A stretch of 64,000 bases of DNA from Pandoraea oxalativorans (GTDB taxonomy: Bacteria; Pseudomonadota; Gammaproteobacteria; Burkholderiales; Burkholderiaceae): assembly GCF_000972785.3 (NCBI RefSeq), contig NZ_CP011253.3, positions 1,364,001 to 1,428,000 of the forward strand. The letters run 5' to 3'. The notes under the pieces are model-generated. The model worked only from the letters and a program-made list of their open reading frames with translations. It did no database searches and was not told the origin of the DNA. A program made the translations under genes and the position numbers. Shown here in pieces: positions 1-64,000 of this stretch. Each line of letters opens with the position of its first letter. The first letter of the stretch is position 1.

Positions 1-497
1 ATCGCGACGCGCGCATTCTTCCGATCTACGAAGGCACGACCGCCATTCAGGCGAACGACCTGATCGGTCGCAAGACGCTACGCGACGGTGGTGCGGTGGC
101 GCGCACGCTGTGCGCGATGGTCGAAGCGACGGAGAACGAGTTGCGCGCTGCGGGTGGCGTGGCGGCATCGGTGGCGGAGCGTCTTGCCAAGGGACGCGAA
201 GCGCTGTCGATCGTGGTCGACTATGTCGTGGCGAACACGCAGGACAACGCCAACGCCGTGTTCGCTGGCAGCGTGCCGTATCTGAAGCTTGCAGGTATCG
301 TGCTGGGTGGCTGGCAGATGGGGCGTGCGTTGCTGGCCGCGCAAAAGCTGCGCGATCAGGATCCGTCGTTCTTCGATGCCAAGATCGGCACCGCACGCTT
401 CTTTGCAGATCACATCCTGACGCAGGCGCCGGGTCTGGCACAGTCGATTACCGAGGGGGCCGACTCGGCCCTGTCGCTGAACGAGGCACAGTTCTGA
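1..497 (+). CDS. Acyl-CoA dehydrogenase, C-terminal part (5' end outside window)
   Basis: This is the end of an FAD-dependent acyl-CoA dehydrogenase, which oxidises acyl-CoA at C2-C3 and passes electrons to ETF. The visible frame begins near base 3 and reads RDARILPIYEGTTAIQANDL, the C-terminal segment typical of the long acyl-CoA dehydrogenases (DmdC-like, about 600 residues). The frame stays open to the TGA at 495-497. About 165 residues are visible and the flavin and substrate pockets lie upstream, so substrate chain length cannot be judged. An intrinsic terminator follows 22 nt after the stop. The family assignment is fairly sure; the exact substrate is not. Confidence 0.85.
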   Translation, partial: RDARILPIYEGTTAIQANDLIGRKTLRDGGAVARTLCAMVEATENELRAAGGVAASVAERLAKGREALSIVVDYVVANTQDNANAVFAGSVPYLKLAGIVLGGWQMGRALLAAQKLRDQDPSFFDAKIGTARFFADHILTQAPGLAQSITEGADSALSLNEAQF

Positions 498-519
498 CGC
501 GCGGCATTGAGCAAAGAAC

Positions 520-547
520 AAAGGCGACCCGCGGGTCGCCTTTGTTT
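520..547 (+). terminator. Intrinsic terminator after acyl-CoA dehydrogenase
   Basis: An 11-bp inverted repeat (AAAGGCGACCC at 520-530 and GGGTCGCCTTT at 533-543) is followed by TTTGTTTT. It lies just after the stop codon at 497 and separates this gene from the convergent 6S RNA gene. Confidence 0.85.
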
Positions 548-570
548 TGCGCACAAACCTCGTCGGACGA

Positions 571-604
571 AAAAAAACGGCACTGCGTGATTCACGCAGT
601 GCCG
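571..604 (-). terminator. Intrinsic terminator of the 6S RNA transcript
   Basis: On the reverse strand a hairpin (GGCACTGCGTG, a 2-nt centre, CACGCAGTGCC) runs over 579-604 and is followed by eight T (571-578). It lies directly downstream of the predicted 3' end of 6S RNA. Confidence 0.85.
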
Positions 605-609
605 TGCAT

Positions 610-792
610 TGGGTCCCCGCCTCAGCCGCTAAGCCGGCATCCTGAACCGAAGGTTCAAGGTGGTCGCGGTTAGTAGCGCTTTGGGTTCATCAGACAGAGT
701 GACGCTCACGCCAGCACTACAAACTTCCGCAACCTGCAACAGATCATTGGTTCAAGGAATCTATGACTTTCGCGAACCAGGCAGGGAAAACT
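610..792 (-). ncRNA. ssrS: 6S RNA
   Basis: 6S RNA binds sigma70 RNA polymerase and dampens transcription in stationary phase. No protein frame explains this stretch. Read on the reverse strand it ends with the conserved 6S 3' segment, CCTTGAACC followed by a GGTTCA repeat, then GCCGGCTTAGCGGCTGAGGCGGGGACCC. A closing stem forms between TCCCTGCCT (779-787) and AGGCGGGGA (614-622). The span of about 183 nt is the usual size. Position directly downstream of zapA on the same strand is the known arrangement in beta- and gamma-proteobacteria. An intrinsic terminator follows. The ends are estimated from the closing stem. The folate gene ygfA, often next to ssrS, is not here. Confidence 0.85.
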
Positions 793-824
793 AACCTTTC
801 GGACCGGACATCTGCGGGTGTCTT

Positions 825-1136
825 TCAGTTCTGATACTGATCGATCACTGCGCTCAGTCGTTCGTCCATGAGCTGCATTCTACGCTGAATTTCTTCGGCG
901 GGGAATGCTTGTCCGGCCGCAATACTTTTTTCCAGCGCAAGCAATTCGGATGCCAGGCTCAACGCTGCCATGACGGCAATGCGGTCGGTGCCGCGCACGC
1001 TGCTTTGCGCGCGAACCTTGCTCATTTCGGCATCCACGCGCGACACCGAAGCCAGCAGGTCGGCTTCATGTTCCGGCGGGCAGGCGAGTCGGTAAGACTG
1101 TTCCAGGATATGAACTTCGAGCTGCTTGATCGTCAT
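825..1136 (-). CDS. zapA: Cell division protein ZapA
   Basis: ZapA binds FtsZ and promotes bundling of protofilaments in the Z ring. The 103-residue product begins MTIKQLEVHILEQSYRLACP, the ZapA N-terminal domain that remodels a beta-hairpin for FtsZ binding. A long C-terminal helix follows (about residues 60-100) that forms the coiled-coil tetramer. The length is normal for the family. Its ATG overlaps the stop of the upstream ZapB-like gene by 4 nt, so the two are translationally coupled. ssrS lies downstream. Confidence 0.92.
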   Translation of the reverse strand: MTIKQLEVHILEQSYRLACPPEHEADLLASVSRVDAEMSKVRAQSSVRGTDRIAVMAALSLASELLALEKSIAAGQAFPAEEIQRRMQLMDERLSAVIDQYQN

Positions 1137-1444
1137 GCGTTTTCTCCACCGGGGGCACCGAGCAGATCCATCTGACCCTCAGCGGGGTTCTGCGTGGGAA
1201 GCTTTTCAAGGATGGCGTTCAGGCGAACCTGTGCCTCGTCGATCTTGGCAGCAAGCTGATCGCGTTGCAGACGCAAGGCGTCGCGCTCCGTGCGCAATTG
1301 CTCAATGGCAGCGCGGGTTTCGTCGCATTCGGCACGCGCGCGGTCGAGTTCCGCGAGCAGCGCTTGATTGTGTTGGTGAAAACGCTGGCTGATAACAACC
1401 AGCTGTTCCATTTTGTCGGTGAGATTGTCGAGATCGGTGAGCAT
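1133..1444 (-). CDS. ZapB-like coiled-coil cell division protein
   Basis: A 103-residue acidic protein that is almost entirely a predicted coiled coil, rich in Ala, Leu, Glu, Arg and Gln (for example EQLRTERDALRLQRDQLAAK near residues 48-67). It matches the short ZapB/DUF904-type proteins that sit upstream of zapA in Burkholderiales. ZapB interacts with ZapA at the division site in enterobacteria; the role here is inferred from coiled-coil form and the 4-nt overlap with zapA. The ATG at 1442-1444 is the first start of the frame. The N-terminus (LTDLDNLTDKMEQLV) starts the coil directly, with no signal peptide. Confidence 0.75.
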   Translation of the reverse strand: MLTDLDNLTDKMEQLVVISQRFHQHNQALLAELDRARAECDETRAAIEQLRTERDALRLQRDQLAAKIDEAQVRLNAILEKLPTQNPAEGQMDLLGAPGGENA

Positions 1445-1544
1445 CGGGCTGCGTCCTCTTGATTGCCCTACATTCTAACGGAATCGGCGGCCAATGCCCG
1501 ACGAACGAGCATTGACGCTCGTTCCAATGGCCCCTACACTTGCG

Positions 1545-1780
1545 GCACTTCGGTGCTCGCGCACGCCCCCCGGCATGCGCAGTTAAACGGGAAACAGGGA
1601 GCCGCGTCCCCACACGGGCTGGCCAACCTGTGCTGCCCCCGCAACGGTAAGTCATTCTTTCGGCCCGAAAGGTTTCCGAAAACGCGCTTCGCCTCCATTG
1701 CCACTGCGTGCTATCCGCATGCGGGAAGGCCGGTCAGGCGCCATGATGACCAGCCCGGATACCGGCCTAAGTGAGTGGGG
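1545..1780 (+). promoter_or_regulatory. Cobalamin (AdoCbl-class) riboswitch
   Basis: The 5' leader of btuB carries the expected conserved blocks in order: TTAAACGGGAAACAGGGAG (1583-1601), TGCTGCCCCCGCAACGGTAAG (about 1631-1651), GCCACTGCG (1700-1708), GGGAAGGCCGGTC (1723-1735) and a B12-box-like segment ending CCCGGATACCGGCC (1753-1766). Binding of adenosylcobalamin normally shuts off the downstream uptake gene. Two candidate expression-platform stems follow before the chosen start: GCCGCC/GGCGGC at 1791-1817, then a few T, and a perfect 7-bp CCGGCGC/GCGCCGG hairpin at 1864-1884. Which of these acts, and whether it works on transcription or translation, cannot be decided by eye. Confidence 0.93.
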
Positions 1781-1941
1781 AATTATCCGTGCCGCCCGGC
1801 CCTGTGCCGCAGGCGGCCTGACGTCGTTTTCATGTGTCGATGCTCCGCATCCGTGACGTGTCACCGGCGCTCCCCTTGCGCCGGCGGCCCGCGGGGGAAC
1901 GGGTCAAGGCTATAAGAAAACTACGGAAGTCACACCTGACC

Positions 1942-3894
1942 ATGCGCACCCACGTTCGCGCGATGGCGCCGCACGCGCCTGCCTTTGCACGTCTCGCTTC
2001 GGCACCTGCCGCTCGCATTCCCTTCATTTCCGACATTTCCACCCGCACGCCCGCGCCGCACCGTCTCGCGATGGCCGCCGCCTTGCTGGCCGCAAGCTTC
2101 TGCGCGCAGGCGCAGTCGAGCGACGCGTCGCTCAACACGACCGTCGTGACGGCCTCGCGTACCGAGCAGAAGCTGGCGGACACGCTCGCGTCCACCTCGG
2201 TCATCACGCGCGAGCAGATAGAGCAAAGCCAGGCGCAGGATCTGCCGTCGCTGCTGCGCGGTCAGGCCGGTGTGGAAATTGCGCAGACCGGCGGCTTCGG
2301 CACGACGGCCAGCATCTTCATGCGCGGCGCGAACTCGAACTCGTCACTGGTGCTGATCGACGGCGTGCCCGTCAACTCGGCGACGACCGGTGTGACCAAC
2401 ATCGCTCAGATTCCGGTGTCGCAGATCGACCACATCGAAATCGTGCGCGGCAACGTGTCCGCCCTGTACGGCTCGCAAGCCGTGGGCGGTGTGATCCAGA
2501 TCTTCACGCGCCGCGGTGACGGTGGCCCGCCCAAGGCTTACGCCGAAGTCGGCTACGGCACGAACAACACCACGCAGGCCAACGCAGGTATCGCCGGGTC
2601 GTTCGAAGACGGCAAGACGCGCTTCTCGCTGGATGTGTCGCGTTTTCACACCAACGGCATTTCGGCGCAGGACCCGCGTTTCGCGCCGAAGGTCAACCCG
2701 AACCGCAACGGCGACGACAACACCAGCGTGACGGCCTCGCTCTCGCGCAAGTTCGGCGACACCTGGGAAGTCGGTGCGCGTCTGTTCCAGAGCGACGGCA
2801 GCAGCAGCTACGACAACGCCTTCGGCAAGCCTTCCGATCTGAACGACACCGACGCACGCGTGCGCCAGATCTCGGCCTACGCCAAGGGCAATATCACGGA
2901 CAAGTGGAACACGCGCTTCACCGTCACGCAGGGCGACGACTACAGCTACAACTATCTGAACGGCAAGGGCAACGGCAACTTTCATACGTCGAATAACCAG
3001 ATCGACTGGGCTAACGAATACGCCTTCATGCCGGACCACAAGCTGATCGCCGGTTACACGCGTCAGGAACAGACGGTCGAAGGCAGCACGACGTATAACC
3101 ACAACAACCGCCATCTCGATTCGTTCTATGTCGGGTACGAAGGTGTCTTCGCGCAAAAGCATGAAGTGCAGGCCACGGTGCGCCGCGACATCTATTCGGA
3201 CTTCGGCGGTGCGAACAGCTACTGGGTCGGCTACGGTTACAAGCTGACCGAGCAGTGGAAGCTGATGGCCAACGCGTCGGACGGTTTCCGCGCACCGACC
3301 TTCAACGAACTGTTCTACCCGGGTTACGGTAATCCGAACCTCCAGCCGGAGCGTTCGATCTCGAAGGAACTCGCCGTCCAGTTCTACGACCCGGCCTTCG
3401 GCCTCGCGAAGCTCGCGCTGTTCCGTACGAGCTATACGAATCTGATCCAGTCGCTGTCCGTGTTCCCGTACACGGCCGCGAACGTGGCGAACGCGCGCGT
3501 CGAAGGGCTTGAGCTGACGTATCAGGGCAAGATTCAGTGGACGGGCACGGACGTTCGTGCGTCGTTCACGCGTCAGAACCCGACCGATCTCGATGCCAAC
3601 AAGGTCCTTGCCCGCCGCGCCAGGCAATACGCGTCGTTCGGCGTGACGCAGAAATTCCTCGGCAAATACTCGGTCGGGGGCGATGTCTTTTACAGTGGCG
3701 AGCGTTACGATACGGGCGGCCAGCATCTCGGCGCCTACACGCTCGTGAACTTGCAGGCACGCTACGATATCGACAAATCCTGGTACGTCTCGGCGCATCT
3801 GGACAACGTCTTCAACAAGAACTACCAGACGGTCTATGGCTACAACACCCTCGGACGCGCAATTTACGTCTCGCTTGGCTGGAAGCAGTTCTGA
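1942..3894 (+). CDS. btuB: TonB-dependent vitamin B12 receptor BtuB
   Basis: Outer-membrane receptor that takes up cobalamin using TonB-ExbBD energy. With the ATG at 1942 it has 650 residues. A signal peptide ends near ASFCAQAQ, a TonB-box-like TTVVTASR lies near residues 66-73, the plug follows, and the 22-strand barrel ends in the aromatic C-terminus GWKQF. The riboswitch directly upstream supports a cobalamin substrate. The start is uncertain. The frame is open from a GTG at 1834. ATG 1942 follows a weak GGAAG at 1925. ATG 2071 would give 608 residues, close to E. coli BtuB, but would lack a basic signal-peptide start. The first gene of a seven-gene B12 run. Confidence 0.9.
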   Translation: MRTHVRAMAPHAPAFARLASAPAARIPFISDISTRTPAPHRLAMAAALLAASFCAQAQSSDASLNTTVVTASRTEQKLADTLASTSVITREQIEQSQAQDLPSLLRGQAGVEIAQTGGFGTTASIFMRGANSNSSLVLIDGVPVNSATTGVTNIAQIPVSQIDHIEIVRGNVSALYGSQAVGGVIQIFTRRGDGGPPKAYAEVGYGTNNTTQANAGIAGSFEDGKTRFSLDVSRFHTNGISAQDPRFAPKVNPNRNGDDNTSVTASLSRKFGDTWEVGARLFQSDGSSSYDNAFGKPSDLNDTDARVRQISAYAKGNITDKWNTRFTVTQGDDYSYNYLNGKGNGNFHTSNNQIDWANEYAFMPDHKLIAGYTRQEQTVEGSTTYNHNNRHLDSFYVGYEGVFAQKHEVQATVRRDIYSDFGGANSYWVGYGYKLTEQWKLMANASDGFRAPTFNELFYPGYGNPNLQPERSISKELAVQFYDPAFGLAKLALFRTSYTNLIQSLSVFPYTAANVANARVEGLELTYQGKIQWTGTDVRASFTRQNPTDLDANKVLARRARQYASFGVTQKFLGKYSVGGDVFYSGERYDTGGQHLGAYTLVNLQARYDIDKSWYVSAHLDNVFNKNYQTVYGYNTLGRAIYVSLGWKQF

Positions 3895-3921
3895 CGACGT
3901 CCCGGCGGGACGTGACGCCGC

Positions 3922-4917
3922 ATGACGCTGCGTCGCGCCCTCGCCATCTGGACGGGGCTGGCCGGCATCGCGCTGGCCGTGCTCGTTGCGTCGCTCATGC
4001 TCGGGAGCGTGCCCGTTTCGCTGCGTGAGATCGGCGCGCTTGCGCTCGGCCACGACGTCGGTCTGGCTGGCGACGTGGTCTGGCGGCTGCGTCTGCCGCG
4101 CGCGCTCGCCGCATTCGCCTGCGGCGGCTTGCTGGCGGTGGCTGGCACGCTTATGCAAACGTTGCTGCGCAACCCGCTCGCCGACCCTTACGTGCTCGGC
4201 ATCTCCGGTGGCGCAGGCGTCGCAGCGCTTGCGTCGCTGGCGCTCATGCTGCCTTTTTTCTGGGTGCAGACGAGCGCCTTTCTCGGCGCGCTCATCGCCA
4301 TCGCGATCGTGATGGGCCTCTCGCATCGCAGCTTCCTGCGTCCCGGGGATCAGGACAGCAGCACCAAACTGTTGCTCACCGGCGTGATGATGGCTGCCGG
4401 TTTCGGCGCACTTTCCACCCTGATTCTCACGCTCGCGCCCGACGCGAGTCTGCGCGGCATGCTGTTCTGGCTGACGGGCGATCTGAATGGTGTCGATCGC
4501 GCGTCGCTGCCGCTGATCGCACTGGCCGTGACCTTGCTCATCGTGTGTCCGGTCGCCCATCGGCTGAACGTGTTGCTGCGCGGCGAGGCCGTCGCACAGG
4601 CCGTCGGTGTCGCCGTGGGCCCGTTGCGTGCGCGCATCTATCTGGCGGCGTCGCTCGCGACGGCCGTCGCGGTGACGACCGCAGGGAGCATCGGCTTCGT
4701 CGGGCTCGTGGTGCCGCACATCCTGCGTCTGCGCTTCGGCAACGACCAGCGCATGTTGATTCCGGCGGCGGCCTTCGGCGGCGGCGCGTTATTGATGCTC
4801 GCCGATCTGGTTGCGCGCACCGTGATCGCGCCGACGCAACTGCCGGTCGGTGTCATCACGGCCCTGATCGGCGTGCCCGTGTTCCTGTGGCTGCTCTCGC
4901 GACGGGTGATTCGATGA
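3922..4917 (+). CDS. btuC: Vitamin B12 ABC transporter permease BtuC
   Basis: Inner-membrane permease of the FecCD/BtuC family, 331 residues, expected to form ten transmembrane helices. The N-terminal helix starts at residue 8 or so (IWTGLAGIALAVLVASLM). Family motifs include RLPRALAAFACGGLLAVAG, GISGGAGVAALASLAL and, near residue 262, GLVVPHILRLRFG, which contacts the ATPase. It starts 27 nt after btuB. Its stop overlaps the btuD start (ATGA), which indicates co-translation. With BtuD and BtuF it would import cobalamin from the periplasm. Haem or siderophore import is the family alternative, but the B12 context argues against it. Confidence 0.9.
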   Translation: MTLRRALAIWTGLAGIALAVLVASLMLGSVPVSLREIGALALGHDVGLAGDVVWRLRLPRALAAFACGGLLAVAGTLMQTLLRNPLADPYVLGISGGAGVAALASLALMLPFFWVQTSAFLGALIAIAIVMGLSHRSFLRPGDQDSSTKLLLTGVMMAAGFGALSTLILTLAPDASLRGMLFWLTGDLNGVDRASLPLIALAVTLLIVCPVAHRLNVLLRGEAVAQAVGVAVGPLRARIYLAASLATAVAVTTAGSIGFVGLVVPHILRLRFGNDQRMLIPAAAFGGGALLMLADLVARTVIAPTQLPVGVITALIGVPVFLWLLSRRVIR

Positions 4918-5780
4918 GATCCATGTCCACAAAGAACCCGACCACCAAGCCGCCCACCGACGCAGCGATGCTGCAAACGCACGCGCTGACGCTGCGCGCG
5001 GGCGAGCGTGTGCTGGTCGACTGGCTGGACCTGTCGATTGCGCCCGGCGAGTGCTGGTGTCTGGCCGGACCGAACGGCGCGGGCAAGACGACGCTGCTCG
5101 GCACGCTCGCGGGCCTGCGACCCATCGACGACAAACCGCAGCGCGACGCCACCATCACCGCCAGCGGACGGGTGGACATCGCAGGCAAGCCGCTCGCGCA
5201 GTGGCGTCCCGGCCCGTTGGCGAAAGTGCGCGCGCTCATGCCCCAGCAGAGCCGCGACGCGTTCGGCGCGACTGCGCTGGAGGTCGTGTTGGCGGGGCGT
5301 CATCCGTATCTCGCGCAGGGCCGCTGGGGCGCATGGGAGTCCGACGAGGACGTCGCGCTGGCCATCGCCGCGCTCGCGCAGGTCGGGCTGGAAGATTTCG
5401 CGTCGCGTGACGTCACGACGCTCTCGGGCGGCGAGCGTCAGCGTGTCTCGCTGGCCGCGGCGATTGCGCAGGCCACGCCGTTACTGTTGCTCGACGAACC
5501 CGTATCGCATCTCGATCTGCATCATCAGATCGACGCGCTCGAACGCCTTGCCCTTCACGCACAGCGCGACGATTGCGCCGTCGTTTTTTCGTGTCACGAT
5601 CTCAACCTCGCGCGTCGCTTTGCCACGCATGCCTTGTTACTTGATGGCCGTGGCGGCTGGCGCGCCGGGCCGGTGCAGGAGGTACTCTCGGCCGAGTATT
5701 GCAGCGACGCGTTCGGGTATCCGTTGCGCCTGATTCGCGATGGCGACGACGAGGCGCTCGTGCCAGTGCGGCGCACATGA
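4914..5780 (+). CDS. btuD: Vitamin B12 ABC transporter ATP-binding protein BtuD
   Basis: ATPase of the B12 importer, 288 residues. Walker A GPNGAGKTT lies near residues 53-61, the Q-loop is in LMPQQSRD, the signature LSGGERQR is near 169 and Walker B LLLLDEPVSHLD near 189. The ATG at 4914 overlaps the btuC stop; a second ATG at 4923 is possible. The context (btuC upstream, cobO downstream) assigns it to cobalamin rather than iron chelates. The spacing to cobO is about 60 nt, so the transcript probably continues. Confidence 0.9.
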   Translation: MRSMSTKNPTTKPPTDAAMLQTHALTLRAGERVLVDWLDLSIAPGECWCLAGPNGAGKTTLLGTLAGLRPIDDKPQRDATITASGRVDIAGKPLAQWRPGPLAKVRALMPQQSRDAFGATALEVVLAGRHPYLAQGRWGAWESDEDVALAIAALAQVGLEDFASRDVTTLSGGERQRVSLAAAIAQATPLLLLDEPVSHLDLHHQIDALERLALHAQRDDCAVVFSCHDLNLARRFATHALLLDGRGGWRAGPVQEVLSAEYCSDAFGYPLRLIRDGDDEALVPVRRT

Positions 5781-5841
5781 CTGACTTAGCCGGTGTACGT
5801 CCCCTTATTCCCGTATTCGACTTGTTTGACAGGTGCTGTCC

Positions 5842-6507
5842 ATGACCCAGGAAACTCCGAAATCCGACGCGCTGCGCGCCGACAACGACGCCGATGCCCA
5901 TGCGGACGACGGTCGCAACGAACGCCATCGCGCGCGCATGGTGCGCAAAAAGGCGGTCGTCGACGAGAAGATCGAGAAAGCGCAGCGCGACTGCGGCGTG
6001 ATCGTCATTACGACCGGCAACGGCAAGGGCAAATCCAGCTCGGGCTTCGGCATGGTCGTGCGTGCGATGGGGCACGGCATGAAGACGGGCGTCGTGCAGT
6101 TCATCAAGGGGGCCATTCCCACGGGCGAGGAGAAATTTCTGCGTCGCTTCCCCGAAGAATGCGAGTTCTACGTGATGGGCGAAGGCTACACGTGGGAGAC
6201 GCAGGATCGCGCACGCGATATCGCCAAGGCCGAAGCGGCGTGGGAACAGGCACGCCGCATGTTGCAGGATGCATCCTTCGGTCTGGTGTTGTTCGACGAA
6301 CTGAACATTGCGCTCAAGCTCGGCTATCTCGACGTGGACACGGTGATCGCGGACTTGCAGGCGCGCCCGGAGATGCAGCACGTGGTCATCACCGGCCGTG
6401 GCGCGCCGCAGGCGCTCATCGATGCGGCCAACACCGTCACCGACATGACGCCCGTGAAGCACGCGTTTGCCGACGGCATCCGCGCGCAGCCCGGCGTCGA
6501 AATGTAA
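5842..6507 (+). CDS. cobO: Cob(I)yrinic acid a,c-diamide adenosyltransferase
   Basis: Transfers adenosyl from ATP to the cobalt of corrinoids (CobO/BtuR/CobA type). The 221-residue product has a charged N-terminal stretch, then the family P-loop TTGNGKGKSSS near residues 57-67, followed by VQFIKG, WETQD and LVLFDELNIAL, all typical. The ATG at 5842 is preferred over the in-frame upstream start at 5833 because homologues begin near MTQ. It lies between btuD and cobT in the same direction, so an imported corrinoid would be adenosylated before lower-ligand attachment. Confidence 0.92.
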   Translation: MTQETPKSDALRADNDADAHADDGRNERHRARMVRKKAVVDEKIEKAQRDCGVIVITTGNGKGKSSSGFGMVVRAMGHGMKTGVVQFIKGAIPTGEEKFLRRFPEECEFYVMGEGYTWETQDRARDIAKAEAAWEQARRMLQDASFGLVLFDELNIALKLGYLDVDTVIADLQARPEMQHVVITGRGAPQALIDAANTVTDMTPVKHAFADGIRAQPGVEM

Positions 6508-6545
6508 TTCCAGTCTCACTGCTCATCGTTTCAGGACGTTCCCGT

Positions 6546-7625
6546 ATGACCGCATTCAGCCCCTTGCTGGCAGAACTCTTCGACATCGCCGCGCCATCGA
6601 CGGCCATGGATGCCGCACTTCAGCATGCCATCGACATCAAGACGAAGCCGCCCGGCAGTCTCGGCGCGCTGGAGCGCGTGGCCCACCGGATCGGTCGCAT
6701 TCAGCAGAGCGCGACGCCGGAGCTCACGCGTCCCGCGATGCTGGTGTTCGCGGGCGATCATGGCGTGGTGGCCGCAGGCGTGAGTCCCTATCCGCAAGCC
6801 GTGACGGCGCAAATGGTGCTCAACTTCCTGCGCGGTGGTGCGGCCATCAACGTCTTCTGTCGCGCAGGCGGCATCGAGATGGAAGTGATCAATGCGGGCG
6901 TGGCGGCGGACTTTCCGGCCCATGCGTCGCTCGTGGACATTCCCGTCGCGCGCGGCACGCAAAACTTCGTCGATGTGCCCGCCATGACGCGCGAGCAACT
7001 GGAGACGGCGCTTGCCGCCGGGGCTGCGCGTGTGGTGGCGCATGCGTCGCGCGGCACGCGCATGGTCGGCTTCGGCGAGATGGGCATCGGCAACACGTCG
7101 GCCGCCGCGTGTCTGATGCAACGTCTGACGGGACGACCGCTCGCGGACTGCGTCGGCCGTGGCACGGGGGTCGACGACGCGGGGCTCGCCCGCAAGACGG
7201 CCGTGCTTGAGCGTGCGCTGGCTGCGCATCCGGCGACCGGTGCTCCGCCTGACACGCCCGACCCGCTTGAAACGCTTGCGACCTTCGGCGGCTTTGAGAT
7301 CGCGATGATGACCGGCGCGTATCTCGCTGCCGCGAAGCTCGGCCTTGTGATCGTGGTCGACGGTTTCATCAGCACGTCGGCACTGCTGGTCGCCGCGCGC
7401 GTCGCGCCTGCGGTGCTCGATTACTGCGTGTACGCGCACGCCTCGGATGAAACGGGGCATCGCGCCATGCTCGAGGCGCTGGGGGCAGAACCGCTGCTGC
7501 ACCTGGGGCTGCGTCTCGGCGAAGGCACGGGCGCGGCGCTCGCGATGCCGTTGATTCAGGCGGCTGCGGCGTTCCTGCGCGAGATGGCGACGTTCGAAGG
7601 CGCGGGCGTGAGCGATCGCGAATGA
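6546..7625 (+). CDS. cobT: Nicotinate-nucleotide:dimethylbenzimidazole phosphoribosyltransferase
   Basis: Makes alpha-ribazole phosphate from 5,6-dimethylbenzimidazole and nicotinate mononucleotide, activating the lower ligand of B12. The 359-residue product carries KTKPPGSLGALERVA near residues 35-49, GDHGVVAAGVSPYP near 72-85, and GLRLGEGTGAALAMP near 320, with the catalytic glutamate within GEG. The length is as in other CobT. The ATG at 6546 starts the conserved region; the frame is open further upstream only because it lies antiparallel to codon structure in cobO. It precedes cobS by 28 nt. Confidence 0.95.
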   Translation: MTAFSPLLAELFDIAAPSTAMDAALQHAIDIKTKPPGSLGALERVAHRIGRIQQSATPELTRPAMLVFAGDHGVVAAGVSPYPQAVTAQMVLNFLRGGAAINVFCRAGGIEMEVINAGVAADFPAHASLVDIPVARGTQNFVDVPAMTREQLETALAAGAARVVAHASRGTRMVGFGEMGIGNTSAAACLMQRLTGRPLADCVGRGTGVDDAGLARKTAVLERALAAHPATGAPPDTPDPLETLATFGGFEIAMMTGAYLAAAKLGLVIVVDGFISTSALLVAARVAPAVLDYCVYAHASDETGHRAMLEALGAEPLLHLGLRLGEGTGAALAMPLIQAAAAFLREMATFEGAGVSDRE

Positions 7626-7653
7626 CCTCGACTGAGTACGAGACGACTCAAGA

Positions 7654-8505
7654 ATGACGACCTCCGCCCCAGATCCGTCCGACGACACTGCACCGCAGCC
7701 GCGCGTGCCGGTGGTGCGGGATCGCGCACGGGCCTCGTTCTGCGGATGCCGGGGACAGTTGCGCTTGTTCCTTACCGCGCTCGGATTCTTCACACGTGTG
7801 CCGATTCCGCAGTGGGTCGGTTACTCGCCCGAGCAACTGAACGCTGCGACGCGCTATTTCCCGCTCGTCGGCGTGTTCGTCGGTGCGCTGGTGGCGTTGC
7901 TGACGGTGGCGACGGGACACGTCTGGTCGCCGCATCTCGCCATCGCGCTGGGGCTCGGCGTGAGCGTGCTGCTCACGGGGGCATTTCACGAAGACGGTCT
8001 GGCCGATTCCGTCGACGCTTTCGGCGGGGCGTTCGAGCGCGAGCGCGTGCTGGAGATCATGCACGATTCGCGCATCGGGACTTACGGCGCTGTGGCGCTG
8101 TGGCTGGCGCTGGCAATCAAGTGGCAGGCGCTCGTCGACATTCAGGCGTCGGTGGGGTGGAGCGGCTTTGCCGTGGTGCTGATCGGCGCGCATGCGGCGA
8201 GTCGCAGCATGGCAATCAGTCTGCTGCGCGCCCTCGACTACGTACGCCCCGAAGGCAAGGCGAAGCCGGTGGCGCAACGGCTGAGTCTCGCCGGACTGAT
8301 GTTCGGCGTACTATGCAGCGCGCCGTGGTGGGGGTGGCCGGATTGGCGTGCCGGTGTGACAGGCGTGGTGGTCCTGATCGCGTTGCGTGCGGCGTTCATC
8401 CGCTATCTGCGCCGACGCCTCGGCGGCTACACCGGCGATACGCTCGGCTTCGCGCAGCAACTCGGCGAGCTGGCGCTTTATCTCACGGTGTGCGCATGGA
8501 TCTGA
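7654..8505 (+). CDS. cobS: Adenosylcobinamide-GDP ribazoletransferase (cobalamin synthase)
   Basis: Integral inner-membrane enzyme that joins adenosylcobinamide-GDP to alpha-ribazole (phosphate). It has 283 residues. A roughly 30-residue hydrophilic, Pro/Asp-rich N-terminus precedes the usual start region (FLTALGFFTRVPIP), so a later start is possible. The hallmark GAFHEDGLADSVDAFGG lies near residues 109-125, followed by DSRIGTYGA. Several hydrophobic segments are spread along the rest. It overlaps the next gene by 10 nt. Confidence 0.93.
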   Translation: MTTSAPDPSDDTAPQPRVPVVRDRARASFCGCRGQLRLFLTALGFFTRVPIPQWVGYSPEQLNAATRYFPLVGVFVGALVALLTVATGHVWSPHLAIALGLGVSVLLTGAFHEDGLADSVDAFGGAFERERVLEIMHDSRIGTYGAVALWLALAIKWQALVDIQASVGWSGFAVVLIGAHAASRSMAISLLRALDYVRPEGKAKPVAQRLSLAGLMFGVLCSAPWWGWPDWRAGVTGVVVLIALRAAFIRYLRRRLGGYTGDTLGFAQQLGELALYLTVCAWI

Positions 8506-9107
8506 TTCTGGTGCGTCATCCGCCACCCGATGTTGCGTCGAACGTCTGCTATGGGCGGACGGACCTGCCGGTCGACGTCTCTCGTTTCGACGCGAGCGTG
8601 TCGTCGATGCAAACGAGGCTCGTGGCATTACTCAATGGCCGGACGCCCGTCGCCATCCACAGCAGTCCCCTGCAACGCGCGCGTCGTGCGGCGGACGTCC
8701 TGGCGGCGTCGTTCGGGCTGCGGGTGACGCAGGATACAAGGCTGGCCGAGATGGATTTCGGGGCGTGGGAAATGCGGTCGTGGGACGCCATCGATCGTCA
8801 CGATCTGGAGGCGTGGGCGAACGACGTCTCGGGCTTCTCGCCGCCGGGTGGCGAGTCGGCGCGGGACATCGCGGTGCGCGTGGACGCGTGGGCGAGAGGA
8901 TTGCGCACAGACCCGCCCGATGGACATGCAGAGAAGAACGCCGTCCATGTCGCTGTGGCGCACGCGGGTCCCATTCGGCTGCACACGGCGACCGCGCTGC
9001 GCCTGCCGACGACGGCATGCCTGTCATGGACGCTCGACTTCGGCGGCATCTGCCATTTACGTATCGCCGACGATGGTCAGGCACGGTTGATTCGCTGGAA
9101 CGGTTAG
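8496..9107 (+). CDS. cobC: Alpha-ribazole phosphatase (histidine phosphatase family)
   Basis: A 203-residue member of the histidine phosphatase superfamily. The N-terminus MDLILVRHPPP contains the phospho-accepting His (residue 8), and VAHAGPIRL near residue 153 contains the second catalytic His. The role would be to dephosphorylate alpha-ribazole phosphate or adenosylcobalamin 5'-phosphate. The ATG at 8496 overlaps cobS by 10 nt, so coupling to cobS is likely. It is the last gene of the riboswitch-led run. It faces btuF, with 97 nt between and no clear terminator. Confidence 0.88.
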   Translation: MDLILVRHPPPDVASNVCYGRTDLPVDVSRFDASVSSMQTRLVALLNGRTPVAIHSSPLQRARRAADVLAASFGLRVTQDTRLAEMDFGAWEMRSWDAIDRHDLEAWANDVSGFSPPGGESARDIAVRVDAWARGLRTDPPDGHAEKNAVHVAVAHAGPIRLHTATALRLPTTACLSWTLDFGGICHLRIADDGQARLIRWNG

Positions 9108-9204
9108 ACGCCCGACGCTGCGTTACGACGCTCTGACGCTATTTGTCGCGATCGGTGTGCGTCCGAGCCTTGCCTCATCGCGCGCGATGTCGTCTGCGAC
9201 GACG

Positions 9205-10161
9205 TCACTTCGCTGCGGTTGTGCGACGCGACCGTGCGATATCGAGGTCTTCGCACATCGTGCGCGCGCCGTCGAGAATGCGCGGGCTGGGACGGTTGAT
9301 GAGGTCGCCGTCGATGCCGAACAGATTATTGTGCGCGACGGCCGGCAGTTGCGGCCACTTGCGCCAGTTATCCAGCGTCGCCAGCGGCTTGTCGGACTTG
9401 GTCGCCCCGGGTGTGGCGGTAAACATCGCTTCCGGCGCTTTGGCGAGCACGGCTTCGATGGACACGCGCGGCACGAGCGCCGGTTCGTCCGCGAAGACAT
9501 TCACGCCACCGCACAGGCGGATTACATCGCTCACCATATGCGTGCCGTTCAGCGTCATGAGCGGTTGCGTCCACACCTGATAGAACACCGGCACCGGCGC
9601 GCGCGACGCATATTGCTTGCGCAACGCCTCATAACGCGCGCGCAAAGCCTCTGCGGATTCCTTGGCTTTTGCAGGCGTGCCCATCAGCGTGCCGAGCGTC
9701 TCGATGGCCGCAGGCAGATCGGTCAGATGCTTCGGCTCCGAATAGAAAACGGGCAACTTCAACTGACGCAGCGCCTCGACCTGACGCTGCGAGTTGCCGT
9801 GCATCCACACGACGAGCAGGTCGGGCTTGAGCGCGAGAATGCGTTCGAGATCGAGTGCGCTGTTGTCGCCCACATGCGGCAGGCGCTGCGCCGCTTCCGG
9901 ATAGTCGGAGTACTTCACGACCCCCACGACCTTGTCGCCCGCGCCAGCGGCGAACAGCAACTCCGTGGCGTGCGGCGACAGACTGACCACGCGCTGCGCC
10001 GGGGCGGGCAGCGTGACGGTCGCGCCGGAGTCGTCCTTTACGGAGACGGCGGCGTGCGCACTGGACAAGGGCGCACCTGCGAGGCAGGCGAAGGCGAGGG
10101 CAAGTGTCTGAACGCGAAGACGGGTGAGCATGGCCGGGCGGGGCAGCGATATCAGCGACAT
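9205..10161 (-). CDS. btuF: Periplasmic vitamin B12-binding protein BtuF
   Basis: Substrate-binding protein for BtuCD. With the ATG at 10161 it has 318 residues. A signal peptide (LTRLRVQTLALAFACLAGAP, cut after SAHA) precedes a cobalamin/ferrichrome-binding fold: RVVSLSPHATELLFAAGAGD, YSDYPEAA, then DLLVVWMHGN, FYSEPKHLTDL, and a C-terminal lobe with FGIDGDLINRPSPRI. The ATG at 10131 also fits the signal peptide. The frame extends to a TTG at 10245, but without a Shine-Dalgarno. It is convergent with the btuB-cobC run and has its own promoter region. No riboswitch blocks were found upstream of it. Confidence 0.9.
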   Translation of the reverse strand: MSLISLPRPAMLTRLRVQTLALAFACLAGAPLSSAHAAVSVKDDSGATVTLPAPAQRVVSLSPHATELLFAAGAGDKVVGVVKYSDYPEAAQRLPHVGDNSALDLERILALKPDLLVVWMHGNSQRQVEALRQLKLPVFYSEPKHLTDLPAAIETLGTLMGTPAKAKESAEALRARYEALRKQYASRAPVPVFYQVWTQPLMTLNGTHMVSDVIRLCGGVNVFADEPALVPRVSIEAVLAKAPEAMFTATPGATKSDKPLATLDNWRKWPQLPAVAHNNLFGIDGDLINRPSPRILDGARTMCEDLDIARSRRTTAAK

Positions 10162-10426
10162 GGGTGCGATGCGTTCGATGAGCGCGAAGCGAAGGGGTGT
10201 AAGGGCTGGCGGGTGCGAGGTGCAAGACGCGAGACGCGTCGACAAAGGAAACGTCGAAAAATGAGATCATTCCCGCCACGGACTCGCCATTCTCTGCGGG
10301 TTGGGGCGCGGCGACAAGCGTTTGAAAGACTGTCGTGCGAACCGATGTCACGCAACGGCTGTCGAATGATGCGAGGCATTCGGCGGCAAGCCAGCCGTGC
10401 CGGAACGAACCGAAGGAGTCGACGTG

Positions 10427-10594
10427 GTGAAACGAAACATGGCAATAGTGGGCGCTGCGGCGCTTATGGTGGTCGCGATGCTCGCGGGGTGCGCTGCGCC
10501 GGGTGGCGGGGCCGGTTCGGGAACCAGTGCGACGAGCACTAGCAAAGTGCAAGCTTATGGTGTCCTCGACGCCGGTGTGGCAGTCGTGAGGTAA
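10427..10594 (+). CDS. Small lipoprotein of unknown function
   Basis: A 55-residue product, mostly a lipoprotein signal: MKRNMAIVGAAALMVVAMLAGC with lipobox LAGC. The mature part is only about 34 residues, Gly/Ser/Thr-rich and then KVQAYGVLDAGVAVVR. A good Shine-Dalgarno AAGGAG at 10413-10418 supports a GTG start at 10427 (8 nt spacing) or 10424. A strong intrinsic terminator follows. The end resembles the first strand of Burkholderia porins (YGVLDAGV), but the gene is too short to be one. Function unknown. Confidence 0.6.
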   Translation: MKRNMAIVGAAALMVVAMLAGCAAPGGGAGSGTSATSTSKVQAYGVLDAGVAVVR

Positions 10595-10649
10595 CACGTC
10601 GATTCAGGCCTTCGGCACGCCTGCGTCGACCGAAGCGACTGGAAACGAC

Positions 10650-10690
10650 TGCGCCCCCTGACGCTGAAGCGTTCAGGGGGCGCAGTGTTT
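10650..10690 (+). terminator. Intrinsic terminator after small lipoprotein gene
   Basis: A long GC-rich stem (TGCGCCCCCTG with CAGGGGGCGCA, plus ACGC/GCGT around a TGAA loop and one bulged T) spans 10650-10684 and is followed by GTGTTT. It is 55 nt beyond the stop of the lipoprotein gene. The T tract is short. Confidence 0.7.
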
Positions 10691-10824
10691 AACGCGGTGC
10701 CGGAAGTGACGGGAACGTTACTGGAGCACAGCTAACACGTTACTGAAACGGGGCGGCACCCGGTAACTCGGTGCATTGCACGATGGTCCGGAGTCCACGG
10801 CAACGACCGAGCTACCGCACGGCG

Positions 10825-11031
10825 TTAGTTCGATGCCGGAGCGGGGGCCGTAGCGCCTGCGTCCGACGCCGGGGCGCTCATTGCGCCACCGCCTGCATCG
10901 CTGGCTGTGGCCGGCGCCGGCGCAGTCGTGTCGGCAGCCGGAGCGGCCGGTTGGTCTTCCTTCTTGGAGCAACCCACCGTCACAACAGTGGCGGTCAGAA
11001 GCGTGGCGAGCAACAGCGGCAGTTTTTTCAT
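10825..11031 (-). CDS. Small Ala/Pro-rich lipoprotein
   Basis: A 68-residue product with a clear lipoprotein signal (MKKLPLLLATLLTATVVTVGC, Cys21), then SKKEDQP and a low-complexity tail rich in Ala, Pro, Thr and Asp. An AAAGGA Shine-Dalgarno sits upstream of the ATG. No catalytic or binding domain is visible, and the tail looks unstructured. It is monocistronic as far as can be seen. Many beta-proteobacteria have such short lipoproteins of unknown role. Confidence 0.65.
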   Translation of the reverse strand: MKKLPLLLATLLTATVVTVGCSKKEDQPAAPAADTTAPAPATASDAGGGAMSAPASDAGATAPAPASN

Positions 11032-11260
11032 TTGGTCGTCCTTTTAATTGGGAAAGCCCTTGCGAAAGAACCTTCAGTCTAGCGGCGCCTGTCGGCGATG
11101 ACTGTGTGCATTTGTTGCAGAAATGCTTCAATTTGTAACGAAAACGGCAGGAACCCCCGTCGTTTAATACTGCGTAAGCGGTCCCTCGGCAACGTGCACC
11201 CCGTTCGGAAGCATAACGAAAAAATTGGATGGGTCCGGTCCGTGGCAGTTCCCGAAAGCG

Positions 11261-12343
11261 TCATTTAGGACGGAATCCGGGACGCAGCGCCGACAGCGCG
11301 CCCGCCAGCCGCTGCCATTCGTCTTCGGTCGCGGGCAAGCCCAGACGCAGGCTGGGCGTCGTTTGGACGCCATCCGCCGACGAGATCGGACGTGCATCGA
11401 ACAGGCGCGTCCATATGCCTTGTTCAGCCAGTTGCGCGTGCCATTGCGGCGCAAGCACGTGTGGCGTCCAGGCAAATAGCGGTGTGCCAACCGTCGGCCA
11501 TCGCTGGTCGCGCAACAGCGATAACAGTCGTTCACCTTCGTGCAACAAACGTTCCCGCGTCGTACGTTGCCACGCCATGTCGCTCAGGGCCGCTCGCACT
11601 GCGAACCTTGCCGGGCCGCTGACCGTCCATGCACCGAGCCGTTCGGTCAGACGGTTGCCAAGCCCTTGTGGGCACAACGCGAAGCCCGCACGGATCCCTG
11701 CCAATCCGAAGAACTTGCCGACCGAGCGCAGGATGACGAGGCCGTCTTCGCCTGCGTGAGGCGTCATCGACGTGTCGGGGCAGACGTCCGCAAAGGCTTC
11801 GTCGACGATCAGCATGCCGCCGCGCGCGGCCAGTTGTGCTTGCCATTGGGCGAGTGTCTCTCGTGAGACGGTTCGCGTCGTCGGATTGTCTGGGTTGGCC
11901 CAGACGAGGTAGTCGACATCCGGCAAGCCCGTTTCCGGTCCGAGCCACGAGACGAGCGTGTGTCCGGCGTGCGCGAACGCCGGTGCGTACTCGCTGTAAG
12001 TGAGCGAGGCGACGGCGACGCGTCCCGGCCGAAGCAGCGCGGGCAGCGCGCGGATGACCGCCTGCGACCCGGCGCAGGGCACGACGGTTTCCACCGGCAC
12101 GTCGTAGTAGCGGGCGGCCACGTCGAGCAGGTCGTCGAAGGCGTCGGGAAGATCGCGCCAGACACGCGGCGGTGGCATCGGCACCGGATACCCCACCGGA
12201 TTGATGCCGGTCGACAGATCCAGCCAGTCTTCGCGAGGACGGCCAAACCGGCGAATGGCTTCGCCGAGATTGCCACCGTGGCGTGGGGCGTCGCAGGGAG
12301 ACGACGAGGGTAACGGTGCGGTTGCGGCGGGTGATGCAGACAT
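11261..12343 (-). CDS. Threonine-phosphate decarboxylase (CobC/CobD-type, PLP)
   Basis: PLP-dependent class I/II aminotransferase-fold enzyme, 360 residues, expected to decarboxylate L-threonine O-3-phosphate to (R)-1-amino-2-propanol phosphate, the B12 linker. Visible family features are HGGNLGEAIRRFG near residue 20, LDLSTGINPVGYP, WANPDNPTTR, VDEAFADV, and the PLP lysine in SVGKFFGLAGIRAGF near residue 208. The ATG at 12343 lies 17 nt after the cbiB stop, so the two are co-transcribed. It is called cobD in Salmonella and cobC in Pseudomonas; I leave the symbol empty to avoid confusion with the phosphatase. Confidence 0.88.
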   Translation of the reverse strand: MSASPAATAPLPSSSPCDAPRHGGNLGEAIRRFGRPREDWLDLSTGINPVGYPVPMPPPRVWRDLPDAFDDLLDVAARYYDVPVETVVPCAGSQAVIRALPALLRPGRVAVASLTYSEYAPAFAHAGHTLVSWLGPETGLPDVDYLVWANPDNPTTRTVSRETLAQWQAQLAARGGMLIVDEAFADVCPDTSMTPHAGEDGLVILRSVGKFFGLAGIRAGFALCPQGLGNRLTERLGAWTVSGPARFAVRAALSDMAWQRTTRERLLHEGERLLSLLRDQRWPTVGTPLFAWTPHVLAPQWHAQLAEQGIWTRLFDARPISSADGVQTTPSLRLGLPATEDEWQRLAGALSALRPGFRPK

Positions 12344-12360
12344 GACGATCGGAAAGCGGG

Positions 12361-13341
12361 TTACAGCAATGGGGTGGGCATGGCATCGGCCTGCGACGCG
12401 GCGAACAGCGCCAGCGCGCCGGTGACGATCAGCCACATCCACATGGAACGCGAGATCAGCCGCCACGCGGCCTTGATGTGTTGTGCGCAGGGTTCCATAC
12501 CGCAGCCAAGTGGCGGACGCGTCTCCCACTCGCCGTGATATCGCGCCGGGCCGCCGAGCTGAACGCCGAGGCTGCCCGCACCCGCGGCCATCACAGGACC
12601 GGCGTTGGGGCTGGACCAGGCGCTGGCCTGCGTGCGCCAGCAATCGATGGCGCGCGCAACGTCGCCGAAAATCGCGTAGCTCGCCGCCGTCAATCGCGCG
12701 GGAATCCAGTTGAGGACGTCGTCGATGCGCGCTGCCGGTCGGCCGAAGAACAGAAACTTGTCGGTGCGATAGCCCCACATCGCGTCGAGCGTATTGGCCA
12801 GACGGAACAGCACGACGCCGGGCGCACCGGCAATCGCGAACCAGAAGAGCGCGCCGAAGATGGCGTCGTTGCCGTTCTCCAGCGTGGATTCGACGGCGGC
12901 GCGCGCGAGATCGGAGGCATTAGCGTCTTCCGTATCGCGCGAGACGATGCGTGCCGTGAGGGCGCGTGCCTGGGTCAGATCGCCCTCGCGCAGGGCGTGG
13001 GCAATGGGCATGACGTGTTCGCGCAGACTGCGGGCGCCGAGCGCCGCGTACAACGCCAGCGCTTGCCAGACGACGCCGCCCCAGCCCGGCAGGAACGTCA
13101 GCGCCCACGCGATCAGTACCGGAATCACGAGCATGATGCACCACGCCCACGCGCCACGTGTCATGGCGCTGAACGGCTTGTCGCGCACTTCGGGATCGTT
13201 GAGCCATGCCTCCACGCCGTTGGCGATATAACCGAAGCCGACCAGCGGGTGCCAGCGCCGCGGCTCGCCGAGCCAGGCGTCGAGCAACACGCCGATCAAT
13301 GCGGCGAGCCAAAGCGATTCGGGTGCGAGTCCTGTGAGCAT
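12361..13341 (-). CDS. cbiB: Adenosylcobinamide-phosphate synthase CbiB
   Basis: Integral membrane enzyme that attaches the aminopropanol (phosphate) linker to adenosylcobyric acid. The 326-residue product begins with hydrophobic ESLWLAALIGVLLDAWLGEP, followed by the family pattern RWHPLVGFGYIA, the ARALTARIVSRDT block and SVESTLENGNDAIFGALFWF (as AAVESTLENGNDAIFGALF here). Four to five membrane segments are expected. It lies between cobU and the decarboxylase gene on the reverse strand, spaced 21 and 17 nt. The linker-making and linker-attaching steps are therefore adjacent. Confidence 0.92.
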   Translation of the reverse strand: MLTGLAPESLWLAALIGVLLDAWLGEPRRWHPLVGFGYIANGVEAWLNDPEVRDKPFSAMTRGAWAWCIMLVIPVLIAWALTFLPGWGGVVWQALALYAALGARSLREHVMPIAHALREGDLTQARALTARIVSRDTEDANASDLARAAVESTLENGNDAIFGALFWFAIAGAPGVVLFRLANTLDAMWGYRTDKFLFFGRPAARIDDVLNWIPARLTAASYAIFGDVARAIDCWRTQASAWSSPNAGPVMAAGAGSLGVQLGGPARYHGEWETRPPLGCGMEPCAQHIKAAWRLISRSMWMWLIVTGALALFAASQADAMPTPLL

Positions 13342-13362
13342 CGGCGAGTGACTCCTTTTCTC

Positions 13363-13929
13363 TTATCCCTTGACGGCCATCGGTAGCCCGGCGACGACGA
13401 AACGCACATGCGGCGACAATGCGGCAACACGCTGATTGAGACGTCCCAGTTCATCGACGTAACGCCGCGTGACCGAGCCCATCGGGATCACGCCCAGACC
13501 GATTTCATTGCTGACGACGACGATCTTGCCGGGTAGCGACAGCAGCGTTTGCACGAGCGTGTCGACGACGCTCTGCCACTGTGTATCCGTCGCGGGTCCG
13601 TCGGGATGATCGTCCGGCGGGCATAGCCAACCCGCCAGCCACAGCGGCAGACAGTCGACAAGCACGCAATGGCCGTCCCGCGCGACTTCCCGCAGCGTGC
13701 GCGCCAGTTCGCGTCCGGCCTCCACCGTTTCCCAATGCCCCGGACGGCTCGCCCGGTGGTGCGCAATGCGTGCCTGCATCTCGGGCTCGCCGGTCACGGC
13801 GGCCGTCGCGACATAGGTCACGGGCAGGCCGCTCTGCGTGGCGAGACGTTCGGCAAACGCACTCTTGCCGGAGCGCGCGCCGCCGAGTACGAAGGTGAGA
13901 TCGGGAGTGTTCGGAACGAGGTCGGTCAT
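13363..13929 (-). CDS. cobU: Adenosylcobinamide kinase / guanylyltransferase CobU
   Basis: Bifunctional enzyme that phosphorylates adenosylcobinamide and transfers GMP to it. It has 188 residues. The P-loop GGARSGKS lies at residues 16-23, the guanylylated-His region is in [20 protein letters not shown], and VDCLPLW and [12 protein letters not shown] are typical. The start at 13929 is the ATG nearest the conserved region. It is divergent from cobQ, with 40 nt between the starts, so both promoters must overlap there or lie in the neighbouring coding sequence. Confidence 0.94.
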
Positions 13930-13969
13930 GGCGGATATTGTACGAGCGCCCGATGCGATAATCCGCGTC

Positions 13970-15496
13970 ATGAGTGAAATCCCTGTCAAATTCGAAGCGC
14001 CTGCCAACCCGCGTCGCGGCACCCTGATGATTCAGGGGACGTCGTCGGATGCAGGCAAGAGCACGGTCGTCGCCGGACTGTGCCGTCTGCTGTATCGCGA
14101 GGGTGTGCGTGTCGCGCCCTTCAAACCGCAGAACATGGCGCTCAACAGTGCCGTGACGGCCGACGGCGGCGAGATCGGACGCGCACAGGCGTTGCAGGCG
14201 CAAGCGGCAGGCATCGCCCCGCATACCGACTTCAATCCCGTGCTGCTCAAGCCGAGCAGCGACCGGGGCGCACAGGTCATCATCGGCGGCAAGGTCGTGG
14301 CCGATCTCGATGCGCGTGCGTATCACGAGTACAAGCCGCGCGCGATGGCGGCGGTGCTGGCTGCGTACGAGCGTCTGCGCACGGAGTACGACGCGGTGCT
14401 GGTCGAGGGCGCGGGCAGTCCGGCCGAGGTGAACCTGCGCGCGCGCGACATCGCGAACATGGGCTTCGCGGAGGCGGTCGATGCGCCGGTGCTGCTCGTC
14501 GCCGACATCGACCGGGGAGGTGTTTTCGCGCAGTTGATCGGCACGCTCGCGTGTCTGTCGGACACCGAACGTGCACGTATCAAGGGTTTCGTCATCAATC
14601 GCTTTCGCGGCGATCCGTCGCTGCTCACCAGCGGGCTGGACTGGCTGGAGACGAAGACGGGCGTCCCGGTGCTGGGCGTGTTGCCGTACCTGCACGGGCT
14701 GCATCTCGACGGCGAGGACATGCTGCCTGGCGAGCGTCACAAGGCCGCGAGCGGCGAGACGCGTCTGCGCGTCACCGTGCCCGCCTTGCCGCGCATCAGC
14801 AATCACACCGATTTCGACGCCCTGCGTGCGCATCCGCAAGTCGATTTCCGTTATGTCGGTGCGGGCGAGGCGTGGCCCGCCAGCGATCTGGTGATCTTGC
14901 CCGGCAGCAAGCACGTGCGCGCCGATCTCGCGTGGTTGCGCGCGCAAGGGTGGGAGTCGGCGATAGCGCGGCATCTTCGCTATGGTGGCAAAGTGCTGGG
15001 GATCTGCGGCGGTTTGCAGATGCTGGGGGCTGCGATTCACGACCCGCTTGGGTTAGAAGGCGATGCGGGCACGACCACTGGCCTTGGCTGGCTGGAGATC
15101 GAGACCACCATGCAGACGCAAAAGCAACTGCGCGTGGTGACCGGACGTCTCACCGCAGGCGACGCGCCGGTGAACGGCTACGAGATCCACATGGGGGTGA
15201 CGCGCGGGGCGGCGCTTGCGCGTCCCGCTGTCTGGCTGGACGGCGGCGAACACGGTGTACAAGGTCGAGGCCCGGTCGCCGACGGCGCCCGCTCTGCCGA
15301 CGATCAGGTCATGGGGACGTATCTGCACGGCCTGTTCGACACCCCCGAGGCACTGCAAGCGCTGCTCGCCTGGGCGGGCGCACGCGATCTGGCGGTGCAG
15401 GACTACAACGCGCTGCGCGAGGCGTCGCTCGACCGGTTGGCCGACTCATTTGCCGAGCATCTGGATTTAGCGCGCGTGTGGGCCTGTCTGCGGTAG
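13970..15496 (+). CDS. cobQ: Cobyric acid synthase CobQ
   Basis: Glutamine-dependent amidase that amidates four side chains of adenosylcobyrinic acid a,c-diamide. The 508-residue product has an N-terminal dethiobiotin-synthetase-like ATPase domain ([10 protein letters not shown] at residues 23-32, [11 protein letters not shown]) and a C-terminal type I glutamine amidotransferase domain with the nucleophile Cys in [10 protein letters not shown] near residue 346 and a His in YLHGLFD. The ATG at 13970 matches the family start. It is the only gene here acting before the cobinamide stage, which suggests that incomplete corrinoids can also be used. Confidence 0.94.
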
Positions 15497-15637
15497 TGGG
15501 ACGGCCGGTTGCCTTGACGCTCGCGTGCGTCCGGACGACGTGCCGAGGCCCGGCCGGGACTCGACCCGACCCGGCGCAAGCAGCACCGTCATCGCCCCGT
15601 TGTACTATTGGCGAAAATCGACCTCGGGGAGTCTGCA

Positions 15638-16261
15638 ATGCCGGTGATTGTGGTGGCGAATCCAAAGGGTGGCGTGGGCAAGAGCACGCTGGCAACGAAT
15701 CTGGCGGGCTATCTCGCCGCGCAGGGCCATGCCGTCATGCTGGGCGACACGGATCGTCAGCAGTCCTCGCGCGCCTGGCTGGGACTGCGTCCGCCCGCGC
15801 TGCGACCGATTGCCACCTGGGATGTCGACCACAACGAGGTGGCGCGTCCCCCCAAGGGCACGACGCACGCGGTGCTCGACACGCCCGCAGGCCTGCACGG
15901 CAAGCGTCTCGATTCGATTCTCAAGCTCGCGGACCACGTTCTGGTGCCGTTGCAGCCATCGATCTTCGATATTCTCGCCACGCGCGATTTTCTTCAGAAG
16001 CTGGGCGAAGAAAAGGCGGTGCGGCAGGGCGACGTGCGCATCGGGGTGGTGGGGATGCGTGTGGACGCCCGCACCCGGGCGGCCGATCAGCTCTCGCGCT
16101 ACTGCGAGGAGGCGGGCCTGCCGGTGCTCGGCATGCTGCGCAACACGCAGAACTACGTGCAGCTCGCCGCGCACGGACTGACGTTGTGGGATGTCGCGCC
16201 GGGGCGCGTCGAGCGCGATCTGCCGCAGTGGGATGGCATCACCGCATTTGTGGCGAAGTGA
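15638..16261 (+). CDS. ParA-family ATPase (orphan)
   Basis: A 207-residue deviant-Walker-A ATPase beginning MPVIVVANPKGGVGKST, with the signature lysine at residue 10 and the P-loop lysine at 15. The Asp switch is in LGDTDRQQSSRAW, and VLDTPAGL is the Walker B-like segment. Such proteins position DNA, chromosomes or other large cargo. No parB, centromere-like repeat or cargo gene lies alongside, so the role is open. A GGGGAGT Shine-Dalgarno precedes the ATG at 15638. It ends at a terminator shared with panD. Confidence 0.8.
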   Translation: MPVIVVANPKGGVGKSTLATNLAGYLAAQGHAVMLGDTDRQQSSRAWLGLRPPALRPIATWDVDHNEVARPPKGTTHAVLDTPAGLHGKRLDSILKLADHVLVPLQPSIFDILATRDFLQKLGEEKAVRQGDVRIGVVGMRVDARTRAADQLSRYCEEAGLPVLGMLRNTQNYVQLAAHGLTLWDVAPGRVERDLPQWDGITAFVAK

Positions 16262-16286
16262 CCCGGTCTGCGTGGTCACAGTGAGA

Positions 16287-16312
16287 AAAAAGGGACCCGC
16301 AGGTCCCTTTTC
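16287..16312. terminator. Bidirectional terminator between parA-like gene and panD
   Basis: A 10-bp inverted repeat (AAAAGGGACC at 16287-16296 and GGTCCCTTTT at 16302-16311) gives a hairpin with a T run on both strands. It separates the convergent ParA-like and panD transcripts. Confidence 0.85.
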
Positions 16313-16343
16313 ATTGGGGCGCGCCGATGTTCGGCGCGTCGCC

Positions 16344-16766
16344 TTACTTCGCGGCTTGAGCGGCTTCGAAGGCGCGGGTTTCTTCCCACGGTTGCAGGGG
16401 CACGTGATCGCGCTCGCCTTTCTGCGCGTTCTTCTCGTCGACGAACACCAGCTTGGGCTTGAAGCCGGCCAGCACTTCCTTTTCCTCGACTTGTGCGTAC
16501 GACACAATGATCACGATGTCGCCGAGCTGCGCGCGACGTGCGGCCGCGCCGTTGAGCGAGATCATGCCGCTGCCGCGCTCGCCGCGAATGGCGTAGGTCG
16601 TGAAACGTTCGCCGTTGTTGACGTTGAAGATGTCGATTTGCTCATTTTCGACAAGGCCCGAGGCTTCGAGCAGGTTTTCGTCGATCGCGCACGAGCCTTC
16701 GTAATGCAATTCGCAATGCGTTACGGTGGCGCGGTGGATCTTCGACTTGAGCATGGTGCGGTACAT
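16344..16766 (-). CDS. panD: Aspartate 1-decarboxylase (pyruvoyl enzyme)
   Basis: Makes beta-alanine from aspartate for pantothenate. The 140-residue proenzyme has the self-cleavage site Gly24-Ser25 in HYEGSCAID; the serine becomes the pyruvoyl group. Lys9, Arg12 and Tyr58-type residues are in the conserved [11 protein letters not shown] and [11 protein letters not shown] blocks. It is some 14 residues longer than E. coli PanD at the C-terminus. It lies 152 nt after panC on the same strand, so it may have its own promoter. It ends at the bidirectional terminator. Confidence 0.95.
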
Positions 16767-16918
16767 GGCGTGCCTCTTGTGTTGCGATGTGTTGCGATGC
16801 CGCGCACGCTGCGCGACGAAGAATGTGCGCGCGGAATCGGCGAGGTGCCGACACGCGCACGGCTTGCGCCTGGAGCCCGTCGCGCCGGTCGTGGGACCGT
16901 GCGCGGCGGGCCCGGCGC

Positions 16919-18893
<1,975 letters not shown>

Positions 18894-18920
18894 TGGGGAA
18901 CTCGGCCGGAGAACGGCGAT

Positions 18921-19103
18921 TTACTCGCTTTGGTAGACGTACGGCTGTTGGGCCACACGCGATTGCTGGGCGCGGCTGCGCTCTTCCATATCAATCGGTT
19001 GCTTGTCCCACAGCAGGGCGCGGCCCTTGCGTTGCTCCGCTTCCAGGGTCGGCTTCTCAGTCTTGAGTTGCTTGATGAATTGGGTGATGTCGGACTCGTA
19101 CAT
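18921..19103 (-). CDS. DUF3460 family protein
   Basis: A 60-residue charged protein starting MYESDITQFIKQLKTEKP, which matches the short DUF3460 proteins that precede scpA in Burkholderiales. It looks soluble and mostly helical, with no signal peptide. It is the first gene of the DUF3460-scpA-panC-panD run. The function of the family is not known. Confidence 0.8.
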   Translation of the reverse strand: MYESDITQFIKQLKTEKPTLEAEQRKGRALLWDKQPIDMEERSRAQQSRVAQQPYVYQSE

Positions 19104-19387
19104 GGTCGATTGCTTGAAAAATAGGCAAAAGCGGCGCCGTCGAGACGGTGCCAATCGACGCAGATTCTACCGCAAACCCGTCGCCGTTCGGTGTTTCGGT
19201 GTTTCGGCGTTTTGGGCGATTTGCCCGAATTTACGCTGTATGGGTGAACCGCACTTCCGGATATGTTCAAATACGACTCACGTACGCAATGCGCGGTGTC
19301 TCGTTGTGCCATGCTGGCGGGCATCGTGCGTTTGAGCACTCCACACGGCACGCCGGACCACCGGCGGCGATATTTTCAAGGAAGGTT

Positions 19388-21250
19388 TTGACCGTCTCGC
19401 AGATCAAATCCGGACACGACGCTGGCCGTCGCTTTGGCGTGCGCATTTCAGTACGCCCTTTAGTTCGTTCATTAGTACGTTCACTCCAGCATTTCCTGCG
19501 CGTTCGCCACCCGGCCACCCGACTGGCGAGTCTGACGGCGCTGGCTTGCGGCCTGTGCGCACCCGGTCTGGCGCAAGCCGACTATCGGGTGCGCGTCGAC
19601 GCGCCCAAAGAAATCGCCAAGCTCCTGAAGGACAACCTCGACGTCGTGCGCTACGCGTCGCGCGACGACATCGGCGAGGCCCAGTTCGAGCACATCGTGG
19701 CCACCATCGGCGAGCAGGTCCAGGAGTTGACGTCGACGGAGGGTTATTTCTCGCCCGTCACCCATGTGGATGTCGCGACCGTCAACGGCAAACGCGATGT
19801 CGACATCAAGGTCGAGGCGGGCCCCCGTACGCACATCAAAGACGTCGATCTCAAGTTCACCGGCCCGGTCGCCGAGCAGGATCCGCAGCGCGTCGAGCAA
19901 CTGCGCAATGCCTGGGAGTTGCCCGCAGACGCCCCGTTTCGCCAGCCCGACTGGGACAAGGCGAAGAACGACACCCTGTTCCAGCTGGGACAGAAGCGTT
20001 ACCACGCCGCGAAGATGACGTTCTCACGCGCCGTCGTCGACGCCGACAACGACGCCGCCTCGCTCGCCGCGACCTACGAGAGCGGCCCGCCGTTCACGCT
20101 CGGGCCGCTGGTGATCACCGGCACGCGCCGCTATCCCGCGCAGATCATCCGCAACGTCAATCCGTTGTCCGAGGGCGAGGCCTTCGACGCCGACCGCTTG
20201 CAGGAACTGCAACGCCAGATTCAGGCGACGCCGTACTTTTCCAATGTGATCATTTCGGTGACGGAAGACCCGGCGAAGGCCGAGCTCGCGCCGGTGGAAG
20301 TGAAAGTGCGCGAATTCCCCGAGCACCGTGTACAAAGCGGTGTCGGTTATACGACGGACACCGGCGCGAGCATCAACGGGCGCTACTCGTACTACAACCT
20401 GTTCGGCAAGGCGTGGACGTTCGATTCGCAAGCGCGTCTCGAACAGTATCGGCAGGGCGGCTACGCCGAAATCGGCATGCCGCCTGACGAGAGCGCGTAC
20501 ACCAACAGCCTGCGCGGGTCGTTCGACCGCACGTATCTGAACGGTCTCGATCAGCGCTCGACGCAGGTCGGCATCAAGCGTGCGCGCTCGCGCGAGCGCT
20601 ACGACTGGGCGTACACGCTGGACTTCTATCGTACCGACGAGCGTCCGGACGGTGGCGAGCGTTTCCTCAACAAGGCACTCGTACCTGCGTTCTCGTGGAA
20701 CCGTCGCGACGTCGACGACCTGATCTTTCCGCGCAAGGGCAACATCATCAACACGCAGCTCGGCTTCGCCGCAAAGCCGCTGCTGACCGATCAGAGTTTC
20801 GCGCGGCTCTACGGCCGGATTCGCCAGTACTTCCCGGTCGGACAGCGCGATCGCGTACTGGCGCGCCTCGAACTCGGGGCGGTGCTGACGAACGGCAACA
20901 GCAACCGGATTCCGTCGTCGCTGCTGTTCTTCGCGGGTGGCACGTCGTCGATTCGCGGCTACACGTATCAGAGCATCGGCCGTCAGCAGAACGGCACGAC
21001 CTTCCCGACGAAGTACCTCGCGACGGCAAGCCTCGAATATCAGCGCTGGGTCACGCGCGACTGGGGCGGCGCGGTGTTCTGGGACGTGGGCACGGCGACC
21101 GACGACTACCGGCATCCCACACCGCTGTATCACGGTGTCGGTTTGGGGGTGCGCTGGCGCAGCCCTGTCGGCCCGGTGAACCTCGATCTCGGATATGGCG
21201 TGCATGACCGGCGCTTCCGTCCGTCGATCTCGCTGGGGGTGGCCTTCTGA
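19388..21250 (+). CDS. tamA: Outer-membrane translocation and assembly module protein TamA
   Basis: Omp85-family outer-membrane barrel that works with TamB in envelope assembly. I choose the TTG at 19388 because AAGGA (19378-19382) precedes it by 5 nt; this gives 620 residues. The frame is open back to 19148. An arginine-rich N-region leads into a signal peptide ending near GLAQA (about residue 63). POTRA domains follow (from YRVRVDAPKEI), then the C-terminal barrel with the Omp85 signature region FFAGGTSSIRGY and a terminal Phe (SLGVAF). Its stop overlaps the tamB start. Confidence 0.88.
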   Translation: MTVSQIKSGHDAGRRFGVRISVRPLVRSLVRSLQHFLRVRHPATRLASLTALACGLCAPGLAQADYRVRVDAPKEIAKLLKDNLDVVRYASRDDIGEAQFEHIVATIGEQVQELTSTEGYFSPVTHVDVATVNGKRDVDIKVEAGPRTHIKDVDLKFTGPVAEQDPQRVEQLRNAWELPADAPFRQPDWDKAKNDTLFQLGQKRYHAAKMTFSRAVVDADNDAASLAATYESGPPFTLGPLVITGTRRYPAQIIRNVNPLSEGEAFDADRLQELQRQIQATPYFSNVIISVTEDPAKAELAPVEVKVREFPEHRVQSGVGYTTDTGASINGRYSYYNLFGKAWTFDSQARLEQYRQGGYAEIGMPPDESAYTNSLRGSFDRTYLNGLDQRSTQVGIKRARSRERYDWAYTLDFYRTDERPDGGERFLNKALVPAFSWNRRDVDDLIFPRKGNIINTQLGFAAKPLLTDQSFARLYGRIRQYFPVGQRDRVLARLELGAVLTNGNSNRIPSSLLFFAGGTSSIRGYTYQSIGRQQNGTTFPTKYLATASLEYQRWVTRDWGGAVFWDVGTATDDYRHPTPLYHGVGLGVRWRSPVGPVNLDLGYGVHDRRFRPSISLGVAF

Positions 21251-24200
21251 TGATGAAGATGCTGCTCGATACGCTGATGCCGACGACCGCCATGATCCAT
21301 GTTCGCAGTGTGGGGCAACGGGGGCAGCGGGGCCACGGCGCACCGGACGCCGGACGCGAACCCACGGAACCCGCGGAACCCACTTTAGTGCACCCCGGCG
21401 TGCAGGGCACGGACGGTGGTGGTAGCGCGCCGCCGGGTAACGCGTCGACACCACCGCCGCCGCCACGGCGCCGACGCTGGGGACGCGCGCTCGCGGGCAT
21501 CGTCCTCGCGCTGCTGCTGATCCTCGTACTGGCCATCGGCGCGTTGGTGTGGGCGATGTCGAGCGAGCGCGGCAGCCGCTGGCTATGGCAGACGGCCGTC
21601 TCCACGCTCGGCGGTAAGCTCGCTGGCGAATGGCGCAGCGGCAGCGTGTTGCACGGTTTCACGCTCAACGACATGCGCTACGTGGATGGTGCGACCCGCA
21701 TCACCGTCAGCCGACTCGAAAGCCGCTGGAATCTCGGCCTGAGTCCGCTGCATTTCACCGTCGACAAGCTCCATGCGGGGGATGTGGATCTGGCTTTCGC
21801 GCCGTCGCCGCCGTCGAACACGCCAACGACGATGCCGACAAGCCTGCGCCTGCCGTTGGGATTGACGCTGAACGACGTGCGCGTGGCGAAGCTCACGCTG
21901 CACTCGCCTGCACTCGTGCTCGAAGACATTCGCGTCGCAGGTCGAAGCGACGGCACGCAGCACACGGTGCAGATCGGGCATCTCGGCACGCCGTATGGCG
22001 AAGCGCTGGCCAATCTGCAACTGAACGGGCAGCGGCCGTTTGCACTGAACGGCAACGTTGGATTGCAGGCGAAGGCGGGTGAGATTCCCGTCGCGCTCAA
22101 GGCCGATTTGTCCGGCTCGCTCGACGCTCTTGTCGTCGACCTGACGGCAAGCGGCGAGAAGCTGAACGGGACGGCGCACATCGCTGCGTCGCCGTTCGGT
22201 CCGGTGCCGCTCTCGCGCGCGCAGATTGCGCTCGATCACGTCAACCCGCGCGATTTCGCACCGGGCGCGCCGCAGGCGGACCTCGCCGTGCAGGCCGACT
22301 TGCGGCCGCAACCGGGGGCCAAGGAATTCCGCGTGCTGGGGCCGGTGTCGGTGACCAACGCGAAGCCCGGCGCGATCGATGCAGGTTGGCTACCGGTGGA
22401 CAGTTTGCGCACGCAAGTGTTGCTGGATGCGACGCGTCAGGCATTCACGGGTATCGAGTTGAAACTCGCAGGTCGCGCCGTGCTGACCGGTAGCGGCGAG
22501 TTGCGACGCGAGAAGGTGTCGGTGACGGCAAGCGCACCCGCGCCTGCAACCCCGGCGACGTCTTCCGCAAGCGTAGCCAGTACCGCAAGCGCTGCTGCGG
22601 GCGCGAACGACACCACGGCCGATGCCGAAGCGAGCGTCGGCGGCTTCGCTTTCACGATGCGCGACCTCGACCTGCGCGCGCTGTACGGCAAGCTGCCCGC
22701 GACGAAGCTGGGCGGCCCGCTCGACGTCAAGCTCGACGCGAACGGCCAGCGCATCGCGCTCGACTGGCGCGACGCGGCCCGCCGAGTCCTCGCCGACGTC
22801 GGTCTCGACGCAAAGGGCACCACGATTCATGCGCTGTCGCTCGATGCGGGACACGGCAAGGTCGCCGCGACAGGCGTGCTGGAAAATGGCGACACAGGTG
22901 CTTACAAGGCACAGATCAGGCTGACGCGTTTCGATCCTGCCGCCTGGTACGACCTTTACGGTCCGCAAAAGCCTGGGGCAAAGACCCCGGTCGCCAGCGT
23001 CACCGGTCTGTTCGATGCACAGGGCGCGTTGCGCCCCGATTTCGGTCTGGCGCTGAAGTTCGCATTGCAGGACAGCGTCTATGCCGACTTGCCGATGAGC
23101 GGTGCAGGCACGGTGAAGCTGGCGGGCACGCGCTTGTTGCCGAGCGATGCGAACCTGCTCGTGGCGGGGAACAAGGTCGTCTTGCGCGGCAGCTTCGGTG
23201 CGCCCGGCGACAAGATGGCAGTAAACGTCGACGCGCCGTCGCTCGACAAGCTGGGCTTCGGTCTGGCAGGCCGTCTGCAACTGGACGGTCAGGTCTCGGG
23301 CACGATGGAGCGTCCAGTGGTTGCCGCAACCCTTGCCGCCGACAACCTCGTGTTCGGCGCGCAAAAGCTGGCGCATCTGGCCGGTAAGGTGGATGTCAGC
23401 GGCGGTTTCCCCGGCGTCGCGGGCGACCGTCTGAACGTGACGCTCGATGGGCAGGGCTTCGCCGGCAGCGTCGCGCGACTCGACAAGCTGTCGCTGGCGT
23501 TAGCGGGCACGCGCGGTGCGCACACACTGCACCTGAAGGCGGCTGGGAAGTTGCGCGAAGCACCGCTTGACATGAATCTCGACGCTTCGGGGGCCGTGAC
23601 CAACACCGGCGGCAAGCCGGGGTGGAAGGGCACGATCCAGACGCTCGAAAATCGTGGCGTGCCGAAGCTGGGTCTCGCCTCGCCCTGGCAGATCGAAGCG
23701 AGCGCGCAGCGCGTGCATCTCGGTGCGGCGAAGCTTGTGACGGGGGCCGGTGCGCTCTCGCTCGCGAACTTCGATTACGGCGGGGGGCAACTGAAGACAG
23801 CGGGCACGATCGACACGCTGGACGTCGCGCAGGTGCTGCGTGTCGTGCATTCGTTCACCGGCGAGGTGCCGCCGATTGCCAGCGACCTCGTGCTCGACGG
23901 CAAGTGGAATGTAAGCGCCGGTCAGCGCGCGGACGGCTTCGTGGAAATCGTGCGTCGCAGCGGCGATGTCACGCTGCGTCGCAGTGGCGTGAACGATCAC
24001 GTCAAGGTGACGGTAACAGGTGTCCCCGGCCTGAGCGCAGAGAAGGGCGGGGTGGGCGCGCGCGTGCCGCTTGGCATCTCCGAGTTGCGCACGCGTATCG
24101 ATCTGTCGGGGCAGTCGGCGCGCACGACGCTCAAGGCCGTGTCCTCGCTGGTCGGCACGCTCGACGCCGATGTGCAAACCGGACTGCGCGTGCAGGACGG

Positions 24201-25533
24201 CATTCCGGAGGTACCGGACGATGCGCCGCTCACCGGCCGTATCGCCGTCGCCATTCCGAATCTCTCCAAGTTCGAAGACCTCGCCGGTGCACAGTTCGCC
24301 TTCAAGGGCCGAGCCAACTTGCAGGTGGCGCTGGCGGGCACGGTGGCAAAGCCGCGTCCGACCGGGGAACTGACGGCCGACGATCTTTCGGTACAGATGT
24401 TCGACACGGGCGTGAGCGTGAAGGACGGCAAGATGCGCATCGCGCTTATGCCGACCGAGATCGTGCTGCGCGACGTGGTCGTGACCGGCGGTGGCGGAGG
24501 CACGGCGCGCGCGACGGGCAATATCCGTCTCGACACACCGGAGCCGACGCTCGCTATCACACTCGCCGCGGACAAATTACAGTTGTTCGCCGCACCGGAC
24601 CGTCAGTTGTCGCTCACGGGCGAGGCCAAGGCCACGGGCAGCGGCGAATCGATGGCCGTGAACGGCAGCTTCACCGTGGACCGCGCGCGTTTCGCGTTGC
24701 CGCCCACGACCGCGCCGAAGTTGAGCGACGACGTCGTGGTTGTGCGCGGCGGCGCTCAGGCACGGGCCAAGCCGCTCGATCCGAAGGAGGAGGCGGCGCG
24801 CATCAGCGAGAAGCCAGCCAGTCAGTTCTCGCCGCACATCAACGTCGAAGTGAATCTGGGCCGCGACTTCCGCTTCGTGGGCGCCGGCGCCGACCTGCTG
24901 TTGCGCGGCAGTATGCGCGTGCAAAGCGATCCCCTCACACCGATGCGCGGCACCGGCACGATCACGGTGGCGGAAGGCACGTACGAAGCGTTTGACCGCA
25001 AGCTGGCCATCGAGCGAGGGCAGATCAATTTCGTCGGCCCGCTGGGCAACCCGGACATCTACATTCAGGCGATGCGCCGCAATCAGGAAGTGGCGGCCGG
25101 CGTGTTGGTGACGGGCACGGTGCGTCAGCCGCGCGTGACGCTCGTCTCCGAGCCGAATGTGTCCGACGAAGAGAAGCTGTCGTGGCTGATGTTCGGGCAT
25201 GGGCCGGATGGCGCAGGACTCGGCCAGCGTCAGGCGATGGCGGGGGCGGCTACGGCGCTGCTCGGTGCCACGGGCGGCAAGCGCATCATCAAGGATCTGG
25301 GGATCGACGAGTTCAGTATCGGCACCAGCGATTCCGGGCTGGCGGACGACGAGCAGGTCGTCAAGCTCGGCAAGGCGATCTCGGACAACTTCTCGTTGGG
25401 ATACGAACAAAGTCTGACAAGTGCTGCGAGTATCGTAAAAATCACGTGGCAGGTGTCGCGCCGCTGGCAACTGGCGCTGCGCACCGGTTCGCTGTCCGGC
25501 TTCGACGTGCTCTTTAACCGGCGCTTCGACTGA
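21250..25533 (+). CDS. tamB: Translocation and assembly module protein TamB
   Basis: Large inner-membrane-anchored periplasmic protein, 1427 residues, that spans toward the outer membrane and is linked to lipid transport and barrel assembly. One transmembrane helix lies near residues 80-102 (GIVLALLLILVLAIGALVWA). A long repetitive beta-rich region follows, then the C-terminal DUF490/TamB domain ending in GSLSGFDVLFNRRFD. The first 75 residues are an unusual Gly/Pro-rich cytoplasmic tail containing PPPPPRRRR. The ATG overlaps the tamA stop (TGATG), so the pair is coupled. Confidence 0.93.
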   Translation: MMKMLLDTLMPTTAMIHVRSVGQRGQRGHGAPDAGREPTEPAEPTLVHPGVQGTDGGGSAPPGNASTPPPPPRRRRWGRALAGIVLALLLILVLAIGALVWAMSSERGSRWLWQTAVSTLGGKLAGEWRSGSVLHGFTLNDMRYVDGATRITVSRLESRWNLGLSPLHFTVDKLHAGDVDLAFAPSPPSNTPTTMPTSLRLPLGLTLNDVRVAKLTLHSPALVLEDIRVAGRSDGTQHTVQIGHLGTPYGEALANLQLNGQRPFALNGNVGLQAKAGEIPVALKADLSGSLDALVVDLTASGEKLNGTAHIAASPFGPVPLSRAQIALDHVNPRDFAPGAPQADLAVQADLRPQPGAKEFRVLGPVSVTNAKPGAIDAGWLPVDSLRTQVLLDATRQAFTGIELKLAGRAVLTGSGELRREKVSVTASAPAPATPATSSASVASTASAAAGANDTTADAEASVGGFAFTMRDLDLRALYGKLPATKLGGPLDVKLDANGQRIALDWRDAARRVLADVGLDAKGTTIHALSLDAGHGKVAATGVLENGDTGAYKAQIRLTRFDPAAWYDLYGPQKPGAKTPVASVTGLFDAQGALRPDFGLALKFALQDSVYADLPMSGAGTVKLAGTRLLPSDANLLVAGNKVVLRGSFGAPGDKMAVNVDAPSLDKLGFGLAGRLQLDGQVSGTMERPVVAATLAADNLVFGAQKLAHLAGKVDVSGGFPGVAGDRLNVTLDGQGFAGSVARLDKLSLALAGTRGAHTLHLKAAGKLREAPLDMNLDASGAVTNTGGKPGWKGTIQTLENRGVPKLGLASPWQIEASAQRVHLGAAKLVTGAGALSLANFDYGGGQLKTAGTIDTLDVAQVLRVVHSFTGEVPPIASDLVLDGKWNVSAGQRADGFVEIVRRSGDVTLRRSGVNDHVKVTVTGVPGLSAEKGGVGARVPLGISELRTRIDLSGQSARTTLKAVSSLVGTLDADVQTGLRVQDGIPEVPDDAPLTGRIAVAIPNLSKFEDLAGAQFAFKGRANLQVALAGTVAKPRPTGELTADDLSVQMFDTGVSVKDGKMRIALMPTEIVLRDVVVTGGGGGTARATGNIRLDTPEPTLAITLAADKLQLFAAPDRQLSLTGEAKATGSGESMAVNGSFTVDRARFALPPTTAPKLSDDVVVVRGGAQARAKPLDPKEEAARISEKPASQFSPHINVEVNLGRDFRFVGAGADLLLRGSMRVQSDPLTPMRGTGTITVAEGTYEAFDRKLAIERGQINFVGPLGNPDIYIQAMRRNQEVAAGVLVTGTVRQPRVTLVSEPNVSDEEKLSWLMFGHGPDGAGLGQRQAMAGAATALLGATGGKRIIKDLGIDEFSIGTSDSGLADDEQVVKLGKAISDNFSLGYEQSLTSAASIVKITWQVSRRWQLALRTGSLSGFDVLFNRRFD

Positions 25534-25598
25534 TGCAGTGACATCGGTACGTTGGTGATGCGGGCGCGTGGCCGACAACAGAGAAAAGGAGGGTATCG

Positions 25599-26210
25599 AT
25601 GAAAACGTCGCTCGATTTCGAACTTGGGGCGCGCGAATCAGGGGCGCGCCGGGGCCTTCGTTGGGGAGTCGCTATGGGATTGCTTGCGAGTCTGTTGGGA
25701 CTGTTCGGCTGCGATCAGCAGCAAATCGACAAGGTGCGTGAAAAGGCGCGGGACACGTTCAACGCCGTCAAACCGGACGATCTGATGCTGCGCGACCTCA
25801 AACCGGGCGTCACGACCGAGGCGCAGGTGCGCGATCAGATGGGCAAGCCGGAGATCGTGTGGGAGAACGACGACGGTTCGCGCCGTCTCGAATATCCGCG
25901 CTCCCCGGGCGGGTTGCGGACCTATATGGTCGACATTGCCGCCGACGGCAAGCTGCGCAGCGTGACACAGGCGCTCGCGGCGGAGAATTTCCAGCAGGTG
26001 CAGCCGGGCATGTCGCAGGACGACGTGCGACGTCTGCTCGGCAAGCCGACGACGGTCGCGGAATATCGTCTGAAGAAGGAGACGGTGTGGAGTTGGCGCT
26101 GGCTCGAGGACGGCGTGAACACGCCGGGCATATTCAACGCCCATTTCGGCCCTGACGGCCGCGTCACGGTGACGTCGCGCTCGCCGGATCCGGCGTCGGA
26201 GCGGCCGTGA
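25599..26210 (+). CDS. Lipoprotein with two BamE/SmpA-like repeats
   Basis: A 203-residue lipoprotein. The lipobox is LGLFGC with Cys38, after an unusually long N-region. The mature protein holds two copies of a BamE-like (SmpA/OmlA) unit: LKPGVTTEAQVRDQMGKPE near residues 68-86 and VQPGMSQDDVRRLLGKPT near 133-150, each followed by a beta-rich part. BamE is a small accessory lipoprotein of the BAM complex and has one such domain. This gene begins 65 nt after tamB with a strong Shine-Dalgarno (AAAAGGAGG), so a link to outer-membrane assembly is plausible but inferred. Confidence 0.8.
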   Translation: MKTSLDFELGARESGARRGLRWGVAMGLLASLLGLFGCDQQQIDKVREKARDTFNAVKPDDLMLRDLKPGVTTEAQVRDQMGKPEIVWENDDGSRRLEYPRSPGGLRTYMVDIAADGKLRSVTQALAAENFQQVQPGMSQDDVRRLLGKPTTVAEYRLKKETVWSWRWLEDGVNTPGIFNAHFGPDGRVTVTSRSPDPASERP

Positions 26211-26276
26211 CGGGTGACGCTTCGGGCGGGCTATGCGTCGCGTTCGCCGCAGCGATGACGATGGGATGGCCCGATG

Positions 26277-26519
26277 TTACCGAGTTGCCTGAGGCGATTG
26301 CGTCTGACGACCCGTGCGGCGATCGCGATGCGTCACCATCCGGTCGTGCAAACGCGTGATGATCCGGCTGCCGGTCTTCTCGAACATGAACGGCAGCGCC
26401 GCATGGACGAAGCACGCAAGGCATGCGCCGAACAGGGGCAGGGCGAACGACATCGATGTCCCCATATGCTGGAGGTAGTTTTCGCTGACTGAGGCAGGGT
26501 GTTGAGTGAAGATTTTCAT
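26277..26519 (-). CDS. DUF6356 family small protein
   Basis: An 80-residue protein beginning MKIFTQHPASVSENYLQHMG, a pattern I recognise from DUF6356 proteins. One hydrophobic segment follows (SFALPLFGACLACFVHAALPF), then TGSRIITRLHDRMVTHR, so it is probably a small inner-membrane protein. An alternative ATG three codons upstream (26528) has a weak GAG before it. It is divergent from the Lrp-type regulator, with a perfect 9-bp inverted repeat between them. Function unknown. Confidence 0.7.
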   Translation of the reverse strand: MKIFTQHPASVSENYLQHMGTSMSFALPLFGACLACFVHAALPFMFEKTGSRIITRLHDRMVTHRDRRTGRQTQSPQATR

Positions 26520-26576
26520 GGCGAGCATTTTTCTCGGAGAATTTATGAAGTCTACCTGCCGTCGCCGGGTAAAGGC

Positions 26577-26612
26577 TTCCAAATCATCTCTTGAATAGGG
26601 TAGGATTTGGAA
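26577..26612. promoter_or_regulatory. Perfect 9-bp inverted repeat, possible operator
   Basis: TTCCAAATC (26577-26585) and its exact reverse complement GATTTGGAA (26604-26612) are separated by 18 nt, so the arm starts are 27 nt apart. It lies in the 116-nt divergent gap between the DUF6356 gene and the Lrp/AsnC gene. A symmetric AT-rich site here is a good candidate for binding by that regulator, but this is inference. Confidence 0.45.
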
Positions 26613-26635
26613 AAATTTTCCTCCCAGGTGTCATC

Positions 26636-27097
26636 GTGGATAAAACCGATCTCGCAATTCTCGAAAATCTGCAATCCGATGCCTCGCGCTCACTCGGAGA
26701 GCTGGCCGAAGCGGTGCATCTATCGCCCACGCCTTGCTGGCGGCGGGTGCAGCGTCTGCGCGAAAGCGGCGTGATCACCGGGCAGGTGACGCTGTGCGAT
26801 CCGCAGCAACTCGACTTGCGCGTCACGGCGTTCGTCTTCATCAAGGCGGCCACGCACAGCGAGGACTGGATGGTCCGTTTCGTCGCGGGCGCACGGGAAT
26901 TGCCCGAAATCGTCGAAATTCATCGCATGGCGGGCGAGATCGACTATCTGCTCAAGGTCTATCTGCCCGACATTGCAGCCTATGACCGTTTCTACAAAAA
27001 GCTCATCCGCGTGGCCGATCTTCAGGACATCAGCGCCAGCTTTTCGATGGAGACGGTGAAGTTCACCACGGCGTTGCCCGTGGACCACTTGCGATAA
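26636..27097 (+). CDS. Lrp/AsnC family transcriptional regulator
   Basis: A 153-residue regulator. An N-terminal winged helix-turn-helix (DKTDLAILENLQSDASRSLG to SPTPCWRRVQRLRESGVI, residues 2-50) precedes the RAM ligand-binding domain (about 65-140). The GTG at 26636 is chosen because AGGTG lies 5 nt upstream and the family starts within a few residues of the DKTD motif; the frame is also open from a TTG at 26591. The DUF6356 gene is divergent. Which amino acid it senses cannot be read from the sequence. Confidence 0.88.
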   Translation: MDKTDLAILENLQSDASRSLGELAEAVHLSPTPCWRRVQRLRESGVITGQVTLCDPQQLDLRVTAFVFIKAATHSEDWMVRFVAGARELPEIVEIHRMAGEIDYLLKVYLPDIAAYDRFYKKLIRVADLQDISASFSMETVKFTTALPVDHLR

Positions 27098-27122
27098 GCG
27101 AGCCCTCCGACGCCCCAAAACA

Positions 27123-27165
27123 AAACACCCCGAGGCCGAATCGTCGGCGCTCGGGGTGTTTCGCT
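27123..27165. terminator. Bidirectional terminator between Lrp-type gene and metG
   Basis: A 12-bp inverted repeat (AAACACCCCGAG at 27123-27134 and CTCGGGGTGTTT at 27150-27161) has A-rich and T-rich flanks. It serves the convergent Lrp-type and metG transcripts. Confidence 0.85.
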
Positions 27166-27179
27166 TTTGGGACTGCGCG

Positions 27180-29294
27180 TTACTTCACACGCATGCCGGG
27201 CTTCGCGCCGTTGTGCGGCTCAAGAATGTAGATGCCCGGTTCGGCCTTCCCGTCGGCGGCCGAAGCGGCGAGCACCATGCCTTCCGACATGCCGAACTTC
27301 ATCTTGCGCGGCGCGAGGTTAGCGACCATCACCGTCAGCTTGCCCACGAGCACTTCGGGCTGCGGATACGCCGACTTGATGCCGGAGAAGACGTTGCGCG
27401 TTTGTGCTTCGCCGACGTCGAGCGTGAGCTGCAGCAACTTGTCCGACCCTTCGACGGCCTTGCAATCGACGATGCGTGCAATGCGCAGATCGATCCTGGC
27501 GAAGTCGTCGATGGTGATGATGCCGTCGTCGGCCTTCTCGGATGCTTTGTCAGCCTTCTCCGATTTTTCGGACTTCGCCGCCTTGTCCTTGCCCTTCGCT
27601 GCTGCGGCGTCGGCCGCCGGGGCCGTCGCTTGCAGCGAGTCGCGGTTGGCGGCGAGCAGCGCTTCGACCTGCTTGCCTTCGACGCGCGTCATCAGATGCT
27701 TGTACGCGTTGATGGCGGCATCGGCGGTGAGCGGACGGTTCACGTCCTGCCACGTCTGCGGGGCGATGTTCAGGAACTGCTCCACCGCTTGCGACGTCGT
27801 CGGCAGCACCGGCTTGAGGTACAGCGTCAGCAAGCGGAACGCTTCCAGACACACCGAGCAAGCCTCGTGCAGCGCCGCAGCCTGTGCCGGGTCCTTGGCC
27901 AGATCCCACGGCTTGACCGTATCGACGTAACCGTTGATCGCGTCGGCTTGTTCCATCACCAGACGCAGCGCCTTGCCGAACTCGCGACCTTCGTAATACG
28001 CGGCGATCTGCGGGGCAGCGGCGCGCACCTGTGCGAGCAACGGTGCGTTCATGGCGTCCGCCGAGACACGGCCGTCGAAACGCTTGATCAGGAAGCCCGC
28101 GGCACGGCTGGCGATGTTTACGTACTTGCCGACCAGATCGCTGTTCACCCGGGCGATGAAGTCATCGAGGTTCAGGTCGAGGTCCTCCATCGTATTGCCG
28201 AGCTTGGCGCCGATGTAATAACGCAGCCACTCCGGATTCAGCCCCGTATCGATGAAGCTTTGGGCCGTGATGAACGTGCCGCGCGACTTCGACATCTTCT
28301 GGCCGTCCACGGTCAGGAAGCCGTGGGCGTACACGTTGGTCGGCGTGCGATGGCCCGAGAATTCGAGCATCGCCGGCCAGAACAGCGTGTGGAAGTACAT
28401 GATGTCCTTGCCGATGAAGTGGTACTGCTCGGTCGTGGAACCGGGCTTGACCCATTCGTTGAAGTTCAGACCGCGCTTGGCGCACAGATTCTTGAAGCTG
28501 GCGTAGTAGCCGACCGGTGCGTCGAGCCACACATAAAAATACTTGCCCGGCGCGCCCGGAATCTCGAAGCCGAAGTAGGGCGCATCGCGCGAAATGTCCC
28601 AGTCTGCGAGCGTCGACTCGCCATCTTCACCGAGCCACTCCTTCATCTTGTTCGCCGCTTCGGGTTGGGCGAGGCCCGACACCCACTTGCGCAGGAACTG
28701 CTCGCAGCGCTTGTCCGAGAGCTTGAAGAAGTAGTGCGTCGACGTCTTGCGAATCGGCGTGGCGCCCGAGACGACCGAGTACGGATTGAGCAGGTCGGTC
28801 GGCGCGTAGGTCGAGCCGCAGACTTCGCACGAATCGCCGTACTGGTCCTTCGCGCCGCACTTCGGGCATTCGCCCTTGATGAAGCGGTCCGGCAGGAACA
28901 TCTCCTTGACCGGGTCGTACGCCTGTTCGATGTCGCGCGCCTCGATCAGGCCCTGTTCCTTCAGGGCGAGATAGACGTTTTCGGACAATTCGCGGTTCTC
29001 TTCCGAGTCCGTCGAATAGTAGTTGTCGAACGAGATGTTGAAGCTGTCGAAGTCGCGCTTGTGTTCCGTCCACACGCGCTCGATCAGTTGCTTGGGCGTG
29101 AGGCCTTCCTTTTCGGCGCGCAGCATGACCGGCGTGCCGTGCGTATCGTCCGCGCCAACGTAGTAGACCTCATGGCCCTGCATTCGCATGAACCGTACCC
29201 AGATGTCGGTCTGGATGTATTCCACCAGGTGACCGATGTGAATCTGGCCATTGGCGTACGGCAGTGCGGATGTGACAAGAATGCGGCGGGACAT
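27180..29294 (-). CDS. metG: Methionyl-tRNA synthetase
   Basis: Charges tRNA-Met. The 704-residue product has the HIGH motif as [11 protein letters not shown] at residues 12-22, a zinc knuckle with [17 protein letters not shown] near 145-161, and KMSKS near 333. It ends in a C-terminal EMAP/Trbp111-like tRNA-binding domain (from about 600, [15 protein letters not shown]) that mediates dimerisation. A Lys/Ala/Ser-rich linker joins the core to that domain. The ATG at 29294 has the family N-terminus. An ISL3 element has landed 125 nt upstream of the start, so the metG promoter is confined to that gap or lies in the IS. Confidence 0.97.
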
Positions 29295-29466
29295 GTGGTT
29301 TGACTATGTGGGTTGAGGGGTGCGGGAAAGGACGATTCTAGCAGGCGGGCGCCGCCCGCGCCCAAACGGGCGTCGGAGCAGGGGGGGCGTCGCCCAAAAG
29401 CGCGCGGCCAAAAAAAAAGGTTCATCGCGCAATAGCGTGGAGGGATTTGACAAGTTTTCGTACTCT

Positions 29467-29488
29467 TGATGGCAGGAATTTGCCATCA
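29467..29488 (+). promoter_or_regulatory. Hairpin before the transposase RBS, IS copy 1
   Basis: A perfect 8-bp inverted repeat, TGATGGCA (29467-29474), loop GGAATT, TGCCATCA (29481-29488), whose last base is the first of the AGGAG Shine-Dalgarno (29488-29492). In a transcript entering from outside the IS it would fold next to the ribosome-binding site and could reduce transposase translation. The same structure lies at 36319-36340 in copy 2. Confidence 0.5.
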
Positions 29489-29501
29489 GGAGTGCGTGGA
29501 G

Positions 29502-30722
29502 ATGCTGGATCGCAAGCTGCTGGAGTCGCTGGGAGGCTGGCAGGGCTATGCCGTCGAACGCGTGGAGTGGCCCGAGGGCACAGGGCGCACGCTGTCGATC
29601 TATTTGAAGCCAACCGCCAAGGTGATGCTGTGCGAGCAGTGCGGCGCACGATGTCGCCAGGTCCATGAGACCACGGTGCGCCGGGTGCGAGATCTGCCGT
29701 TATTTGAGTACCGGGTTGTTCTTCATGTTCCACGCCGGCGCTTGTTGTGTGAGCAATGCGGTGGCCCGCGCCTGGAGCGGCTTACTTGGCTGGGTCGCTA
29801 CCAGCGGGTGACGGATCGGCTTGCGGCGGCCTGCAGCCAATTGCTGCAATCGAGCAACGTGCAGGCGGTGGCGAGGTTCTTCGAGCTGGGTTGGCATACC
29901 GTCAAGACGCTGGACAAGGCCCGGCTCCGAGCGTCAGTGCGCGAACCGGATTGGTCCAGGATCGAGTATTTAGTGATGGACGAGTTCGCCCTGCATAAAG
30001 GGCATCGGTACGCGACGGTAGTCGTCGATCCGATCAGCAGGCAGGTGCTGTGGATCGGCCCAGGACGCTCACGCGAGACGGCTCGGGCGTTCTTCGAGCA
30101 ATTGCCGCGTGGGGTCGCCCAACGCATCAAGGCCGTAGCCATCGACATGACTACGGCCTACGAGTTAGAAATCCAGGCCCACTGCCCACGGGCGGAGATC
30201 GTCTATGACTTGTTCCATGTCGTGGCCAAGTACGGACGAGAGGTCATTGATCGGGTGCGCGTGGATCAGGCCAACCAACTGCGCCAGGACCGTCCCGCGC
30301 GCCGGGTCATCAAATCGAGCCGCTGGCTGTTATTGCGCAACCGCGACAAGCTAGACCGGCAGCAGGCCGTCCGGCTCGACGAATTGCTGCAAGCCAACCA
30401 GCCGCTGCTGACGGTCTATGTCCTGAGGGACGAACTCAAGCGGCTCTGGTTCTACCGAAGACCTGCCTGGGCAAAACAAGCCTGGCACCACTGGTGCGAG
30501 CAGGCCGAGCAAAGCGGAATAGCCCCCTTGAACACCTTCGCTCAGCGTCTGAAAGGCTATCTGCATGGCATCCTGGCCAGATGCCGACATCGTCTAAACA
30601 CCAGCATCGTTGAGGGCATTAACAACACTATCAAGGTCATTAAGCGGCGCGCCTACGGCTACCGAGACCAGGAATACTTCTTCCTCAAAATCCGCGCCGC
30701 CTTCCCCGGTAATGCTCAATGA
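29502..30722 (+). CDS. ISL3-family transposase, copy 1
   Basis: DDE transposase, 406 residues from the ATG at 29502, which has AGGAG 9 nt upstream; an in-frame GTG at 29496 and an ATG at 29469 are alternatives. The N-terminal ISL3 zinc finger has two CxxC pairs (MLCEQCG near residue 36 and LLCEQCG near 75), followed by a helix-turn-helix. The catalytic triad is visible as D160 (VMDEF), D215 (AIDMTT) and E371 (VEGINNTIK). The TGA lies within the right terminal repeat. Residue 158 is Val here and Ala in copy 2. Confidence 0.95.
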   Translation: MLDRKLLESLGGWQGYAVERVEWPEGTGRTLSIYLKPTAKVMLCEQCGARCRQVHETTVRRVRDLPLFEYRVVLHVPRRRLLCEQCGGPRLERLTWLGRYQRVTDRLAAACSQLLQSSNVQAVARFFELGWHTVKTLDKARLRASVREPDWSRIEYLVMDEFALHKGHRYATVVVDPISRQVLWIGPGRSRETARAFFEQLPRGVAQRIKAVAIDMTTAYELEIQAHCPRAEIVYDLFHVVAKYGREVIDRVRVDQANQLRQDRPARRVIKSSRWLLLRNRDKLDRQQAVRLDELLQANQPLLTVYVLRDELKRLWFYRRPAWAKQAWHHWCEQAEQSGIAPLNTFAQRLKGYLHGILARCRHRLNTSIVEGINNTIKVIKRRAYGYRDQEYFFLKIRAAFPGNAQ

Positions 30723-30725
30723 ACC

Positions 30726-30752
30726 AAAAAAAAGCCGGAACGAGGTTCCGGC
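30726..30752 (-). terminator. Intrinsic terminator interrupted by IS copy 1
   Basis: Read on the reverse strand the hairpin GCCGGAAC-CTC-GTTCCGGC (30734-30752) is followed by exactly eight T (30726-30733), and then by the right end of the IS. Because the T tract was duplicated, the terminator still looks functional. It would end the OmpA-like lipoprotein transcript, whose stop is 244 nt upstream. Confidence 0.85.
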
Positions 30753-30996
30753 ATAACTAGGCACACGTAACGTCAATAACAAAGAGGAGATGAAAGCGCC
30801 CACGGTAGGCACTTCCGAAGGGTCTGAGCGACGGGGCAGGGGATTAGTTCAACCGATGTGCGGATTTTCGATGCTGCGTTGCAGCATGCGGGCGGGCGGA
30901 GAGCCATTGGAGGGCAGAAGCGCGCATGCCCGGCGAACCGGGCATGCGTTTGCATGGACTGATCGGATGTCGGTCCGGTGATACTTCGCGACGCGC
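30753..30996 (-). other. Long 3' region of OmpA-like gene, no protein gene seen
   Basis: 244 nt between the OmpA-like stop and the terminator. It holds two perfect hairpins: CGCATGCCCGG with a 4-nt loop (30923-30948) and ATGCTGC-GTT-GCAGCAT (30871-30887). No convincing reading frame is present. It could be a structured 3'UTR or contain a 3'UTR-derived small RNA; neither is shown. Confidence 0.3.
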
Positions 30997-31659
30997 TTAG
31001 CGAGGCGCTTGCTGTTGTTGCTGAGGCGCTTGGAGGAGAATTTCCACGCGACGGTTCTGCGCGCGGCCTTCTGCCGTGGCGTCCGAGGCGACCGGCTGGC
31101 TGGAGCCGACGCCCACGCCCTGGAGACGGCGAGCATCGACGCCGCGCGAGGTCAGATACTGAATGACCGCATTGGCACGATTTTGCGAGAGCGGGATATT
31201 GATGCGGTCGCCACCGGTGCTGTCGGTATGGCCGATTACGCGGGCCGTGATGCCCGGATTCTGGTTAAGCGAGTTCGCCAGATCGGTGAGCACGGCGGCG
31301 AAGTTCGGCTTGATGGCGTACTGGTTCGTGTCGAACGTCACGTCGCTCGGCACGTTGACCTGGAGCTGGCCGTCCGGACGCTCGGAGATCTGGGTGCCGG
31401 TGCCGGCCGTGTGACCGCCCAGCGTGTTTTTGATGGACTGCCAGTTGTAGCCCGTGGCCCCGCCGGCGGCTGCGCCAACTGCGGCGCCGATCAGGGTGCC
31501 GGTGGTATTGCCTCCGATGAGGTTGCCCAGCCCCGCCCCGACTGCTGCGCCGACGCCGGTGCCGACTGCCGTGTTGGTGCCCTGCTGCGTCTGACATCCG
31601 GCCAGCATGGCGGCCGAGACCAGCACGAGCGCGGAAGCGCGCAGAGTGTTCTTATTCAT
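30997..31659 (-). CDS. OmpA-family lipoprotein with glycine-zipper region
   Basis: A 220-residue lipoprotein (YiaD type). The signal ends at lipobox LAGC with Cys22. A Gly/Ala-rich glycine-zipper stretch follows (about residues 30-72, GTGVGAAVGAGLGNLIGG), then a C-terminal OmpA peptidoglycan-binding domain (from about 100) with VIGHTDSTGGDRINIPLS and NRRVEI. The tail is Gln-rich. The role is to tie the outer membrane to peptidoglycan. AGGAG precedes the ATG. It is divergent from apbC, with a 273-nt gap for both promoters. Confidence 0.9.
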   Translation of the reverse strand: MNKNTLRASALVLVSAAMLAGCQTQQGTNTAVGTGVGAAVGAGLGNLIGGNTTGTLIGAAVGAAAGGATGYNWQSIKNTLGGHTAGTGTQISERPDGQLQVNVPSDVTFDTNQYAIKPNFAAVLTDLANSLNQNPGITARVIGHTDSTGGDRINIPLSQNRANAVIQYLTSRGVDARRLQGVGVGSSQPVASDATAEGRAQNRRVEILLQAPQQQQQAPR

Positions 31660-31932
31660 TTGAGGCTCCTTATCGATTAGCTAGCTGTGATGAAACACGC
31701 GTAAGCACTTCGTTGAAGCACGCGCGCGCCGCAGGGGTTTTGAGCCTGACGGCGCGACGTCTTTTACAATAGCGCTGAGCTTCAACCGCAGGCAAGGACA
31801 TCTTGCCGCGACGGCTGGTTCCCCATAACACGCGCGCCTCGAATGCTAGTCGAGAGCGTGCGCCACGGTTGTTACAAGTTGTTAGCGCTACGCCGGGTCG
31901 TCCCGGTGCGCCTCGACAGAGCGAGAGACCCT

Positions 31933-33015
31933 ATGGAAGTCGCCCAAATCAATGAAGTGCTGCGTGGTATCGTCGACCCGGATACAGGCTTGGACCTGAT
32001 CGCCGGCAAGTATGTCAAGCAAGTCGCGGCCGAGCACGGCCACGTCGGTATTCAGATCGAGTTCGGTTATCCCGCCAAAAGCCAGTTCGAAGCGATGCGC
32101 ACGCGTATTACCGAGGCCATCGGCAAGCTGCCCGGGGTCGAGCGCGTAGCCGTCGAAATCGGCCAGAAGATCGTAGCGCACACCGTACAACGCGGGGTGA
32201 AGCTCCTTCCCAATGTCAAGAACATCGTGGCTGTGGCCTCGGGCAAGGGCGGCGTGGGCAAGAGCACCACGGCCGTGAACCTCGCGCTCGCACTGGCGGC
32301 CGAAGGCGCGAATGTCGGCATTCTCGATGCTGACATCTACGGCCCGTCGCTGCCGACCCTGCTGGGTATTCACGGCAAGCCGGAATCGAAGGACGGCAAG
32401 ACCCTCGAACCGATGAACGGTCACGGCTTGCAGGCCAGTTCCATTGGCTTCCTGATCGAGCCGGACAATCCCATGGTCTGGCGCGGCCCGATGGTCACGC
32501 AGGCGCTCGAACAACTGCTTAACCAGACCAACTGGCACGACCTCGACTATCTGATCGTCGACATGCCGCCGGGTACGGGCGACATCCAGCTCACGCTCGC
32601 ACAGAAGGTGCCGGTCACGGGCGCGGTCATCGTGACGACGCCGCAGGATCTGGCGCTGCTCGACGCGCGCAAGGGTCTCAAGATGTTCGAGAAGGTCGGC
32701 GTGCCGATTCTGGGGCTGATCGAGAACATGAGTCTGCATATCTGCTCGAACTGCGGGCACGAGGAGCCGATCTTCGGCGTGGGTGGCGGCGAGCGCATGA
32801 GCCACGATTTCGATGTCGATCTGCTGGGCAAGCTGCCACTGGAGATGAGCATCCGCGTGCACGCAGACGCCGGTATGCCGAGCGTGGTGGGCGACCCGGA
32901 CGGCCGTGTGGCCGAGCTGTACAAGGCCATCGCCCGCAAGGTCGCGGTGAAGATTGCGGCGCGCCAGAAGGACATGACGAGCAAATTCCCGTCGATCGTC
33001 GTGCAGAACACGTAA
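31933..33015 (+). CDS. apbC: Iron-sulfur cluster carrier protein ApbC/Mrp
   Basis: P-loop ATPase that carries and delivers Fe-S clusters. The 360-residue product has an N-terminal FSCA/DUF59 domain (about residues 1-85), then GKGGVGKST near 103-111, YGPSLPTLLG, VDMPPGTGD, and the cluster-binding CxxC (C271 and C274 in ICSNCGHEE). The ATG at 31933 begins the DUF59 domain; the frame is open further upstream to 31843. It lies between two divergent or separate units and looks monocistronic. Confidence 0.94.
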   Translation: MEVAQINEVLRGIVDPDTGLDLIAGKYVKQVAAEHGHVGIQIEFGYPAKSQFEAMRTRITEAIGKLPGVERVAVEIGQKIVAHTVQRGVKLLPNVKNIVAVASGKGGVGKSTTAVNLALALAAEGANVGILDADIYGPSLPTLLGIHGKPESKDGKTLEPMNGHGLQASSIGFLIEPDNPMVWRGPMVTQALEQLLNQTNWHDLDYLIVDMPPGTGDIQLTLAQKVPVTGAVIVTTPQDLALLDARKGLKMFEKVGVPILGLIENMSLHICSNCGHEEPIFGVGGGERMSHDFDVDLLGKLPLEMSIRVHADAGMPSVVGDPDGRVAELYKAIARKVAVKIAARQKDMTSKFPSIVVQNT

Positions 33016-33180
33016 GGACGGCATGAAGACGGCCTGAAGGCTGGGTGGGCACGTCACGAAGCCCGTCGGGCCGGGCCGGAAGGCCCGGCGTGGGGCGCTG
33101 CGAGTGAAAACATCACCGCACCGCAACATTCGCGTAAAATATGCCCACTTTTTACGTACTCCCCCAATTCAGGCCCACAC

Positions 33181-33750
33181 ATGAGCATCAAGTCCGACAA
33201 ATGGATCCGTCGTATGGCCGAGGAGCACGGCATGATCGAGCCCTTCGAGCCGTCGCAGATCCGGTATTCCCAGGACGGGCAAAAGATCGTCAGCTACGGC
33301 ACGTCGAGCTACGGCTACGACATTCGCTGTGCGCCTGAATTCAAGGTCTTCACGAACATCAACTCGACGATCGTCGATCCGAAGAACTTCGACGAGAAAT
33401 CCTTCGTCGACGTCGAGAGCGATGTCTGCATCATTCCGCCGAACTCGTTCGCGCTCGCGCGCACCGTCGAATACTTCCGCATTCCGCGCAGCGTACTGAC
33501 CGTGTGCCTGGGCAAGTCGACGTATGCCCGCTGCGGCATCATCGTGAACGTAACGCCGTTCGAACCCGAATGGGAGGGCTACGTGACCCTGGAATTCTCG
33601 AACACGACGCCGCTGCCGGCCAAGATCTACGCCAACGAAGGCGTGGCTCAGGTGCTGTTCTTCGAATCCGACGAAGTCTGCGAGACGTCGTACAAGGATC
33701 GCGGCGGCAAGTATCAGGGACAGCGTGGTGTCACGCTGCCGAAAACCTAG
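33181..33750 (+). CDS. dcd: dCTP deaminase
   Basis: Deaminates dCTP to dUTP, which dUTPase converts to the dTTP precursor dUMP. The 189-residue trimeric enzyme shows [20 protein letters not shown] (near residues 110-130), with the catalytic Glu in GYVTLEFSN, and a C-terminal [10 protein letters not shown] loop that closes on the nucleotide. The ATG at 33181 starts with the family sequence MSIKSDKWI. It is followed 106 nt later by the decarboxylase gene in the same direction. Confidence 0.96.
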
Positions 33751-33856
33751 CCTGCCAGGCGCCATACTCGCCGCCGGTGAGCACCCCACACATCGCAATG
33801 CCCCAGAGCCACGGCCATGTCGGACCGTGGCTCGTTCTTTTGTCGAAGGAACGCCA

Positions 33857-36142
33857 ATGAAATTCCGTTTTCCGATCGTCATCATCGACGAGGACTTCCG
33901 CTCCGAAAACATTTCCGGATCCGGGATTCGTTCTTTGGCGGAGGCTATCGAAGCCGAGGGCATGGAGGTCAACGGCCTCACCAGCTACGGCGACCTGACC
34001 TCGTTTGCGCAGCAGGCGAGCCGCGCGTCGAGCTTCATCCTGTCCATCGACGACGACGAGTTCGGCACGTTTTCGAGCGAAGCAGGCGGTGAAGGCGAAG
34101 GCGAACTCGCGCTGGCCATCATCAACCTGCGTGCCTTCGTGCAGGAAGTGCGCCGCCGCAATCCGGATATTCCGATTTTCCTGTACGGGGAGACGCGCAC
34201 GTCGCGCCACATCCCGAACGACATCCTGCGCGAGCTGCACGGCTTCATTCATATGTTCGAAGACACGCCGGAGTTCGTGGCGCGTCACATCATTCGTGAA
34301 GCGAAGTCGTACCTCGACTCGCTGCCGCCGCCGTTCTTCCGCTCGCTCACGCACTACGCGGCAGACGGTTCGTACTCGTGGCACTGCCCGGGGCACTCGG
34401 GCGGCGTGGCGTTCCTGAAGAGCCCGGTCGGTCAGATGTTCCACCAGTTCTTCGGCGAGAACATGCTGCGTGCCGACGTCTGCAACGCCGTGGAAGAACT
34501 CGGCCAGTTGCTCGACCACAACGGTCCGGTGGGCGCGTCCGAGCGCAACGCTGCGCGCATCTTCAACGCGGATCACCTCTTCTTCGTGACGAACGGTACG
34601 TCGACGTCGAACAAGATCGTCTGGCACGCCACGGTGGCGCCGGGCGACATCGTCGTCGTCGACCGCAACTGCCACAAATCGATCCTGCACGCGATCACGA
34701 TGACGGGCGCGGTGCCAGTGTTCCTCACGCCCACGCGCAACCACCTCGGCATCATCGGCCCGATTCCGAAGTCGGAATTCGAGCCGGACGTGATTCGCGC
34801 CAAGATCGAAGCCAACCCGTTCGCGCGCGAAGTGCTCGAACGCGACCCGAACGCCAAGCCGCGCATTCTGACGATTACACAAAGCACGTACGACGGTGTG
34901 ATTTACAACGTCGAAATGATCAAGGACGTGCTGGGTAACAACATCGACACGCTGCACTTCGACGAAGCCTGGTTGCCGCACGCGGCGTTCCACGAGTTCT
35001 ACCGCGACATGCATGCCATCGGCGAAGGCCGTCCACGCTCGTCGGAAGCGACCATCTACGCTACGCACTCCACGCACAAGCTGCTCGCCGGGATTTCGCA
35101 GGCGTCGCAGATCGTGGTGCAGGATTCGGAAGCGCGCACGTTCGATACGTACCGTTTCAACGAAGCGTATCTGATGCACACGTCGACCTCGCCGCAGTAC
35201 GCGATCATCGCGTCGTGCGACGTGGCCGCCGCCATGATGGAGCCGCCGGGCGGCACGGCGCTGGTCGAAGAGTCGATTGTCGAAGCGCTCGATTTCCGCC
35301 GTGCCATGCGCAAGGTGGACCTGGAGTACGGCGATTCGTGGTGGTTCTCGGTCTGGGGTCCGGAGAATCTGGGCGACGAGGGCCCGATCCAGCGCGAGGA
35401 CTGGGTGCTGCGCTCGAACGACCGCTGGCACGGCTTCGGCGATCTGGCCGACGGTTTCAACATGCTCGACCCGATCAAGGCGACGATCATCACGCCGGGG
35501 CTGGACGTGGGCGGCGAGTTCGGCGAGAGCGGCATTCCGGCCGCCATCGTCACGAAGTATCTGGCCGAGCACGGCATCATCGTGGAGAAGACCGGCCTGT
35601 ACTCGTTCTTCATCATGTTCACGATCGGCATTACCAAGGGCCGTTGGAACTCGATGCTGACCGAGTTGCAACAGTTCAAGGACGACTACGATCACAACCG
35701 TCCGCTGTGGCGTGTACTGCCGGAGTTCGTCGCGCAGTTCCCGCGTTACGAGCGCATTGGTCTGCGCGACCTGTGCGATCAGATCCACAGCGTGTACAAG
35801 GCGAACGACGTGGCGCGCGTGACGACCGAGATGTACCTCTCGGACATGCAACCTGCGATGAAGCCGACGGACGCCTTCGCGAAGCTGGCGCACCGCCAGA
35901 TCGACCGGGTGCCTATCGACGATCTCGAAGGCCGTGTCACGAGCGTGCTGCTCACGCCGTATCCGCCGGGCATTCCGCTGTTGATCCCGGGCGAGCGCTT
36001 TAACGCCGCGATCATCGAATACCTGCGTTTTGCGCGCGACTTCAACGAGCGCTTCCCTGGCTTCCATACCGACATTCACGGTCTGGTGGTCGAGGAGGTC
36101 GACGGCCGTCCCGAGTACTTCGTGGACTGCGTGCGACAGTAA
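33857..36142 (+). CDS. Arginine/lysine/ornithine decarboxylase (PLP fold type I)
   Basis: A 761-residue basic amino-acid decarboxylase. The N-terminal wing domain is response-regulator-like (residues about 5-130), the central PLP domain has the Schiff-base lysine in THSTHKLLAGISQ (Lys408) and HFDEAWLPHAAFH, and a C-terminal domain contains TPYPPGIPLLIPGE. Which amine is made (putrescine, cadaverine or agmatine) cannot be decided by eye. The ATG at 33857 has GAAGGAA in front. The gene follows dcd, a common arrangement in Burkholderiales. Its terminator, 100 nt downstream, is the target of IS copy 2. Confidence 0.92.
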   Translation: MKFRFPIVIIDEDFRSENISGSGIRSLAEAIEAEGMEVNGLTSYGDLTSFAQQASRASSFILSIDDDEFGTFSSEAGGEGEGELALAIINLRAFVQEVRRRNPDIPIFLYGETRTSRHIPNDILRELHGFIHMFEDTPEFVARHIIREAKSYLDSLPPPFFRSLTHYAADGSYSWHCPGHSGGVAFLKSPVGQMFHQFFGENMLRADVCNAVEELGQLLDHNGPVGASERNAARIFNADHLFFVTNGTSTSNKIVWHATVAPGDIVVVDRNCHKSILHAITMTGAVPVFLTPTRNHLGIIGPIPKSEFEPDVIRAKIEANPFAREVLERDPNAKPRILTITQSTYDGVIYNVEMIKDVLGNNIDTLHFDEAWLPHAAFHEFYRDMHAIGEGRPRSSEATIYATHSTHKLLAGISQASQIVVQDSEARTFDTYRFNEAYLMHTSTSPQYAIIASCDVAAAMMEPPGGTALVEESIVEALDFRRAMRKVDLEYGDSWWFSVWGPENLGDEGPIQREDWVLRSNDRWHGFGDLADGFNMLDPIKATIITPGLDVGGEFGESGIPAAIVTKYLAEHGIIVEKTGLYSFFIMFTIGITKGRWNSMLTELQQFKDDYDHNRPLWRVLPEFVAQFPRYERIGLRDLCDQIHSVYKANDVARVTTEMYLSDMQPAMKPTDAFAKLAHRQIDRVPIDDLEGRVTSVLLTPYPPGIPLLIPGERFNAAIIEYLRFARDFNERFPGFHTDIHGLVVEEVDGRPEYFVDCVRQ

Positions 36143-36240
36143 GCGCATTCGCCATGCGGCGATGCGCTGACTCGCCGACTCGCTGCGAAGCGAGTCCGGC
36201 GCGGCCCGAAAATCCGGCCGACAAACATCGGAAAAGTGCG

Positions 36241-36270
36241 GCCCCATGTGAAAGCATGGGGCTTTTTTTT
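36241..36270 (+). terminator. Intrinsic terminator of the decarboxylase gene, interrupted by IS copy 2
   Basis: GCCCCATG (36241-36248) and CATGGGGC (36255-36262) form a perfect 8-bp stem with loop TGAAAG, followed by exactly eight T (36263-36270). The IS begins at the next base. A second T8 lies at the far side of the IS (37578-37585). Confidence 0.9.
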
Positions 36271-36318
36271 GGTTCATCGCGCAATAGCGTGGAGGGATTT
36301 GACAAGTTTTCGTACTCT

Positions 36319-36340
36319 TGATGGCAGGAATTTGCCATCA
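36319..36340 (+). promoter_or_regulatory. Hairpin before the transposase RBS, IS copy 2
   Basis: The same perfect 8-bp hairpin as in copy 1 (TGATGGCA/TGCCATCA), next to the AGGAG at 36340-36344. Read-through from the decarboxylase transcript would enter this end of the element first, so the structure could limit transposase translation. Confidence 0.5.
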
Positions 36341-36353
36341 GGAGTGCGTGGAG

Positions 36354-37574
36354 ATGCTGGATCGCAAGCTGCTGGAGTCGCTGGGAGGCTGGCAGGGCTA
36401 TGCCGTCGAACGCGTGGAGTGGCCCGAGGGCACAGGGCGCACGCTGTCGATCTATTTGAAGCCAACCGCCAAGGTGATGCTGTGCGAGCAGTGCGGCGCA
36501 CGATGTCGCCAGGTCCATGAGACCACGGTGCGCCGGGTGCGAGATCTGCCGTTATTTGAGTACCGGGTTGTTCTTCATGTTCCACGCCGGCGCTTGTTGT
36601 GTGAGCAATGCGGTGGCCCGCGCCTGGAGCGGCTTACTTGGCTGGGTCGCTACCAGCGGGTGACGGATCGGCTTGCGGCGGCCTGCAGCCAATTGCTGCA
36701 ATCGAGCAACGTGCAGGCGGTGGCGAGGTTCTTCGAGCTGGGTTGGCATACCGTCAAGACGCTGGACAAGGCCCGGCTCCGAGCGTCAGTGCGCGAACCG
36801 GATTGGTCCAGGATCGAGTATTTAGCGATGGACGAGTTCGCCCTGCATAAAGGGCATCGGTACGCGACGGTAGTCGTCGATCCGATCAGCAGGCAGGTGC
36901 TGTGGATCGGCCCAGGACGCTCACGCGAGACGGCTCGGGCGTTCTTCGAGCAATTGCCGCGTGGGGTCGCCCAACGCATCAAGGCCGTAGCCATCGACAT
37001 GACTACGGCCTACGAGTTAGAAATCCAGGCCCACTGCCCACGGGCGGAGATCGTCTATGACTTGTTCCATGTCGTGGCCAAGTACGGACGAGAGGTCATT
37101 GATCGGGTGCGCGTGGATCAGGCCAACCAACTGCGCCAGGACCGTCCCGCGCGCCGGGTCATCAAATCGAGCCGCTGGCTGTTATTGCGCAACCGCGACA
37201 AGCTAGACCGGCAGCAGGCCGTCCGGCTCGACGAATTGCTGCAAGCCAACCAGCCGCTGCTGACGGTCTATGTCCTGAGGGACGAACTCAAGCGGCTCTG
37301 GTTCTACCGAAGACCTGCCTGGGCAAAACAAGCCTGGCACCACTGGTGCGAGCAGGCCGAGCAAAGCGGAATAGCCCCCTTGAACACCTTCGCTCAGCGT
37401 CTGAAAGGCTATCTGCATGGCATCCTGGCCAGATGCCGACATCGTCTAAACACCAGCATCGTTGAGGGCATTAACAACACTATCAAGGTCATTAAGCGGC
37501 GCGCCTACGGCTACCGAGACCAGGAATACTTCTTCCTCAAAATCCGCGCCGCCTTCCCCGGTAATGCTCAATGA
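36354..37574 (+). CDS. ISL3-family transposase, copy 2
   Basis: A 406-residue DDE transposase identical to copy 1 except Ala158 for Val158, two residues before the first catalytic Asp (D160). The zinc-finger cysteines and D160/D215/E371 are all present, so it should be active. It is preceded by the same AGGAG and hairpin. It reads in the same direction as the decarboxylase gene upstream and gltS downstream. Confidence 0.95.
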   Translation: MLDRKLLESLGGWQGYAVERVEWPEGTGRTLSIYLKPTAKVMLCEQCGARCRQVHETTVRRVRDLPLFEYRVVLHVPRRRLLCEQCGGPRLERLTWLGRYQRVTDRLAAACSQLLQSSNVQAVARFFELGWHTVKTLDKARLRASVREPDWSRIEYLAMDEFALHKGHRYATVVVDPISRQVLWIGPGRSRETARAFFEQLPRGVAQRIKAVAIDMTTAYELEIQAHCPRAEIVYDLFHVVAKYGREVIDRVRVDQANQLRQDRPARRVIKSSRWLLLRNRDKLDRQQAVRLDELLQANQPLLTVYVLRDELKRLWFYRRPAWAKQAWHHWCEQAEQSGIAPLNTFAQRLKGYLHGILARCRHRLNTSIVEGINNTIKVIKRRAYGYRDQEYFFLKIRAAFPGNAQ

Positions 37575-37577
37575 ACC

Positions 37578-37864
37578 TTTTTTTTCGGCCAAGGCGCGTA
37601 TGTGGCGGTGGTGCCTTCGCATACGCCGATTAGCGGTGTGCAACTTGCGTAATTCGTTCGTAGGCGATGCCGTCGCAACGTCAATCGCCGCAAATTTCCG
37701 TAAACATCTGTGAATTCTCGCGAAAACCTCGCAAACGCCCGTGGCATGGCCTAAAACACCAATTTGGTGGCGTTACTCGAACACGTCATTTTTGGGATTT
37801 TTCACATCATTTTCTTGGGACGTCATTGCTAAACTCGTCGCATTTTTCGAGTGGGGGGGAGGTC
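37578..37864 (+). other. Intergenic region upstream of gltS
   Basis: 287 nt starting with the T8 duplication. It is more AT-rich than its surroundings. It must hold the gltS promoter, but no convincing -35/-10 pair with 17-nt spacing was found by eye. A long purine Shine-Dalgarno (GGGGGGGAGG) ends it. No gene seen. Confidence 0.4.
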
Positions 37865-39085
37865 ATGGACGTCACGAGGGAACTGGTGTTCAGCACCTAC
37901 GGCACACTCGTCTGTGCCACGTTGGTGTTGCTGCTGGGGCGCAAGCTTGTCGAATGGATCGCGCCGCTGCGCACGTACAGCATCCCTGAGCCGGTCGCGG
38001 CTGGCCTGCTGGTGGCGCTCGGCACGCTGGCGATGCGTCAGTTCGGACATTTCGAACTGCGGTTCGACACCTCCCTGCAAGGCCCGCTGATGCTGGCGTT
38101 TTTCGCGACCATCGGCCTGTCGGCGAATCTCGCGAGTTTGCGTGCGGGCGGCAAGCGGCTGGTGCTTTTTGTGGGTGTCGTGGCGGGCATGCTGATCATG
38201 CAGAACGTCATCGGTGTCGGGCTGGCTGTCTCGATGGGGCTGGCGCCGGGCATCGGTTTGCTGGGCGGCTCCATCACGCTCGCAGGCGGACATGGCACGG
38301 GCGCAGCCTGGGGCGAGACGCTCACGACGCGCTACGGCGTCCAGTCGGCACTCGAAATTGCGATGGCGTGTGCCACGTTCGGACTGGTGATGGGCGGTTT
38401 GCTGGGCGGGCCGGTCGCGCGATATCTGGTCGGACGCCGACTTGGCGGCAAAGTCCCGGGCCGTGAGGCGACAAAGGATGCTGCACCGGAAGGCTTCGAG
38501 CAACCGCATACGGTGCGCCTGATCACGGCGCAGGCGTTGATCGAGACGGTGGCGATGATCGCCATCTGTCTGCTCGGCGGCGAGTTGATCGCAGCAGGGC
38601 TTTCGGATACGCCGTTCGAATTGCCGACGTTCGTCTGCGTTCTCTTTACGGGCGTGCTTGTGCGCAATCTGCTGTCGCTCGTCCGCTATGAGGTCTTCGA
38701 CCGTTCGCTGTCTGTGCTGGGGAACGTGAGTCTGTCGTTGTTTCTCGCGATGGCGCTCATGGCCTTGCGACTGTGGGATCTGTCGACGCTGGCCGTGCCG
38801 ATGATCGTGATTCTCGTGACGCAGGCGGTGGCGATGGCGGCGTATGCCATCTTCGTCACGTTCCGCGTGATGGGCGGCAACTACGATGCGGCCGTGCTCG
38901 CCGCAGGTCACTGCGGCTTTGGGCTGGGGGCGACGCCGACCGCGATTGCCAACATGCAGGCAGTGACGGAGCGCTTCGGTCCGTCGCACCTCGCCTTCCT
39001 GATCGTGCCAATGGTGGGAGCGTTCTTTATCGACATCCTGAACGCGCTCGTCATCAAGGGCTTCCTGTCGTTGCCGTTGTTCTGA
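37865..39085 (+). CDS. gltS: Sodium/glutamate symporter
   Basis: Na+-dependent glutamate importer of the ESS family, 406 residues, with about ten to twelve membrane segments in two inverted halves. Family motifs are visible: PEPVAAGLLVALG near residue 42, FFATIGLSANL near 80, GGSITLAGGHGTGAAWG near 139, and in the second half GHCGFGLGATPTAIANM near 352. The ATG at 37865 lies 6 nt after a strong GGGGAGG. It ends at a terminator shared with argH. Confidence 0.94.
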   Translation: MDVTRELVFSTYGTLVCATLVLLLGRKLVEWIAPLRTYSIPEPVAAGLLVALGTLAMRQFGHFELRFDTSLQGPLMLAFFATIGLSANLASLRAGGKRLVLFVGVVAGMLIMQNVIGVGLAVSMGLAPGIGLLGGSITLAGGHGTGAAWGETLTTRYGVQSALEIAMACATFGLVMGGLLGGPVARYLVGRRLGGKVPGREATKDAAPEGFEQPHTVRLITAQALIETVAMIAICLLGGELIAAGLSDTPFELPTFVCVLFTGVLVRNLLSLVRYEVFDRSLSVLGNVSLSLFLAMALMALRLWDLSTLAVPMIVILVTQAVAMAAYAIFVTFRVMGGNYDAAVLAAGHCGFGLGATPTAIANMQAVTERFGPSHLAFLIVPMVGAFFIDILNALVIKGFLSLPLF

Positions 39086-39107
39086 CGACGCGATTCGTCC
39101 AGCCCAC

Positions 39108-39139
39108 AAAAAAATGCCACCTGTGAAGATGGCATTTCT
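39108..39139. terminator. Terminator between gltS and argH
   Basis: ATGCCA (39114-39119) and TGGCAT (39130-39135) form a short stem. On the reverse strand it is followed by seven T (39107-39113), so it is strongest for argH. On the forward strand only TTT follows. Confidence 0.7.
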
Positions 39140-39170
39140 CGTTGCTCTGCGCCGAAAGACGTCGAAGCGC

Positions 39171-40568
39171 TTACTTTGCCAGCTTCGCGCGTGCGGCTGC
39201 AATGGCACGCTGCACCTGCGCCGGCGCGGTGCCGCCGATGTGGTTGCGGCTGGCGACGGAGCCTTCGAGCGTGAGGTATTCGAAGACGTCCTCCCCGACG
39301 AGCGGCGAGAACTTCTGCAATTCGGCGAGCGAGAGATCGGCCAGATCGATGTCGCGATCCGAGCAGATCTTCACGGCGTGGGCGACGATCTCGTGGGCGT
39401 CGCGGAACGGCAGACCCTTCTTCACGAGATAGTCGGCCAGATCGGTCGCCGTCGAGAAGCCTTGCAGCGCTGCGTTACGCATATTGGCTTCGCGCACCTT
39501 GATGCCCGGCACCATGTCCGCAAAGATGCGCAGCGTGTCGATCACGGTGTCGACCGTATCGAACAGCGGCTCCTTGTCTTCCTGATTGTCCTTGTTGTAC
39601 GCGAGGGGCTGGCCCTTCATGAGCGTGAGCAGGGCGATCAGATGCCCATTGACGCGGCCGGTCTTGCCACGCGCCAGTTCCGGCACGTCCGGATTCTTCT
39701 TCTGCGGCATGATCGAGCTGCCCGTGCAGAAGCGGTCGGCCAGATCGATGAATCCCACACGCGGGCTCATCCACAGGACCAGTTCTTCCGAGAAGCGCGA
39801 GACGTGCGTCATCACGAGCGCGGCGGCGGCCGTGAATTCGATGGCGAAATCGCGATCCGACACGGCGTCGAGCGAGTTCGTGCAGACCTCTTCGAAGCCC
39901 AGCGTTGCGGCCACGCGCTCACGATCGATCGGGTAGCTCGTGCCGGCGAGGGCGGCAGCGCCTAGCGGCAGACGGTTCACGCGACGACGCACGTCGAGCA
40001 TGCGCTCGGCATCGCGGCTGAACATCTCGAAGTAAGCCATCAGGTGATGACCGAACGTCACCGGCTGTGCGACTTGCAGGTGGGTGAAGCCCGGCAGGAT
40101 CGTGGCGCTGTGCTGTTCGGCCAGATCCAGCAACGCGCGGCGCAGGTCGCCGAGGTGCGTGCCGATGTTGTCGATCTCGCTGCGCAGCCACAGACGGATG
40201 TCCGTCGCGACCTGATCGTTACGCGAGCGGCCCGTGTGCAGGCGCTTGCCCGCGTCGCCGATCAGGGCGGTCAGGCGGGCTTCGATATTGAGGTGGACGT
40301 CTTCGAGATCCAGTTGCCACTCGAACTGACCGCCTTCGATTTCGCCGCGAATCTGCGTCATGCCGCGCTGAATGTCGGCCAGATCCTGTGCGCTGACGAT
40401 GCCTTGCGCCGCCAGCATGTCGGCGTGGGCGAGCGAGCCTTCGATGTCGAACAGCGCGAGGCGCTTGTCGAAGAACACCGACGCGGTGTAGCGCTTGACG
40501 AGATCGGAAACGGGTTCGGAAAAGCGTGCCGACCAGGCTTCGCCTTTCTTGTGGAGTTGGGAGGTCAT
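39171..40568 (-). CDS. argH: Argininosuccinate lyase
   Basis: Last step of arginine synthesis: splits argininosuccinate into arginine and fumarate. The 465-residue product has [13 protein letters not shown] near residues 110-122, TH in [10 protein letters not shown], and the fumarase-superfamily signature [12 protein letters not shown] near 281-292 with the catalytic Ser. The ATG at 40568 matches the family start ([15 protein letters not shown]). The gene lies between convergent gltS and the chorismate mutase gene, which is on the same strand 121 nt upstream. Confidence 0.96.
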
Positions 40569-40688
40569 TGTCGTAGCGTGGCCAAACGTGGAACGTAGCG
40601 GAACCGTGGCAAAGCACGGCAAACCGCGATTATACAACCGCCGCGCCCGGGCCACGACTGCCGGGCGCTGTGATCCTGTCCGTTCGGC

Positions 40689-41561
40689 CTAGTGGGGCGT
40701 TGCCGCCATCGAGAGCGTCCAGATGCGCGGTGGGGCAGACAGACACAGGCCGGACGTCGCTTCGTCGAACGCCGCCCGTTGCAGCGCTTCGAGCTTCGCG
40801 GCGCGGGCGATGCGCTCGCGGGCCTGATGGATGCGCGCCAGGCGCGTCGGGTCGTCCGGCAGGGCGCACAGACGGCCGAGGTCGTGCAGCAGCGAGGTGC
40901 CCAGCTTGTCGAGCGCCGGACGCAGGCGCGTGCCCAGATCCACCGGCTCGCCCGGCGCATGGCCGTCGCGCGTCCAGCGCGCCAGCAACGCCGTCTGCAC
41001 GAGCTTGCCCGCCTCGATCTGGAGACGGAAGAAGGTGCGGGCCTGCGCAGGCGTGAGGCCGTACTGCGGGGCCTGCTCGCCCATGCTGTCGAGCAATGCC
41101 TGTTCGCGCGCCGTGTCCTGCACGGCTTTGCCCGAACCGTACTTGTTGCGCGCCACGGCTTCGCTGATTGCCAGCCGCTTGAGAATGCCGTTCATCAGCG
41201 GATCGAGCACCGGGTCGACGACCGGACGCGGCCTGACTTCGCGTGACGGATGGGCTGGCGCACCCGCCATCGCTTGCGACACGAGACGCACCGCGAAGCC
41301 GCGAACGCCATGCGGCGCGGCCGCCAGCGTGTGAGAGGGCGGGTCGCTGGCGTTCGGCTCAGCGAGGGAGGGCGCTGACGTTTCGGCTGGGACAACGGCT
41401 GGAACAACGGCTGGGTCAGCGGCTACGAGCGCGGCTAAGGCCGGGCTGGCATACGCCAAGTGCGTAGCTGCACCCAGTCCCAGCAGCGTAGAAGTGACGA
41501 ACAACGTTGCCCGTCGGGTGAAGGTTGCGTGTCTGGATCGCCCGATCGAATCGGTATGCAT
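40689..41561 (-). CDS. Secreted chorismate mutase (AroQ gamma type)
   Basis: A 290-residue protein. The signal peptide (TRRATLFVTSTLLGLGAATH, cut near ASPALA) is followed by a Pro/Ala-rich spacer, then a helical chorismate mutase domain: LKRLAISEAVARNKYGSGKAVQDT near residues 125-148 and ARTFFRLQIEAGKLVQ near 170-186, which carry the active-site Arg, Lys, Asp and Gln pattern of the periplasmic *AroQ class. Chorismate is converted to prephenate outside the cytoplasm. The role of secreted forms is unclear; in some pathogens they are tied to virulence. The ATG at 41561 is chosen because the signal peptide starts soon after. Confidence 0.82.
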   Translation of the reverse strand: MHTDSIGRSRHATFTRRATLFVTSTLLGLGAATHLAYASPALAALVAADPAVVPAVVPAETSAPSLAEPNASDPPSHTLAAAPHGVRGFAVRLVSQAMAGAPAHPSREVRPRPVVDPVLDPLMNGILKRLAISEAVARNKYGSGKAVQDTAREQALLDSMGEQAPQYGLTPAQARTFFRLQIEAGKLVQTALLARWTRDGHAPGEPVDLGTRLRPALDKLGTSLLHDLGRLCALPDDPTRLARIHQARERIARAAKLEALQRAAFDEATSGLCLSAPPRIWTLSMAATPH

Positions 41562-41733
41562 GATGGTTGCCCCCCGGCAATCTGGTCGAATGGATCGCAA
41601 TATAACGTCCTATCGGACGACTGTCGTTGGGGAGATTCCCAAGGCGCGGCGCACCGACCGGCCGTGCGCCCCCACGCAAACAGCCTGCACCGGCCTCGCA
41701 GGCGTGACCGGTGCAGGTCGGACCGACGCGGGA

Positions 41734-44733
41734 TCAGCCCGTGTTGCGAAGGCCCGCTGCGATGCCGTTGATCGACAGATGGATGCCGCGACGCGCCCGC
41801 TCGTCCGATTCCCCGGCGCGGTGACGGCGCAGCAGTTCGACCTGCAAGTGATTGAGCGGGTCGAGGTACGGGAAGCGGTTCTTGATCGAGCGCGCGAGCA
41901 TCGGATTGTCCGCCAGGCGCTCGTCGTGCCCGGTGATCAGCGCCAGCGCCTGCGACGTGCTCTGCCATTCGTCGACGATCCGGCTGAACACGCGCTTGCG
42001 CAGCTTTTCGTCGGCCACCAGTTCGGCGTAACGCGATGCCACGGCCAGATCCGTCTTGGCGAGCACCATGTCCATATTCGAGAGCAGGTTCGCGAAGAAC
42101 GGCCAGCGTTTGACCATCTGACGCAACGTGTCGAGACGTTTATCGCGCCCGGCGGCGTCGGCCTTGCTGCCGTCGCCTTCGAGATACGCACTCACCGCGC
42201 TGCCGAACCCGTACCAGCCGGTGAGCAGCAAGCGGCACTGCCCCCACGAGAAGCCCCAAGGAATCGCGCGCAGGTCTTCGATGCGACGGTGCTTCGGATC
42301 GGAGAATTTGCGCGACGCGGGACGCGAGCCGATGTTCAGCTCGGCGATTTCGGCAATCGGCGTGGCCGAGAAGAAGTAGTCGGTGAAGCCCGGCGTTTCG
42401 TAGACCAGATCGCGATACGCGCTGAAGGCCGTGTCCGAGAGCGTCTGCATGACCTGCTCGTACGCGGCCAGACGCGGCGGTTGATTCAGACTCGGCAGCA
42501 GCGTGGCTTCGAGCGTGGCGGCGACGATGGTCTCCAGATTGCGGCGTCCGATCTCCGGGTTCGCGAACTTGCTGGCGATGATCTCGCCTTGCTCCGTCAG
42601 ACGGATCTGACCGTTCACGGTGCCCGGCGGCCGCGACAGAATGGCCTGATATGTCGGGCCACCGCCACGGCCGACGGTGCCGCCACGGCCGTGGAAGAGG
42701 CGCAGACGAATGCCCTTTTCCTCAAACAGACGCACCAGCGCCAGTTCGGCCTTGTACAGCTCCCAGTTGGACGTGAGGAAGCCGCCGTCCTTGTTGCTGT
42801 CGGAATACCCGAGCATCACTTCCTGCTCGCCGCCTTGCAGCGTCACGACGTTCGACATGCCGGGGATGTCGAAGAACTCCCGCATGATGACGGGCGCGTT
42901 GCGCAAGTCGGCAATCGTCTCGAACAGCGGGATGACCATCGGGCCGACCTTCGATGCGACGCCCTTCGTACTGTCGCCGCCGTCGCTGTCGAGCGCGCCC
43001 TGAAAGAGTCCCGTCTCCTTTTGCAGCAGCATGACTTCGACCAGATCGCTCACGGTTTCCGTGTGCGAGATGATGTAGTTGCGAACCGCGCGTGCGCCGA
43101 AGCGGGCGCGGATGTCGCGCGCCGCCGAGAACACGGCGAGTTCGTCGCGGGTGCGTTGCGAGTAGTCGAGGTACGGCGAGAAGAGCGGACGCGCCTCGCG
43201 CAGTTCGCCCAGCAGCAGCGCAAGCTTTTCGCGCTCGTCGAGTTTGGCGTAATTCGCTTCGACGCCCGCCTTCGCGAACAACTCGGCAATGACCGCTTCG
43301 TGAATGTCGGAGCTTTGACGCAGGTCGATGCTCGCGAGGTGAAAGCCGAACACTTCGGCGGCGCGCACGAGCGGCCCGAGCCGCTGCGAGACCAGCGCGC
43401 TGCCGTGGTGTGCCATGAGCGAGGCGACGACCGTATTGAGGTCCGAGATGAACTCGCTGGCGTCGTGATACGGACTGGCATTGCCGACGGCGCCGCGATG
43501 CGGCACATGGCCGACCCAGTCGCGTGCAGTCGCGGCCAGTCGCGCGTACACGCCGATGAGGGCGCGTCGATAGGGTTCGTCGGTGCGGTGCGGCGAGTCG
43601 TCCGGCGAGCGGCGGGCCAGCGTGAGCAGGGCGTCGCTCGCACCGGCGAGCAGTTGCGAGACGGACAGTTCCGCCCCCAGCAAGTGCACTTCTTCGAGGT
43701 AATGCGCGAAGATTTCCGTGGCCTGACGCGTGATCGCCAGTTGCAGCGTCTGCGCCGTCACGTTCGGATTGCCGTCGCGGTCGCCGCCGATCCAGCTGCC
43801 CATTTGCAGGAAGCGCCCCAGCCCCTCCGAGCGCACGCTCGGCACGGCGTCGTGCAGTTCGGCGGCAACGTCGTCGTACAGCGCAGGGATTTCGGACAGG
43901 AACGTGCTGCGGTAATACGACAGCGCGTTTTCGATTTCGTCGGCCACCGTCAGACGAGAGCTACGCAGCATGCGGGTCTGCCACAGCGTCGTGACGTAAG
44001 CGCGCATCGAATCGGTGTTGCGCGACGACTCGCGCTCCGTGAGGGCGTCGTCACGATGTTCCAGCAGACGGGCGATTTCGCGCTCGGCGTCGAGAATGCT
44101 CTTGCGCTGAACTTCGGTCGGGTGGGCGGTGAGCACCGGCACGATGAGCGCGCTGGCGAAGAAGGCTTGCAGCGTGGCGGGGTCGTCGCGTCCGGCGTCT
44201 TTCAGGCTTTGCAGCGCAGCGCTCAGGCTGCCCCGCTGGGCGCGGCTGCCGGCGAGCGCGTGCACGCGACGGCGACGGTTATGGTGCCGGTCTTCGGCGA
44301 TGTTCGCGAGGTGCGAGAAGTAGCTGAAGGCGCGCACGACCTGAATGGCCTGCTCGTTGGTCAGCCCGTTGAGCAGCGAATCGAGCGCCTTGGCGGCGCT
44401 GCGGTCGCCTTCGCGGTGAAAGCGCACCGCGTTCTGGCGAATGGTCTCGACCAGATCGAAGGCGTCGCTGCCCTGTTGCTCGCGCAGCACGTCGCCCAGC
44501 AGGCGGCCGAGAAAACGGATGTCCTCCCGCAGCGGCGCGTCCTTGTCCTCACGCGAGCGGCGCACTTTGGGCGCGGCGGCGATGGCAGTGGACTTGTCCT
44601 GCCCGTTGACCTTCTGGCCCGGGCGCTTGGATGGGGGGGATGAAACCGCGGCTGCTGCCTTCGCGGGGGACGTCTTGCCGACCGACTTGGCCCGGCCCTC
44701 TTTCGGGGCTTTTGCCTTTGCGCTGCTCTTCAT
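41734..44733 (-). CDS. ppc: Phosphoenolpyruvate carboxylase
   Basis: Anaplerotic enzyme forming oxaloacetate from PEP and bicarbonate. The 999-residue product contains the catalytic His in [12 protein letters not shown] (near residue 204), [10 protein letters not shown], and the Gly-rich loop [14 protein letters not shown]. It ends in the invariant-type C-terminus (GLRNTG here). About 70 residues at the N-terminus are Lys/Ala/Ser-rich and probably disordered, longer than usual. AGAGGAG precedes the ATG at 44733. It is divergent from hemC, with 79 nt between the starts. Confidence 0.96.
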
Positions 44734-44812
44734 GTCGCTCCTCTCGAGACCCGCCTTTCGGGCCGGTCAAGCGTGTTACCATTTTTTCTTTTGGTCTTCA
44801 CGCGGTTGCTGA

Positions 44813-45781
44813 ATGAACTTCGCTGCTCCTGAAACCCTGGTGATCGCATCGCGCGAGAGCCGTCTTGCCATGTGGCAAGCCGAACACGTGCGTGACGCGC
44901 TGCACAAATTATATCCGCAGTGTCACGTGAGTATTCTCGGAATGACCACTCGCGGTGACCAAATTCTCGACCGCTCGCTCGCGAAGGTCGGCGGCAAGGG
45001 CCTGTTCGTCAAGGAACTCGAACTGGCGCTGGCCGACGGCCGTGCCGATCTCGCCGTCCACTCCCTCAAAGACGTGCCGATGCAACTGCCGGACGGCTTC
45101 ACGCTGGCCGCTGTGCTTAAGCGCGAAGACCCTTGCGACGCCTTCGTCAGCAACGATTACGACAGCCTCGACGCATTGCCCGCCGGGGCGGTGGTCGGCA
45201 CGTCGAGCCTGCGCCGCGAGGTGAGTCTGCGCGCACGCTATCCGCATCTCCAGGTCGCGCCGCTGCGCGGCAACCTGGACACCCGTCTGGGCAAGCTGGA
45301 CCGGGGCGACTTCGCGGCGATCATCCTCGCAGCCGCTGGCCTGAAGCGCCTTGGACTGGGCAGCCGCATCCGCGCCATCATCCCGACCGACGCGAGCCTG
45401 CCGGCCGCCGGTCAGGGGGCGCTGGGCATCGAGGTGCGCGCCGGACGTCCCGAAATCTTGCAATGGCTCGCACCGTTGCACGATGCCAACACCACGCTCG
45501 CGGTCAGCGCCGAGCGCGCCGTCTCGCGAGCGCTGGGTGGCTCGTGTCAGGTGCCGTTGGGCGCTTACGCCGAGTTCTCGCCGCAGGGCGAGCTGGCGCT
45601 GCGCGCCTTCATTGCGTCGACGGACGGGGCGACCGTGCTTCGTGCGCAAGGGGTCGGGCGCATCGCACAGGGGGACGTGGCGGGTGCCGAGGCGCTGGGG
45701 CAGCGCGTGGCGCAGGAACTGATCGACGCGGGCGGGTTGGCGCTGGTGCCGCCGTCCGAGCCCAAGGACGCCGCCGTTTGA
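44813..45781 (+). CDS. hemC: Porphobilinogen deaminase (hydroxymethylbilane synthase)
   Basis: Polymerises four porphobilinogens into hydroxymethylbilane. The 322-residue product has the dipyrromethane-cofactor cysteine in GGSCQVPLG (Cys245), the substrate loop [12 protein letters not shown] near residues 83-94, and [17 protein letters not shown]. The ATG at 44813 is the family start. The stop codon overlaps the TTG start of hemD by 4 nt (TTGA). First gene of a four-gene haem run. Confidence 0.96.
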
Positions 45782-46764
45782 CGTCGCGCGCGCCGCGTGC
45801 AGCGGCTCCGTCCTCAGCCGTCGATGCCGCTGCTGGCACTGACCTTCGGGCCGTCGCCGCGCCGGTCGCGCCGTGCGCGATCCTGACGCGCCCGGACGGA
45901 CAGGCGCAGTCGCTGGCCGCCCGGCTGCACGTCGAGGGCATCGATACGCTCGATTTTCCGCTGTTGCACATTGCGGCGCAGACCGATCCGGCGGCGCTTG
46001 CTGCGCTCGACGATGCGCTGCGTTCGCTCACGTCGTACGCGCTGGCCGTCTTTGTCTCGCCTAACGCTGTGGTGCATGCGCTGTCGCGATGGGGGCATCT
46101 GCAAACCCCTGGCGGTGCGGCTGACGATGGCGAGATCGCCGTGCGCTGGCCCGAGACGCTGCCGGTGGCCGTCGTCGGCCCGGGCAGTGCACAAGCGCTG
46201 GCCGAAGCGGGTATTGCGGCACCGGCGCATCGCGTGATCGTCCCGCCGGGCGGACCGGAGGCACGCTTCGACTCGGAAGCCTTGCTCGAACAACTGGATC
46301 TGCCGGCGCTGGCCGGTCGCCGCGTGCTGCTGATGCGCGGGGACGGCGGGCGCGAGTTGCTGGCCGACACGCTGCGGGCCAACGGCACGCAGGTCGATAT
46401 CGTGAGCGCGTACACGCGTCGTGCGCCCGAACCGGACGCCGCCACGTGGGCCGCACTCGAAGCCCGGCTGGTTTCGCCGCAGCGATGCGCGTGGGTGCTG
46501 ACCAGCTCCGAAGCGGTCCGGCATCTGAGCACACTGTTGGCTACACGCTACGGCACCCGCGACGGTGCGCACACGCCGCGCACCCCGCAGGTACTCGCGC
46601 AGATCCTCAGTGCACCGTGCTTTACATCGCATACCCGCATCGCGGATGCCGCGCGTGCCGCGGGGTTTGATAGGATTACGCAGTGCGCGCCCGGCGACGA
46701 CAACTTGCTGGCCGCACTCAAAACATGGGCGGATCCCATTCAAGTCAAGCATGACGACAGATAA
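45778..46764 (+). CDS. hemD: Uroporphyrinogen-III synthase
   Basis: Closes and inverts ring D of hydroxymethylbilane. The family is weakly conserved. Visible features are [16 protein letters not shown] near residues 35-50, [11 protein letters not shown] near 97-107, [31 protein letters not shown] and the second-half [11 protein letters not shown]. The start is taken as the TTG at 45778 overlapping the hemC stop, since no in-frame ATG or better start exists before the conserved region; this gives 328 residues with an Ala-rich N-terminus. It overlaps hemX by 14 nt. Position between hemC and hemX makes the call firm. Confidence 0.88.
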
Positions 46765-47902
46765 TCGCGTTCCAGAGTCTTCCCAGAACCCGTCGGCGTC
46801 GACCGGCCCGACGGCACATTCCACGGCGACCGGCGGTGCGACGTACAGCACTTCCGGCAGCCCGCCCGCGTGGCAACCACCCGAGCCGCCGCAAAAGCGT
46901 CGCGGCTCCGGTGCGGCGCTCCCCTGGCTGCTCTTCGTGCTTGTCGCGGCGGGGGCCGGTATCGGCGGGTGGTCGCTCAACCAGAAGCTCGACCGCGTGC
47001 AGCAGGAAATGGCGCGCCGTCAGCAAACGGGCGATGCGCAGGTCCTGCAGGCACAGGTCCGTACCGCGCAGGCGCTCGACAATCAGCGCGATCTTCAGAA
47101 TCGGCTCACTTCGCTGGAAGGGCGTGTGTCCGACGCACGCGGCCAGCAAGCTGCGCTCGAACAGCTCTATCAGGAACTCGCGCACAACCGCGACGAATGG
47201 GTGCTGGCCGAGACCGAGCAGATCGTCACGAGTGCGAATCAACAGCTTCAACTGACGGGCAACGTGCGAGGTGCGCTGATTGCGCTCGAAGGGGCGGATG
47301 CGCGTCTGGCCCGCACGGGCGCACCGCAACTCGCCGGTGTGCGCGATGCGCTGAAGAAAGACATCGACCGCCTCAAGGCCGTACCGGCCGCCGATCTGCC
47401 GCAACTCACCGGCAAGCTCGATCAGGCCATCGCCATGATCGATACGTTGCCGTTGCAGGCCGAGGAGCAGCGCGTCGCACCGAAGGCGGACGGCACCGGC
47501 CCCAGCGGCGCGGGCGAGACCGGCTGGACGGCGACGTGGCAGCGCCTGAGCGGTGAAATGCTCGGCAGCCTGAAGCAACTGGTACAGGTGCGTCGTCTCG
47601 ACGATCCGGATGTGATGCTCGTGGCCCCCGAGCAGGGCGCGTTTTTGCGTGCGAACCTGAAGCTGCGTCTGCTCAATGCACGTCTGGCGCTGCTCGCACG
47701 CAACGCCTCGGCCGTGCACAGCGACGTGCAGGTCGCCGAGGCTGCGCTCGACAAGTATTTCGACGCCAAGTCGCGCCGCATCGCCGCCGTCAAAACGTTG
47801 CTCGATCAGGTCGATTCCGGCTCGCGCACCATCGAACTGCCGACCCTTGACGCCAGCCTGACCGCCATCGGTCAGGTCAAGGACGTCAAGGAAAAGCCGT
47901 AA
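46751..47902 (+). CDS. hemX: HemX-like membrane protein
   Basis: A 383-residue protein of the HemX family, historically named uroporphyrinogen-III methylase but without a methylase fold. A disordered Ser/Thr/Pro-rich N-terminus (about 55 residues) precedes one transmembrane helix (GAALPWLLFVLVAAGAGIGG, near 53-72). A long periplasmic coiled coil follows (QEMARRQQTGDAQVLQAQVR and on), then a helical domain. It overlaps hemD and is 10 nt before hemY. A role in haem export or complex scaffolding has been suggested for the family but is not established. Confidence 0.88.
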   Translation: MTTDNRVPESSQNPSASTGPTAHSTATGGATYSTSGSPPAWQPPEPPQKRRGSGAALPWLLFVLVAAGAGIGGWSLNQKLDRVQQEMARRQQTGDAQVLQAQVRTAQALDNQRDLQNRLTSLEGRVSDARGQQAALEQLYQELAHNRDEWVLAETEQIVTSANQQLQLTGNVRGALIALEGADARLARTGAPQLAGVRDALKKDIDRLKAVPAADLPQLTGKLDQAIAMIDTLPLQAEEQRVAPKADGTGPSGAGETGWTATWQRLSGEMLGSLKQLVQVRRLDDPDVMLVAPEQGAFLRANLKLRLLNARLALLARNASAVHSDVQVAEAALDKYFDAKSRRIAAVKTLLDQVDSGSRTIELPTLDASLTAIGQVKDVKEKP

Positions 47903-47912
47903 GGAGCCGGGC

Positions 47913-49085
47913 ATGCGAGGACTGATCTGGTTGACGCTCCTGTTTGCGGTAGCGGCCGGCTTCGCGGTGCTGGCCACGTTCAATCACGGACAGGTGGTCA
48001 TGCTGGTGCCGCCGTACCGTATCGACGTGTCGCTGAACCTGTTCGTGCTGGCGTTGCTGGCCTTGTTCGTGGCGCTGTACGTGATCGTTCGCGTGCTGCG
48101 CAACATCTACAAGATGCCGGAACGCGTGGCCGCGTACCGCAATCGCCAGCGCAGCCGTCGCGCGAACATTGCGCTGCGCGATGCCGTGGCGAATCTCTTT
48201 GCGGGACGTTATACGCGCGCAGAGAAGGCGGCACGCGAAGCGGCCGAGCAGGACGACAATCGTGGCGTGGCCGCGATCATCGGTGCGCGTGCAGCGCATC
48301 GCATGCGCGAATTCGCACGGCGCGATGCCTGGCTGACGGAAGCGCAAGGGGCGAATCTCGAAGAAGCACGTTTGTTGCAGACGGCCGAATTGCGCGTCGA
48401 CACGCGCGATGCCGAGGGCGCGCTCGAAGCGCTGACGGAAATGCGTGCGCAGGGTGCACGTCGCATGCAGGCGCAGCTTGTCGCCCTGCGGGCTCATCAG
48501 CATCTCAAGCACTGGCCCGAGGTGCTGAATCTGCTCAAGGTGCTGGAAAAGCGCGAGGCGCTGCATCCGGCGTTGGCCGCGAAGCTCAAGCAGACAGCGA
48601 GCGAGGGCATTCTGCGCGACCATCGTCACGATGCGGACGCACTGCTCAAATGCTGGCAAGAACTGCCTGCGGACGCGCGTACTTCGGCACGGACTGCCGA
48701 TGTCGCCGCCGAGCTGCTGATTTCGCTGGACCGTCCGCGCGAAGCGCGCGACATCGTCGAAGCTGCGCTGGCCGAGCATTGGGATGGCCGTTTGCTGCGC
48801 CGCTATGCGGAGTGCGCCGGTGCAGACGCCTTACCGCTCATCCAGAAGGCGGAAGCGTGGCAGCAGCGTCACCCGAACGACCCCGATCTGCTCTACGCGC
48901 TGGGCAAGCTGTGCCAGCATCAGCGTTTGTGGGGCAAGGCGCAGACGTTCCTCGAAGGGGCGCTGCGTCATACGGCCGACCGGCATCTGCAACAGCGTCT
49001 GCATCTGGCGCTCGCACAGCTCTTCGAAGGGCTGGGGCAGATGGATCAGGCGAATCGTCACTACCGGGCGTGCGCCACGGCGTGA
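47913..49085 (+). CDS. hemY: HemY protein, TPR-containing membrane protein
   Basis: A 390-residue protein with two N-terminal membrane helices (LIWLTLLFAVAAGFAVLATF at residues 4-23 and LNLFVLALLALFVALYVIV near 42-60), then TPR-like helical repeats (for example WGKAQTFLEGALRHTADRHL near residue 340). The beta/gamma-proteobacterial HemY is distinct from protoporphyrinogen oxidase of Bacillus, despite the name. AAGGAG lies 6 nt before the ATG. It is the last gene of hemC-D-X-Y; a weak hairpin follows. Confidence 0.92.
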   Translation: MRGLIWLTLLFAVAAGFAVLATFNHGQVVMLVPPYRIDVSLNLFVLALLALFVALYVIVRVLRNIYKMPERVAAYRNRQRSRRANIALRDAVANLFAGRYTRAEKAAREAAEQDDNRGVAAIIGARAAHRMREFARRDAWLTEAQGANLEEARLLQTAELRVDTRDAEGALEALTEMRAQGARRMQAQLVALRAHQHLKHWPEVLNLLKVLEKREALHPALAAKLKQTASEGILRDHRHDADALLKCWQELPADARTSARTADVAAELLISLDRPREARDIVEAALAEHWDGRLLRRYAECAGADALPLIQKAEAWQQRHPNDPDLLYALGKLCQHQRLWGKAQTFLEGALRHTADRHLQQRLHLALAQLFEGLGQMDQANRHYRACATA

Positions 49086-49090
49086 CAATG

Positions 49091-49113
49091 GCCGGGCCTT
49101 CGATGGCCCGGTT
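49091..49113 (+). terminator. Possible weak terminator after hemY
   Basis: CCGGGCC (49092-49098) and GGCCCGG (49105-49111) form a 7-bp stem followed by only TTT. It is 6 nt after the hemY stop. Confidence 0.4.
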
Positions 49114-49250
49114 TGCAACGAAGTTTCGTCAGCGCCCGCGTACAGCGGGCGCCGACGTTTGCGCGCCCCGGATTACGGCGATCGCACGAAGATCGCCGCA
49201 CAGGCGTGAGGCGTGCCTCTCAGGTGTCGAATCCCTGACGTTGATGTGGC

Positions 49251-50417
49251 CTACGCACCGGCCAGCGCATTCAACGCGTTGCGGATTTTCGTCTTGTTCT
49301 CGGTATTGAAGAGTGTCGAGACGCTATTCGTGACGGTGACGATTGCGGGTTTCCAGCGCTTGCCCGGGAGCGTTGCCAGATCCATGTGCGATATCAATTT
49401 TTCGATGACGCACGCACGCGCATCCTCCCTTGTCACGCCTTTCAGAAATCCTTCCAGTGCCCTAATCCGAATCTGATCGTCTTCGCGCGAGACCGTACGA
49501 GGGTAGTGATAAAGCGGCTTGGCGATGTCGGCGCAGGCGCTCGCGATATCCTCCGCCTGACCGGGAGGGTTCGACGAGAGCGCGTTGACGAACCCCGACA
49601 TGTCGCTGGGGGAGAAGGATGGGTTGCCTTGCCCCACCTTATCGAGCGCATGCTTCCAGACCTTGTAGCGATCGGCTTCCGGCGTCAGCGACATCTCGCG
49701 GGTCACGATCCGGGCGGCGAGTTCAGGGGCGAATGCCAATTCGATGGCGTTGTACTTTCCCCAGAGTCCCGAGATGAGCGCAAGGCAGGTTTCCGGTCGA
49801 TCTTTAATTTCGTTCGAGGCGAAATTCAGGATGTGATTTGCCGTTTCCAAATTGACGGCCTTGTCACCGATATTTCTGAAGAACTCTCTGACTCTGATTT
49901 TCGCCACACCTTCATCGATCGGATTGCCCTTAGGGGACACAAGCTCGGTGAAGACCTTCTCGGTCGCGATCGTCGTTGATTTTGCGTCCTTTTCCTGCTT
50001 GTTGCGTGGGAAATCGGTTATCGCATCAAAGAAAACGCCCAGCGTTTTTGAGGAGAGTGGGGACGAGGTGTTGAGCTTCATCAGAAAGAGTTGCGTCCGT
50101 TCTTTCGAGAGGCGATCGGGAAATTGCATCTTTATCGCCTTCAACGTAGCTCGAAGCTGGGTCAGCTCGGCATTCGTCGGCTCGTCCGCGCTGGCGGGGG
50201 ACGGCAATGCCCTCAACGGGACGGGCACATTGGTGCTGCTCGCCGTGCAAGTGCTCATAGTCCCCGTGTCGAGACTATCGCCGGTCTGGGACATCCGGGT
50301 CAGCGAGGCGGACATCTCGGCTTGCGTCGGGTTTCGCGGCGTGCTCGAGTGGGTGTTCGTTTCCGAAGTCTGCGGGGCAACGGCGTTCGGCGAGGAGGAT
50401 GCCGGGGAAATTTCCAT
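49251..50417 (-). CDS. Unrecognised protein, Ser/Thr-rich N-terminus (possible effector)
   Basis: I do not recognise a family. The start is the second of two ATGs (50417, or 50420), with AAGGAG 6 (or 3) nt upstream; the product has 388 residues. The first 75-80 residues are Ser/Thr/Pro/Asn-rich and lack hydrophobic or charged order (MEISPASSSPNAVAPQTSET). The rest is predicted helical and soluble, with several short repeats of helix pairs, and has no signal peptide or membrane segment. Some segments are AT-richer than the neighbours, for instance around 49790-49990. It follows a second gene of the same style by 131 nt. A secreted effector is a guess from N-terminal composition only. Confidence 0.6.
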   Translation of the reverse strand: MEISPASSSPNAVAPQTSETNTHSSTPRNPTQAEMSASLTRMSQTGDSLDTGTMSTCTASSTNVPVPLRALPSPASADEPTNAELTQLRATLKAIKMQFPDRLSKERTQLFLMKLNTSSPLSSKTLGVFFDAITDFPRNKQEKDAKSTTIATEKVFTELVSPKGNPIDEGVAKIRVREFFRNIGDKAVNLETANHILNFASNEIKDRPETCLALISGLWGKYNAIELAFAPELAARIVTREMSLTPEADRYKVWKHALDKVGQGNPSFSPSDMSGFVNALSSNPPGQAEDIASACADIAKPLYHYPRTVSREDDQIRIRALEGFLKGVTREDARACVIEKLISHMDLATLPGKRWKPAIVTVTNSVSTLFNTENKTKIRNALNALAGA

Positions 50418-50551
50418 CATGAACTCCTTGAGTTCGTTGGGAGGGATTTCATCGTGCGCCCCATCGCTGATGAACACCTTTGCTTTTCGATCACGGTCCC
50501 GACCGGTTTTCGACGCGGTGAGCGAATCCTGAAAAGCCGCGTGGCGGCCGG

Positions 50552-51901
50552 TCAATCCATCATCGTGACCTTGTAGTCGTCCATCACTTCCGCGAGCGTT
50601 TGCGCCATCGTTTCGGCCAGATCGTCGAAGCCACAGCGACGGCATGTCGAGCGCAGATCGTCGAGTAGCTGAGCGGATTCGTCGGGCGAGAACGTGAGAT
50701 AGACGAAGTCGGCGCGCGCCATGACGATCTCGATCAGATGGGCCAGCAGTGCTCGCGCGTCGCGCTCGGGCATGCTGTCGACGCGGTCGGATATCGCATC
50801 GATGGTGTCGTACATATCGGCGCTGTGTAGCCGTTGATCGGGATGCACGATGGCCCGCGCGACGGTGGCTATCTCACTGCCGGGAACGGATTTGAGTAAT
50901 GCGTCCGTGAGGTCGCGCCACCCGCCGTGAATGACGAAATTGCGCGAGGCGCTCACGACCGCTAACGCAGCGGGGCGCTGTTCAGCCTCCGTGAGCAGCC
51001 CGATGAACCGGGCCATCGGCACGAGACGCTGCGCTCGCGGACACGCTTTCGAACGTTCCACGGCCGCGAGTAAATCGCCCCACGCAGCGGCGCGTGTGTC
51101 CGCGCGCATATCGGCAATCGCGTGCAGGCGATGCGCGATCAGATGTTCGATGCTGGCAGATGTCGACGTTTGCGCGAGCGCCTGCGCACCGTCGCCGGAC
51201 AGCTTGTCGACGGTGAGCAGCATCGCGCGTGCCGCAATCGCTGTGCGGGCTTCGAAGCGGTACGTCAGGGCGACGACCCGTTCGAAGGCCGTCGTCCAGC
51301 TCGCTTGCGACTGCTCGGCTTCCAGACGTCGCAACAAGCCTTCCATCAGTTGATGCGCATCGGCATAGGGGCATTTGTCGAGCACTGCTTCCATGGCGCG
51401 CGACGCCAGCGTCGCGAACCAGTCCGACGCCTGCGATGCCGGGTCGCCAAGCGTCAGCAGCGCTTTGCGCAATACGTGATCGGGAACCGGCGGGCTCGCG
51501 CGATACGAGACGCCGGACGTCGACGGCTTGGGTTCGAGCACCGGAATCTCGTGCAGGGCGGCAAGGCGCTTCCAGCGCGATAAATGAAGGGGCTCGTCAA
51601 AACTGCCGAAGGCAGCACAAGCATCTCGCTTTCCCAGGGCGCGTGACGGCACCGAAGGCGGCGCTGAATCCTGCACGACAGGCCGCAGGAGCCAAGGCGG
51701 GCTATGCGGTCGCTGTAGCGTCTGCCAGAAATCGCGGACGAAGGTGTCTGTGGGCGTGCCCGGGGCGCTGGTGCCGGACGACGCGGCTGTGGCGGGCCTT
51801 ACGGGCGTTGCGGACCGTGGGGACGCCGTCGTCGTCGTATCGCTGTTGACGCAAGCGTGGCCGGACGGCGCGGTAGGGCTGTAGCGCGGTGTAGGGAACA
51901 A
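50552..51901 (-). CDS. Unrecognised protein, Pro/Ser/Thr-rich N-terminus (possible effector)
   Basis: I do not recognise a family. I choose a TTG start at 51901 because AAGGAG (reverse strand, 51909-51914) lies 7 nt before it; the frame is open to a GTG at 51937 without a Shine-Dalgarno. This gives 449 residues. About 140 N-terminal residues are Pro/Ser/Thr/Ala-rich, with one Trp-containing island (FVRDFWQTLQRPHSPPWLL). The remainder is predicted all-helical, with a spacing suggestive of helical repeats (ATLASRAMEAVLDKC, HQLMEGLLRRLEA, RALLAHLIEIVM). No signal peptide. The ribosome-binding site lies in a perfect 9-bp hairpin. Confidence 0.6.
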   Translation of the reverse strand: MFPTPRYSPTAPSGHACVNSDTTTTASPRSATPVRPATAASSGTSAPGTPTDTFVRDFWQTLQRPHSPPWLLRPVVQDSAPPSVPSRALGKRDACAAFGSFDEPLHLSRWKRLAALHEIPVLEPKPSTSGVSYRASPPVPDHVLRKALLTLGDPASQASDWFATLASRAMEAVLDKCPYADAHQLMEGLLRRLEAEQSQASWTTAFERVVALTYRFEARTAIAARAMLLTVDKLSGDGAQALAQTSTSASIEHLIAHRLHAIADMRADTRAAAWGDLLAAVERSKACPRAQRLVPMARFIGLLTEAEQRPAALAVVSASRNFVIHGGWRDLTDALLKSVPGSEIATVARAIVHPDQRLHSADMYDTIDAISDRVDSMPERDARALLAHLIEIVMARADFVYLTFSPDESAQLLDDLRSTCRRCGFDDLAETMAQTLAEVMDDYKVTMMD

Positions 51902-51903
51902 AC

Positions 51904-51935
51904 GCGGACTCCTTGTCACAAGAACGGGAGTCCGC
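51904..51935 (-). promoter_or_regulatory. Perfect 9-bp hairpin enclosing the ribosome-binding site
   Basis: On the reverse strand GCGGACTCC and GGAGTCCGC (plus-strand arms 51927-51935 and 51904-51912) pair perfectly around a 14-nt loop. The GGAG of the AAGGAG Shine-Dalgarno for the TTG at 51901 lies in the 3' arm. It could hide the ribosome-binding site. Alternatively, with the following GTTTGTT, it may be a terminator for the MFS gene that ends at 52036. Confidence 0.55.
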
Positions 51936-52035
51936 ACTGTGCCGTATTGCCCGGCGTCGCACTTTGTCGCTGTGCTCAGGACTTTGCGGAATGGGCCGTT
52001 CCGACGAATTGCACAACGCGTTAGCGGCAGACGAC

Positions 52036-53562
52036 TTACTCGATGGCGGTCGCTTCGTTACCCGAGCTTTGACGCAGCGGCAGTTCCGGCAGCCGTGCGA
52101 GGGCGACAATGGCGAGTGCTGCGATCAGCGCACTGCCGCCGAAGAACGCACCGAACGCCAGCCGCAGATGGTCCTCCATCCCGGCGGGGGCGCCGCCCAG
52201 GCGCAGGAAGTCGGTCAACTCGCGCGGTGCGCTGCCGCTGCCGCTGTCGCCTGCGACCAGCAGGCCGACGATCAGCGCGCCGAACATCGCCACGCCGATC
52301 ATCCCGCCCAGGGCACGGAAGAATGCATGCGCGGCGGTTGCAATGCCGATGTCGCGCGGCGCGACGGCGTTTTGCGTCGCCACGGTCATGACCGGCATGG
52401 CCGAGCCGAAGCCGATGCCCACGAGGCCGAGGCAAATGCCGATCACCGCAAGCGGCAGCGACTGCACGCCGAGTGCGATGATCGCGAGCCCGGCGAACGC
52501 CACCGGCAAACCGATCTGTGGCGGACGCTTGTAATGCCCTGTCCGACGCATGTAGTGCCCGGAACTCAGCGCACCGACCACAATGCCCAGCAGGGGCAGG
52601 ATCAGCATCAGCCCCGAGCTACTCGCCGACTCGCCGCGCTGCAATTGCAGATACAGCGGCACGTAAATGCCGATGCTGATGTTGACCATCATCACCAACA
52701 CGGCCATCGTCGACGTCATACGAAAGACCGGGTTGGCGAGTAGCGCGACCGGCAGCAACGGCTCGCGCACCGTACGCTGGTGGCGCAGGAACACCGCGCC
52801 GACGATCACCGTCGCGGCAACCAGACCGCCGATTTCCGCCGACAGCCATGCGTAGCGGTGTCCGCCCCATGTGAGCGCGAGCAGCAGACAAACCGTCGAC
52901 ACGATCAGCAGCAGCGAGCCGAGATAGTCGATGCTCGGCTTGCCTTCGCGTCGCGGCAGACGTCGCAGCGCGCGGTCGCTCAGATAGATCGCGAGCAGAC
53001 CGAGCGGGATGTTGATCCAGAAGATGAGCGTCCAGTTGAGATACTGGGCGAACACGCCGCCGGTGACTGGCCCGGCCACGCCGGAGACCGCGAACATCCC
53101 CGAGATATAGCCCTGATAACGACCGCGCTCGCGTGGCGAGACGATATCGGCGATCACCGTGTTCGACAGCGCAATCAACCCGCCACCCCCTAGCCCCTGC
53201 ACGCCGCGCGCGACGATCAGCGCGAGCATCGAGGGTGCGAGTGCGCACAACACCGATCCGACCAGAAAGACGGTGACGCTCGCGGCGATGACGACACGGC
53301 GTCCGAACAAATCCGAGAGCTTGCCGACGATGGGCGTGATCGCCGTGGACGAGAGCAGGTAGGCGGTCACGACCCACGAGACGGCGTCGAAACTGCCGAG
53401 ATCTCGCGCGATGGTCGGGAGTGCGGGCGCGACGATGGTCTGGTCGAGCGAGCCCAGAAACATGATCAGCAGCAGGCCGGTGAGGATCGATTTGACCTCG
53501 GCGGGCGTGAGGGGCGTCGGCGAGACGCCGGCCGGTGTCGTCTGTGAGTCGTTGGCGGACAT
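52036..53562 (-). CDS. DHA2-family MFS multidrug exporter (14 membrane segments)
   Basis: A 508-residue drug:H+ antiporter of the EmrB/QacA type. The N-terminus shows LTGLLLIMFLGSLDQTIVAPALPTIARDL, which contains motif D1 (split here: LDQTIVAPALPTIARDLG at about residues 39-56). Motif A is KLSDLFGRRVVI near 81-92 and motif C is SGVAGPVTGGVF near 159-170. The ATG at 53562 fits. It is on the same strand as the ACS-type transporter, but a terminator lies between them, so it is separately transcribed. The substrate cannot be inferred; no TetR/MarR regulator is adjacent. Confidence 0.9.
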   Translation of the reverse strand: MSANDSQTTPAGVSPTPLTPAEVKSILTGLLLIMFLGSLDQTIVAPALPTIARDLGSFDAVSWVVTAYLLSSTAITPIVGKLSDLFGRRVVIAASVTVFLVGSVLCALAPSMLALIVARGVQGLGGGGLIALSNTVIADIVSPRERGRYQGYISGMFAVSGVAGPVTGGVFAQYLNWTLIFWINIPLGLLAIYLSDRALRRLPRREGKPSIDYLGSLLLIVSTVCLLLALTWGGHRYAWLSAEIGGLVAATVIVGAVFLRHQRTVREPLLPVALLANPVFRMTSTMAVLVMMVNISIGIYVPLYLQLQRGESASSSGLMLILPLLGIVVGALSSGHYMRRTGHYKRPPQIGLPVAFAGLAIIALGVQSLPLAVIGICLGLVGIGFGSAMPVMTVATQNAVAPRDIGIATAAHAFFRALGGMIGVAMFGALIVGLLVAGDSGSGSAPRELTDFLRLGGAPAGMEDHLRLAFGAFFGGSALIAALAIVALARLPELPLRQSSGNEATAIE

Positions 53563-53593
53563 GCGAGCGGATGAAGACGAATGCTTGGGGGAG

Positions 53594-53622
53594 CAAAAAA
53601 CAAGCCGCCCCGGCAGGGACGG
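53594..53622 (-). terminator. Intrinsic terminator after the ACS-type MFS gene
   Basis: On the reverse strand GCCGTCCC (53615-53622) pairs with GGGGCGGC (53604-53611), one G-U pair, loop TGCC, followed by TTGTTTTTTG. It is 146 nt beyond the stop of the MFS gene at 53768. Confidence 0.8.
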
Positions 53623-53767
53623 CCTGATTCACGCGAAACGTGTCGAGTATGTTACTCCCGCAAGCGCCACGCGGCCAGAAGCCCCGCAGCACCTCGGTCT
53701 CGGCGGTCGAGACGGCGTTTTGTCAGATGATCTGTCTCGTTCGCCACCGCCTCATCGGTCGCACCGG

Positions 53768-55084
53768 CTACTTGTTCACCAGCCGCGCAGGCACTGCCAG
53801 CGTCAGCAATCCGCCCAGAATCATGAAGACGGTGAGCAGGAACATACCGCTGTTGGTGCTCTGCGTGGCGTCCTTGAGAAAGCCGATCAGATACGGGCCG
53901 ACGAAGCCCGCGAGATTGCCCAGCGAGTTGATCATGGCAATCCCGGCAGCCGCTGCCGTCCCACCGAGGAATGCCGTCGGCAGACTCCAGAAAAGCGGCA
54001 GCACGATCATGATGCCCATCGTAGCGAGCGTGAGCGCGACCATGGCCAGTTGTGTGTTGTGGCTCCACACCGTCGACAGGAACAGGCCGATTGCGCCGAG
54101 GAACGCCGGAATCGCGATGTGCCAGCGACGCTCGCCCTTCAGGTCCGAACGGCGTCCGACCGCGACCATGGCAATGACCGCGAAGAAGTACGGGATGGCC
54201 GTGAGCAAACCGATCTGCAACGGATCCGTCACGCCGGTACTCTTGATGATCGTAGGCAGCCAGAAGCCCACACCATAGAGGCCGATCACGAACGAGAAGT
54301 AGATCAGGCTCATCATCCACACGCGCGGGCTCGAGAACACCTGACGCAGCGGCAGATCTTCCTTGGTGAGCACGTCGCTTGCGATGTTGCGCTCAAGCAT
54401 CGACTTCTCGGCGTCGTTCAGCCACCTGGCGTCGCGGATCCGGTCATCGAGCACGAAGAGCACCGCGATGCCGATGATCACCGACGGAATCGCTTCGATC
54501 AGGAACATCCACTGCCAGCCCGCGAGGCCGTTCACCCCGCTCATGTCCTTCAGGATCCAGCCCGAGAGCGGACCGCCGATAAGACCCGAGAGCGCCACCG
54601 CCGTCATGAACCATGCCGTCATGCGCCCGCGACGCGAGGCCGGGTACCAGTAGGTGATGTAGAGAATGATGCCGGGGAAGAAGCCCGCTTCGGCCACACC
54701 GAGCAGGAAGCGCATGACGTAGAACATCGACGGCGTGGAGACGAACATCGTCGCGCCGGAGATGATGCCCCACGAGATCATGATGCGCGCAATCCACACG
54801 CGCGCGCCGACGCGATGCAGGATCACGTTGCTCGGCACCTCGAAGATGAAGTAGCCGATGAAGAAGATGCCTGCGCCGAGACCGAACACCGTCTCGGAGA
54901 ATTGCAGGTCGCCCACCATCTGCAACTTGGCGAAACCCACGTTCACGCGATCGAGATAAGCGACGACATAACAGAGCAGCAGAAACGGAATCAGCCGCCA
55001 GCCGACCTTGCGGTAGGTGGCCGTTTCAAAGTCCGCCGAGGCCGTGTCGGCCATGGGCGAGGGGGGCGTCGGAACGCTGTTCAT
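53768..55084 (-). CDS. MFS transporter, anion:cation symporter (ACS) family
   Basis: A 438-residue, 12-helix MFS importer of the type that takes up sugar acids, phthalate and other carboxylates. Family features are YLDRVNVGFAKLQM near residues 43-56, GYFIFEVPSNVILHRVGARVWIARI near 97-121 and RFLLGVAEAGFFPGIILY near 149-166. AGGAG precedes the ATG. It is the third gene of the reverse-strand arm ALDH-SDR-MFS, about 110 nt after the SDR stop. The substrate is probably a carboxylate fed to the two dehydrogenases; which one is not known. Confidence 0.92.
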   Translation of the reverse strand: MNSVPTPPSPMADTASADFETATYRKVGWRLIPFLLLCYVVAYLDRVNVGFAKLQMVGDLQFSETVFGLGAGIFFIGYFIFEVPSNVILHRVGARVWIARIMISWGIISGATMFVSTPSMFYVMRFLLGVAEAGFFPGIILYITYWYPASRRGRMTAWFMTAVALSGLIGGPLSGWILKDMSGVNGLAGWQWMFLIEAIPSVIIGIAVLFVLDDRIRDARWLNDAEKSMLERNIASDVLTKEDLPLRQVFSSPRVWMMSLIYFSFVIGLYGVGFWLPTIIKSTGVTDPLQIGLLTAIPYFFAVIAMVAVGRRSDLKGERRWHIAIPAFLGAIGLFLSTVWSHNTQLAMVALTLATMGIMIVLPLFWSLPTAFLGGTAAAAGIAMINSLGNLAGFVGPYLIGFLKDATQSTNSGMFLLTVFMILGGLLTLAVPARLVNK

Positions 55085-55195
55085 ACGGATCTCCTCCGGT
55101 TTGACGTTGTGTTGTCTATCGTTATGTTGTGGTGCGACAACTACGGGTGCTACGGACGACTGGAAACGGTATGCGCGCAGGCGGATGCGGCTGCG

Positions 55196-55954
55196 CTAGA
55201 TGCAGCGGCCGCCGTCGACTTCGAGACACACGCCGGTGATGAAGGCGGCGTCGTCGCTGGCGAGATAGAGACACGCGTTGGCGATGTCCTGCGGCGTGGA
55301 GAAACGCCCGAGGGGAATGCCTGCGAGGAATTTGGCGCGGTTCTCGGGCGTATTCGGCACGCCCATGAATTCGGCAGTCAGGCCCGTATCGCCGATGACC
55401 GGATTGACGCAGTTGACGCGAATGTTCTGCGGGCCGAACTCGGCGGCCATCGCCTTGCTCGCGGTGATGACCGCGCCTTTGCTGCCGTTGTACCAGACGA
55501 GGCCGGGGCGCGGCCGCACGCCTGCCGTCGACGCAATGTTGATCATCGCGCCGCCGCCATGTTGCTGGAAGTAGGGGATGACGGCGCGGGCGCTCCAGAA
55601 GATGCTTTTGACGTTGACCGCATAGACGCGGTCGAACTCGGCTTCGGTGACTTCGAGCAGTGGCTTGTTGCGGTGCGTGGTGCCCGCGTTGTTCACGACG
55701 ACGTCGAGCTTGCCGAAGCGCGCGACGGCCTCGGTGAGCATCGTGACGTGATCTTCCTCGCGCGACACGTCGCCGTAGACGAACGCCGCACGTCCGCCCG
55801 CCTCGACGATCTCGCCGACCACACGCTCGCCCGCTTCACGATTCATATTGTTCACGATCACCGCCGCGCCCTCGCGCGCGAAAGTCTTGGCAATGCCTTC
55901 GCCGAATCCCGATCCGGCGCCCGTCACGATAGCCACCTTCTGATGCAAACGCAT
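55196..55954 (-). CDS. Short-chain dehydrogenase/reductase
   Basis: A 252-residue NAD(P)-dependent SDR (classical type, FabG-like). The cofactor motif is TGAGSGFG at residues 11-18, NNAG lies near 89-92, and the active-site Tyr and Lys are in WYNGSKGAV (about Y154 and K158). SAVING of the catalytic Ser is in NIASTAG. It ends VDGGRCI. The ATG at 55954 has GGAG about 7 nt upstream; the frame is open further upstream. Upstream is a short tandem-repeat array and then the aldehyde dehydrogenase gene. It probably oxidises a hydroxyl of the imported substrate. Confidence 0.9.
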   Translation of the reverse strand: MRLHQKVAIVTGAGSGFGEGIAKTFAREGAAVIVNNMNREAGERVVGEIVEAGGRAAFVYGDVSREEDHVTMLTEAVARFGKLDVVVNNAGTTHRNKPLLEVTEAEFDRVYAVNVKSIFWSARAVIPYFQQHGGGAMINIASTAGVRPRPGLVWYNGSKGAVITASKAMAAEFGPQNIRVNCVNPVIGDTGLTAEFMGVPNTPENRAKFLAGIPLGRFSTPQDIANACLYLASDDAAFITGVCLEVDGGRCI

Positions 55955-55982
55955 GCCTTGTCTCCGAAGTGCGAAGTAAGCG

Positions 55983-56026
55983 GAAATGAAGCGGTAATGA
56001 AGCGGTAATGAAGCGCAAACGAAGCG
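55983..56026. repeat. Four tandem 11-bp repeats
   Basis: GAAATGAAGCG, GTAATGAAGCG, GTAATGAAGCG and CAAACGAAGCG follow each other without gaps in the 74-nt space between the aldehyde dehydrogenase stop and the SDR start. The period of 11 places each unit about one helical turn apart. It could be replication slippage or a protein-binding array. Confidence 0.7.
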
Positions 56027-56028
56027 AA

Positions 56029-57513
56029 TCACCCGTGCCGGATGGCGACGGTCTTGAGCGTGGTGAATCCGTAAAGGGCTTCGAACCCCTTTTCGCGGCC
56101 GTGGCCGGAGTGCTTCATGCCGCCGAAGGGCAACTCCACGCCGCCGCCTGCGCCGTAGTTGTTGATGAAGACCTGACCGGCGCGAATATCGCGGGCCAGT
56201 CGCATCTGACGTGCGCCGTCGCGCGTCCAGACACCGGCAGCCAGACCGAAGAGCGTGCCGTTGGCGAGTCGCACGGCGTCGGCTTCGTCGGTAAACGGCA
56301 TGGCGGCGAGCACCGGACCGAAGACTTCCTCGCGGGCGAGACGGTGCGTATCGGGGACGTCGCGCAGCAGCGTCGGGGCCTGATAGAAGCCTGCCTCCGG
56401 CGCGCTACCCACGACCTCGCCCTGCGACATCACGGCAATCCCGTCGTGCTGGGCTTCGGAGAGGAAGTCCCACACACGTTGTTGCTGCTTCGCGTTGATG
56501 AGCGGACCGAGATCGAGGTCGTCATGCGACGGCCCGACGCGCAGATGCGCAAACGCTTCGGCCAGTCGTGCGAGGACACCCTCGTACGCATCGCGCTCGA
56601 CCAGCAGACGACTGCCCGCCGAGCAGGTTTGCCCCGCGTTCTGCACGATGGCGTTGACGACGACCGGCATCACGGCGTCCAGATCGGCATCGGCGAAGAT
56701 GATCTGCGGTGACTTGCCACCGAGTTCGAGCGTCACCGGCGTGTGGTGCTCGGCGGCCATCTGCGAGATCAGCGTGCCCGTCGCGGGCGAGCCGGTAAAC
56801 GAGAGGTGATCGATGCCCGGATGCTTTGCCAGGGCTGCGCCGGCTTCGGCCCCGTAGCCCGTCACGATATTGAGTGCGCCCGGCGGCAACCCGGCTTCGA
56901 GCGACAGCTCCGCCACGCGCAGCAGCGAAAGGCACGCGTCTTCTGCCGGTTTGACGACGCAGGCATTGCCCGTCGCGAGCGCGGCGGCCACGCTGCGTCC
57001 GAAGATCTGCAACGGGTAATTCCACGGAATGATGTGACCGGTCACGCCGTGCGGCTCGCGCACCGTGAACACGGTGAACCCTTGCTGATAGGGAATCGTC
57101 TCGCCGTGCAGCTTGTCGGCGGCCCCGGCGTAGAACTCGAAGTACCGCACGATGGCGGCGGCGTCGGCACGGGCCTGTTTGAGGGGCTTGCCGGTATCGC
57201 GGGCTTCGAGTTGGGCCAGTGCTTCCTGATGGCGCGCGAGAAGGCTGGCGAAGGCATAGAGCGTGCGGCCACGCTCGGCAGCGGCGGTACGGCCCCAGTC
57301 GCCGTTGAAGGCGGCGCGCGCCGCGCTCACGGCACGGTCGATGTCCTCGGCGTCGCCGCGGGCGATTTCGGTGAAGGGCTGTCCGTCGGAGGGATCGATG
57401 ACGGCAATGGTGGTGTTGGCCGTATTGGCCGACAGCGGGGACATCGCGGAGGCACCGCCGCGCCTGGCGGGGGCGACCCAGCGATTGCCGATGAAGTGTG
57501 TAGCTTCGGGCAT
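56029..57513 (-). CDS. NAD-dependent aldehyde dehydrogenase
   Basis: A 494-residue aldehyde dehydrogenase. The general-base Glu is in LELGGKSPQ (about residue 263) and the nucleophile Cys in NAGQTCSAGSR (about 297). PWNYPLQIFGRS and GSPATGT bind the nucleotide, and the end PFGGMKHSGHGREKG is typical of betaine-aldehyde, gamma-aminobutyraldehyde or similar subfamilies. The substrate is unknown. The ATG at 57513 has GAGGTG upstream. First gene of the reverse arm, divergent from the FAD dehydrogenase gene with 271 nt between. Confidence 0.92.
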   Translation of the reverse strand: MPEATHFIGNRWVAPARRGGASAMSPLSANTANTTIAVIDPSDGQPFTEIARGDAEDIDRAVSAARAAFNGDWGRTAAAERGRTLYAFASLLARHQEALAQLEARDTGKPLKQARADAAAIVRYFEFYAGAADKLHGETIPYQQGFTVFTVREPHGVTGHIIPWNYPLQIFGRSVAAALATGNACVVKPAEDACLSLLRVAELSLEAGLPPGALNIVTGYGAEAGAALAKHPGIDHLSFTGSPATGTLISQMAAEHHTPVTLELGGKSPQIIFADADLDAVMPVVVNAIVQNAGQTCSAGSRLLVERDAYEGVLARLAEAFAHLRVGPSHDDLDLGPLINAKQQQRVWDFLSEAQHDGIAVMSQGEVVGSAPEAGFYQAPTLLRDVPDTHRLAREEVFGPVLAAMPFTDEADAVRLANGTLFGLAAGVWTRDGARQMRLARDIRAGQVFINNYGAGGGVELPFGGMKHSGHGREKGFEALYGFTTLKTVAIRHG

Positions 57514-57784
57514 GTCGACTGCACCTCGTGTGAAGGGTGGGGCCATTATCACTTAACTCACGAGAGCATTGACCGTCGTATAGGTCACATCCGCATAAAC
57601 ACCTAAAATGAGCGCATTGCAATTAAAGATATTTTATTGCAATTTTTTATCGCCTATCCTTGATCACATCGAATCGCCAGACGGATGTCTGGCATGGCAC
57701 TACAGTTCGCTGCGTACCGCCGGGTTGAACGACCGACGAACCCGGCGAGGCAGTCGAACCGAAGCATTCAGGAGCAGGCAGGCG
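57514..57784. promoter_or_regulatory. Divergent promoter region of the catabolic cluster
   Basis: 271 nt between the divergent aldehyde dehydrogenase and FAD dehydrogenase genes. The central part (57600-57665) is clearly AT-rich (ATTAAAGATATTTTATTGC is readable there), unlike the surrounding GC-rich DNA, so both promoters probably lie here. No clear operator was identified and no regulator gene is in the window next to it. Confidence 0.5.
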
Positions 57785-59233
57785 ATGAACCACGCTGTGA
57801 CCCAAGAGACGCTGTTGACCCCGCTGTTGACCCGGTTACAGGACGCGCTCGGCGCGGATGCCGTGCTCACGAGCGAGTCGGATACCGCGGGCCATACCGA
57901 AGACTGGCGCGGCCGTTATCGGGGCGAGGCGCTGTGCGTGGTGCTGCCGTCGTCCACCGAGCAGGTGAGCGACATTGTGAAGCTGTGTGCAGCGGCCGGG
58001 GTATCGATCCTCCCGCAGGGCGGGAATACCAGCCTGTGTGGTGGCGCAGTGCCGCCGGGCAACGGTCCGGCCCCGGTCATTCTGAATCTGGCACGCATGC
58101 GCCATATCCGTCAGATCGACGCGGCCAACGGCTCGATGGTTGTCGAGGCTGGGTGCATTCTGAAAACCGTGCAAGATGCGGCCGCCGATGTCGGACGTCT
58201 GTATCCGGTGAGTCTCGGGGCAGAAGGGTCATGCCAGATCGGCGGCACGCTCTCGACGAACGCGGGCGGCACGAGCGTGCTGCGTTACGGCAACACGCGC
58301 GAGAACGTGCTGGGTCTCGAAGTCGTGCTGGCCGACGGCACCATCTGGGACGGTCTGCGTGCGCTGCGCAAGGACAACACCGGCATCGATCTCAAACATC
58401 TGTTCATCGGCGCGGAAGGCACGCTCGGCATCGTCACGGCGGCCGCGCTCAAGCTCCATCCGCTGCCCACAAATCACTCGCTCGCGTGGTTCGCGCCGCG
58501 CGATCCGGCTGCCGCGCAGAAAATTCTGGGCATGTTTCAAAACGCCTGTGGCTCGCGTCTGTCTGCGTTCGAGATCATGAACCGTCACCAGCTCGACCTG
58601 GTGCTGGCGAACGTGCCGAACCGCCGCAATCCGCTCACCGCTGCCCATGCGTGGCACGTGCTTGTCGAACTGGGCGACACGCGCGATGCCGAGGGCCTCG
58701 AAGCGGTGCTCACCGAAACGCTGGGCGAAGCCATCGAACAAGGGCTGGTCGAAGACGCCGTCATTGCCGCGAACGAAACGCAACGTGCCGATCTCTGGGA
58801 AGTGCGCCATAGCGTGAGCGAGGCGAACAAGAAGGCCGCCATCGGCCTGACCACCGACTGCGCCGTGCCGGTGTCGAGCGTGCCCGAATTCATCGACGCG
58901 TCCACGCGCGCCGTGCACGCCATCGTGCCGGGGCTCGATATCGCCATCGTTGGCCACATGGGCGACGGCAACGTCCACTTCATCCCGATGTTCTCGTTCG
59001 ACGCATGGGCGGCGCTCGCCGACAGCGCCGCCATGGGCGACGCGATGCGCGCTGCGGTCAACGATGTCGCCGCACGTCTGTCGGGCACTTTCAGCGCCGA
59101 GCATGGCGTCGGGCAAACGGGCTTGCCGCTGATGCAGCGCTACAAGGCGCCTGCCGAACTGGCGCTGATGCGCACGGTGAAGGCGGCACTCGATCCGAAC
59201 CAGTTGTTCAATCCGGGGCGTCTCGTTCCGTAG
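57785..59233 (+). CDS. FAD-binding 2-hydroxyacid dehydrogenase (D-2-hydroxyglutarate/D-lactate type)
   Basis: A 482-residue flavoprotein. The N-terminal PCMH-type FAD domain (about residues 45-225) contains LPQGGNTSLCGG and GGTLSTNAGGTSVLRYGNTR; the C-terminal FAD-oxidase domain contains HMGDGNVHF (metal and substrate His) and FSAEHGVGQ. This is the D-2-hydroxyacid dehydrogenase (D2HGDH/GlcD) group, which passes electrons to a quinone or ETF. The ATG at 57785 follows AGGAG by a rather long gap. It starts the forward arm of the cluster, 139 nt before the ABC transporter genes. Confidence 0.9.
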   Translation: MNHAVTQETLLTPLLTRLQDALGADAVLTSESDTAGHTEDWRGRYRGEALCVVLPSSTEQVSDIVKLCAAAGVSILPQGGNTSLCGGAVPPGNGPAPVILNLARMRHIRQIDAANGSMVVEAGCILKTVQDAAADVGRLYPVSLGAEGSCQIGGTLSTNAGGTSVLRYGNTRENVLGLEVVLADGTIWDGLRALRKDNTGIDLKHLFIGAEGTLGIVTAAALKLHPLPTNHSLAWFAPRDPAAAQKILGMFQNACGSRLSAFEIMNRHQLDLVLANVPNRRNPLTAAHAWHVLVELGDTRDAEGLEAVLTETLGEAIEQGLVEDAVIAANETQRADLWEVRHSVSEANKKAAIGLTTDCAVPVSSVPEFIDASTRAVHAIVPGLDIAIVGHMGDGNVHFIPMFSFDAWAALADSAAMGDAMRAAVNDVAARLSGTFSAEHGVGQTGLPLMQRYKAPAELALMRTVKAALDPNQLFNPGRLVP

Positions 59234-59372
59234 ACATCGCGCACGGACTCACGCACACACGTTTTTTCAAGTTTTGCTGTTTGTTTTGCCATAACTGCGC
59301 GCGCGGTGGCGGCGGTCTCTTCAAGCCTGCTGTCCGTCGCCGCGCCCACCCTCCCAGTCAAGACCGGAGACC

Positions 59373-60503
59373 ATGATGAAACGCAAGACCTCCGCAAGCC
59401 CGCTCGATATCACCCACAAAAGCGAAGCGACGCTCGCGCAACCGGGCCGTCGCACGGCCATGAAGACGGCCATCGTCGGCGCGGCCGCCGTCGCCTTCCC
59501 GTTCGTGTGGACGCCCTCGCGCGCCGCCTCCAAGCGCATCGTGGTGCGTGACGACGGCGGTATCTACACGAAGGCATACGACGCCGTGTACTACAAGCCG
59601 TTCGCCAAGGCGACGGGCATCGAGGTCGTCGGCGTGCAGGCCAATGCCGAGCCGACCGCGCAGATCAAGAGCATGGTCGAAGCGGGCAGCTACACGTGGG
59701 ACATGGCGAAGATCAGCCAGCCTGCGATCTTGCTGCTGACGTCGGGCGGCAAGGAGTATCTGGAGCGTCACGGTCTGGAAGCGGACCCGACCATCGCGAA
59801 GATTCCGAAGCAATACATGTCGCCGTTCGGCGTGGGCACGAACGTCTACTCGACGGTGCTGGCGTATCGCACCGACGCGTTCAAGGGCCGCAAGGCCCCG
59901 TCGTCGTGGGCCGATCTGTGGAACGTCAAGGACTTCCCGGGCCGTCGCTCGATTCGCAAGTATCCGTTCGACACCATCGAGGAAGCGCTGCTGGCCGATG
60001 GCGTGGCGCCGGGATCGGTGTACCCGTGCGACTTCGACCGTGCGTTCAAGAGCCTCGACAAGATCGCCAAGCAGGTCGCCGTGTGGTGGACGACGGGCGC
60101 GCAGGTCGAGCAGATGCTCGGCTCGGGCGAAGTGGACATGGTCGCCACGTGGGCGTCGCGTGCGCAGTCGGCACAGGCCAACGGCGTGCCGGTCGAGATC
60201 GTGTGGAACCAGAACATCTGGGGCTGCGACAACTGGTCGATCCTCAAGGGCACGCCGAACGCTGCCGCGTGCCGCGAGTTCATCAAGTTCGCGAGCGATC
60301 CGAAGCGTCAGGCGGAACTGACCAAGTACTTCCCGGCCGGCATGACGCAACCGGAAGCGTTCAACTTCGTGAAGCCCGAGATCGCCAGGAACTGCCCGAC
60401 GTTCCCGGACAACATGAAGAGCGGCGTGCAAATCAACGCTCAGTTCTGGCAGCAGAACCAGAGCGTGGCGCTCGAACGCTTTAACCGCTGGATCCTGACC
60501 TGA
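59373..60503 (+). CDS. ABC transporter substrate-binding protein (polyamine/opine/Fe type)
   Basis: A 376-residue periplasmic binding protein of the spermidine/putrescine (PotD/F) superfamily. The N-terminus has a long charged region and then GRRTAMKTAIVGAAAVAFPF, with a twin Arg at residues 26-27, so Tat export is possible. The mature part has IVVRDDGGIYTKAYDAVYYK, a hinge, and WASRAQSAQANGVPVEIVW. The family name says polyamine, but close groups bind opines, sugars phosphates or 2-aminoethylphosphonate. CCGGAGACC precedes the start codons at 59373 and 59376. Followed by its ATPase and permease. Confidence 0.9.
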   Translation: MMKRKTSASPLDITHKSEATLAQPGRRTAMKTAIVGAAAVAFPFVWTPSRAASKRIVVRDDGGIYTKAYDAVYYKPFAKATGIEVVGVQANAEPTAQIKSMVEAGSYTWDMAKISQPAILLLTSGGKEYLERHGLEADPTIAKIPKQYMSPFGVGTNVYSTVLAYRTDAFKGRKAPSSWADLWNVKDFPGRRSIRKYPFDTIEEALLADGVAPGSVYPCDFDRAFKSLDKIAKQVAVWWTTGAQVEQMLGSGEVDMVATWASRAQSAQANGVPVEIVWNQNIWGCDNWSILKGTPNAAACREFIKFASDPKRQAELTKYFPAGMTQPEAFNFVKPEIARNCPTFPDNMKSGVQINAQFWQQNQSVALERFNRWILT

Positions 60504-60548
60504 TCCTCACCTGCTGTTCCGTTTCATGTTTTTTGGGGTGCTGATCTC

Positions 60549-61661
60549 ATGACCGTTGCCAATCTTCAAGTTTCGGGCCTGTCCAAGCGTTACGGCGATT
60601 TCGTCGCCCTCGCGCCGACCGACCTCGATGTCGCCCAGGGCGAATTCCTGACCTTGCTCGGCCCCAGCGGCTCGGGCAAGACCACTTTGCTCTCGCTCAT
60701 CGCCGGTCTGTCGCAGCCCGATGCGGGGGCCATCCGCATCAATGGGACCGATGTCACGTACGGCGCGCCGTACGAGCGCGACATCGGCATGGTGTTCCAG
60801 AACTACGCGCTGTTTCCCCACATGACGGTGGCGGAGAACATTGCGTTCCCGTTGCAGATGCGTCGCACCGACGCACAGGCCGCTCGCAAGATGGTCATGA
60901 ATGCGCTGGAAATGGTGCATCTGCCGCACGTGGCAGAGCGCTACCCGCGCGAACTCTCCGGTGGTCAGCAGCAACGCATTGCACTTGCGCGCTGCATGGT
61001 CTACCGGCCGTCGATCATTTTGATGGACGAGCCGCTGGGCGCGCTCGACAAGAAGCTGCGCGATCACATGCAGCTCGAAATCAAGCGCATCCACCGGGAG
61101 TTGGGCACCACCATCGTCTACGTCACGCACGACCAGGAAGAAGCGATGACGATGTCCGATCGCATCTGTCTGATGAACGCGGGCGAGATCGCGCAACTCG
61201 GTACGCCCGACGATCTGTACTTCCGCCCGAAGAGCGTGTTCGTGGCCGACTTCCTGGGCGAGTCGAACCTGCTGGATGCAACGGTGCTTACGCGCACCGG
61301 CGATCAGGTGCGCGTGGCCATGCCGGGCGTAACAGCTGCGAACGGCGCAGGCGCGATGGTCTACGACCCGCAGGTCGAGCAGGGCCGCACGGTCAAGCTG
61401 ATGCTGCGTCCGCAGAACCTGCATCTGCACGACACGGACGCTGCCGGTGAAGGCATGGCGACGATCTCGGCGAAGCTGACCGACATCATGGTCACGGGCG
61501 GCATGACGAAGCTGTATCTGCAATCGACGGTGACGGGCAGCGACGCGAGCAAGTCGCTCGTGGCCGCGTTCCCGACGCGCCGTCAGGGCAACCGTTTCGA
61601 AATCGGTCAGACGCTGGGCCTCGCGTGGCGTGCCGACGACGCCGTGGCGATTGCGGGGTAA
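60549..61661 (+). CDS. ABC transporter ATP-binding protein (PotA-like)
   Basis: A 370-residue ATPase. Walker A GPSGSGKTT lies at residues 38-46, FQNYALFPHMTV is the Q-loop region, the signature is LSGGQQQRIALAR, and Walker B is IILMDEPLGALD. A C-terminal TOBE domain (about 290-370) with LRPQNLHLHD is typical of PotA/FbpC/UgpC. It drives the adjacent fused permease. It starts 45 nt after the binding-protein gene and ends 3 nt before the permease gene. Confidence 0.93.
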   Translation: MTVANLQVSGLSKRYGDFVALAPTDLDVAQGEFLTLLGPSGSGKTTLLSLIAGLSQPDAGAIRINGTDVTYGAPYERDIGMVFQNYALFPHMTVAENIAFPLQMRRTDAQAARKMVMNALEMVHLPHVAERYPRELSGGQQQRIALARCMVYRPSIILMDEPLGALDKKLRDHMQLEIKRIHRELGTTIVYVTHDQEEAMTMSDRICLMNAGEIAQLGTPDDLYFRPKSVFVADFLGESNLLDATVLTRTGDQVRVAMPGVTAANGAGAMVYDPQVEQGRTVKLMLRPQNLHLHDTDAAGEGMATISAKLTDIMVTGGMTKLYLQSTVTGSDASKSLVAAFPTRRQGNRFEIGQTLGLAWRADDAVAIAG

Positions 61662-61664
61662 GCC

Positions 61665-63476
61665 ATGAGTGCATCTGCCGTGGTCCGTCCTTCGTCTTCC
61701 CAACCCGCTCAACCGGCCCCGCGCCGGGCGCGCTGGCGCGCGCGCATGCGCCCGCTGCTGATGGCGGCACCCATCGTTATTCTGCTGGCCGTCATGCTGA
61801 TCTACCCGGTCGGCCAGTTGCTGCTGCTGAGCATTCGCGGTGAAAGCGGCTTCACGCTTGCCGAATATCAGCGGCTGTTCGCCTCGTCGGTCTACGTCGA
61901 GGTGTTGCTCATCACGCTCAAGGTCTCGCTCTACACGACCTTTTTTGCGGTACTCACCGGATATCCGATTGCCTACCGGCTATCGACGCTCACTGGCGCG
62001 CGCAAGCAACGCCTGCTGTTCTGGCTGCTGCTTTCGTTCTGGACGAGCTTTCTTGTGCGCACGTTCGCCTGGGTGGTGCTGCTCGGCCGTAATGGCGTCG
62101 TGAACCGCACGTTGCTCGATCTCGGACTGATCGATCAGCCGCTGTCGCTGCTCTACAGCTTCCCCGCCGTGGTGTTGGGGATGGTGCATGCCCTCATGCC
62201 GCTGGCTGTGCTGACGATGCTCTCCGTCATGGAGAACATCGACCGGCGTCTGCCGAGCGCGGCCTCCACACTGGGCGCGCGTCCCGGCACGGTGTTCTGG
62301 CGCGTGTACTTCCCGTTGTCGCTGCCGGGCGTGGCGGCCGGTGCGCTGATGGTTTTCGTCACGTCCATCGGCTTCTTCATTACGCCGACGCTGCTCGGCG
62401 GCCGTCACGAAACCATGATCACGCAGCTCATCATCGATCAGGTGATGCAGGCGCTGAACTGGGGCTTTGCCGGTGCGATCTCGGTGCTGCTACTCGCCGT
62501 GGTGCTGGTGGTGTTCTTCGTCTACGACCGTATGGTCGGTCTGTCGACGATGGCCGGTGGCGCAGGGGACGTGAAAGCCGGCAAGCGGCGCGGCGGCTGG
62601 ACACGCACGCTCGGCGAGAAGGTGCTTGCGACGCTCGGCACCGCGACTGACCTCTTGCTGCGCGCGTTCCCGAAGGGCCGGGGCGCACAGGCGGAGCAGG
62701 GCGACGGTCTTGTGCTGCGTGTGGTCGTCTTCCTGCTGGTCGTGTTCCTCGCCGCGCCCGCGCTGCTGATGATTCCGATGTCGTTCGATTCGGCCTCGGG
62801 TCTGGCGTGGCCGCCGAAGGGCTTCTCGTTGCAGTGGTACCAGCAGATCTGGGATTCGCCGTTGTGGATGCAGGCGGTCACACGTTCGATGCTCGTGGGT
62901 ATCGGTGCTGGCTTGCTGTCGATGCTGATCGGCACCCCGGCGGCGTTCCTGCTGGTACGCGGTGGCATGCGCGGCAAGTCGGCGATGCTTGCCTTCGTGC
63001 TCGCGCCGATTGTGGTGCCGCGCATGATCCTCGCCGTCGGCGTGTTCTATTTCTTCGCGAAGATCGGTCTGGTCGGCTCCAGCGTGGGGCTGACGCTGGC
63101 GCACACCGTGGTGGCTGTGCCGTACGTCGTCATCACGATGATGGCGGTGCTGCGCAACTACGACACGCGTCTCGATCTGGCGGCGTACAGCCTGGGTGCT
63201 CGCCCGTGGGCGACGCTGCGCCGGGTGACGTTCCCGATTCTCGGTGCGGGTCTGCTGTCGTCGTTCCTGTTCGCGTTCGCGACGTCGTTCGACGAACTCA
63301 CGATTGCGCTGTTCACGTCGGGCGGCCTGTCGACCACCTTGCCCAAGCAGTTCTGGGACGAGATCACGATGCAGATCTCGCCGGTGATCGCTGCGGTCTC
63401 CACGTGCCTGTTCCTTTTCATCGCCGCACTGATCTGGGTGGCCGAGCGACTGCGCCGGCGCAGCCTCGCGACCTGA
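61665..63476 (+). CDS. ABC transporter permease, two permease domains fused (PotB-PotC type)
   Basis: A 603-residue protein that contains two complete binding-protein-dependent permease domains in one chain. The first (about residues 30-285) has the EAA loop TLGARPGTVFWRVYFPLSLP. A charged linker follows (about 295-345, GKRRGGWTRTLGEK and AFPKGRGAQAEQGDG). The second (about 350-595) has SLGARPWATLRRVTFPILG. About twelve to thirteen membrane helices in total. The frame is continuous, so it is a true fusion and not two genes. The ATG at 61665 lies 3 nt after the ATPase stop. Confidence 0.93.
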   Translation: MSASAVVRPSSSQPAQPAPRRARWRARMRPLLMAAPIVILLAVMLIYPVGQLLLLSIRGESGFTLAEYQRLFASSVYVEVLLITLKVSLYTTFFAVLTGYPIAYRLSTLTGARKQRLLFWLLLSFWTSFLVRTFAWVVLLGRNGVVNRTLLDLGLIDQPLSLLYSFPAVVLGMVHALMPLAVLTMLSVMENIDRRLPSAASTLGARPGTVFWRVYFPLSLPGVAAGALMVFVTSIGFFITPTLLGGRHETMITQLIIDQVMQALNWGFAGAISVLLLAVVLVVFFVYDRMVGLSTMAGGAGDVKAGKRRGGWTRTLGEKVLATLGTATDLLLRAFPKGRGAQAEQGDGLVLRVVVFLLVVFLAAPALLMIPMSFDSASGLAWPPKGFSLQWYQQIWDSPLWMQAVTRSMLVGIGAGLLSMLIGTPAAFLLVRGGMRGKSAMLAFVLAPIVVPRMILAVGVFYFFAKIGLVGSSVGLTLAHTVVAVPYVVITMMAVLRNYDTRLDLAAYSLGARPWATLRRVTFPILGAGLLSSFLFAFATSFDELTIALFTSGGLSTTLPKQFWDEITMQISPVIAAVSTCLFLFIAALIWVAERLRRRSLAT

Positions 63477-63531
63477 AGCCCGGATGCGGTATCCGCCCCC
63501 AACAAACTCACGATTCACGGACGTTTAACTC

Positions 63532-64000
63532 ATGCTTCGCTCCGCACAACTGAAGGGCATTTTCCCGGCCATCCCCACGCCGGTGCACACCGACGACACG
63601 ATCCACATCGAAGGCGCACGTGCGCTCATGCGCTACCTGCTGGCGCAGGGCATCGACGGTGTGGTGCCGCTGGGCGGCACTGGCGAGTACGGTGCGCTCT
63701 CGCGCGCCGAGCGCGTGCGCATGGCCGAACTCACGGCGCAGGAAGTGCGTGAGCACGGCCGCGACGTGCCGGTGATCGCTGGTGTACTCGACCCCGGTTA
63801 TCACGACGCCATCGAAGCGGGCCGCGACTTCGCCGCTGCCGGCGCCGACGGTCTGCTGGTCCTCACGCCGTACTACACGAACCCGACGCAAGCCGGTATT
63901 CGCGATTATTTCCTGCGCTACGCCGACGAGTCGCCGCTGCCCATCCTCGTCTACGAAATTCCGTATCGCACACGTATCGCGATTGCGCCGGAAGTGCTGC
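63532..64000 (+). CDS. DapA/NAL-family lyase, 5' part (3' end outside window)
   Basis: The first 156 residues of a TIM-barrel class I aldolase/dehydratase of the dihydrodipicolinate synthase family. It begins MLRSAQLKGIFPAIPTPVHT. The carboxylate-binding loop reads PLGGTGEYGAL (residues about 46-56) rather than the GTTGE of true DapA, and a YEIP segment with the conserved Tyr lies near 141-144. The Schiff-base Lys lies beyond the window. The changed loop and the transporter operon context suggest a catabolic lyase or dehydratase rather than lysine synthesis. It starts 55 nt after the permease gene. Confidence 0.88.
   Translation, partial: MLRSAQLKGIFPAIPTPVHTDDTIHIEGARALMRYLLAQGIDGVVPLGGTGEYGALSRAERVRMAELTAQEVREHGRDVPVIAGVLDPGYHDAIEAGRDFAAAGADGLLVLTPYYTNPTQAGIRDYFLRYADESPLPILVYEIPYRTRIAIAPEVL

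Follow-up and report, generated by a model that had tools for sequence, protein, structure and literature searches.

Two copies of an ISL3-family element at the locus

The window, a 64,000-nucleotide stretch of the Pandoraea oxalativorans genome, contains two copies of an insertion sequence (IS), each lying at the 8-nt homopolymer of a hairpin-plus-T8 terminator. The first-pass annotation had described this arrangement, and its coordinates, duplications, and hairpins are confirmed here (Table 1). The right-hand A8 of copy 1 abuts the hairpin GCCGGAACGAGGTTCCGGC, and the left-hand T8 of copy 2 abuts the hairpin GCCCCATGTGAAAGCATGGGGC. Between positions 29000 and 38200, 10 terminator-like sites were listed versus 6.8 expected from shuffles; among these 10, only the two IS-bearing terminators have at least seven T residues in the tail. 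An Rfam scan of the same interval returned no match.

Table 1. Positions of the two IS copies, their target duplications, and the adjoining terminators (window numbering).
Feature	Coordinates	Strand	Description
Target duplication A8, left of copy 1	29411..29418		Belongs to A9 run 29410-29418
ISL3-family element, copy 1	29419..30725	+	1307 bp; terminal inverted repeats GGTTCAT.../...ATGAACC
ISL3 transposase, copy 1	29502..30722	+	406 aa from ATG
Target duplication A8, right of copy 1	30726..30733
Intrinsic terminator stem-loop	30734..30752	-	8-bp stem, then T8 on - strand; 3' of OmpA-family gene (30997-31659, -)
Intrinsic terminator stem-loop	36241..36262	+	9-bp stem, then T8; 3' of Orn/Lys/Arg decarboxylase gene (33725-36142, +)
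Target duplication T8, left of copy 2	36263..36270
ISL3-family element, copy 2	36271..37577	+	1307 bp
ISL3 transposase, copy 2	36354..37574	+	406 aa; Zn ribbon 41-86, HTH 92-139, DDE domain 157-397
Target duplication T8, right of copy 2	37578..37585

In the whole genome, this 1307-bp element is present as 43 copies with both ends, occupying 40 distinct sites (hereafter, own sites); three of the 43 are interrupted by another IS. L063, L067, and L071 (same flank as L059) and L072 (a lone left end on C4) were left out of the own sites. An undivided single tract exists at L203 and L072, which are copies of one target, and copy L056 is complete, with one mismatch, and surrounds a nested element. 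The two window copies differ at one base. The copy 1 transposase has T rather than C at 29974, giving a Val one residue ahead of a conserved Met-Asp-Glu; the remaining 37 uninterrupted copies in the comparison encode Ala at this position. Because the 38 uninterrupted copies compared each lie within 4 bases of the reference, the burst of copying appears to be recent, and we infer recent transposition activity from this near identity.

A protein family scan of the copy 2 transposase matched NF033550 with 364 bits (cut-off, 180) and PF01610 with 234.5 bits, and PF13542 and PF14690 also scored above their cut-offs. As in other ISL3 elements, the enzyme is a DDE transposase with the Pfam ISL3 Zn-ribbon, HTH, and DDE domains; the length of ≈1.3 kb and the GGTTC...GAACC ends also fit the family. 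The imperfect terminal inverted repeats GGTTCAT... and ...ATGAACC are found at all 43 two-ended copies. The target duplication is 8 bp and A/T-rich, like that reported for an ISL3-like transposon in the available part of PMC5559704, and is exact at 32 of 40 own sites and at 42 of 46 sites in relatives, the latter having been retained only where at least 6 of the 8 bases matched. The branch is ISRta1-like, and a Cupriavidus taiwanensis relative is annotated as "ISRta1 family".

Insertion at intrinsic terminators in the genome and in relatives

Hairpins were scored as strict stems ending 0 to 1 nt from the tract, with the same rule for sites and controls; lenient RNA folding of the flanks was dropped, since GC-rich DNA folds nearly everywhere. 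By this measure, a stem scoring at least 15 abuts the duplication on the 5' side of the T strand at 23 of 40 own sites (on the other side, 1 of 40), and a stem of at least 18 does so at 18 of 40, compared with 9.6% and 3.6% of 3000 random positions. The earlier view that two insertions out of two at such sites exceed chance is thus borne out, and the further expectation that most other copies would also adjoin a hairpin holds narrowly: excluding the window pair, 21 of 38 own sites have a stem of at least 15 and only 16 of 38 one of at least 18. Seventeen of the 40 own sites lack a stem of at least 15, and the T tract is poor at some of them (L056, L066, and L039). Only 7 of 40 own sites have a full 8-nt homopolymer and only 23 of 40 a T run of six or more, so the window pair is cleaner than a typical copy.

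The same pattern is found in other genera among relatives whose transposases are 75 to 98% identical, where 28 of 46 sites have a stem of at least 15. In collecting relatives, 78 loci were found and 36 examined, the other 42 being mostly partial or contig-end matches. Sixty foreign loci were taken and 54 kept, six being dropped for lack of ends or of a duplication matching at 6 of 8 bases or more; the count of 46 excludes seven of the 54 with identity below 74% and a repeated site (L272). Two of the six dropped loci, L152 and L278, have one end next to a terminator. When 399 genomes of the order were searched with the protein, at most four candidates being scored per genome, one genome beyond the window's own reached E ≤ 1e-100. 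In other Pandoraea, diverged elements have hit two orthologous terminators at the same base and in the same orientation: P. horticolens L152 matches own L033-, and G031 L109 matches own L040. Neither orientation relative to the terminator is preferred (29 A-type, 22 T-type); the first-pass annotation had noted that the two window copies face opposite ways. Overall, the habit of inserting at terminators is real and general.

As a control, an IS256-family element of this genome was examined. Of its 30 left ends, 18 represent distinct sites with both ends in hand; none of the 18 lies in an A/T tract and one has an oriented stem of at least 15. Three of the 18 have a stem of at least 18 on either side, none on the side set by the A/T bias, and none of the other 12 left ends has an A/T run of 6 within the 12 bases flanking it on the left.

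Such a distribution could also arise by selection rather than targeting, if the element inserted broadly in A/T tracts and mainly harmless insertions, intergenic and with the terminator kept, survived. By a simple codon-usage test, no coding frame runs through the boundary at 37 of 40 own sites, so the earlier statement on the window pair, that neighboring genes are undamaged, holds for most copies; a frame is crossed at the other three. By comparison, 38 of 88 background tracts of seven or more T preceded by G or C are coding. The hairpin association also partly vanishes when controls are limited to non-coding DNA. Against selection stand the apparently recent burst, the IS256-family element of the same genome, which has no such pattern, the exact repeat insertions at two orthologous terminators, and the rarity among insertions of T-sites without a GC-rich border (see below). 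We consider this explanation quite improbable.

A polar junction sequence as the probable target

The sequence SSSC followed by T8 (SSSC-T8) occurs 12 times in this 6.5-Mb genome, and five of these junctions are occupied by IS copies; at a sixth, the T8 is followed immediately by the start of a decayed ISL3 end. For SSSC followed by at least seven T residues (SSSC-T7+), 11 of the 70 junctions genome-wide are at IS copies, with higher occupancy at T8 or longer (5/12) than at T7 (6/58; Fisher p = 0.017). A T7+ tract after G or C is present at 16 of 40 own sites; the background is 88 positions on both strands of 1.93 Mb.

The border is also found where the hairpin is missing. Non-hairpin T-sites, too, carry GC-rich DNA ending in C before the T tract: at 16 such sites, some of them with imperfect tracts, the upstream tetramer averages 3.56 G/C of 4 versus 1.91 in 227 controls (non-coding, non-hairpin T6 or T7+), the final base is C in 13/16 versus 41/227, and fewer than three of the four bases are G/C in 2/16 versus 163/227. 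Position -1 is C at 38 of 51 hairpin sites and 20 of 32 non-hairpin sites, and the far side is mixed (T, G, A).

A generic preference for A/T-richness, with terminators hit by coincidence, would agree with the A/T-rich 8-bp duplications reported for an ISL3-like transposon (PMC5559704), with the existence of AAAAATTT-like and mixed A/T targets, and with the ISKox3 and ISCfr12 copies examined, which have A/T-rich duplications and no abutting hairpin. The polarity of the target and the five occupied junctions among only 12 in 6.5 Mb make this account extremely unlikely. These comparisons indicate that the target is chosen mainly by sequence, namely GC-rich DNA ending in C and then T7-8.

Possible contribution of the hairpin

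The first-pass annotation had raised recognition of the hairpin or of paused transcription complexes. Of the targeting it proposed, the precise landing in terminator T tracts stands in both the own and the foreign sites, and hairpin recognition is not supported at the best junctions: a stem of at least 15 is no commoner at occupied SSSC-T7+ junctions (6/10) than at empty ones (41/59). At a stem threshold of 18, the values are 6/10 and 30/59, and inclusion of L033-, where the duplication starts one base sooner, gives 7/11 at the threshold of 15; the occupied set is small, at 10 to 11. A stem-loop is likewise not required 5' of the site in the manner of group IIC introns, with 15 of 40 own sites scoring below 12 and no excess at SSSC-T7+ junctions.

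Hairpins are nevertheless in excess elsewhere. With matching on T class, 4-base upstream GC, and non-coding location, and with own-genome controls serving the foreign sites also, 50 of 80 sites have a hairpin versus 36.6 expected (p = 4e-4); in own sites alone, this same matching gives 22/37 versus 16.5 (p = 0.024). With finer matching, the excess appears at imperfect tracts (17/22 versus 10.3 expected, own and foreign combined), both in own sites (7/8 versus 3.8; p = 0.02) and in foreign sites (10/14 versus 6.5; p = 0.05). Because this residual excess remains after matching, sequence alone may not explain everything. A match on the exact 8-mer plus one upstream base, possible for 32 of 40 sites, gave 18 hairpins versus 6.7 expected; we do not take it as proof of hairpin recognition, because much of the effect was lost with upstream-GC and non-coding matching and none was seen at SSSC-T7+ junctions.

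If the terminator were recognized as a structure or process, either as a hairpin extruded in DNA or as RNA polymerase paused on the T tract, these excesses would be expected, as would the exact register of the strong stems: all 18 own stems of at least 18 end directly at the duplication and none 1 nt off, where the scorer permits either. The balance at SSSC-T7+ junctions and the low-scoring own sites speak against it, as does the G031 L107 insertion, which falls within an inverted repeat's loop and not after the repeat. So does the replication fork, relative to which the T strand is unbiased at the 35 main-contig sites; at these sites, IS orientation is 19 with the fork and 16 against, and distance from the origin shows no bias (KS p = 0.64). 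We regard this explanation as unlikely, and recognition of a hairpin or paused polymerase is not established. A combination of two inputs, in which the T-tract/GC-border sequence is read and the terminator itself, as an extruded hairpin or paused polymerase, rescues imperfect T tracts, is a tentative and rather doubtful proposal. If true, it would make this a DDE transposon coupled to transcription termination; to our knowledge, no other is known.

A model for delivery to terminators

We favor, with a probability of roughly three in four, a recently amplified ISL3-family IS that targets the junction of a GC-rich border with a T tract and is thereby delivered to terminators. This reading builds on features seen in the genome sequences: where the copies lie, the duplication and polar border at these sites, how many of the best junctions are occupied, the repeated hits on two orthologous terminators, and the similar behavior of relatives. 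The transposition machinery would pick 8-bp A/T tracts that adjoin GC-rich DNA at the 5' edge of the T strand, the best target being SSSC followed by TTTTTTTT, with those 8 bp duplicated, and AAAAATTT-like sequences would form a minority target. In a 63% GC genome, such a junction would usually consist of a stem arm and T tract that make up an intrinsic terminator's 3' half, and the IS would in this way be carried to terminators. The hairpin and T tract would stay intact, facing the IS's own end, and genes would mostly be spared. The ISL3 transposase itself may read the junction as DNA, probably through T-tract groove shape and the GC edge, and make an 8-bp staggered cut beginning at that edge.

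Other target-selective IS are known, such as IS110-group elements, which insert in REP sequences, and IS1272, which inserts at inverted repeats. These also exploit dispersed, mostly intergenic, hairpin-forming sequence, but their transposases and targets are different, and the cue here is the T-tract border. Group IIC introns likewise insert just 3' of rho-independent terminator stem-loops, as described in the available part of PMC7923331; they are, however, retroelements that use RNA pairing and an upstream stem-loop, whereas the present element is a DDE DNA transposon for which the stem-loop brings no gain in occupancy at SSSC-T7+ junctions. A related case is an ISL3-associated insertion into an rRNA-operon terminator of Enterococcus faecium, with an 8-bp duplication at a rho-independent terminator; one end of the DNA that was inserted carries an ISL3-family element (PMC11702846). 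That case is a single rearrangement that duplicated ACTAGAAA and disrupted the terminator about halfway through, and the available text proposes no targeting rule. In the accessible part of PMC9208149, ISL3 is over-represented between co-oriented genes, and terminator content there refers to terminators inside IS rather than to insertion at terminators. A search of titles and abstract openings, with ISfinder and most subscription literature outside its range, found no paper on ISL3 targeting of terminators.

Within the wider family, relatives at 52 to 58% identity are at terminators at L302, L303, L274, and L276 and not at L273, L286, L275, L281, L294, and L304. The ISKox3 and ISCfr12 copies examined (26 to 28% identity) are not at terminators; five of the 10 loci of this wider ISL3 set lack a duplication pair and are thus uninformative. 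In the portions of the literature available, the most specific account of ISL3 targets is that of an AT-rich 8-bp site. In contrast to that description, one ISL3 branch has a definable target that is short, polar, and predictable, GC-rich DNA followed by T7-8, which coincides with intrinsic terminators and places most copies there. In effect, this is a safe-harbor strategy, with 43 copies spread widely and few genes broken. It gives the transposase family a defined, testable target and lets the next landing sites be predicted.

Genomic Copies of the ISL3 Element and Their Target Sites

Two copies of an ISL3-family insertion sequence (IS) lie at the positions that the first-pass annotation had named, flanked by A8/A8 and T8/T8 duplications, and each adjoins a terminator-like hairpin as it had described. 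The 1307-bp IS is bounded by GGTTCAT.../...ATGAACC, and its product is an ISL3 transposase (matches to NF033550, PF01610, PF13542, and PF14690).

Features around the two IS copies (window coordinates)
Feature	Position	Strand	Remark
Methionyl-tRNA synthetase gene	27180-29294	-	
IS copy 1	29419-30725		
OmpA-family gene	30997-31659	-	hairpin 3' of gene
NUBPL/Mrp-type ATPase gene	31843-33015	+	
Orn/Lys/Arg decarboxylase gene	33725-36142	+	hairpin 3' of gene
IS copy 2	36271-37577		
Na/glutamate symporter gene	37667-39085	+	

Exact matches in this genome (6.5 Mb, 5 contigs; GC 62.9% over 1.19 Mb sampled) locate 44 left and 43 right ends, which pair up as 43 copies complete at both ends; 40 measure 1307 bp, and three are split by another IS, a 1431-bp IS256-family element (L056, L059, and L070 at G000 C1:3410859, C1:3659141, and C2:508395). 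All 38 uninterrupted copies compared lie within four bases of copy 1, which has one private base among them; its transposase carries Val for Ala (window 29974) directly before a conserved Met-Asp-Glu, unique in the same comparison. Decayed or partial elements of other ISL3 members occur at G000 C2:267700 (L090, L358), where the element begins directly after the T8 of a terminator, and at C2:181302 (L233, L356).

Because four copies have a common flank within another repeat (L059, L063, L067, and L071), we count 40 distinct sites; the same genome also contains their shared target without an IS and with TTTTTTTA present once (L203, L072). An exact 8-bp duplication is found at 32 of the 40 sites, and the duplicated octamer, in T orientation, contains a run of at least six T's at 23.

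Association with Terminator Stems

We scored stems strictly on both sides of sites and controls, admitting only those with a loop of 3-9 whose end lies 0-1 nt away from the tract, and took at least 15 as a terminator stem and at least 18 as strong. On the 5' side of the T strand, 23/40 sites reach 15 and 18/40 reach 18, and all 18 strong stems end immediately at the duplication; the opposite side has a stem of at least 15 at only 1/40. Random positions (n = 3000) reach these scores in 9.6% and 3.6% of cases. The duplicated octamer is a full T8, read in T orientation, at 7/40 sites.

Relatives with transposases 75-98% identical contribute 46 further sites, from Achromobacter, Burkholderia, Paraburkholderia, Cupriavidus, Hydrogenophaga, Ralstonia, Bordetella, another Pandoraea genome (G031, 79%), and others. 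Stems reach 15 at 28/46 and 18 at 23/46, wrong-side stems reach 15 at 4/46, and T8 is present at 10/46. At one G031 locus (L107), the duplication TTTTTTGG lies inside the loop of the inverted repeat AATGCCGCC/GGCGGCATT, not 3' of it.

The IS256-family element (NF033543, PF00872), which has 30 left ends in the ISL3 host genome, served as a control. Both flanks are available for 18 of its distinct sites: none has an A/T run of at least six, 1/18 has an oriented stem of at least 15, and 0/18 has one of at least 18 (3/18 when either side counts); Fisher tests against the ISL3 element give P = 1.5e-4 and 4e-4. Judged by this single control element, the terminator pattern is therefore not a safe-site effect general to IS in this genome.

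Hairpin Versus Junction Sequence

Background T tracts often carry stems themselves (at least 15 in 54% of non-coding T7+ tracts after G/C, n = 50), so the tract itself explains part of the association. Matched on T class and non-coding position, hairpins remain in excess both here (22/37 vs 12.3 expected, P = 3e-4) and at the relatives' sites (28/43 vs 13.7, P = 2e-6). Matching also on the GC content of the upstream four bases and the last base, a set that leaves out 6/86 sites falling in no class, gives 50/80 vs 36.6 overall (P = 4e-4) and 22/37 vs 16.5 for this genome alone (P = 0.024). T-sites lacking a hairpin still have a GC-rich upstream tetramer (3.56/4, n = 16; 1.91 among 227 controls), and its last base is C at 13/16 of them vs 41/227.

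Junctions of three G/C bases and a C followed by at least seven T's (SSSC-T7+) number 70 in the genome, 11 of them at IS copies; with T8 there are 12, five at IS copies, and a sixth adjoins a decayed ISL3 end (73% identity over the last 118 bp) that starts directly after the T8. Occupancy is higher at T8 (5/12) than at T7 (6/58; P = 0.017). When all 59 empty SSSC-T7+ junctions were scored, occupied ones showed no excess of stems, either at 15 (41/59 empty vs 6/10 occupied, P = 0.7) or at 18 (30/59 vs 6/10, P = 0.7). The hairpin at L061 folds at -27 kcal/mol and scores just 12 because it is long and interrupted; in the register of the T run, L033- forms a 6-bp stem. With these two included, 8/11 occupied junctions would have a hairpin. 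Under the finest matching, the excess is absent at T7/T8 tracts (9/12 vs 11.1 expected here; 8/10 vs 9.4 at relatives' sites) and present at imperfect tracts (7/8 vs 3.8, P = 0.02; 10/14 vs 6.5, P = 0.05). The proposed terminator targeting is supported as landing at stems; recognition of the hairpin is not supported by occupancy at SSSC-T7+ junctions, and a hairpin excess persists at imperfect tracts.

A second target type resembles AAAAATTT (L032, L048, and L058 here; L117, L121, L128, L137, and L147 in relatives) and mostly lacks a strong stem, L032 and L147 scoring 16.

Probable Repeated Insertion at Orthologous Terminators

Eight copies in other Pandoraea were examined for their sites (seven in G031, one in P. 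horticolens). Two of them were compared with our copies, and both occupy the same base and orientation in orthologous terminators: P. horticolens L152 (transposase 81% identical) matches L033-, and G031 L109 (74% nucleotide identity) matches L040. Since the copies in this genome are near-identical and the L152 and L109 elements have diverged, independent insertion is the simplest reading of these two pairs, although an older copy may have been replaced through recombination. L152 is a shortened element whose two ends lie at differing terminator tracts and show no matching duplication, as might result from recombination between two insertions.

Range Among ISL3 Relatives

More distant elements at terminators include Cupriavidus L302 and L303 and Acinetobacter L274 (right end only) at 56-58% identity, and a tandem pair in Xanthomonas sacchari (L276) at 52%. 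On the X. sacchari plasmid (L276, L282, L288), tandem copies have just A8 between them and adjoin a terminator hairpin; the pair may be a tandem dimer or may reflect insertion at the T8 flanking another copy of the same IS. A strong abutting stem is absent from Cupriavidus L273 and L286 (57%), P. aeruginosa L275, L281, and L294 (53%), Sphingobium L304 (52%), Desulfaltia L166 (41%), and the ISKox3 and ISCfr12 copies (26-28%). A fourth P. aeruginosa copy (L292) has no duplication, and five other distant ISL3 loci yielded none. Given this mixed presence, the terminator habit looks like a property of a single ISL3 branch, on small numbers.

Known Systems and Proposed Mechanism

Searches of an open literature library listed no account of terminator targeting by ISL3. 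One report describes a single ISL3-associated insertion in Enterococcus faecium within an rRNA terminator, with duplication ACTAGAAA and the terminator disrupted (PMC11702846). Another mobile element associated with terminators is the group IIC intron, which relies on the stem-loop (PMC7923331). The two kinds of element reach the same place differently, the intron via the stem-loop and the ISL3 DDE element mainly via the junction sequence.

At the ISL3 sites, the duplicated 8-bp A/T tract has a polar border, GC-rich and mostly C-final on the 5' side of the T strand. We infer that the transposase recognizes, at the DNA level, the T tract together with its GC edge, and that its cut, with an 8-bp stagger, begins at that edge. 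Protection of the transposase gene is unlikely as a selected trait because the IS faces either way with respect to the hairpin, with no bias; neither IS orientation nor fork direction shows a preference among sites. After insertion, the hairpin and T tract are kept and face into the IS, and neighboring transcripts should therefore terminate at its border.
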